DNA of 34,103 nt. It comes from Verrucomicrobiota bacterium (lineage in GTDB: Bacteria; Verrucomicrobiota; Verrucomicrobiia; Chthoniobacterales; UBA10450). The stretch is from the NCBI GenBank assembly GCA_003217875.1, contig QHMR01000105.1:1-34103 (forward strand). Direction: 5' to 3'. This document shows, piece after piece, positions 1-34,103 of this stretch (within the stretch, counting starts at the first letter, position 1; each line of letters begins with the position of its first letter). A program made the translations under genes and the position numbers. The notes beneath the pieces were generated by a model, which was not told the DNA's origin, ran no database searches, and saw only the letters and a program-made list of their open reading frames with translations.

Positions 1-112
1 ACGGCGGCTTAGTCGATTTTGCATTTGCCACGAAATCGCGATCCTCGATCCAGCGTTGATACCATTTGGGTTCAACTGCTTTCGGATCGTACCTCTTTGG
101 GAGTTCAGCCAT
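1..112 (-). CDS. valS: valyl-tRNA synthetase, N-terminal fragment cut by window edge
   Basis: Reading leftward from an ATG at 112 gives 37 codons beginning MAELPKRYDPKAVEPKWYQR and continuing to the window edge without a stop. The Lys-Arg-Tyr-Asp-Pro, Val-Glu-Pro-Lys-Trp-Tyr and Trp segments are the usual opening of bacterial ValRS, just ahead of the class I Pro-Pro-Pro-Asn-Val-Thr-Gly signature, which would lie outside. The enzyme charges tRNA-Val with valine in the cytoplasm. It is transcribed divergently from murI. Only the extreme N-terminus is visible, so catalytic motifs cannot be checked. Identification rests on recognising this opening segment. Confidence 0.82.
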   Translation of the reverse strand, partial: MAELPKRYDPKAVEPKWYQRWIEDRDFVANAKSTKPP

Positions 113-250
113 CGCGATCAATCATCCGAGACGAGAGCACGTTTGCAAATCATCGATGCATCATCGGGCAGAGATTCCGCCTCTTGGTTCGGAAGCGAGA
201 AACGACTTAGAGTTGCGACAAACTGCGACTGCAGTGAGTTTTCGCGCTAA
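113..250. promoter_or_regulatory. divergent valS/murI intergenic region
   Basis: These 138 bases separate the divergent starts of valS and murI and must hold promoters for both. I see no convincing -35/-10 pair, no T-box-like structure ahead of valS, and no strong Shine-Dalgarno sequence ahead of the murI ATG at 251. Short ORFs across this stretch have no recognisable content. Confidence 0.4.
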
Positions 251-1078
251 ATGAGCGATCCGCGCCCGATTGGCGTTTTCGATTCCGGTATTGGTGGGCT
301 GACCGTCGTAAAGGCGCTGCGCGAGCTATTGCCGAACGAGGACATTTTTTATCTGGGCGACACAGCCCGGGTTCCCTATGGCGGAAAAAGCGCGACCACT
401 GTCGAGCGCTACAGCCTTGAGATGGCCGACATGCTTCTCGAGGAGAACGTCAAACTTGTCGTGACCGCATGCAATTCGGCTTCGGCTGTGGCGTTGGGCA
501 GGTTGGAACAAACGCTCTCGGTTCCGGTGATCGGCGTAATCAAACCCGGTGCGCAGGCTGCCGTCGCTGCTACACGCAGCCAGCATGTAGGGGTGATCGG
601 CACACGCGCGACCATCAAGAGCGGCGCGTACGAACGGGAGTTACGCGCCCTGAATCCAGATATTAACGTAACCGCGCGCGCATGTCCGCTACTCGTTCCG
701 CTGATCGAAGAAGGCTGGCTTGATGACGGCCTAACCGATCACGTGATCGCGCGCTATCTTGGACCGCTTACCCAGGAGGGTGTTGATACACTCGTGCTCG
801 GCTGCACGCATTATCCATTGCTAGCGGATGCCATCGGCCGCTTCCTCGCGGGAAAAGCAAAGTTGGTCGATTCAGCGCATACTTGCGCGAAAGCGGTCGA
901 ACAACTTTTGGACCGGCATTCGCTTCGCGCATCCCGCGGAGGCGCTGCCAGCCTGCAAGTGGCACTCACGGACGCGCCGGACACTTTCCTCGCGGTAGCG
1001 CGCAGAGCGCTGCAATTAGAAATCGGCGAGGTGCAACTGCGCGAAGTCTTACACCGCGCGCCGGCAACGGCTCGCTGA
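251..1078 (+). CDS. murI: glutamate racemase
   Basis: The 275-residue product interconverts L- and D-glutamate, supplying D-Glu for the second position of the peptidoglycan stem peptide. It acts in the cytoplasm without a cofactor, using two cysteines. The glycine-rich opening DSGIGG is at residues 11-16, GDTARVPYGG at 36-45, the first catalytic Cys74 is in ACNSAS, and the second, Cys185, is in LGCTHYPLL. Length is normal for the family (about 265-285). The first ATG fits because the family usually has about ten residues before DSGIGG. No good ribosome-binding site is visible. The gene appears monocistronic, since the next genes converge on it. Confidence 0.96.
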   Translation: MSDPRPIGVFDSGIGGLTVVKALRELLPNEDIFYLGDTARVPYGGKSATTVERYSLEMADMLLEENVKLVVTACNSASAVALGRLEQTLSVPVIGVIKPGAQAAVAATRSQHVGVIGTRATIKSGAYERELRALNPDINVTARACPLLVPLIEEGWLDDGLTDHVIARYLGPLTQEGVDTLVLGCTHYPLLADAIGRFLAGKAKLVDSAHTCAKAVEQLLDRHSLRASRGGAASLQVALTDAPDTFLAVARRALQLEIGEVQLREVLHRAPATAR

Positions 1079-1150
1079 TTGTGTCGGTACATCGCGTCTG
1101 GCTCAGTTGTGCGGTGCTCACCCGGCAAACCTGAGGGTTATCACGGCAGA

Positions 1151-1525
1151 TTAATTACTCGTAGCTGGCTCCTGCCGTGCCTCAAGCACGCGCAACGCAT
1201 CCCGCGCAGAGTCGGCGACCGCAGGATCGGGATCTTCAGTAAAGCGATGAAACTCCGGCTTGTATTTTGGGTCTCCGATATCAGCGAGGATCGTGATGAC
1301 TTTAGGCAGATGCTTGCGGCGCGCTAACGCTTCTTCAAGCAGTGGCTCCGCCTTATCAGCGCCACGGACAAGAAACATCCCGGCCAGCATTTGGATATCC
1401 TCGTCAGGCGTGCCGAGCGCGTCGATCAACGCACGCCCTGCGTTGCGTGCTCCTGTGGCGCGCCATAACATATTCCAGCCGTACAGGCGCGCGGCTGCGG
1501 CAACGTCCATGGAGACAAATAACAT
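1151..1525 (-). CDS. small HEAT-repeat protein
   Basis: A 124-residue, mostly helical protein of unknown function. Residues 25-115 look like two or three HEAT/PBS-lyase-type helical repeats (phrases such as LIDALGTPDEDIQMLAG and ITILADIGDPKYKPEF), which usually act as protein-binding scaffolds. There is no clear signal peptide, catalytic motif or metal site. It starts 9 bases after the stop of the upstream hydrolase gene, which also carries helical repeats, so the two are probably co-transcribed and may act together. It could also be a detached domain of that protein. The repeat call is by pattern only. Confidence 0.6.
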   Translation of the reverse strand: MLFVSMDVAAAARLYGWNMLWRATGARNAGRALIDALGTPDEDIQMLAGMFLVRGADKAEPLLEEALARRKHLPKVITILADIGDPKYKPEFHRFTEDPDPAVADSARDALRVLEARQEPATSN

Positions 1526-1534
1526 GGCCCGCTG

Positions 1535-2686
1535 CTAGAGCATAGCGGGGACGTTGTTATCGCGCCAAACCTCCGGATTGTGCGACGCACCGTGGTCGAA
1601 CCAGATCGGCAGCACATTCTCGTGAATTTGCGGATGCCGAAAACGTTGACCGCCGCGATCAGCGAGAATCACCAAATCGAGATGTACACGAATTGAAACC
1701 ACCTTGGTTGTGCGTCCAAAATCGGGCAGGTATTTGGGCACGTGCACGGGACAGCTCAGTAGGACAAGGGCGCCCGCTCTCAAACCGAACTTTGTCGCCT
1801 GCATGATCACATTCGCACCATGGCTGTGGCCGAAAAGATCGAGTCCCTGCAGGTTTCGATTTTCCACCCAAGTTCGCAGATCGCGAGCGCCAACGTCCCT
1901 CGCAGCGTCGCTGTAGCCGCCGGACCACTCGAAACGATCACCGGCGGCGTATAGATCCGAACGCACGTTGTCCCTCAGATAGCTGTGAAAACTTCCGCCG
2001 GGCTGCCACCATTCGTGACTACGGGCGAATGTGCCATGCACAAGCCACGCGCTGTGGCTTGTTTCCCCTGCCGAGCGGGCCGTCTTCGCTCGAGTCATCT
2101 GGCGAAGTCGCGGGTGCTCCGGCGCAATGCGTGCCAGTGCGGTTGCCGCGACAGTCTGCACAAGCGTATCTTCGCTCCGCGTGCCGCGCACCAAGATCGT
2201 AATCAGGCGTTTCGGACGCGTGCTCAGTTCAAAGTACGCTGCAGCCGCAGCGACGCGCGTCAGCTCATCTGGGCTGCGCAACGAAGCTTCCATCAATTCC
2301 GCGGCAGCAACCGGCTCAGATCTCTCGAACAGCGTCTGTGCGAGATCGCCTAACACGTCCGGCCGCTCTTCCTGCGGTATTGTGGCGCGCCGGACAATTC
2401 TGGCTCCGAACCGCTCCGCCAGACGCGTTTCAACGAGCGTGACGCCGACGCGGTCACGCGAGGGCCTCAGTCGAGGGACGGGAAACTGCGCGAGGTCATC
2501 GGATGGCACTGCTTCGATTGCCGCAGACATGTCTGCGGCGGCGGCGCGCGCCGCAAGAGCTTGATCGTCTCCCCGCAGTTGGCGGCCCAGCAGCAGCAAA
2601 AGCGCGGCTTGTGATTCCACTGCTGCGGTGCCGGTCTCTCGGAAGGCTTGCGGTCCAGTAATCGGCTGGTGAACGTATTCAGCCAT
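1535..2686 (-). CDS. alpha/beta hydrolase with N-terminal helical repeats
   Basis: The product has 383 residues. Residues 105-195 form alanine-rich helical repeats of HEAT type (LAQTLFERSEPVAAAELMEA, then AAAAAYFELS and ATALARIAP). Residues 212-375 form an alpha/beta-hydrolase fold: the oxyanion-side LVHGTF at 215-220, the nucleophile elbow GHSHG at 286-290 with Ser288, a likely acidic residue near Asp343, and candidate histidines at 355 and 369. Family knowledge suggests an esterase, lipase or thioesterase; the substrate is unknown. No signal peptide is evident. The first 100 residues match nothing I recognise. The downstream HEAT-repeat gene follows after 9 bases. Confidence 0.72.
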   Translation of the reverse strand: MAEYVHQPITGPQAFRETGTAAVESQAALLLLLGRQLRGDDQALAARAAAADMSAAIEAVPSDDLAQFPVPRLRPSRDRVGVTLVETRLAERFGARIVRRATIPQEERPDVLGDLAQTLFERSEPVAAAELMEASLRSPDELTRVAAAAAYFELSTRPKRLITILVRGTRSEDTLVQTVAATALARIAPEHPRLRQMTRAKTARSAGETSHSAWLVHGTFARSHEWWQPGGSFHSYLRDNVRSDLYAAGDRFEWSGGYSDAARDVGARDLRTWVENRNLQGLDLFGHSHGANVIMQATKFGLRAGALVLLSCPVHVPKYLPDFGRTTKVVSIRVHLDLVILADRGGQRFRHPQIHENVLPIWFDHGASHNPEVWRDNNVPAML

Positions 2687-2763
2687 AGATGCTGTTAACC
2701 GTCTATTTTTCTGGCGGTTCCTTGGTCGTATTCAAAACCGAACATCGCCACGATTGCAAGGCT

Positions 2764-4125
2764 TCATATTATTTCCGCCCGTAACGTACTGACCAACGCA
2801 CCAATGGCGATGCGGCGTTGCTTCATGCTGTCGCGATCGCGCAGTGTGACCGTGTCACGTAAGGTCGGATCTTTTTCTCCCAACGTCTCGAAATCGACGG
2901 TGATACCGAAAGGTGTACCGATTTCGTCCTGCCGTCGGTACCGGCGGCCGATCGCGCCGCTTTCGTCATAGAAAACATGCATGTGCGGGCGCAGGAGCGC
3001 GACCACTTCTTTTGCCTTCGCCACGAGTTGCGCATTGTTTTTGAGCAGCGGGAAAATGCCGCACTTGATCGGCGCCAGCCGCGGATGAAAACGCAGCACA
3101 ACGCGCGTCTCCATTTTACCTTTGTCATCCGGCGCCTGGTCTTCTCCGTACGCGTCGCAGATCAAGGCCAGGATCGTGCGATCCACGCCGGCGCTTGGCT
3201 CAACCACGTGCGGAATGAATCGCTGCTTCGTCTCGTCATCGAAATACTCGAGCGATTTGCCGCTCGCCTTTTGATGTTGTGACAAATCGTAGTCGGTCCG
3301 ATACGCGACTCCTTCGAGTTCCTGCCGTCCAAACGGGAAATCGTATTCAATGTCGTAGGTCCCTTTGGAATAAAACGCGCGCTCTTCGTCGGGCACGTTC
3401 CGCACGTGCAGCTTCGATCGCGAGATGCCTATGTCGTCGTAAAACTTAAGCCGCTCTTCTTTCCAATATTCGAGCAGCTCCATCCCCTGCTCCGGCCGGC
3501 AAAAGTATTCCAGCTCCATCTGCTCGAACTCACGCGAGCGGAAAGTGAAATTGCGCGGGTTGATCTCGTTACGAAACGCTTTGCCAATCTGCGCAATGCC
3601 AAACGGTAATTTCTTGCGTGAGACTTCCAGAATGTTCTTGAACTGGACGAAAATGGATTGCGCAGTTTCAGGGCGTAGATACGCAATGGAGCTTTCATCG
3701 GCCGCGGCGCCCACATGTGTTTCGAACATTAAATTGAATTGGCGTGCTTCGGTGAGGTCCTTGCTACCGCAATTCGGACACTGCTTCACTCCCTTTTTGT
3801 CGATGAGCTGATCGAGCCGCAGGTGCGCCTTGCATGATCGACAGTCGATCATCGGATCGGAAAATCCTTCGACGTGTCCCGAAGCTTTGAGAACGTCGGG
3901 GTGCGTGAGAATTGCGCCATCCATGCCCACGACGTCTTCGCGTTCGTGCACCGTCACGCGCCACCAGTAATTCTTTAGGTTGCGCTTGAGCTCTACGCCA
4001 AGGGGTCCGTAATCCCAGGCGCCGTTAAGGCCGCCATAGATTTCGCTCGCTTGAAAGATGAAACCGCGCCGCTTGCACAGGTTAACGATCTTTTCCATGT
4101 GTTGCTGATCGGTTGGCACGCTCAT
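2764..4125 (-). CDS. glyS: glycyl-tRNA synthetase (single-chain, class II)
   Basis: The 453-residue product is the homodimeric alpha2 type of GlyRS, distinct from the two-subunit GlyQ/GlyS enzyme. Visible signatures include the N-terminal CKRRGFIFQASEIYGG, the GAWDYGPLG motif 1 region, a Cys-x2-Cys pair (CRSC) followed by CPNC suggesting a zinc-stabilised insert near residues 95-120, the class II motif 2 region FRNEINPRNFTFRSREFEQ, and motif 3 EPSAGVDRTI. The C-terminal 100 residues are the anticodon-binding domain. It charges tRNA-Gly in the cytoplasm. The ATG at 4125 gives the usual short lead before the first helix. It is preceded by a palindromic repeat element. Confidence 0.96.
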   Translation of the reverse strand: MSVPTDQQHMEKIVNLCKRRGFIFQASEIYGGLNGAWDYGPLGVELKRNLKNYWWRVTVHEREDVVGMDGAILTHPDVLKASGHVEGFSDPMIDCRSCKAHLRLDQLIDKKGVKQCPNCGSKDLTEARQFNLMFETHVGAAADESSIAYLRPETAQSIFVQFKNILEVSRKKLPFGIAQIGKAFRNEINPRNFTFRSREFEQMELEYFCRPEQGMELLEYWKEERLKFYDDIGISRSKLHVRNVPDEERAFYSKGTYDIEYDFPFGRQELEGVAYRTDYDLSQHQKASGKSLEYFDDETKQRFIPHVVEPSAGVDRTILALICDAYGEDQAPDDKGKMETRVVLRFHPRLAPIKCGIFPLLKNNAQLVAKAKEVVALLRPHMHVFYDESGAIGRRYRRQDEIGTPFGITVDFETLGEKDPTLRDTVTLRDRDSMKQRRIAIGALVSTLRAEII

Positions 4126-4158
4126 TATCGGTCACAGATTACACAAATCAGAAAATGT

Positions 4159-4221
4159 TGTAGAGGCGTTTGTACCAAACGCCTTCCCATTGGTTCGGCG
4201 GCTGACACAGCCGCCGCTACA
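4159..4221. repeat. double-hairpin palindromic repeat (TGTAG...CTACA type)
   Basis: Between osmC and glyS lie two perfect hairpins. The first has a 9-bp stem AGGCGTTTG/CAAACGCCT with a 3-base loop (4164-4184); the second has an 8-bp stem GGCGGCTG/CAGCCGCC with a 3-base loop (4197-4215). The unit begins TGTAG and ends CTACA. The same ends and GC-rich palindromic arms recur at 9319-9373 and 10023-10099, and shorter relatives at 23690-23710 and 24148-24170, so this looks like a REP-like family. It may also end or stabilise transcripts. Confidence 0.75.
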
Positions 4222-4230
4222 CCGACGTGG

Positions 4231-4683
4231 TCAGCTTTGTGTTTCGACTTTGATCTCGGTCTTCACCGAATTCGCGATGAAACACTGCTCGTGCGCAGCA
4301 TGATTCATCTCCTCGATTTCCTGCGACGTAGGTTGTTTCTCGCCTAAGAATTTCAGGCGCTGTCGAAGTGTGACGCGTGTAATGGCGAGTCTCCCTTCGG
4401 CGTTTTTTTCCATGTAGCCGACCGCTTCATCAACGTATTCATCAAGCACGAACTTCTTTTTGCACGCGATAGCGAGAAACGTAAGCATGTGACAACTGGA
4501 GAGCGAGGCCACAAATGCCTCCTCCGGATCCACAAGGCTTGGATTACCCAGATAGGCGGGAGCGGCCGATGCCTGCATCTCGTGTCCGCCATCAAATTTC
4601 CAGGTGTGATCACGCGAATATTTCTGATACTCGAACGGCTTGTCGCCGCGTTTCCAGGTAAGAGTGACTTTGTGTTCAGACAT
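4231..4683 (-). CDS. OsmC/Ohr-family peroxidase-like protein
   Basis: The 150-residue product has the OsmC/Ohr layout, whose members reduce organic hydroperoxides with a pair of cysteines. Cys64 lies in the SSCHMLTFL helix, the usual site of the reactive cysteine, and Cys134 in HEQCFIANSV is the resolving position. The phrase NPSLVDPEEAFVASLSSC is typical of the YhfA/OsmC-like branch. Length is normal (about 135-150). It is cytoplasmic, with no signal peptide. It is probably monocistronic, being separated from glyS by a repeat element. Substrate preference cannot be read from sequence, so I give no gene symbol. Confidence 0.9.
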   Translation of the reverse strand: MSEHKVTLTWKRGDKPFEYQKYSRDHTWKFDGGHEMQASAAPAYLGNPSLVDPEEAFVASLSSCHMLTFLAIACKKKFVLDEYVDEAVGYMEKNAEGRLAITRVTLRQRLKFLGEKQPTSQEIEEMNHAAHEQCFIANSVKTEIKVETQS

Positions 4684-4834
4684 GCTCTTTAGATAAAACG
4701 CGGCGTCTTGCAGGGCAAGCGCTCCGCCTGCCGAAAATCGATCTGGGCTGCAGTGTCAGCTGTCTCAGCGGACCGTTGTGATAAAGCAACCATGCTCTGC
4801 GCCCATGCACTGTGGATGGCGCACACCACCATGC

Positions 4835-4862
4835 TTGCGCTGCATCGGTGGCTCTCTATTTT
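4835..4862 (+). promoter_or_regulatory. candidate sigma-70-like promoter for tRNA-Val
   Basis: TTGCGC at 4835-4840 and TATTTT at 4857-4862 are separated by 16 bases and end 18 bases before the tRNA. This is a plausible -35/-10 arrangement. The rest of 4684-4834, about 150 bases, holds nothing I can identify. Confidence 0.4.
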
Positions 4863-4880
4863 GTCCGCTTCTGAAAATCC

Positions 4881-4952
4881 GCGCGATTAGCTCAGTGGTA
4901 GAGCGCTTGCTTCACACGCAAGAAGTCGCAGGTTCGAACCCTGCATCGCGCA
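4881..4952 (+). tRNA. tRNA-Val (anticodon CAC)
   Basis: A 72-base cloverleaf. The acceptor stem GCGCGAT pairs with ATCGCGC, the D arm is GCTC/GAGC, the anticodon stem CTTGC/GCAAG encloses loop TTCACAC with anticodon CAC reading GUG valine codons, and the T arm is GCAGG-TTCGAAC-CCTGC. The discriminator base is A and CCA is not encoded. All four stems pair fully. Confidence 0.97.
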
Positions 4953-4982
4953 CGAGGTTATCATTTAGCAGCGGGCGAATAA

Positions 4983-6326
<1,344 letters not shown>

Positions 6327-6346
6327 ATTTGTTTCGATAAATCCAT

Positions 6347-6380
6347 CAGCTGTGTTCAGCTGGCAGGGGTTTTCAGCCCA
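6347..6380 (+). terminator. possible weak terminator after gdhA
   Basis: CAGCTG, four bases, then CAGCTG again can form a short hairpin about 25 bases after the gdhA stop. It is followed by a G-run and only four T residues. This is a weak candidate. Confidence 0.25.
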
Positions 6381-6502
6381 ATGCAGAAGTTGTTGAATTC
6401 AGGCGCGTAAAAGCTCTATCTAATCCGTATATCAATAATATGAAGATGAACGTTGTTGATCACGCGGAGATGAAGGCCTTCTCCGCCAGGAATGGATCGA
6501 GA

Positions 6503-6823
6503 ATGAGATCAAAATGGCAGGTTGTCCTGCTCCTCGTAATTTCTGTCGCGTTCGGTGCAGGTGGGTGCGCCGACTATTACGGCGGTTATTACGGAGCTGG
6601 ATACGGGCCCGGTCCGTATTATGGAGGTTACGGTGGAGGTTACAGACCATATTACGGAGGCTACCCAGGCTCCGTCACGGTCGCGGTAGGCGATCGGCCA
6701 TATTATACTCGTGGTCCTGGGTATTACGTCGGGCGGACCTATTACGTCTGGAGGCCGGGACACTGGGGGACAAACCGCTACGGTCGAAGAGCCTGGATCC
6801 GCGGGCACTACGTCGTCAGGTGA
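6503..6823 (+). CDS. Tyr/Gly-rich lipoprotein with WxxGxW-like repeats
   Basis: I take the start at ATG 6503 (an ATG at 6440 is also in frame) because it places a typical lipoprotein signal directly at the N-terminus: Met-Arg-Ser-Lys-Trp, a hydrophobic stretch, then the lipobox GAGGC. AGGA lies 11 bases upstream. The mature protein is about 85 residues, beginning with a low-complexity Tyr/Gly/Pro region (YYGGYYGAGYG and similar) and ending in two copies of a motif like YVWRPGHW and AWIRGHYV, resembling WxxGxW-repeat proteins of Gram-negative bacteria. It is probably an outer-membrane or periplasmic lipoprotein. Function is unknown, and the composition suggests a surface or structural role. 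Confidence 0.75.
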   Translation: MRSKWQVVLLLVISVAFGAGGCADYYGGYYGAGYGPGPYYGGYGGGYRPYYGGYPGSVTVAVGDRPYYTRGPGYYVGRTYYVWRPGHWGTNRYGRRAWIRGHYVVR

Positions 6824-6883
6824 TAATCAGAGGAACCCCCTCTCTTTCTCCTGTCAACGCTGCAGGTTAGCGTCGGACGTTCG

Positions 6884-7621
6884 TTAAGCGATCGGACGAG
6901 CCAGCCCCCAACGCGCCAACCGGAAACGCAGCGCCGTTGCCAGGCAGCCTAAGCCATAGCGCACGCTTTTGCGGAAATTGATCGATGACGCCTCCGGCAT
7001 GTACCTCGCTGGACACGTCACTTCACCGATCGCGCAACCGAGGGCAACGATTTGCGCGAGAATTTGATTATCGAACACAAAATCATTGGAGTTTTCCTCC
7101 AGCGGCAGCCGCTCCAACAATTGGCGCGAAAATGCGCGATAACCAGTGTGATATTCCGAGAGTTTCGCGCCGATAAGAAGATTTTCCACAAGGGTCAGGA
7201 CGCGGTTTGACACGTATTTCCACCACGGCATGCCGCCGCGCAACGCGCCTCCCCCAAGAATGCGCGAAGCAAGTACACAGGGATAAAGACCACTCGCCAC
7301 CAAGGCCGCCATCGCCGGAATCAACTGCGGCGTGTACTGATAATCTGGATGAATCATGATAATGATGTCTGCGCCTGCGGCTAGGGCGAGGCGATAACAG
7401 GTCTTTTGGTTAGCGCCGTAACCACGATTCTCTGGATGCATCTTCACCTGCACGTTTGGCAAGGTGCGCGCGATTGCCACCGTCTCATCATGACTGGCGT
7501 CGTCTACGACGATTACGAGATCCACAATGCCATGCGCCATGACTTCGTCGTAAGTCTGGCGCAACGTGCGGGCGGCGTTATACGCGGGCATGACCACAAC
7601 GATCCTCTGGCCGTTTAGCAT
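6884..7621 (-). CDS. family 2 glycosyltransferase (polyprenol-phosphate sugar synthase-like)
   Basis: The 245-residue product has a GT-A fold. The N-terminal MPAYNA is at 11-16, VDDASHD at 39-45, a conserved ENRGYGANQK near 64-73, and the metal-binding acidic motif appears as MIHPDYQY near 89-96. SNDFVFDNQILAQ near residues 180-192 is the usual acceptor-side acidic segment. It resembles dolichol/undecaprenyl-phosphate mannosyl- or glucosyltransferases, which transfer a sugar from a nucleotide donor to a lipid carrier at the inner face of the membrane. There are no C-terminal transmembrane helices, unlike GtrB-type enzymes. Donor and acceptor are unknown. It appears to stand alone. Confidence 0.88.
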   Translation of the reverse strand: MLNGQRIVVVMPAYNAARTLRQTYDEVMAHGIVDLVIVVDDASHDETVAIARTLPNVQVKMHPENRGYGANQKTCYRLALAAGADIIIMIHPDYQYTPQLIPAMAALVASGLYPCVLASRILGGGALRGGMPWWKYVSNRVLTLVENLLIGAKLSEYHTGYRAFSRQLLERLPLEENSNDFVFDNQILAQIVALGCAIGEVTCPARYMPEASSINFRKSVRYGLGCLATALRFRLARWGLARPIA

Positions 7622-7826
7622 TGCGCTAGTGTTTCCTTAATTTGCGGGCTTTCAAGCTTCAGCCGAGCTCCAGAGCACATGCCTTGCTTTTGCACGAAGT
7701 GTTTTGGGAGTGCGAGGCGCCTTCGCATCGCTTTCAACTGGGCGACACGCACGCACTCCAAAAGCCTCGCGAAACGCAGGCGAATTCTGCTTTATTCGTT
7801 CATCAGATCCATTGCTGCTTGTTGAG

Positions 7827-8684
7827 ATGACGATTTTTTACGACCCAAGCTGTCTCGAATATTCGAGTCCCAGCCATCCGGAACGGCCGGAGCGGATCGC
7901 CCGCACTGCGCCACTCCTAAAGGATCGACATCCTGATTGGGAATGGGGGAAGCCCGCTGCCGCGACGGATGCGCAGTTGTTGCGCGCACATTCGCATGAG
8001 CATGTTGAAGGCGTTGCCAACGCGCTCGAACATTTTGATCTCGATACGCCATTTTATCCAAACATTGAAGTGCACGCGCGCCGTTCAGCCGGTGCGGCAA
8101 TTGAGGCAACGCGTTCCGCGTTGCGCGGCGAGGCCGCCTTCAGTTTGATGCGGCCGCCGGGACATCACGCCACGCGAGATCGCGCAATGGGTTTCTGTTA
8201 TTTCAGCAACGTGGCTGTCGCGGCGCTCGACGCTTTGGAAAACGGCGCTGAACGGATTGCCATTTGGGATTTTGATGGACATTACGGGAACGGGACCGAG
8301 GCGATTGTAGCGCACAACGAGCGAATTCGATTTGCCTCGATTCATCAGTTCCCGGCTTATCCCGGGACCGGAGCGAAATCCTTTGCAAACATTGTTAATT
8401 ACCCCATTCGGCCGTCTACGGCGCGCAGCAGAATTCTCGACATCGCGCGACGTTCTTTCGATAATTTGAAAGATTTCAACCCTGAGTTGCTTTTGGTTTC
8501 AGCAGGGTTCGACGCATACGCGCGTGATCCGCTGCTGCAACTAACGCTCGAGCGCGAAGACTTTGCCATGTTAGGCGAGTGGTTAGGCGACATCGAAGTT
8601 CCTGTCGCAGTTGTCCTGGAGGGCGGCTACAGCAATGACTTGCCCGAATTGATCGACGCGTTCTTGTTCGCTTGGAATGGCTGA
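7827..8684 (+). CDS. histone deacetylase-like zinc amidohydrolase
   Basis: I choose the ATG at 7827 because MTIFYDPSCLEYSSPSHPERPER matches the family's N-terminus; an earlier in-frame start would add 41 unrelated residues. The 285-residue enzyme belongs to the arginase/deacetylase superfamily (bacterial HDAC, AcuC, acetylpolyamine amidohydrolase). RPPGHHA (109-115) holds the catalytic His pair, DGHYGNGTE gives zinc ligands Asp150 and His152, SAGFDAYARDP gives Asp229, and GGYS carries the transition-state Tyr268. It probably removes acetyl or other acyl groups from a small amide such as an acetylpolyamine, or from protein lysines. It is cytoplasmic, and slightly short for the family. Confidence 0.9.
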   Translation: MTIFYDPSCLEYSSPSHPERPERIARTAPLLKDRHPDWEWGKPAAATDAQLLRAHSHEHVEGVANALEHFDLDTPFYPNIEVHARRSAGAAIEATRSALRGEAAFSLMRPPGHHATRDRAMGFCYFSNVAVAALDALENGAERIAIWDFDGHYGNGTEAIVAHNERIRFASIHQFPAYPGTGAKSFANIVNYPIRPSTARSRILDIARRSFDNLKDFNPELLLVSAGFDAYARDPLLQLTLEREDFAMLGEWLGDIEVPVAVVLEGGYSNDLPELIDAFLFAWNG

Positions 8685-8732
8685 ATCGTAGCGGCTCTCG
8701 GCAGGCATCAAAACGCGTTATAGTTATTTTTT

Positions 8733-9179
8733 TCACCAACGCCCGCGCAGCGCCATTCCAATCAGCCGTGCAGCCGCATCTTCGATGTCGTGATATTTGT
8801 GCTCAGCCGCTCTGGCTTTCACCGCGAGGAGACCGCACCGGTGAACGTTTGTGAAATCACCGTAAGGGAACTTGTATCTGCGCTTCGTATTTACAGCGTA
8901 ACGTTCGTCCACGCCGAGATGCCACTTCGCGTATTCGGCAAACCCGTGCACGCGGATGAATTCGTTTTCCACATCAGGAGAAGGTTTGTGCTCGCGCCAC
9001 GCGCCTTTGCCATCAGCGATCAGACGTCCTTCCTGGATGAGTTGAGACGCGAACGCGACGGCATTTTCGTTGACCTTGACGCAGCCACCCGACCGCGCCC
9101 GGGCGTCACTGATTGCGATGAGACAAATGACCAGTCCGATCCCTGCTACACAGTTAAGTTTGCTGATGGCTGCTTTCAT
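8733..9179 (-). CDS. small secreted protein of unknown function
   Basis: Starting at the ATG at 9179 gives 148 residues with a clean Sec signal peptide (Met-Lys-Ala-Ala..., hydrophobic core, cleavage near ARA). A start at 9221 would add 14 residues and bury the signal. The mature part has a conserved-looking segment, YAKWHLGVDERYAVNTKRRY followed by KFPYGDFTNVHRCGLL, then a helix with HKYHDIEDAAARL. I recall small bacterial proteins with this KFPYGDF...VHRCG pattern but no assigned function. It may be periplasmic. It is convergent with the deacetylase gene and divergent from tRNA-Pro. Confidence 0.65.
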   Translation of the reverse strand: MKAAISKLNCVAGIGLVICLIAISDARARSGGCVKVNENAVAFASQLIQEGRLIADGKGAWREHKPSPDVENEFIRVHGFAEYAKWHLGVDERYAVNTKRRYKFPYGDFTNVHRCGLLAVKARAAEHKYHDIEDAAARLIGMALRGRW

Positions 9180-9236
9180 TCGCGCAAGCCGAAACGTTTG
9201 CCTCACACCCAGAAGTGGCAACAGTATTCGCCTCAG

Positions 9237-9310
9237 CGGGCCGTAGCACAGCTTGGTAGTGCGCTTGAATGGGGTTCAAGAGGTCGCGGGTTCAAATCCC
9301 GCCGGCCCGA
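9237..9310 (+). tRNA. tRNA-Pro (anticodon GGG)
   Basis: A 74-base cloverleaf. The acceptor stem CGGGCCG pairs with CGGCCCG, the D arm is GCAC/GTGC, the anticodon stem CTTGA/TCAAG surrounds loop ATGGGGT with anticodon GGG reading CCC and CCU proline codons, and the T arm is GCGGG-TTCAAAT-CCCGC. The discriminator is A and CCA is not encoded. All stems pair fully. Confidence 0.96.
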
Positions 9311-9318
9311 TTTTCAAC

Positions 9319-9373
9319 TGTAGCGGCGCTCTCTGAACGTCGCTCGTGTCGGCGGCCAGAGACCGCCGCAACA
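9319..9373. repeat. degenerate TGTAG...ACA palindromic repeat in ychF leader
   Basis: It begins TGTAGCGGCG and ends GACCGCCGCAACA, with imperfectly complementary arms, and belongs to the same REP-like family as 4159-4221. It fills the gap between tRNA-Pro and ychF and ends 5 bases before the ychF ATG, so it forms most of that gene's leader. A GTG inside it (9346) could be mistaken for the ychF start. Confidence 0.65.
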
Positions 9374-9378
9374 AAATC

Positions 9379-10554
<1,176 letters not shown>

Positions 10555-10561
10555 CTGTAAC

Positions 10562-10641
10562 TCTTCCTCTTCCTCTCACCCTGCTTCTTCGTCTCTTCTT
10601 GCCGATTAGGAGTTAGATTGGGAGGAAGCGGAAGAGGAAGA
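10562..10641. terminator. polypyrimidine/polypurine inverted repeat between convergent genes
   Basis: TCTTCCTCTTCC at 10562-10573 pairs perfectly with GGAAGAGGAAGA at 10630-10641 across a 56-base spacer, between the stops of ychF and the zinc-ribbon gene. It could form a long-loop stem shared by both transcripts, but there is no U-tract, so a terminator role is uncertain. Confidence 0.3.
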
Positions 10642-10649
10642 TTCTCAGG

Positions 10650-11258
10650 TTACGCCGCATCGTACAGAATCCGGCCACAGTTTTCGCAGCTTACGATTTC
10701 TTTTCCAGCTCTGACTTGAGCCGCGGTGGCAGTCGTCACTTTCATGTGACAGCCTGTACAAACCCCATGCTCGATGGCTAACCCCTGTAATTGCGAGTCC
10801 AAAGCTTTCGATTTTTCGTCCAAGTCAATCGTTTGCCGGGCGATCGAGTCTTTGGCCGCAGCTGCTTTCTTTTCTTCATCGCCGAGGTCCGCTTTAATCT
10901 TGTCTGCTAGGACCATGAGTTCCAACTCTTCGTCCTCGATCTTGCGAATCTCATTTTCGTACCGCTCGATTTCATGACCAATCGCCTGAAATTCATCATT
11001 CTTGCGCGTCTGATATTGCTGTGTCTTGAGACGTGAGATGGTCTCAGTGCGAGTGCCCACATCCAGCTCAAGTTTCTTACGATCCATTTCAACCTGTCGC
11101 GTTCTATGCTTAAGCGCCTCCAAGCTTGCCCTGCTTGCGGCTAATTGGGCTTCCAAGCTCTTGCGCCGTAACGGCACTGTTTCGATTTCGATCCCAATCT
11201 GTCTGATCTTTTGCTCGCGATCTTGGAGAATGAGCAGTTGTTCCAAATCGGAATGCAC
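10650..11258 (-). CDS. coiled-coil protein with C-terminal C4 zinc ribbon
   Basis: The 202-residue protein has an N-terminal long coiled coil (about residues 5-155, rich in Glu, Lys, Arg and Leu heptads) and a C-terminal C4 zinc ribbon formed by CTGC and CENC, ending GRILYDAA. This is the layout of the widespread bacterial DUF164/zinc-ribbon family, whose structure is known but whose role is not settled; nucleic-acid binding has been suggested. It is cytoplasmic. Length is normal (about 230-250 in many phyla, shorter here). The redoxin gene lies upstream on the same strand, 37 bases away, so the two may share a transcript. Confidence 0.85.
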   Translation of the reverse strand: MHSDLEQLLILQDREQKIRQIGIEIETVPLRRKSLEAQLAASRASLEALKHRTRQVEMDRKKLELDVGTRTETISRLKTQQYQTRKNDEFQAIGHEIERYENEIRKIEDEELELMVLADKIKADLGDEEKKAAAAKDSIARQTIDLDEKSKALDSQLQGLAIEHGVCTGCHMKVTTATAAQVRAGKEIVSCENCGRILYDAA

Positions 11259-11295
11259 GTGCGCTGAAGTTATTGATTCGGCGGAGCGCCGTCAA

Positions 11296-12077
11296 TCACT
11301 GCTCGGCTGGCTCAATTTGTTTGAAGGCACTGAGGACTTGCTCCGGCCGGGCACGGACGGAGATGTTTTCGGTGAGGTTGACCCAACGAACGATTCTGCT
11401 GGAATCGATCAGAAACTCGGCGGGTCGTGCGATGTCCGCGCCTTTTGGCCCTGCCCTGGGATGCAGCACATCGTAACGGCGAATCACTTCGGCTTTAGGA
11501 TCGGAAAGCAACGGGAATGTGTAGCCGAGTTTTTGAGATTGCCGCCGGTTAATGTCCGGTGGATCGACACTAATACCGACGACGCGGATGCCGCGCGCAT
11601 CGAACTCCGAAAGCTTTTGCCGGAAACTCCGCAACTCGGAGTTGCATAGCGGTCACCAGAAACCGCGATAGAAAATCAGCACGACAGCTTTTGATCCGGA
11701 AAGCAAATCGCCCAAACCCACCGGCATCGCGTTTTGATCCAGCAACAGGAAGTCCGGTGCCTGTTAAGGCGCGGCGCATGGGCAGAGAGAGGAACCTGAC
11801 GCACGACATAGAAAATTTCGTAACTGAAAAACGCGAAAAAAAACAAACCGATCGCGGCGAGTACCGGGCCGAAGATTTTACCGCGATAGAGTTGCGGTCG
11901 GCCAAACGCGCGAAAGAGGCCAAAAATCAACAATGCAGCGCCAATCCCAAAGAGCAAAAGATTCGCCCATGGAAAATCGCGCGTGAGTGGATAACGAACG
12001 AAAAACCCGTAGGAAAATAATCCGCCGAGGGCGACAACAAAACCAACCCAGATCGGCCAGTTCCATTTCCGTTTCAT
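11296..12077 (-). pseudogene. membrane-anchored redoxin, candidate selenoprotein, with apparent frameshift
   Basis: Read together, two frames give one protein: a membrane domain from ATG 12077 (MKRKWNWPIWVGF..., about four helices) and an AhpC/TSA-type redoxin domain beginning QAPDFLLLDQ and ending near EPAEQ. The frames join near 11762-11766, where adding one base in CTTAACAGG gives RLNQAPDF. Inside the redoxin domain the active-site segment reads IFYRGFW-stop-PLCNSELRSF, with TGA at 11653-11655 exactly where family members have the first cysteine of CxxC. A hairpin fitting bacterial SECIS rules follows. I infer a thiol/selenol oxidoreductase facing the periplasm. The TGA alone suggests selenocysteine; the frameshift suggests decay or a sequencing error. 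The ATG overlaps the upstream transporter's TGA (ATGA), indicating translational coupling. Confidence 0.75.
11625..11655 (-). promoter_or_regulatory. candidate bacterial SECIS element after in-frame UGA
   Basis: On the minus strand, TGA (11655-11653) is followed by 9 bases, then stem AACTCCG (11643-11637), loop AGTTG and stem CGGAGTT (11631-11625), a perfect 7-bp hairpin. The loop starts 16 bases after the UGA and has G as its second base. This meets the published bSECIS rules (loop 16-37 bases from UGA, a G in the first two loop bases). It has not been tested against chance. Confidence 0.5.
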
Positions 12078-14080
12078 GTCGATCTTGCCGTCGCCATCCG
12101 CAGAATCCATCGGTAAAGCATGAACCCGATGGCCGCGAACGCCACGCCGCCGATGAAAACGCTGGCCTTTTCGAATCCGGGACCCACCAGGGCAAGCGGC
12201 GCAGCTTTGCCGGAGAAAACAACGATCGCGGAAAGGATGACGCCGATGATGCTCTCCCCCACGATCAACCCCGACGCGAGAAGCACGCCAAGCTGTTTCG
12301 TCGCTTCGGGCTTTGGAGTGCGATTAGCGTGTTGGTCGAAGAACCACCCGACAATCGCGCCGACGACAATCATCAACGTGCTTTGCGTCGGCAGATAAAT
12401 TCCGAGGCCAACAGCCAGCGGCGGAACACGCATGTGTTTCGTCGTCCGCGCGAGTATTTCATCCAATAAAATGATGCCGATGCCGATCAATCCACCAATT
12501 CGGATCAAGCTCCAGTCAATGTCAGCGGCTATGACGCCTTGAGCCAAAGAGGAAATCAGCCCCGCCTGCGGCGCCGGCAGTGGATGGGCATGCAGCTCTG
12601 CTCCCGGCGCGCCTACGAAACCGTAGGCGTGATTCACCAGATCGAGCACCGGCGGAATCACAAACGCGCCCGCAATAACACCGATGACGAGTGCCACCTG
12701 CTGCTTCCACGGCGTGGCATCAACCAGTTGGCCAGTCTTGAGATCCTGAAGGTTGTTGTTGGCAATCGCAGCGACGTTGAAGATTACCGCCGTTGTAAAC
12801 AATGCGAAAGCCATTAACGCTTTGCCAGAATCCGGCGACACATAAGGTTTAACGCCGATAACGAGTAACAACGCCGCGCCAATCACCACCAAAATCCCAA
12901 TGCCCGAGAGCGGGCTGTTGGACGAACCGATCAGACCCGCCATGTAACCGCACACCGCTGAGACGAAGAAGCTCATAAGCACGACATAAGCAACGCCGCC
13001 GATGATGAGCGTTGGGAGATGCGCACCGAGGCCGCTGGTGTTGCCGAAATAGCCGAGCAACCATCCGATCGGCAGCATGCACGCCAAAGTGATAAGACCG
13101 ACGATACCGATTGGAATGTCGCGCTCCGTGATCGGAAGCGTGTCGGCTTTGCCGGCTTTGCGCGCGCGTGAAGCGGCCATCGCACTCGCGAGACCGCTCG
13201 CAACCGGCTTCACTAATTTCAGCAGCGTCCAGATCGCCGAAACGCCGATCGCTCCGGCGCCGACGAAACGCACTTTCGTGCTCCAAGTCTTTTGCGCGAG
13301 CGTGGCCGTGGCCGTCGTGACATCGCCGGCAATGGCTGAAAAATGCGGGACGCCCCAGCCCCAACCAATCAGCGCGCCGATCAACATCGCAATTCCAACC
13401 GAAAGACCAACCAAATGTCCGATCGCGAGAAGTGCGAACGACAACGCGAAGTCGTAACCGCTAACTGCGCCGCGCCTGCCGATTCGAAAAGTTTGTGCGA
13501 CGTCTGCTGCGAAAATTTGCGTACCGACGATCACCGCGAAGACCGCGGAAACAATCGATCCCCACAACACCGCGAGCAAACCGGCGCGGCCGTGTTCGAT
13601 ATCAGAAGCGTGCGCGGAATCGCCGCTGCTGCCAACCTTGAGCACTTCAGCGCAGGCGACGCCTTCCGGATACGGCAAGTCCGAAGTCGTCACTAATGCA
13701 CGCCGCAGCGGGATTGAATACATAACGCCAAGAATTCCGCCGAGCGCGCAGATCCAAAACGAGGTCCAGAACGGAAATTCCGTCCAATAGCCAATCATGA
13801 TCAAACCGGGCAACACAAAGATGATAGATGACAGTGTTCCCGCCGCGGACGCGACCGTCTGCACAATGTTGTTTTCTTGAATGGTCGCATCGCGGAAACC
13901 CCGCAGGATTGCCATCGAAATCACCGCCGCCGGAATCGACGTCGAAAACGTGAGGCCGGCCTTGAGGCCGAAGTACACATTGGCCGCAGTGAACACGAGT
14001 GTGATGACTGCGCCTATGATCAGGCCGCGGACGGTGAGTTCGGCACGGGTACTCTCGCGCATTTGCTGGTTGGCGTTCAC
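12074..14080 (-). CDS. OPT-family oligopeptide/metal-chelate transporter
   Basis: The 668-residue integral membrane protein has about 14-16 hydrophobic helices. Its opening (TVRGLIIGAVITLVFTAANV then YFGLKAGLTFSTSIPAAVIS) is the hallmark of bacterial OPT-family proteins, which import oligopeptides or, in the YSL-like branch, metal-siderophore complexes, using the proton gradient. SSNSPLSGIGI (mid-protein) and the NNNLQDLKTGQLV segment are also typical OPT motifs. Which substrate it carries cannot be told. Its stop overlaps the redoxin start as ATGA, so the two are translationally coupled. Length is normal for the bacterial group (about 600-700). Confidence 0.93.
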   Translation of the reverse strand: MNANQQMRESTRAELTVRGLIIGAVITLVFTAANVYFGLKAGLTFSTSIPAAVISMAILRGFRDATIQENNIVQTVASAAGTLSSIIFVLPGLIMIGYWTEFPFWTSFWICALGGILGVMYSIPLRRALVTTSDLPYPEGVACAEVLKVGSSGDSAHASDIEHGRAGLLAVLWGSIVSAVFAVIVGTQIFAADVAQTFRIGRRGAVSGYDFALSFALLAIGHLVGLSVGIAMLIGALIGWGWGVPHFSAIAGDVTTATATLAQKTWSTKVRFVGAGAIGVSAIWTLLKLVKPVASGLASAMAASRARKAGKADTLPITERDIPIGIVGLITLACMLPIGWLLGYFGNTSGLGAHLPTLIIGGVAYVVLMSFFVSAVCGYMAGLIGSSNSPLSGIGILVVIGAALLLVIGVKPYVSPDSGKALMAFALFTTAVIFNVAAIANNNLQDLKTGQLVDATPWKQQVALVIGVIAGAFVIPPVLDLVNHAYGFVGAPGAELHAHPLPAPQAGLISSLAQGVIAADIDWSLIRIGGLIGIGIILLDEILARTTKHMRVPPLAVGLGIYLPTQSTLMIVVGAIVGWFFDQHANRTPKPEATKQLGVLLASGLIVGESIIGVILSAIVVFSGKAAPLALVGPGFEKASVFIGGVAFAAIGFMLYRWILRMATARST

Positions 14081-14256
14081 CGGTCAATAACGTCACCGCG
14101 GTCTTCTGCCCGACGACGCGAGCGGAGGATAGTGCGGAATCGCCAAACGGGTCAAGATGTGTAGTTGAACGGGCAGACTAACCACGTTCACGTTGGGCGC
14201 ACGCAACTGCCTGTCCCAAGCGCGCTCGGCTCACGCGCTGCGCGTCTTTCCCCAGA

Positions 14257-15357
14257 TCAAAACATCTCGACTGGCGAGGGCTTGACGTTTTGGACGCTGC
14301 TCTGCCTGGCACGTTCTTCGCCAAGAACGGCGACGCGCAGATCCCAGATTTCATTGTCAATTTTGCGAAAAGCGGTTTCGGAAAATTCGGCCGGTGGCGA
14401 CAGCTTTTTCTTAAGCCGGGCGACGCTTTGTAGAGCGTGCTGGGTCTGCTTGCTTGGCAGTTTGCCAAGAATCCGATGCACGTTTTCGATCTCGGGAATT
14501 CGGTGGCAAATCATAACCAGATCATTTCCAGCCGCGATGGCGAGACGAATTGTTTGGTCGAGGCTGTAACCGTTCAGAATCGCCCCCATATCGAGATCGT
14601 CCGTCATGACGAATCCGTCGAAGCCAAATTCGCTGCGAAGAAGGTCGGTGATGACCTGGCGTGACAGGCTCGCCGGAGTTTTTTCCGGTTCGAAGCAGGG
14701 ATACCACCCATGACAAATCATCATGCTGTCCACTTCATTTACGAACTGGCGAAAAACGGCTAACTCGTTTTGATCTAATTCTTCGCGGGTGCGCTCGATG
14801 CGCGGCAACTGGTAATGAGCATCTGAAGTTGCAGCGGAATAACCGGGGAAATGTTTCCCGCAGCTCGCGATCCCCTGCCCTCTCATCGCCTCGTTGAATG
14901 CGCCGGCATTTTGAATGACCTCTTCGACAGTTCTCCCGTAACAACGGCCGCGTAACGAATTTTCGGCATCGTCATCAAATGAAACGTCGAGAACCGGGCA
15001 CAAATCCAAATTGAACCCGAAAACCCGCAGCAAACGCCCGGTAATGTCACCGTGACGCCTGATCAAATCGAGATCGCCTTTTTCGCGCAGTTGTTGTGCG
15101 TTTGGCGGTTCGTTGCCGATCCTGCGTAATCGCGAAACGCGACCGCCCTCCTGATCTACCGTGATGATTGGCTCGATTTCGCTGAGGTCGCGCAAATCGT
15201 CGATAAGCTTTCGAAGTTGCGCGGCGTTTTCGAGGTTGCGGCCGAAAAGAATAAAAGCGCCCGGTTGCACCCGCCGGAACAATTGCGCAGTCTCGGTGTC
15301 CAGTTCCTTGCCCGGAACGCCGATCATAATGAGTTGACCCAGGGAATCGCTCTCCAT
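14257..15357 (-). CDS. nagZ: glycoside hydrolase family 3 beta-N-acetylhexosaminidase (NagZ-like)
   Basis: Starting at ATG 15357 (MESDSLGQLIMIG) gives 366 residues; an earlier in-frame start adds 12 residues without homology. The GH3 barrel shows PGAFILFGRN, the substrate segment TVDQEGGRVSRLR, the NagZ signature GKHFPG followed by the flexible loop with SDAHYQLP carrying the acid/base His, and the nucleophile region VMTDDLDMGA. NagZ removes GlcNAc from 1,6-anhydro-muropeptides during cell-wall recycling. It is probably cytoplasmic, as no signal peptide is seen. The C-terminal tail of about 40 residues is not typical. Adjacent genes are not wall-related, though three L,D-transpeptidases lie elsewhere in the window. 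Confidence 0.87.
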   Translation of the reverse strand: MESDSLGQLIMIGVPGKELDTETAQLFRRVQPGAFILFGRNLENAAQLRKLIDDLRDLSEIEPIITVDQEGGRVSRLRRIGNEPPNAQQLREKGDLDLIRRHGDITGRLLRVFGFNLDLCPVLDVSFDDDAENSLRGRCYGRTVEEVIQNAGAFNEAMRGQGIASCGKHFPGYSAATSDAHYQLPRIERTREELDQNELAVFRQFVNEVDSMMICHGWYPCFEPEKTPASLSRQVITDLLRSEFGFDGFVMTDDLDMGAILNGYSLDQTIRLAIAAGNDLVMICHRIPEIENVHRILGKLPSKQTQHALQSVARLKKKLSPPAEFSETAFRKIDNEIWDLRVAVLGEERARQSSVQNVKPSPVEMF

Positions 15358-15396
15358 GGGCGGACAGATTAGCGCCCAAGCCTCAATATTCAACGG

Positions 15397-15460
15397 CTGT
15401 CATTCTGAGCGAAGCGAAGGATCTCAGATTACAGATGTTTCGCTTCGCTCAACATGACAG
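15397..15460. repeat. 64-bp imperfect palindrome, AGCGAAGCGAA family, copy 1
   Basis: The arms CTGTCATTCTGAGCGAAGCG and CGCTTCGCTCAACATGACAG are imperfect inverted repeats around a short centre. It lies between the divergent starts of nagZ and nadD. A copy about 92% identical by hand count, in the opposite orientation, sits at 20235-20298. Flanking bases (ATTCAA before, AATGTTGAG after) are also shared, so the full unit may be about 90 bp. Such GCGAAGCGAA palindromes are dispersed in many environmental genomes. Confidence 0.85.
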
Positions 15461-15502
15461 GATGGTGTTGAATGTTGAGCGCTGAGCATTGAGCATTCAG
15501 CG

Positions 15503-16069
15503 TTGAAAATAGGAATCTATGGCGGCACGTTCGACCCGGTCCATCACGCCCATTTGATTCTCGCCCGCGACGCTCTCGAAACATTGGGAGTTGACGAAGT
15601 AATCTTTGTGCCGGCGGCGATTTCTCCTCTGAAGAAGGCCGCTCCGATTGCGAGCAGCGAATCACGATTAGCAATGTTGCGGGCGGCGGTTAAAGGCGAG
15701 TCGAGGTTTTCCGTGGAAGACTGTGAGCTGCGTCGCCCGCCACCCTCTTACACAATCGATACCGTCGAAGAAGTTCGGCGACGCAACAGCGATGCAGCGA
15801 TCTACTGTTTGGTCGGTGAAGATAACGTGGCCAAGCTCACAAAATGGCATCGCTTTGCCGAGCTGGAAAAAATGGTGCATTTCATTGTCCTCGATCGCAC
15901 CGGTCAACCACGCTCCCACTCTTATCCCGTCATTGAGCGGAAAATCGACATCTCGGCAACAGAAATAAGAAAGCGAGTTGCCTCTGGCCGATGCATTCGT
16001 TATCTCGTACCGCCAGCAGTGGAAGAAATCATCCGCCGCGAGAAACTTTACCTGGAGCAATCGAAATAA
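15503..16069 (+). CDS. nadD: nicotinate-nucleotide adenylyltransferase
   Basis: The 188-residue enzyme joins ATP and nicotinate mononucleotide to form deamido-NAD, the central step of NAD synthesis. The nucleotidyltransferase motif GGTFDPVHHAHL is at 8-19 and the ISATEIR motif near the C-terminus (150-156). LVGEDNVAKLTKWHR is the usual substrate segment. The start must be the TTG at 15503, because the family begins with Lys-Ile-Gly-Ile-Tyr-Gly-Gly and no ATG or GTG lies in frame upstream near it. It is preceded by a stretch of repeated TTGAGC/CATTGAGC words next to the 64-bp palindrome. It is coupled to rsfS downstream, a common arrangement. Confidence 0.95.
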   Translation: MKIGIYGGTFDPVHHAHLILARDALETLGVDEVIFVPAAISPLKKAAPIASSESRLAMLRAAVKGESRFSVEDCELRRPPPSYTIDTVEEVRRRNSDAAIYCLVGEDNVAKLTKWHRFAELEKMVHFIVLDRTGQPRSHSYPVIERKIDISATEIRKRVASGRCIRYLVPPAVEEIIRREKLYLEQSK

Positions 16070-16425
16070 CCCCGGAAAGCTTAGCAACAACCTGCGCGGA
16101 ACTCGCCTCGAACAAAAAGGCGGAAAACATCGTTGTGCTGGATTTGCGCGACATCTCGACGTTCACGGATTTTTTTGTGATCTGCTCTGGCAGCTCCGAG
16201 CCTCAACTGAAAGCGATCGCAAACGAAATCGAAACACGATTGCGAGAGGACCATTCTGTTCGGCCTGTAGCGATTGATGGATTTCCCGCCAGCCAATGGA
16301 TGGTGCTCGACTTCCTGCAGGTTGTTGTCCACATTTTTCATCAGGACAAGCGGGCTTTCTACAGTCTCGAAGACTTATGGGGCGATGCGCCCCGGATACA
16401 ATGGCAAACGACAGCGGTTCGTTGA
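15991..16425 (+). CDS. rsfS: ribosomal silencing factor
   Basis: RsfS binds ribosomal protein uL14 and blocks 30S-50S joining when nutrients are short. The family core is clear: NKKAENIVVLDLRDISTFTD, then FVICSGSS, DGFPASQWMVLDF and VVVHIFHQDKRAFYSLEDLW. The only canonical in-frame start before this core is ATG 15991, which overlaps nadD by 79 bases and adds about 25 residues of non-family sequence. The natural start by homology is Ile26, an ATA at 16066, preceded by GGAG at a spacing of 8 and overlapping nadD's TAA. I list the ATG ORF but think the ATA, a rare start, is more likely. Length from ATA would be 119 residues, typical for RsfS. Confidence 0.9.
   Translation: MHSLSRTASSGRNHPPRETLPGAIEITPESLATTCAELASNKKAENIVVLDLRDISTFTDFFVICSGSSEPQLKAIANEIETRLREDHSVRPVAIDGFPASQWMVLDFLQVVVHIFHQDKRAFYSLEDLWGDAPRIQWQTTAVR
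16054..16068 (+). promoter_or_regulatory. rsfS: ribosome-binding site placed for an ATA start of rsfS
   Basis: GGAG at 16054-16057 is 8 bases before ATA at 16066-16068, an ideal Shine-Dalgarno spacing. The ATA overlaps the nadD stop (16067-16069) as ATAA, which would be the usual ATGA coupling if G had become A. Confidence 0.5.
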
Positions 16426-16525
16426 TCAACGCCTCTGGCACGCAGCTACCTTAATCCGCAGGGCTTTTCATTAAAGCCTCGGACTCGGACGTACTGCGCT
16501 TACTTGGCGGACAAAGCCGCCACAA

Positions 16526-17290
16526 TTATTTCGGCGATGGCGCGGACGGCGGAGTACCCTTTGACGCAGCCGGTGGCGTCGCTCTCGGCGAACCCGCTGG
16601 GCCAGGTGTTGGAGTCGGCTTGGCGTCCAGTAGTTCTACTTCAAAAATCAGAGCCGCGTTGGGACCGATCTCTGGACTGACGGAGCGTTCGCCATAGGCG
16701 AGGCTCGGTGGAATCCACAACTGATATTTTGATCCGACTTTCATCAGTTGAAGCGCTTCGGTCCACCCCTTGATGACGCCAGTAACTGGAAAAGTGGCCG
16801 GCTGCCCGCGCTTGTAAGAACTGTCGAACTCAGTGCCGTCGATGAGAGTGCCGCGATAATTTACCGTCACCATGTCGGTCGGTTTGGGCTGGGGTCCGCT
16901 TCCCTCCTTCTCGACTTTATATTCCAACCCACTGGCAGTTGTTTTTACTCCTGGTTTCTTTTTGTTCTCCTCGAGAAACTTCGCGCCCTCGGTCTTATTT
17001 TTCTCTCCCGCCTGCTTCTGTTTTTGTTCCATGTCTTTCTCAAATTGTGCCATGACGTCTTTGACTTGGTCTTGGGTCAGTTGCGGTTTACCGGCGATGG
17101 AGTCTTTGATGCCGGCGGCGAGAATGTCGGGATTAATGTCTACTTTCTGCCGGCTAAGATTGAATCCAATATTCATGCCGATGCTGTAGCTGACCTTGTC
17201 CTTCTGGTCTTTAAGTTGCGGTGATTTCTCTTGCCCGAACAACGGCAATGCAACTAAGGATGCGCTGACGATAAGAATGAAATATTTCAT
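16526..17290 (-). CDS. secreted FKBP-type peptidyl-prolyl isomerase
   Basis: The 254-residue protein has a Sec signal peptide (MKYFILIVSASLVALPLFG, then cleavage near GQE), a helical FKBP-type dimerisation domain at about residues 28-105 (KVSYSIGMNIGFNL..., Lys/Gln-rich coil), and a FKBP catalytic domain at about 120-226 with NYRGTLIDGTEFDSSY, VIKGWTEALQLMKVGSKY and IPPSLAYGE. It therefore resembles FkpA/Mip proteins that refold proteins in the periplasm. The last 28 residues are a Pro/Thr/Ser/Ala-rich tail, unusual and possibly a linker or wall-associated region. It is transcribed divergently from the next gene, whose chosen start lies 60 bases away. Confidence 0.93.
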   Translation of the reverse strand: MKYFILIVSASLVALPLFGQEKSPQLKDQKDKVSYSIGMNIGFNLSRQKVDINPDILAAGIKDSIAGKPQLTQDQVKDVMAQFEKDMEQKQKQAGEKNKTEGAKFLEENKKKPGVKTTASGLEYKVEKEGSGPQPKPTDMVTVNYRGTLIDGTEFDSSYKRGQPATFPVTGVIKGWTEALQLMKVGSKYQLWIPPSLAYGERSVSPEIGPNAALIFEVELLDAKPTPTPGPAGSPRATPPAASKGTPPSAPSPK

Positions 17291-17350
17291 AAGATGGTGA
17301 TTCCCGCGCCGGGTTTAATTAAGCTAACCGCCGCAGAAAGCCGCACGCTA

Positions 17351-18193
17351 ATGGATAAATGCCGCCCGTCAAGAAAACAGCATGACTGGTCATCCAGGCG
17401 CCCTTATCCCCTGGTACTATTGCTTATTACCTGGATGATTCCATTGTGGCCGCAGATCTCCTGCGGAATCACTCTCTCGCATTCCGACGTTCAAAGGATC
17501 GGAAAAAAAATCTGGCAAAACGAATGTAATGGAACTATTTCCGGGCTGACTTCATGGAATCAAGGCGAAGACTTTGCATCGCTCGGCATTGGCCATTTCA
17601 TCTGGTATCCGAAAGGACGACGCGGCCCATTTGAAGAAAGTTTTCCCAAAGTCGTGAGTTTCATTTCAAAACGCGGCGCGAAATTGCCAACATTGCTCTT
17701 GAGAGGCGGCGAACAGCCATGTCCATGGAACTCACGTGCGGAGTTTCTTCGCGCGCAACACACGATAGAGATGAATCAATTACGCCAGTTTCTGGTGGAT
17801 ACGATCGCTCTTCAGGCCGAATTTCTCATTGGCCGGTTGGAGAGCGCGCTGCCTAAAATGCTGGATGAAGCGGCGCCTGGCGATCGAGCCAACGTACAGC
17901 AACAGTTCGACCGCCTGGCGAGAACTGCGCAAGGCTGCTACGCCATTGTCGATTATGTCAACTTCAAGGGGGAAGGCGTCCTGCATACGGAGCGATACCA
18001 AGGTCAGGGATGGGGCTTGCTTCAGGTCCTCGAAAGCATGCATGGTACCGGTGACGCTGATGCGGTTGATGAATTCGCGCGTGCGGCGAGGGCGACCTTG
18101 ACTCGACGCGTGCACAACGCTCCGGTCGGACGGCATGAATCACGTTGGTTAACGGGTTGGATTCGGCGCGTGAACAGCTACAATGGCGGCTAA
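17351..18193 (+). CDS. conserved secreted protein, possibly lysozyme-like
   Basis: From ATG 17351 the product has 280 residues: a basic N-terminus, a hydrophobic stretch (PLVLLLITWMIPLWPQIS) that may be a signal peptide, then a globular region. Striking conserved-looking phrases are KIWQNECNGTISGLTSWNQG, SLGIGHFIWYPKG, VDYVNFKGEG, YQGQGWGLLQVL and a C-terminal RWLTGWIRRVNSY. The Glu in NEC and the tightly packed aromatic/Gly motifs recall muramidase-like domains, but I do not recognise a named family and make no catalytic claim. Its stop overlaps the following L,D-transpeptidase by 11 bases, which suggests a shared cell-envelope role. A start at 17294 is also possible. Confidence 0.6.
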   Translation: MDKCRPSRKQHDWSSRRPYPLVLLLITWMIPLWPQISCGITLSHSDVQRIGKKIWQNECNGTISGLTSWNQGEDFASLGIGHFIWYPKGRRGPFEESFPKVVSFISKRGAKLPTLLLRGGEQPCPWNSRAEFLRAQHTIEMNQLRQFLVDTIALQAEFLIGRLESALPKMLDEAAPGDRANVQQQFDRLARTAQGCYAIVDYVNFKGEGVLHTERYQGQGWGLLQVLESMHGTGDADAVDEFARAARATLTRRVHNAPVGRHESRWLTGWIRRVNSYNGG

Positions 18194-18821
18194 ATTTATG
18201 CGGGCAAAGATTTCCATACTGGTTTGTGCGTTTTCGCTGACTGTTTTTACCTGTTCGATCAACGGCCAGTTCCGTCTCTTCGGACCAAAGCAACCAAGAC
18301 CGACACCGCAACCGGTGCGCAAAGCGTCGGAGCTTATTCAAAGGCAGGCGCCATTGAAAGTGAATCAATCTTTATTGAATCAGGCGACGCCGGATAACAC
18401 GCGAATTGTCGTGTCGCTTCCGAAGCAGCGCACGTATCTGATGATCGGCGACGACATCGTGGCTGACGGTCCGATTTCATCCGGCAAACGCGGTCACGGT
18501 ACACCGAGCGGACATTTCACTGTGATGGAAAAGGACCCGAATCATCATTCCAGCCTATACGGTAACTTTGTGGATGGTTCTGGCCGAATCGTGCGCGCGG
18601 GCGTCAGTGCGCGAATCGATTCCGCGCCGAGCGGAACGCACTTTGCCGGCGCGCCCATGCAATGGTTCCTTCGCCTTACCGGCGAAGGTGTCGGGATGCA
18701 CGTCGGAATTCTGCCTGGCTACCCCGCTTCGCATGGCTGCATACGCGAGTCGGCCGATGGCGCAAAATTGTTTTACGACCACGCGAGAGTGGGAACACCG
18801 GTGGACGTCGGCGATTACTAG
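18183..18821 (+). CDS. L,D-transpeptidase (YkuD domain), secreted
   Basis: The 212-residue product has an N-terminal signal (about residues 6-29), a Pro-rich linker and a YkuD domain from about residue 73. The catalytic motif HVGILPGYPASHGCIR includes His173 and Cys186, complete and normal. Such enzymes make 3-3 cross-links in peptidoglycan or attach proteins such as Braun lipoprotein to it, and act in the periplasm. It overlaps the preceding secreted protein by 11 bases, so translation is probably coupled. It is clearly paralogous to the gene at 33254-33784 (shared RIVVSLP/SIVVSLP, HHSSLYGNFVD/HRSSLYGDYVD and GYPASHGCIR/GVPASHGCIR). An ATG six residues in is an alternative start. Confidence 0.92.
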   Translation: MAAKFMRAKISILVCAFSLTVFTCSINGQFRLFGPKQPRPTPQPVRKASELIQRQAPLKVNQSLLNQATPDNTRIVVSLPKQRTYLMIGDDIVADGPISSGKRGHGTPSGHFTVMEKDPNHHSSLYGNFVDGSGRIVRAGVSARIDSAPSGTHFAGAPMQWFLRLTGEGVGMHVGILPGYPASHGCIRESADGAKLFYDHARVGTPVDVGDY

Positions 18822-18834
18822 GCTACAAACTCCA

Positions 18835-18950
18835 ACAGCCAAGCTCCAGAGAAACTCCAATGACCAGATCTCAAGAAATCTGTCTTTGCTATTGGAGAAT
18901 GGAGGTTGAAGTTTCTTTGGATATTGGGGTTTGAGAATTGGACTTTTGAA
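18835..18950. repeat. short dispersed-repeat-like tract at the cinA 3' end
   Basis: Between the convergent stops of the transpeptidase and cinA lies a tract of related short words (CTCCAA, CTCCAG, CTCCAAT, ATTGGAG, GGATATTGGGG, GAGAATTGG). CTCCAAT and ATTGGAG form inverted pairs. The tract also encodes the last ~17 residues of CinA. No second copy is in this window. Confidence 0.4.
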
Positions 18951-20178
18951 GCAGCGTGCGCCGTAGCATCTCAAACCCCGCTTGCGCTGTTAGCTCCTTG
19001 AAGGTCTCACGATCAGTGGGGAAAAAGAATTTCTTCGCGGTCGTTTTTGACTCCGTTGACGCGAGGGCAACGTAAACCGTTCCCACTGGCTTTTCCGGCG
19101 ATCCACCGGTTGGCCCGGCAACTCCAGTCGTTCCGAGAGCATAGTTGGATCCCGCACGGAAGCGGGCATGTTCGGCAAGAGCGCGTGCAACCGGCTCGCT
19201 CACGGCGCCGTGCTCTTTGATGACCTTTGGATCGACATTCAACATGTCGGTCTTGGCCTGATCAGCGTAACAAACATAACCGGCAATAAAAACGGTCGAC
19301 GCGCCCGGCACATTCGTGATGCGGTTCGCAATCAATCCGCCAGTGCACGATTCTGCGGTGGCCATCGTTTCATTGCGCTGTATGAGCAGTTTGACGATTA
19401 CTTCCTCTAGGTTTTCATTCGCTGTAGAAAAGATCGAGACTCCCAACGTCGATCTGATGATGGCACCCGCCTGTTCAATCGCGTCGGCTTTCCCGATAAT
19501 GCGCACTTCCACTTCGCCTGGTCTCGCACAATAGCCGAGCTCAATCCCCGAAATCGCCAAAACTTTTCTGCCGATTGCTTCCTCAACGAGCGACTCCCCC
19601 ACTCCGGCGATCCTGTACAGCCGTCGCTCCAGTAACGCCGAGGCCGGTACGATTGAGCGTAAGATCGGCATAACGGATGTTCGGAACATCGGCTGAAGCT
19701 CGCGCGGCGGCCCTGGCAGGACAAAAATATGCGGGGATGGAATCCGGGGATTAATATTTGGCTTCAAATAGAATCCCGAGGCGCTTCCGTTTTCATTCGG
19801 AAGAACCTGTGCGCCTGCCGGGACATTGGCCTGACGAGCAATCCCCTCAGACCATTTGATTCCCCGTGTTCGAAGTCGCTGCTGAAGCGAAGTCAGCAGT
19901 TGTGGGTCCTGATACAGCTCTAATCCGAGTACATCGGCAACCATTTCTCGAGTGGTATCATCGGTGGTTGGACCCAAACCGCCGGTCACGAAAAGAATTT
20001 CACAGGCCGGAAGCAAGTCACTCACCGTTCCCCTGATGACCTCGGCGTCTGGGACCGTGCGCCGCTCCTCGATGCGCAGACCCAACGGAAAAATCTCGCG
20101 TGCGATGAATGCGAGATGCGCGTCCTGAACATCGCCAAGCAAAAGCTCGGTCCCGGTGTTGATAATGGCTGCGCGCAT
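18889..20178 (-). CDS. cinA: CinA: MoaB-like domain plus PncC nicotinamide-nucleotide amidase
   Basis: The start at ATG 20178 gives MRAAIINTGTELLLGDVQD, the typical CinA opening; an earlier in-frame ATG (20241) only adds repeat-derived residues. The 429-residue protein has an N-terminal MoaB/MogA-like domain (residues ~1-170, with FVTGGLGPTTDDTTREM) and a C-terminal PncC domain (~265-410, with the nucleophile Ser in ATAESCTGGL and TTGVAGPTGG). PncC hydrolyses NMN to nicotinate mononucleotide, and the other domain can act as an ADP-ribose pyrophosphatase. It fits functionally with nadD upstream. The C-terminal tail (QKSNSQTPISKETSTSILQ) is not family-like and comes from a repeat tract. Confidence 0.94.
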   Translation of the reverse strand: MRAAIINTGTELLLGDVQDAHLAFIAREIFPLGLRIEERRTVPDAEVIRGTVSDLLPACEILFVTGGLGPTTDDTTREMVADVLGLELYQDPQLLTSLQQRLRTRGIKWSEGIARQANVPAGAQVLPNENGSASGFYLKPNINPRIPSPHIFVLPGPPRELQPMFRTSVMPILRSIVPASALLERRLYRIAGVGESLVEEAIGRKVLAISGIELGYCARPGEVEVRIIGKADAIEQAGAIIRSTLGVSIFSTANENLEEVIVKLLIQRNETMATAESCTGGLIANRITNVPGASTVFIAGYVCYADQAKTDMLNVDPKVIKEHGAVSEPVARALAEHARFRAGSNYALGTTGVAGPTGGSPEKPVGTVYVALASTESKTTAKKFFFPTDRETFKELTAQAGFEMLRRTLLQKSNSQTPISKETSTSILQ

Positions 20179-20234
20179 GGCAGGCCTCACAGTCGACGCG
20201 CAATCCCAAACACTCAACATTCTAACCAGCAGTC

Positions 20235-20298
20235 CTGTCATGTTGAGCGAAGCGAAACATCTCGGATCAGAGATTCTTCGCTTCGCTCAGAATGACAG
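20235..20298. repeat. 64-bp imperfect palindrome, AGCGAAGCGAA family, copy 2
   Basis: Begins CTGTCATGTTGAGCGAAGCG and ends CGCTTCGCTCAGAATGACAG. Its reverse complement differs from the copy at 15397-15460 at about five positions, all near the centre. It sits between the cinA start and the clpX stop, in the opposite orientation to copy 1. Confidence 0.85.
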
Positions 20299-20338
20299 CT
20301 TTGAATGCTGAGGGGAGCGTTCGGCGTTTTCCGCCAAA

Positions 20339-21619
20339 TCAGGCCGCCGTTTTGTCCTGCTTTTTACGAATCAGTGGAAGTTTTTTGCCCTCCACCACCG
20401 CCCGATTGATTGTGACTTCGGCGATATCTTCGCGGCTGGGCACATCGTACATGATGTCGAGCATGATCCGCTCGAGCATCGAACGGAGAGCGCGCGCGCC
20501 TGTACCCTTTGTAACTGCCTGCGCCGCCAGCGCCCGCAACGCATCTTTGGTCACAGATAAACGGACGCCTTCCATCGAGAATAGTTTGCTGTACTGCTTC
20601 ACCATGGCGTTTTTCGTCTCAGTCAGAATGGCTACCATTTCTTCTTCTGTTAGCGCATCGAGCGAACTAACAACCGGCAGGCGTCCAATGAATTCGGGAA
20701 TCATTCCAAAAGTGAGCAAGTCTTCCGGCTCCACGTGTCGGACAGCTTGCTTTCGCAATGCTTCTTCCACTTCGAGCGTCGGGCTGCCAAAGCCCATTAC
20801 TTTTTGGCCGACGCGCTTTTGAATGATCTTATCCAGCCCAATAAATGCGCCGCCACAAATGAAGAGAATCTTCTCAGTGTTGACCTGGATGTATTCCTGG
20901 TGCGGATGTTTGCGGCCGCCCTGGGGCGGGACATTGCACGTGCTGCCCTCCAAAATTTTCAAAAGCGCCTGCTGCACTCCTTCGCCGGACACGTCACGAG
21001 TGATACTCACGTTATCGGTCTTGCGTCCAATCTTATCGATTTCGTCGATGTAAACGATGCCAATCTCCGCTCGTTTCACGTCGTAATCCGAATTTTGAAG
21101 GAGCCGCAGGATGATGTTTTCGACGTCTTCGCCGACGTAGCCGGCTTCGGTCAGCGTTGTCGCGTCAGCAATGCAAAACGGCACGTCCAGGATCCTGGCA
21201 AGTGTCTTGGCAAGCAGTGTTTTGCCGGAGCCAGTAGGTCCGATGAGTAAAATGTTGCTCTTCTCAATTTCAACATCCGCAAGCAGGTCGGGCTGAAACG
21301 CAGCGGACGCCTCGGCGGGCGACGCGGTTTGCAGCACTCGCTTGTAGTGGTTATGGACCGCCACAGACAGCGTCTTTTTCGCGATCTCCTGCCCGATTAC
21401 ATACTGATCGAGCGCGCGTCGGATGTCCGCCGGCTTAGGTACGCGAATGTTGGACGATTGACGCCGGGCGTCCTCATTGAGTTCCTTATCAAGAATGCTC
21501 TTGCAAACGTTGATGCAGCTATCGCAGATATAAACGCCAGGACCAGCGATTAGCTTGCGCACCTCGGCATGGCTCTTGCCACAAAACGAGCACATGGTGA
21601 GATTGGAAGCGCGGGCCAT
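20339..21619 (-). CDS. clpX: ATP-dependent Clp protease ATP-binding subunit ClpX
   Basis: Starting at ATG 21619 gives [16 protein letters not shown] and 426 residues; the longer frame would extend into clpP. The zinc-binding domain uses Cys10, Cys13, Cys32 and Cys35. The AAA+ module shows Walker A GPTGSGKT, the pore loop GYVGED, Walker [12 protein letters not shown], and a KVMGFGSP segment at the site of the ClpP-docking IGF loop (here MGF). ClpX unfolds tagged substrates and feeds them to ClpP in the cytoplasm. It follows clpP by 22 bases, the standard tig-clpP-clpX operon. Confidence 0.97.
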
Positions 21620-21641
21620 ATTGGTTTTAAAAAAGTCGCTG

Positions 21642-22343
21642 TTATCCCGCGGCCTTGCGCGGCAAAGCCACCTCCGCGATTTCCACTGACCGGTCACTGG
21701 AAGGCGGCGTCGCGCCGTCGAGCAACTTAATTTCCTTTCGGGACTTAATCACTTCGTCCACCAAGCCATATGCCTTCGCCTCTTCTGCGGACATATAATA
21801 ATCGCGATCTGAATCGCCCCGGACTTGCTCCTCCGTTTTCCCAGTGTGTTGCGCCATGATTCGGATGAGGCGTTTCTTTAGCTTAAACATGTAATCGACC
21901 TGCCGTTCAACGTCGCTCGCCGCGCCCTGCGCACCGCCGGAAACCTGATGGATCATGATGTCGGAATTCGGCAGCGCAAAACGTTTGCCTTTCGTGCCTG
22001 CGCAAAGGAGCACAGCCGCCATACTCGCAGCCATCCCAAGGCAGTAAGTCGTCACGTCGCAAGTGAGAAACTGCATCGTATCATATACCGCGAGTCCTGC
22101 AGTCACCGAGCCGCCAGGCGAATTGATGTAGATGTTGATGTCCTTCTTGGAGTCTTCCATTTGCAGAAAGAGAAGCTGAGCGATGACGAGATTCGCAATG
22201 TGATCGTCCATCGGCGTTCCGATGAAGACAATACGGTCCTTGAGCAACCGCGAATAGATATCGTAGCTGCGCTCGCCGCGGCCAGTCTGCTCCACCACCA
22301 TCGGAATCAGCACCTGGGAAACGTTTTCATCCGCTACACTCAT
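21642..22343 (-). CDS. clpP: ATP-dependent Clp protease proteolytic subunit ClpP
   Basis: The 233-residue serine peptidase forms the tetradecameric chamber working with ClpX. The catalytic triad is visible: Ser107 in GMAASMAA, His132 in MIHQ and Asp181 in [32 protein letters not shown] is the oxyanion/handle region. Compared with the usual ~195-207 residues it has a C-terminal extension of about 25 ([20 protein letters not shown]...), not obviously functional. The ATG overlaps the trigger factor stop by 4 bases (ATGA), showing translational coupling. No propeptide is apparent. Confidence 0.97.
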
Positions 22344-23677
22344 GATTTTTCTTCTTTAAGGGTGCTCTCTTGCACTGTTTCGACGCTAACATTCGCCTTT
22401 AGGAAATCAAGAGTCTTGCCTAGCAGAATTTGTTCAGCGACGTCATCCAATGCATCTTTTTGCTGCAGTTCCTTGCGCATTTTCTCTGGCGAAATGTCAT
22501 AACGCGCCGCCTCCTGCTTGAGGCGAAAATCAATATCTTCCTTCACTACCTGGATTTTTTCGCGCTCCGCAATCCGGTGCAGAATGAAATTGGTTTTCAA
22601 CCGATGCCCCGCGAGACTCGCAGCACCATCGATGAGCTCTTTTTCCTTTTCCTTCAGCATCTCATCAGTAACACCGCGCTCGCGGTTCTGTTGCACCAAT
22701 TCAGCCAATGCACGACGTGTTTCATTTTGAAGAAGCGCTGGAGGCAACTCGAACTGAGTCTGCTCATGCAAAAACTTGACGATCTGCGATTCCTTGGCTC
22801 GCTCAGCATCATGCTCTTTTGCATGTTCAATATCGTGCTCGATCATCTGGCGAAGATCGGCAAGCGTTTTTCCGGGAACTAATTTGGCCGCGAACGCGTC
22901 ATCGACTGCTGGCAAAACCTTCTCCTTGATGTCACGCAACGTAACGGCGTAATCCGCTTTTTTGCCTGCCAATTCTTTCACCATAAAATCCTCTGGGAAA
23001 TGGACGATCACGAGGCGCGTTTCACCGGGTTTTTGCCCGATCAACTGTTCACAAAATTTCGGCAGAAAATTGCCAGCCGCGAGATGCAGCCAGAATTTTT
23101 TGCCGCCGTACAAATTTTTGCTGGCTTGCGGCGCGATTTCGCTGATCGGCTTGCTCTCCACTGATCCGTCGAAATCGAGCACTGCAAAATCGCCCATTTC
23201 TAACCCGCGTGCCGGCACATCTACAAAGTCGGCGGATTGATCACGCAAACGATCCAGCGCCTCATCGACGTCGACATCAGAAACTTTTGTGTCTGGCACT
23301 TGCACGGGAATTTGCTTGTAATCCGGCAGCTCGAATTCCGGCGCGGTAACCACGGTAGCGCGGAAGCGCATCGATTTGTTCTCGCCGAACTGAACGTCTT
23401 CGATGTTCGTCAAAGAAGCCACACGTAATTGCTCCCGTTCGACTGCTTCGTGATAACTTTTGGAGACGAGTTTTTTGGTCAGTTCCTCCTGGATTTCTTT
23501 GCGAAATCTTTTGTCGATCACGGCACGCGGCGCCTTCCCCGGCCGATAACCCGGAATCTTTGCGACTCGCGCGAAGCTATTTGCGATCGCATCCCACTCC
23601 TTTGCCACATCCTCAGGAGGCAACTCAATCTGCAGCTTCGAGACCAATCCTGGGTGCTTTTCGACTTCAACTTTCAT
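22340..23677 (-). CDS. tig: trigger factor
   Basis: Starting at ATG 23677 gives 445 residues beginning [20 protein letters not shown], as in the family; a start at 23719 would add 14 residues encoded by a palindromic repeat. Domains in order are a ribosome-binding domain (1-120) with the GYRPGKAPR signature near 43-51, a PPIase domain (about 150-235, [11 protein letters not shown]...), and the long helical chaperone domain. It is the ribosome-associated chaperone that meets nascent chains and has peptidyl-prolyl isomerase activity. It is first in an operon with clpP and clpX. The final ~20 residues are unremarkable. Confidence 0.96.
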
Positions 23678-23689
23678 TGAATCAGTGTA

Positions 23690-23710
23690 GCGGCGCTCTT
23701 CGAGCGCCGC
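23690..23710. repeat. 9-bp hairpin, short member of the TGTAGCGGCG family
   Basis: GCGGCGCTC, TTC loop, GAGCGCCGC forms a perfect 9-bp stem preceded by GTGTA, 13 bases upstream of the tig start. It matches one half of the repeat family seen at 9319-9373. It may affect the tig leader. Confidence 0.6.
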
Positions 23711-23757
23711 AAAATGCACCAGCGGGTGAGCTCTGGCTGTCGCGAGCTATGGATTCA

Positions 23758-24129
23758 TCATTTTGCAAATCGAGTAAGCTGCGTCAGAACGCATTGCCAC
23801 CGCCCATCGACCTTCACAAAGAAATCCGTAGACCGCTCTTGCGTACTGAAGTCTTGTCTCATGAATTTGCCCTTGGTGCGAGTTAGCGTAGTAACAACCG
23901 CGCTGTCTCCATAAACACGAACACGAATATCGTCCGACTCCATTATCTCGTGCGTTAAGTCATGCGACTTGACCACGGTGAGGAAACGGACCTTGTCAAC
24001 GATTCCTCCGTCCGCATCGATGATTATCCAGTCATCAGCGACAAATCGTGCGATTGCTTCGGGATCGTTTTTGACAACGGCTTCTGCGAACTGCTTTTCC
24101 AGTCTTAAGAGTTGTTCTTCCGGCGACAT
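23758..24129 (-). CDS. SnoaL-like / NTF2-fold protein (DUF4440-type)
   Basis: With the ATG at 24129 (MSPEEQLLRLEKQFAEAVVK) the product has 123 residues, the normal size for a single NTF2-like cone domain. EAVVKNDPEAIARFVADDWIIID followed by a GGIVDK turn, then alternating strands ending in VDGRWQCVLTQLTRF, is the DUF4440 pattern. Such proteins act as small ketosteroid-isomerase-like enzymes, ligand binders or accessory domains; no catalytic residue set can be assigned. No signal peptide. It follows hutI on the same strand by 26 bases but is unlikely to belong to histidine breakdown. Confidence 0.82.
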   Translation of the reverse strand: MSPEEQLLRLEKQFAEAVVKNDPEAIARFVADDWIIIDADGGIVDKVRFLTVVKSHDLTHEIMESDDIRVRVYGDSAVVTTLTRTKGKFMRQDFSTQERSTDFFVKVDGRWQCVLTQLTRFAK

Positions 24130-24147
24130 TCTTTGATGTGCTTCCTT

Positions 24148-24170
24148 GCGGCGGACTAGAGACCGCCCGC
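24148..24170. repeat. degenerate palindrome containing the hutI stop codon
   Basis: GCGGCGG, eight bases, then CCGCCCGC resembles the GCGGCGGTCTCTGACCGCC repeat arms. The hutI TAG (24156-24158) lies in its centre, so this element supplies the last few codons (RAGGL-stop) of hutI. Confidence 0.5.
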
Positions 24171-25406
24171 TCTTGAAACACATTTACCACAGACGTAAAC
24201 GGAATGCGTCTGCGGAATTCCAAACCAGTACGCCAACTCGCGGTAATTTTCGCAATCGAAAATCGAAAAGTTCGCTAGTTTGCCTGCCTCAAGCGAACCC
24301 ATCGTATCGCCGCGATTGAGAGAGTGAGCAGGGTTGATCGTCGCTGCTGTGATTGCTTCCGCTGGTGACATTTTCATCTGCGTGCATGCAAGCGACAGAA
24401 TCATCGGCATACTCGGTGTTGGCGAGGAGCCTGGATTGAAATCGGTTGCGATTATAACCCCAAGGTCGGCCTCGATCATTTCGCGCGTGCGCGGGTAATC
24501 CGACAATCCGAGCGTATACACTGAACCCGGCAAGAGCACCGGTTGCACGCCGGCTGATTTCATTGCCGCAATTCCCTGCTCCTCTGTTTTCTCCAAATGA
24601 TCCGCTGTAGTCGTTTTCAATTCAGCAGCAAGCTGTGCTCCGCCAGAATTAGTGAGTTGATCGGCATGAATTCGCAGATTCAGTCCGAGTTTCCTGGCTG
24701 CCGTTAAGATTCTTCTCGATTGTTCGATGTCGAAATACCCAGGCTCGCAAAATACGTCGCAAAACTCCGCGAGTTTTTCGCCCGCGACCCGCGGCAACAT
24801 CCCATCGATAACAAGATCAATGTATTCGTCGGCATTCATGGGGCGCGGGACCGCGTGCGCTCCGAGGAACGTCGGTACAATTTCCAGCGACGTTTCTTCC
24901 TTGAGCCGCCGCATCACGCGCAAGATTTTCAACTCATCATCGAGTGTCAGTCCGTAGCCAGACTTGGCTTCAACCGTGGTCGTCCCACAGCGCAGAAACC
25001 ACTCTGCATGTTTCTTTGCTTGAGCAAGAAGGTCGGCATCCGATGCCGCGCGGGTTTTTTCAACAGTTGACCAAATCCCGCCGCCGGCTTTCGCGATTTG
25101 TTCGTACGTTTCGCCACGCGCGCGGCGCTCGAAATCGTCGAGACGATTCCCCGCAAAAACCAAATGCGTGTGCGCATCGACAAAACCGGGGAGAACGACT
25201 TTCCCACGAGCATCGATAACTTCCGAATCGCCTGCTTTGTTCTCGATCTCAGTGCTGGCGCCGACGAGGTCGATCTTTCCGTCGCGGATCAGCATTCCGC
25301 CGTCTTGAATAATCGCTAGCGTAGACATCTTCGCGCCTACGCGGAATCGGTTCGGTCCAGCCAGCGTGACGAGTTGCGAAGCGTGAAGAACAGCGAGTGA
25401 CTTCAC
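24156..25406 (-). CDS. hutI: imidazolonepropionase
   Basis: HutI opens the imidazolone ring of 4-imidazolone-5-propionate to give N-formimino-L-glutamate, the third step of histidine degradation. The amidohydrolase metal site shows [13 protein letters not shown] (His79 and His81), LRIHADQL, and [14 protein letters not shown] choose the GTG at 25406 ([17 protein letters not shown]), which overlaps the fchA stop as GTGA and gives 416 residues, normal for the family. A longer frame to 25568 would overlap fchA by 165 bases and read it out of frame. The C-terminal residues are encoded in a palindromic repeat. Confidence 0.95.
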
Positions 25407-26068
25407 GATTTGTTTAGCTTGCCTTCGACAACCTCGATGATGGTGTTGAACTGTGCCTCGGAATCCGCGCTGATCTTTCGAACCTTCTCCTGAAGATCCT
25501 TTTTGGATTTCTCGTTCTTCAATTGGCCAAGATTGATTCGCACGTTCAATGCCGCCCCTTCGATGCACGCGCGAGTAGCTAGGGTACCGACACCGACATC
25601 GGAGATTGAGACTGGATTTCCTCTTTCCGCCATTTCGGCCAGCAAGGCATACGACCTCGATGCCGTTTCCATGACTTTCAGGGGAATCTCTGCCGCATGC
25701 TTAGTCGCCTCTTCAATGGTCGTAGCACGTGTAGCCTTTTCTTCGGCGGATTCCTTGGGCAACGCCAATGCATCCATTACTTTGTTGAAAGCGGCCGTAT
25801 CCTCGTCTACAAGCGACAGCAATTCGTCCTTGAGTTGCTGCGCCTTGACGGCCCAACCGCTGAAATACTCGAGCTTGTCGTCCCAGCCACGTTTCCCGGC
25901 AGAAAGATTCGCCACCATTCCGCCCAGCGACGCACCTAACGCGCCCATCAACGCTGCCACGGAACCTCCGCCCGGCGCGGGCGAATCGCTCAACGTTTCA
26001 TTGCAAAATTCGCGCAGATTCATCTTCGCCAGGGACAGCTTTTGTTCAGCGGATTCAATCGCCGGCAT
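25403..26068 (-). CDS. fchA: formimidotetrahydrofolate cyclodeaminase
   Basis: The product (about 221 residues from ATG 26068) converts 5-formimino-THF to 5,10-methenyl-THF plus ammonia. The core [31 protein letters not shown] is the family's hallmark folate-binding opening, and [21 protein letters not shown] follows. In vertebrates this domain is fused to FtcD; here it is a separate gene overlapping ftcD by 14 bases. A later ATG (26023, MNLREFC) is a reasonable alternative start. It is followed by hutI with a GTGA overlap, so all five genes read as one tightly coupled unit. Confidence 0.92.
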
Positions 26069-26966
26069 CAACCAAGCATTTTTTTGGAACCATGCCCACA
26101 ATCTCCGAACCAGTCACGCGCAAGCCGCGCCTTGCGGCCGATTCTATGCAGGCATCGAATGCAACGTGCAACGGTGTCTCCTCGATGTTGGTGAGATTTA
26201 TCGAGACCTGCGCGATCCCGTATTCCTTCACGAACCAACCGATCGCCTTCACATGTTTCAGCATGCCAGGAATCCGAACGGCTTCGCCGTTGGAATCCAG
26301 AATCGGTTTGCCCGAAGGCGTGCCGTCTTCAGTCTTTACTCTCCCCTGCTCTCGCACATCAAACGCAACCGAGGTCGCACGACGCACCGATTTCGTGTTC
26401 AAGTTCACATTGTAGGCCACGAGAAAATCGCGAACCCCAATGACTGTCGCGCCCGATTTCTCATTGAAAACGGCGGGCCCGAAATCTGGTTTCCATTCGG
26501 GTTGCTTTATTTTCTCAAAAAATCCTTCGTATTCGCCTGCGCGAATAATGGAAAGGTTCGAGCGTGATTTATCTTTGGCAGCTTTTTCGTAGAGATAGAC
26601 CGGAATCTTCAATTCCTCGCCCACGCGTTTTCCAAGGCGATTCGCGCACTCAACTGCCTCTTCCCAGCTAACGCTGCTGACCGGAATGAATGGGCAGACA
26701 TCAGTCGCGCCCATCCGTGGATGCGCTCCTTTGTGTTTACGCATGTCGATCAGTTCCGCCGCTTTTTTGATGCCGCGAAACGCCGCCTCCACTGCCGCTT
26801 CAGGATTCCCGACAAAAGTCACCACCGTCCGATTCGTGCTCGCCCCGGGATCGACGTCCAGCAACGAAACGCCATCTACTGATTTAATGGCGTCAGTAAT
26901 CTGCCCAATAATGTTTTGATCTCGCCCCTCAGAGAAATTCGGCACGCACTCGATAAGCTTCTGCAT
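26055..26966 (-). CDS. ftcD: glutamate formimidoyltransferase
   Basis: The start at ATG 26966 gives MQKLIECVPNFSEGRD, the canonical opening, for 303 residues; a TTG at 26993 would add nine. It transfers the formimino group from N-formimino-L-glutamate to tetrahydrofolate, releasing glutamate. KHKGAHPRMGATDVCPFIP contains the conserved active-site His, and GFFEKI and SINLTNIEETPLH are also typical. It sits between hutU and fchA. It shows that the FIGLU branch uses folate rather than the HutG or HutF hydrolysis routes. Confidence 0.95.
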   Translation of the reverse strand: MQKLIECVPNFSEGRDQNIIGQITDAIKSVDGVSLLDVDPGASTNRTVVTFVGNPEAAVEAAFRGIKKAAELIDMRKHKGAHPRMGATDVCPFIPVSSVSWEEAVECANRLGKRVGEELKIPVYLYEKAAKDKSRSNLSIIRAGEYEGFFEKIKQPEWKPDFGPAVFNEKSGATVIGVRDFLVAYNVNLNTKSVRRATSVAFDVREQGRVKTEDGTPSGKPILDSNGEAVRIPGMLKHVKAIGWFVKEYGIAQVSINLTNIEETPLHVAFDACIESAARRGLRVTGSEIVGMVPKKCLVDAGD

Positions 26967-26989
26967 TGGAATGCCTTTGCCTGCTACGG

Positions 26990-28657
26990 TCAATCCCGCG
27001 CTCGCGGCTGCATTGGGATATTGATGTCGTGCCTCGCGGCGAATTCGATAGCGCGCGAATAGCCGGCATCGGCGTGGCGAAGGATGCCCATGCCGGGATC
27101 GCTGCTAAGTACACGCTCCAGCCGACGTTTGGAATTTTCGGTGCCGTCAGCAACGACAACCATTCCGGCATGTTGCGAGAAACCAATGCCGACGCCGCCA
27201 CCGTTATGGATCGACACCCACGAGGCACCCGCAGCGGTATTGATCAGCGCATTCAGTAATGGCCAGTCAGCGATTGCGTCGCTGTCGTCGAGCATGCCTT
27301 CTGTTTCGCGATTAGGAGACGCGACGGAGCCGGAGTCGAGATGATCGCGGCCGATCACGATGGGCGCTTTGATTTCGCCACGTTTCACTAATTCATTCAT
27401 CGCAAGACCAAACTCGGCGCGCCCACCGTAGCCGAGCCAGCAAATCCGCGCAGGCAATCCTTGAAATTGAATGCGCTTCTCGGCGAGCTCGAGCCAGCGC
27501 GCCAGCGTTTGGTTTTCAGGAAATAATTCGAGGGCGAGTTTGTCGGTCCGTGCGATGTCTTCGGGGTCACCGCTCAACGCGACCCACCGAAATGGACCCC
27601 GCCCTTCGCAAAATAGCGGACGAATGTATTCCGGAACAAACCCCGGAATATCAAATGCGTTTTTGACACCGTGCTTCTTTGCCTGCGCGCGAATGTTGTT
27701 TCCATAATCGAAAGTAACTGCGCCCTTCTTTTGCAATGCCAGCATGGCTTCGACATGCACAGCCATTGAATGCATCGCGCGCTCGATATATTCGTCCGGA
27801 TTTTTCCGGCGCAACGCGAGCGCATCCTCGAGCGACATTCCGTGCGGGACGTAGCCGTTTAGTGCATCGTGCGCGCTGGTTTGATCGGTGAGAACGTCAG
27901 GGACAACTCCCCGCCTCACAATTTCAGGCAGGACATCGGCGCAATTACCGACCAATCCGACGGATATCGATTTTCGATCTGTGCGCGCCTGATCGATTAA
28001 TTTCAGCGCTTCGTCGAGCGAATCCGCGCTCCTGTCGCAATATCCACTCTTCAGTCTCTTCTCGATCCGCGCAGGATCGACTTCGACTCCGAGAAAAACC
28101 GCACCGTTCATTGTCGCGGCGAGCGGTTGCGCACCACCCATCCCTCCAAGGCCACCGGTTAGTACGAATTTTCCTTCGAGCGAGCCGCTGAAATGTTTGC
28201 GTCCAGCAGCGGCAAAAGTTTCGTACGTTCCCTGCACAATTCCCTGGCTGCCGATGTAAATCCATGAGCCGGCAGTCATTTGGCCATACATCGTCAGCCC
28301 CATTCGCTCGAGCCGATTGAACTCAGCGTAGTTGTTCCATTGTCCGACAAGATTGGAGTTCGCGATGAGGACACGCGGCGCTTCACCATGTGTCCGGAAT
28401 TTGCCGACCGGTTTTCCGGATTGCACGAGAAGCGTCTCGTCATTTTCGAGCTCGCGCAGCGAGCGAACGATCGCCTCAAATGCCTCCCAACTTCTGGCAG
28501 CGCGACCGGTTCCGCCGTACACGACCAACTGATCTGGATTCTCCGCTACGTCTGGGTCGAGATTGTTCATCAACATCCGCATTGCGGCTTCCTGATGCCA
28601 GTCTTTGCAGGTGCGTTGGCTGCCGCGTGGCGCGCGGATGATTCGTTTTCCGCTCAT
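26990..28657 (-). CDS. hutU: urocanate hydratase
   Basis: The 555-residue enzyme hydrates urocanate to 4-imidazolone-5-propionate using a tightly bound NAD as electrophile. Family marks include [43 protein letters not shown], the NAD-binding [15 protein letters not shown] and [14 protein letters not shown], then [19 protein letters not shown] near the end. Length is standard (about 550-560). Its ATG overlaps the hutH stop as ATGA and its stop overlaps the region just before ftcD, so it is the second gene of the hut operon. All recognisable motifs look intact. Confidence 0.97.
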
Positions 28658-30068
28658 GACTTTTCGTCCTCGCCATCAAAATCGCCCCGGCGAATCGCTT
28701 CGGCAACACGTGCAATGTCGCCCGAGAGCGCACGGTCATGCGTAAGTGGCGGGGCAATCTCCCGCACAACAGCGAACGCCTGCTCGACGCCTGCTCCAGC
28801 TTTCAACGGCCTGCGATGCTGCAAGCCTTCAGCAGCTGTGAGCAGCTCAATCGCCAGTAAGTTTTCGGCAAGATCGACAATCGATCGCAGCTTTAGCGCG
28901 CTCGTCATCCCCATTGAAACGTGATCTTCCTTTCCACCAGACGTGGTGATGTTGTCAGCGCTCGCCGGGTGTGCTAGCACACGCGCTTCGTTGACCAACG
29001 AAGCAGCCGCGACCTGCGCAATCATGAAGCCCGATTCGACGCCCGGTTTCCGTGCCAGGAATGCAGAGAGCCCTTCGTTCTTGTCCGGATTAACCAACCG
29101 ATCGATACGGCGCTCGCTCATGTTCATCAGGTCGACAATCCCGATCGCAGCATAATCGAACGCGAAGGCAAGCGGTGCGCCGTGAAAGTTACCGCCGGAA
29201 ATCACTTCTCCGCTGTCCGCAAACACAAGCGGATTGTCGGTCGCTGATGCAGATTCAATCAGCAAAACATCTTCGCAATGCGTCAACGCGCCTCGAACTG
29301 CCCCGTGCACCTGCGGCATGCAACGGAGGCTGTATGCGTCTTGGACATGCGGATCGCCTTTGACGTGTGACTGGCGAATTTCGCTGTCCTCCATCAGCGA
29401 TAAAAGATGTTTGGCCACAGCTTTCTGGCCTGGGTGCGGTCGCACTTCCTGTAACCGCAAATCGAAAGCGGCAGGGGTGCCTTTCAACGCTTCGAGACTC
29501 ATCGCGCCGGCAACGTCAGCGATACGCGCGAGGCACTGGGCGCGCAAAAGCGCGAGCCCACCAACCGCGTGCATCGCCTGGGTGCCGTTGAGCAATGCCA
29601 GGCCTTCTTTTGCTTCAAGTTGCAGTGGCGTTAACTCAGCTCGCCGCAGAGCGCCGGCGAACCTTTTTCTGGAACGACGGGATGGACGCCCCGGTTGAGC
29701 ATTTCGCAAAGCAACTCGACGACTTCGCAACGGAGGCCACTCATACCGAGAGCCAAGACGTTCGCGCGCAGCAACATCATCGCGCGCACCTCGCCTTCGG
29801 ACAGCGGATTTCCAATTCCGCACGCGTGGCTGCGAATTAGGTTCAATTGAAGCTGGTGCAATTCAGCATGGGGAATCCGGACATCGGAGAGCTTGCCGAA
29901 TCCCGTGTTGACGCCGTAAGTCACCACGTCTCGTGCGACAATTTCCTCGATCAGTTTGCGCGCCGCGAGAATCCGCGGACGCGCGATCGAAGAAACATGA
30001 ACGGCTTCACCTCCGAGAGCGACCGCCGCAAGTTCAACGAGGGAAATCTGCTCACCCTTCAATTCCAT
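28654..30068 (-). pseudogene. hutH: histidine ammonia-lyase, internally deleted and frameshifted
   Basis: Two frames together make HutH, which deaminates histidine to urocanate. The first (30068 to about 29658) runs MELKGEQISLVEL..., with YGVNTGFGKL (conserved Tyr51), to HPVVPEKGS at residue 137. The second resumes as AGALRRAELTPLQLEAKEGL and continues to the end at 28654, with GTQ, TSGGKEDHVSMG and other normal HutH text. Between KGS and the second block the expected GASGDLAPL region, whose Ala-Ser-Gly cyclises into the MIO electrophile, is missing: about 30-35 residues, not a multiple of three bases. Total remaining homologous length (~471) plus that gap equals the usual ~505. As written the gene cannot make an active enzyme. 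Confidence 0.9.
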
Positions 30069-30172
30069 TCACGCAGCTTAACGGGAAACGGATGAGATGG
30101 GAAGTGAGGCATCTTATTCGTATGTCGCTTTACCGCCGCGTGACCGGATGAGGGCTGAACATTCAGGAGGCG

Positions 30173-30207
30173 AAAAAAGGCCAGGCCGAAATACGACCTG
30201 GCCTTTT
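30173..30207 (-). terminator. intrinsic terminator after the tandem lipoproteins
   Basis: AAAAGGCCAGG (30175-30185) pairs perfectly with CCTGGCCTTTT (30197-30207), an 11-bp stem with an 11-base loop. On the minus strand the stem ends in a run of six T residues, the classical rho-independent form, so it stops leftward transcripts from the small lipoprotein genes before hutH. Confidence 0.85.
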
Positions 30208-30245
30208 GGGCGAATCCGCCCAAGTTAAATTGCCGGATGCCGGAG

Positions 30246-30362
30246 CTATTTTCCGGTTTTCCCCATAGGTGGAGTCACCACCTCCTTGTGTTGCGCACAA
30301 GCCCCGAGTCCCAAAGCGCTGACCAGAACGGCCACGACCACGATCGTTTTCAATAGTTTCAA
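30246..30362 (-). CDS. small lipoprotein, downstream copy of tandem pair
   Basis: The start is TTG at 30362, placed 9 bases after AAAGGAGG, rather than the ATG further upstream. The 38-residue product is a lipoprotein precursor: MKLLKTIVVVAVLVSALGL, then lipobox GAC, leaving a 19-residue mature peptide CAQHKEVVTPPMGKTGK. It is too short to contain a known domain. The gene at 30476-30598 encodes a related precursor, and their leaders and Shine-Dalgarno regions are also similar, so the pair arose by duplication. Tiny lipoproteins like these often act in envelope stress or as cell-wall tethers, but no function is assigned here. Confidence 0.75.
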   Translation of the reverse strand: MKLLKTIVVVAVLVSALGLGACAQHKEVVTPPMGKTGK

Positions 30363-30475
30363 TCTATCTCGCCTCCTTTCGCAGCAGGTTGCTCCGGTCT
30401 GTTTAGGCAGGGAACAACGGGGAAGCAATGCTTTTTCTTAACTTTTTTGGACGTATCACAAACAGGGAGCCGGAT

Positions 30476-30598
30476 TTATTTCGAGTATCCGGTCGTTCCC
30501 GCGCTTGTGGTCACGGTCTCTTTTCTTTGAGCGCAAGCACCGAAACTCAAAGCAGTGGCCAAAATGGCCACGATCATGATTGCTCTTACAATTTTCAA
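30476..30598 (-). CDS. small lipoprotein, upstream copy of tandem pair
   Basis: It begins with TTG at 30598, again following AAAGGAGGCGATATAGA. The 40-residue precursor is MKIVRAIMIVAILATALSF, lipobox GAC, then AQRKETVTTSAGTTGYSK. It shares with its neighbour the basic-hydrophobic signal, the GACAQ lipobox junction, the K-E-V/T-V-T core and a Gly-x-Lys end. The start codons lie 236 bases apart. The precursor is shorter than usual annotation cutoffs, so it is likely to be missed. It is probably transcribed together with the other copy and ended by the terminator at 30173-30207. Confidence 0.75.
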   Translation of the reverse strand: MKIVRAIMIVAILATALSFGACAQRKETVTTSAGTTGYSK

Positions 30599-30744
30599 TC
30601 TATATCGCCTCCTTTCGCCGCAAGCTGCAGGTACCCGTTTAGGATCACACGGGAAGCAACGTTTCTCTTAGGTTCTTTGGATGTATGCAAGCACAATTTG
30701 CAGTTTCTGCATACGACGGCTGCAGTCGCTCAAATCCCGCAATT

Positions 30745-31194
30745 TTATGCCTCGATTACGACTGGCGTCCCCTGGTCCACTAAATCGAATAGCTCAATTA
30801 CATCCGCGTTTAGCATTCTGACACAACCGCAGCTGTCCGGCTTGCCGATCTTGTGCTCATGTTTCGTGCCATGGATGTAGATGAAGCGGTCGCGCGTATT
30901 GGCATTCTGCTCGTCTAATCCGTCGAGCCATAAGATACGCGACGTGACCAGATCTTCCGTTGGCGGAAGCGGATCGCTGGGCTTGAGCGGCATGCGACTT
31001 TGGAAAATTGTGCCGCTCGGCATGTCGCCGCCAATCTTTTTCGCTACCGAAAATCGACCCGTTGGCGTTTTCATGCTGCCTTCTTCCGTTCCGATGCCGA
31101 ATCGCGAAGTGGACACCGGGTAACTGCGGATCGGCGTCTCATCCTCCTTCAATGTCAGTCGCTGATTACGAATTGATACATGGATGCTCTTCAT
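30745..31194 (-). CDS. L,D-transpeptidase-like YkuD protein without signal peptide
   Basis: The 149-residue protein is almost only a YkuD domain (from about residue 5). The active-site text is FIYIHGTKHEHKIGKPDSCG then CVRM: His108, and Cys124 as nucleophile. In most members the motif reads SHGCVR or SHGCIR; here position 122 is Cys, giving SCGC. Substitution of that His could change activity, although Cys124 and the following Arg are kept. No signal peptide is visible, so it would have to act in the cytoplasm or be exported otherwise. It has only weak similarity to the other two YkuD proteins in the window. Confidence 0.8.
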   Translation of the reverse strand: MKSIHVSIRNQRLTLKEDETPIRSYPVSTSRFGIGTEEGSMKTPTGRFSVAKKIGGDMPSGTIFQSRMPLKPSDPLPPTEDLVTSRILWLDGLDEQNANTRDRFIYIHGTKHEHKIGKPDSCGCVRMLNADVIELFDLVDQGTPVVIEA

Positions 31195-31355
31195 TCCACT
31201 GTTCGGTCACTGCAAATCTTATAACGCATGTCGCACTGAATCGTGCTTAAGATTGAGAGCAAATTCTCATTGGTTGCTACGATCCTGGCCACGATTCGTT
31301 TTGATGTCGATTCTCAGCCTCGCTTTCACGCTTTTCGCAATCCTTTCACTCCATC

Positions 31356-31919
31356 TTACACTTCCGAAACGTTCTCACGTCCGTGGCGAAGCACACGTGC
31401 CATCCATGTTAATTCATTCAGAAATTTGTCCACACGTCGAACATAAGCTTGATCGAGTAATTTTCCCTGCTCGTCGAAAATATTTCGCACGTTCCCGAAA
31501 TTGACGTCCTCGAAAATTGTAACCAGACCCAACTCCCGCATGACCGGCAGCAGGCCCTCGATCACGCGAGCCCCGCCAAACGGCCCCGCCGACACGCCGC
31601 AAATTCCAACCGCCTTGTGAATGTATTCTTTCAAATTCATATCGAGCGCGTGTTTCAGAAGCCCCGGATAACCGTGATTGTATTCGGGCGTGACAATGAT
31701 CAGCCCGTCGCAGCGATCGATCATCGCCGAGAACGTTGGGTCCTTCATTTGCTCGCCTGCATCATCCAGTTTCATTGGGAGTTTGCACACATCGATCAGT
31801 TCCGTCTCCACATCCGCGCGCTTCTTTGTCTGCTCAAAAACGAAACGCGCGACGTTCTCGCTCTGCCGTCCCTAACGCGCAGTTCCGAGAACAATGGGAA
31901 TAAAAAGAGGGCGCTCCAT
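31356..31919 (-). pseudogene. NADPH-dependent FMN reductase interrupted by a TAG codon
   Basis: Reading from ATG 31919 gives MERPLFIPIVLGTAR, TAG at 31872-31874, then GRQSENVARFVFEQTKKRADVE leading into METELIDVCKL... in the same frame. LGTARxGRQS is the family's FMN phosphate-binding loop, so codon 16 is probably a mutated Lys codon. The rest, including DGLIIVTPEYNHGYPGLLKHALD and GAR near the end, is a normal flavodoxin-like NAD(P)H:FMN/quinone/azo reductase domain. An internal ATG at 31811 would make a 151-residue protein without the FMN loop, probably inactive. Length from the first ATG, 187 residues, matches the family. Confidence 0.82.
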
Positions 31920-31952
31920 CTATCCGCTTTCCGCTATCCGAAATTGAAAAAC

Positions 31953-32039
31953 TGCCGATGGCCGGACTCGAACCGGCACGGGCCTTTTACGGCCCAACGG
32001 ATTTTAAGTCCGTTGCGTCTACCATTTCGCCACATCGGC
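31953..32039 (-). tRNA. tRNA-Leu (anticodon TAA)
   Basis: An 87-base class II tRNA on the minus strand. The acceptor stem GCCGATG pairs with CATCGGC, the anticodon stem ACGGA/TCCGT encloses CTTAAAA with anticodon TAA for leucine UUA (and UUG by wobble), a long variable arm follows, and the T arm is GCCGG-TTCGAGT-CCGGC. The discriminator is A and CCA is not encoded. Confidence 0.96.
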
Positions 32040-32118
32040 GCTGTGCGGCGCATCTTAAGCTTGTTATGCAATCGGCGAAAACGAATTTCGCACTTGCGGA
32101 TCTACATCTGGAGCAGCC

Positions 32119-32286
32119 GAAAGCGTTTCGTTGTGCACGTCATGAAAAGCTGACTGCGTTTGCTGAGGTTGAATCAGCGATGCGCGCTTACAGCGAATTG
32201 ATTTGACATATTGGCGAGATTTTTCCAACCTCCGCGTCGCTACGCGCATCTGAATCAGGCGGAGGCCATTTCCCCGCTAGGTTCTT
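32119..32286. repeat. 168-bp direct repeat, copy A (decayed gene remnant)
   Basis: This stretch closely matches 33871-34037 in the same orientation: both begin GAAAGCGTTTCGTTGTGCAC, share ATGAAAAGCTGAC, and end CATTTCCCCGCTAGGTTCTT. Its plus-strand reading includes KAFRCARHEKLTAF, and copy B gives DEKLTAFRELESAIR after a one-base shift, suggesting a remnant of a coding sequence. The source gene is not recognised. The 79 bases between tRNA-Leu and this copy hold nothing identifiable. Confidence 0.75.
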
Positions 32287-32287
32287 G

Positions 32288-33178
32288 TTAGCTGACCCTC
32301 TGGGCAGGTACAATGACATTGACAGCGCTTGGCACAAAACTGATCTCCGCCTTCCTACCTACCTTCACCCTTTCTCCATCGAGAAGTATCGGAATATCTT
32401 TGCTTGATTGCACAGTCACCCGTTTGGTTTTGCTGACGCTTATCTTTTGGGCGTCGCGCCATTTGCCAACGGCAGCGGCAGTCGCAAGGCCGATTAGTTC
32501 GATTGCGTTCTCCACATTAATGAAAGCGGCTTCAAGCGCTTGCTCCGACTCAGCCATTTGTTCCGATATGAGCGGGCAGATAACAGCGACGACTTCAGCT
32601 TCGCCATTCGTTTCCGATGAAATGAAATACTGAATCTTCGCATCGAACATTTCCTGGAAAGCGAAGGTGCCTGTTTTGATTGCATCAACAATGTCACCTT
32701 CGCGAAGAGATTCGCGAGCCTCCACCCACAGCGCAGGCGCACCTATAATGGCGGCAACAAAAAACTGGTTGTCTTCGACGCGGCCTCCGGAAAGGATCTT
32801 TATTACAGGATCAGCGAGCGTATTTTTAAGCGCGTTTTCCCATGAAACCTCTCCATACAACGCTCGAGGGAGCATATTCATCGTTCCGCCGGGCAGCGGC
32901 AGAAGGTACATGCCGCGCCTGCTACACGCTTCTGCAGCGGTCCGAATGGTGCCGTCCCCTCCGAGCACGATGAGCACCTCGAGCTTCTGCACCGCTGCTT
33001 CGGCGAACGACCGCTCCATTTGATCTGCCTCTCCACACCAGGTTTTGCACTCTGTCACGCCCGCACTCCCAAGGACGCTAAGCAATTCTGCCTCAGATCC
33101 GGAGTCGCAGCCTCCGCTTGAGGTGTTGATTATGACTCCAAAGCTTAATTCTGAAAGACGGATGGCGGTCGATGCCAT
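32288..33178 (-). CDS. diacylglycerol/lipid kinase-family protein
   Basis: The 296-residue protein has the DAGK catalytic (PF00781-type) layout: an opening strand FGVIINTSSGG, the nucleotide motif VLGGDGTIRTA at 71-81, the PLPGGTMNMLPRAL segment at 94-106, and a C-terminal beta domain ending DIPILLDGERVKVG, normal for YegS/DgkB-like lipid kinases. These phosphorylate diacylglycerol, sphingoid bases or related lipids at the membrane. The substrate is unknown. It lies between two direct repeats and is divergent from the next L,D-transpeptidase. Length is typical. Confidence 0.88.
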   Translation of the reverse strand: MASTAIRLSELSFGVIINTSSGGCDSGSEAELLSVLGSAGVTECKTWCGEADQMERSFAEAAVQKLEVLIVLGGDGTIRTAAEACSRRGMYLLPLPGGTMNMLPRALYGEVSWENALKNTLADPVIKILSGGRVEDNQFFVAAIIGAPALWVEARESLREGDIVDAIKTGTFAFQEMFDAKIQYFISSETNGEAEVVAVICPLISEQMAESEQALEAAFINVENAIELIGLATAAAVGKWRDAQKISVSKTKRVTVQSSKDIPILLDGERVKVGRKAEISFVPSAVNVIVPAQRVS

Positions 33179-33253
33179 ACACAGATCTAATCCAATTGAA
33201 CTATTTGTTCATGTGAACGGCTGGAAAACTTCGCGTACCCGATTCCATTGCTA

Positions 33254-33784
33254 ATGAATCGATTTTCACAATTTTGGGCGCTCTGCGCGATCTTCATGGC
33301 CTTGAGCGCCTGTAGCACTATGACCGACATGGTCACATCGAATTTACCAGAGCGTCATTCAGGCCGGCCGTCGATCGTCGTGAGCTTGCCAGAGCAAGAA
33401 GCCTATCTCTACCGTGGAGGGTATAGAGTCGCGTCGTCTCGCATATCGAGCGGCCGGGAAGGATACCGCACTCCGACTGGTGACTTTCAGGTGATCCGTA
33501 AGGACGAGGATCATCGGTCCAGTCTCTATGGTGATTATGTTGATGACTCAGGCCATGTCGTGAAGGCCAACATCGATAGCCTGCGTGACCGTAGACCGCC
33601 GCATTCGCACTTCGTGGGCACCCCGATGCCCTACTTCCTTGAATTCTCGCCGGGCTACGGATTGCACCAGGGTTACCTGCCCGGCGTGCCTGCATCACAT
33701 GGATGCATTAGGATGCCCTATTGGAAAGCGCGCCAGTTTTATAACGCCGCTCACATCGGGACACCTGTGCTGGTAAAACGCTAG
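33254..33784 (+). CDS. lipoprotein L,D-transpeptidase (YkuD domain)
   Basis: From ATG 33254 the 176-residue protein has a lipoprotein signal (MNRFSQFWALCAIFMALSAC, lipobox LSAC with lipidated Cys20) and a YkuD domain with GVPASHGCIR, nucleophile Cys about residue 151. It therefore sits in the outer or inner membrane facing the periplasm and probably makes 3-3 cross-links or anchors proteins to peptidoglycan. It is a close paralogue of the 18183-18821 gene, sharing several motifs through the domain. It is divergent from the lipid kinase gene, with the promoters in the 75-bp gap. A TTG two codons earlier is also in frame. Confidence 0.92.
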   Translation: MNRFSQFWALCAIFMALSACSTMTDMVTSNLPERHSGRPSIVVSLPEQEAYLYRGGYRVASSRISSGREGYRTPTGDFQVIRKDEDHRSSLYGDYVDDSGHVVKANIDSLRDRRPPHSHFVGTPMPYFLEFSPGYGLHQGYLPGVPASHGCIRMPYWKARQFYNAAHIGTPVLVKR

Positions 33785-33870
33785 CCAAGTAAGCAAAGTC
33801 ATCGGCTACGTCCTTCACAACCCACCACTGAAACGAACGAACTGAATTGCTGACGCGCATCGCGGCGACA

Positions 33871-34037
33871 GAAAGCGTTTCGTTGTGCACACCGATGAAA
33901 AGCTGACCGCGTTTAGGGAACTCGAATCTGCGATTCGGGGGCGGCTTTTTGGCTTGACAAGGCGGCGAGGTTTTTCCAAACTCGGCGTCGTCAAACGGAT
34001 CTGAATCAGGCGGAGGACATTTCCCCGCTAGGTTCTT
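33871..34037. repeat. 167-bp direct repeat, copy B
   Basis: This second copy of the 32119-32286 repeat has several substitutions and one indel, which breaks the reading frame after RCAH. The remaining 33785-34103, about 150 bases around it, contains no gene I can see; it ends in an AG-rich tract at the window edge. Confidence 0.75.
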
Positions 34038-34103
34038 CGCCCCTTCCGGACCCGCAATCCCAGAAAGTAACTCAGCGGGGAAAAGGAAAAGAAAGGAAGA
34101 ACC

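Follow-up and report, generated by a model that had tools for sequence, protein, structure and literature searches.

The window, by which we mean the whole 34,103-nucleotide stretch of DNA analyzed here, is the end of contig C115 in an assembly of 2.45 Mb that is 84% complete. It contains two copies of a degenerate direct repeat, A and B, which lie on the same strand about 1.75 kb apart, just as the preliminary description had reported. Their identity in a global alignment is 80% (133 of 166 aligned bases). The local alignment score of the pair is 155, against a maximum of 28 for 1000 shuffles of B, and the similarity is arranged in blocks of 89 nt at 83%, 43 nt at 79%, and 20 nt at 100% identity. 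A tRNA-Leu with the anticodon TAA (31953-32039, minus strand; found by ARAGORN and as Rfam RF00005) lies 79 bases from copy A, and the interval between the copies carries a diacylglycerol-kinase-like gene encoding a DAGK_cat protein (32288-33178, minus strand; PF00781, E 4.7e-13) and an L,D-transpeptidase gene encoding a YkuD protein (33248-33784, plus strand; PF03734, E 5.1e-21). The tRNA-Leu, the lipid kinase, and the transpeptidase had all been named earlier, and each was recovered.

Both copies are composite. The 5' part of copy A (32119-32206, plus strand), recognized by its match to the S family described below, is the truncated tail of an S gene, frameshifted in the A/B alignment, and the TGA that ends this tail overlaps the -35-like hexamer of a promoter-like pair (TTGACA, 17 nt, CAACCT; 32203-32231, plus strand). 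This is followed by only the first part of a 5' leader (32232-32286, plus strand; positions 1-85 of the leader model correspond to 32203-32286), which breaks off at AGGTTCTT within a hairpin loop, a single base short of the stop codon of the kinase gene. Copy B begins with a 5'-truncated S gene tail that has an internal stop (33834-33953, plus strand; also an S-family match), continues with TTGACA, 17 nt, and CAAACT (33954-33982, plus strand), and closes with a leader (33983-34103, plus strand; model positions 1-143 correspond to 33954-34095) that reaches approximately the expected start-codon base, where the contig ends. Copy B is therefore present as described but longer, with an S part from about 33834 and a leader running to the contig end at 34103. 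Both promoter-like pairs were identified by reading the sequence, and a consensus promoter scan of the window missed the TTGACA pair. Copy A survives as a relic that the kinase gene interrupts, and copy B, which is 91% identical in its leader to a leader of the relative G007, is a full leader whose gene lies beyond the contig end; because the contig stops at the end of the window, the sequence 3' of B is out of view.

A search of the genome with copy B returned ten matches, namely B itself, A (E 2.3e-33), and eight others, and most of the matches beyond A span just the first ~67 bases. Further copies thus exist, and the suggestion that A and B are remnants of one repeated gene is borne out for the 5' half, the tail of S with its ten matches in this genome, but not for the 3' half, which is a promoter-like and leader module. 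The nearest copies to A are one in G012 (78.8%) and B (78.7%), and those nearest to B are in G012 and G014 (83%). As A and B are not clearly each other's nearest relatives, they are old members evolving separately, and a recent local duplication of one into the other is unsupported.

Comparison of the tRNA-Leu locus was possible in nine relatives from the genus, and the kinase and transpeptidase are missing from the fetched stretch in all nine, while eight of them lack both the repeat and the interval; the fetched stretch covers just ~500-570 bases of the far side in G007 and G010 and does not include the FMN reductase neighbor in five other relatives. The FMN reductase gene adjoins the tRNA-Leu in G010, G011, G009, and G007, as it does in the window, and in G010 a repeat copy sits where the window has its copy with respect to the tRNA and points the same way, with a leader that leads directly into an open reading frame (ORF) with a signal peptide. 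In G006 and G001, the closest kinase homologs (67%) lie at sites other than this one, and close homologs of the transpeptidase lie elsewhere in G005 (86%) and, in broken form, in G010 (83%). We infer that the kinase-transpeptidase pair was placed at the tRNA-Leu site in this lineage. A plausible history would begin with a leader unit beside the tRNA-Leu, after which DNA carrying the kinase and transpeptidase may have entered and broken copy A in its hairpin loop, leaving copy B still leading into a gene past the contig end.

Two minor features of the neighborhood are worth recording. The FMN reductase gene (31356-31926, minus strand) has an apparent in-frame TAG at about codon 16 of the frame normally read, at a site where relatives read TARQGRQ, and just a shorter, GTG-started frame is open in the window, so that the gene could be a pseudogene or reflect an assembly error. 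In addition, two YkuD genes (30745-31194 and 33248-33784) lie less than 3 kb apart, and YkuD is an expanded family with ten matches in this genome.

The small gene S and its predicted fold

Alignment of full copies from relatives identifies the 5' module of the repeat as the end of a small gene, S, of about 65 residues, the open copies of which read like MKYWEIIADNLSKAGWSWGCVSAIDSNGRTIWIADAHRGDGKRFVVRADEKLTAFLELESAIR plus a short tail. S matches sum to 217 in 18 of 19 genomes of the genus, this one included, with 1 to 35 in each and none in G009, and DNA matches to copy B are likewise present in 17 of 18 relatives, again excepting G009. Outside the genus, a single S match was found in one of ten genomes from other families of the order, and copy B has a match in one of ten such genomes that is weak (E 8e-4 over 25 bases). 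Among 288 genomes sampled from the phylum, S matches occur in the genome of the window and in three of the 287 others; the match in G204 (E 1.1e-11, a 71-amino-acid open frame) is the convincing one, those in G060 and G192 (E 3e-4 to 8e-4) are probably due to chance, and none was found in the sample's two same-family genomes of other genera. The homolog in the distant genome G204 (L201, 1486-1701), a single 71-residue open frame, may offer a clue to the original function of S. A further copy lies on a viral contig in IMG/VR (L170, 1649-1846; 67% to the typed consensus), the sole one in that collection, and transport of S by phages is possible.

The fetched loci contain 147 distinct S hits; of the 37 that are nearly complete, 32 have an open frame. 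In an alignment of 34 near-full copies, conservation begins at the start codon and ends near the end of the frame. All pairwise comparisons among the 32 open copies give a pN lower than pS, with a median ratio of 0.41, and variation is greatest at third codon positions, with the reservation that these copies were picked by protein match, a choice that favors a low ratio. The orientation of S relative to its neighbors is weakly biased, as 58 of the 97 copies with enough flank (from 122 supplied) follow an ORF on the same strand, compared with 600 of 1316 control placements. Neither Pfam nor NCBIfam gave a match to the typed consensus of S at E ≤10, and 32 S members have just scattered weak matches in Pfam, the commonest being Arylsulfotran_2 (10 of 32, best E 0.0065).

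The AlphaFold2 model of S (pLDDT 92.2) is predicted to have a helix at residues 3-13, strands at 17-24, 30-38, and 42-48, and a second helix at 51-64, and this corresponds to the alpha-beta-beta-beta-alpha order of a dsRNA-binding domain (dsRBD). The best VIA match of the model is the third dsRBD of Loquacious (Z 9.0, rmsd 2.1 over 64 residues), and 16 of 999 chains align to it at Z of at least 8, those listed being dsRBD-bearing chains; sequence identity to the structural matches listed is 3-17%. Foldseek returned nothing for the model at E ≤0.001, the best match being a dsRBD protein complex at E 0.014. The Pfam dsRBD family is absent among the matches of the S consensus (E ≤10) and of 32 members (E ≤1), and when the S profile was run against the sequences of solved structures, nothing convincing emerged (best E 0.037). 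In dsRBDs, the second helix opens with a basic KKxAK motif; S, which appears to share their helix-strand-strand-strand-helix order, differs in that this helix begins DEKLTAF (alignment A2) and the KKxAK motif is missing. Since the RNA-binding motif and a sequence match are both lacking, RNA binding by S is put forward here as a hypothesis drawn from the modeled fold. A reading of S as a HicA-type toxin, a class with the same general fold, was set aside; alignment A2 contains no invariant histidine.

The promoter-like pair and the 5' leader

The 3' module of the repeat consists of TTGACA, 17 nt, CAAACT, and a leader of ~110 nt that ends in a GAAAGGA ribosome-binding site and ATGAATC, with the promoter-like pair and leader together spanning ~150 bp. 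The TGA stop codon of S falls inside TTGACA wherever a leader follows, and the -10 hexamer is poor, agreeing with the consensus at three of six bases by hand count. Leader matches number 60 in 22 of 35 genomes of the genus, the other 13 showing none, and exact matches to the leader pattern occur in nine stretches, only in records labeled Verrucomicrobia, Chthoniobacterales, or Candidatus Udaeobacter sp. AEW3. The composite repeat belongs to one genus of soil Verrucomicrobia, probably the Candidatus Udaeobacter group. Conservation was assessed for 49 distinct leaders, a subset, as some leader matches had no locus, and it is concentrated in blocks (TTGACa, 95%; CTGAAT, 94%; GGTTCT and GACCcG, 93%) within a core that is largely 86-94% conserved, the linkers between blocks being 64-69% conserved. 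This blockwise pattern argues for constraint beyond recent copying alone. At the gathering cutoffs of Rfam 15, only tRNAs were found in the window, and ten loci had no family other than tRNA at E ≤5, so that the leader does not correspond to a known RNA family in that collection. A search of open-license papers for a 'Spartobacteria-1' RNA motif found nothing.

A hairpin, P1, may form within the leader. In copy B its arms are TTTCCCCGCTAGGTT and AACTCAGCGGGGAAA (34020-34083, plus strand; inverted repeat I7), and it was evaluated from pair counts in alignment A4, which holds 39 of 40 candidate leaders, L068 (E 2e-4) having been left out. The CCCCGCU/AGCGGGG helix and its flanking pairs are paired in 90.4% of cells, compared with 50-66% (at most 66.3%) when the arms are slid as controls, and four of nine pairs have changes on both sides across the 39 leaders. 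Between 10 and 32 of 500 shuffles reach the measures observed for P1, and the covariation support is therefore modest. Six leaders folded singly gave z-scores from -0.9 to -2.8 and prefer an alternative in which GGUUCUUC is paired with GAAGAACC, or a near form of it, beside the start codon; for the alternative fold, the pair counts are weaker than for P1, and 12 to 49 of 500 shuffles reach the observed measures. The pairing of GGTTCTTC with GAAGAACC was rejected as a conserved structure, its helix being paired in 78% of cells and one of its pairs in just 16 of 38. The alternative fold is kept as a possible second state, and a switch between it and P1 is conceivable.

The S tail lies directly upstream of 20 of the 49 distinct leaders, often 17-18 nt away, a share that is biased upwards because the query used to gather part of these leaders contained the S tail; by eye, shorter S tails precede a few more. 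S is present in every leader-bearing genome and also in five of the six leader-free genomes with an S count, and their co-occurrence therefore says nothing about whether S and the leader depend on each other.

Leader-led genes and the origin of the repeat

Among the 49 leaders, 35 directly precede an ORF of at least 90 amino acids (leader E ≤1e-10, start no more than 12 bases from the leader end). By a simple hydrophobicity rule, 34 of these 35 ORFs are signal-peptide-like, and the remaining one has a hydrophobic stretch with no early K or R. At E 1e-5, 16 groups can be distinguished among their mature parts, a number that could be an overcount, as some ORFs may be frameshifted fragments. The largest group (18 of 35) contains NTAxG-repeat proteins, and Peptidase_S74 (PF13884) was found in both of its members that were scanned; in the ten leader-led proteins compared with Pfam, the other matches were Kelch-like or FN3-associated, and five had none. 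We take the exported Peptidase_S74 proteins to be YadA-head-like. The leader also serves 15 other groups and is lacking from the S74-type genes checked in this genome (L212-L217).

Homologs of the exported protein at L086 occur in 16 of 35 genomes and have three kinds of 5' end. A leader with a related signal peptide is found in G016, G041, G038, G001, and G015; a second kind of N-terminus, without the leader, in G000, G029, and G012; and a third, without an adjacent leader, in G003, G031, and G013, with a leader-like stretch roughly 500 bases upstream in G031. The remaining homologs are fragments or distant and were left unclassed. The leader-plus and leader-minus groups lie at different loci. 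Similarly, an FN3-associated protein has the leader in one of three genomes (G037) and not in G016 or G018, which share a common locus for this gene while that of G037 is elsewhere, and DNA similarity among the three genes starts at approximately the start codon. The existence of related mature proteins that have the leader and others that lack it, with differing signal peptides and at different loci, indicates that 5' ends and gene bodies have recombined.

We consider it likely that A and B are members of a composite repeat, made up of an S tail, a promoter-like pair, and a leader, often with the start of a signal peptide, that has spread by recombination. In order, the repeat has the 3' end of S, with its TGA over TTGACA, then the promoter-like pair and the ~110-nt 5' leader, which could form a hairpin just 5' of a strong ribosome-binding site and start codon, and often the first ~30 codons of a common signal peptide. 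The module would be transcribed from TTGACA and may place exported proteins under common expression control, conceivably through the hairpin and an alternative pairing that would hide the ribosome-binding site. Its spread would proceed by recombination events connecting a gene body with a leader, the junction lying close to or exactly at the start codon or the signal-peptide boundary.

The leader might instead be the inherited 5' end of one large adhesin-like paralogous family, with no exchange of modules and with the variety of mature proteins due to rapid divergence and frameshifts. A single group does hold 18 of the 35 leader-led ORFs, with Peptidase_S74 in both scanned members and NTAxG repeats in many, and arrays of leader units occur (L083 and L084). 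Plain descent is nevertheless unlikely in light of the 15 other groups, Kelch-like and FN3-associated proteins included, of a family with alignable mature parts that has three different 5' ends, and of an FN3-associated protein that retains, after the leader, a signal peptide of its own. Also doubtful is a reading of S as an actively mobile or selfish element, nonautonomous and dependent for its movement on a transposase of the Y1 (RAYT-type) or another kind, with the leader hitchhiking as a neighbor. The bounded conservation of S in the 34 aligned copies, its copy number of up to 35 matches per genome, and the copy on a viral contig would suit such an element, whereas S went undetected upstream of 29 of the 49 leaders, and pN is below pS in all pairs of open copies, though these were picked by protein match. 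Visual inspection of the ends of 19 near-full S copies, and of the consensus of 34, showed no terminal inverted repeats or target duplications, and no clean empty-site pair was found. Y1 transposases (PF01797) are encoded, mostly in multiple copies, by 33 of 35 genomes of the genus (G000 and 32 of the 34 others, in incomplete assemblies), including G009, where S and the leader are both absent, and went undetected in G002 and G005, which both have S; their presence does not parallel that of S or the leader, and mobilization by them is doubtful.

The preliminary description had also proposed that A and B are remnants of a mobile unit, or the edges of a module that recombination could delete or amplify. 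The first proposal is unsupported, as no transposase, terminal repeats, or target duplication were seen in the unit, and the second is partly supported. For A and B to be the ends of a transposon-like module that carries the kinase and transpeptidase and can be lost by direct-repeat recombination would accord with their single orientation and 1.75-kb spacing, with the absence of the interval beside the tRNA-Leu in all nine relatives inspected (the repeat being absent in eight), and with the position at which copy A stops, one base from the kinase stop codon. We regard this as very unlikely, however, since neither A nor B is clearly the other's nearest copy, the homologs closest to the kinase and to the transpeptidase sit apart in relatives, many copies elsewhere do not flank either gene, and copy A is partial; deletion or amplification by recombination between A and B is unproven, no such event having been observed. 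Building on the modeled fold, one could further imagine a self-contained cassette of the Udaeobacter group in which S is a dsRBD-fold RNA-binding regulator of the adjoining leader, and in which an export regulon was built by capturing exported-protein genes behind the start codon or signal peptide, but we consider this highly improbable.

A composite repeat spread by recombination can be compared with systems described elsewhere. Promoter propagation in prokaryotes by mobile promoters was reportedly treated by van Passel, Nijveen, and Wahl in 2014. Mobile promoters are similar promoter regions that occur in several copies per genome before unrelated genes. The leader module, a putative promoter by its conserved TTGACA pair, resembles them in preceding 16 mature-protein groups among 35 leaders. 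Homologous genes with and without the module exist, at different loci. The Udaeobacter repeat differs in being longer, with a 5' leader and often a common signal peptide, in being tied to exported proteins, and in often adjoining the S gene; the genus-wide 5' module can be regarded as a mobile-promoter variant to which a leader, a signal peptide, and a small companion gene have been added. REPINs and their RAYTs, in which short intergenic repeats are kept in many copies (PMC8049555), are similar in their copy number, and Y1 transposases are present in the genus. In contrast, S is a coding unit without a REP palindrome pair, and the presence of copies does not track that of Y1 transposases in these incomplete assemblies. 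Open-license papers yielded no description of the S family or the leader and nothing on the control of exported proteins in the Udaeobacter group. If one leader serves so many unrelated exported proteins, it would offer a way into the surface and secretion program of this group and would exemplify how a regulon can be assembled in nature through the exchange of modules. The leader is a candidate cis-regulatory RNA missing from Rfam 15, and S is a high-copy family whose fold-based function hypothesis is testable. Finally, one locus (L083, 3215-7109) holds a local array of three leaders within 4 kb, each before a different ORF, and two of the three have a common upstream sequence.
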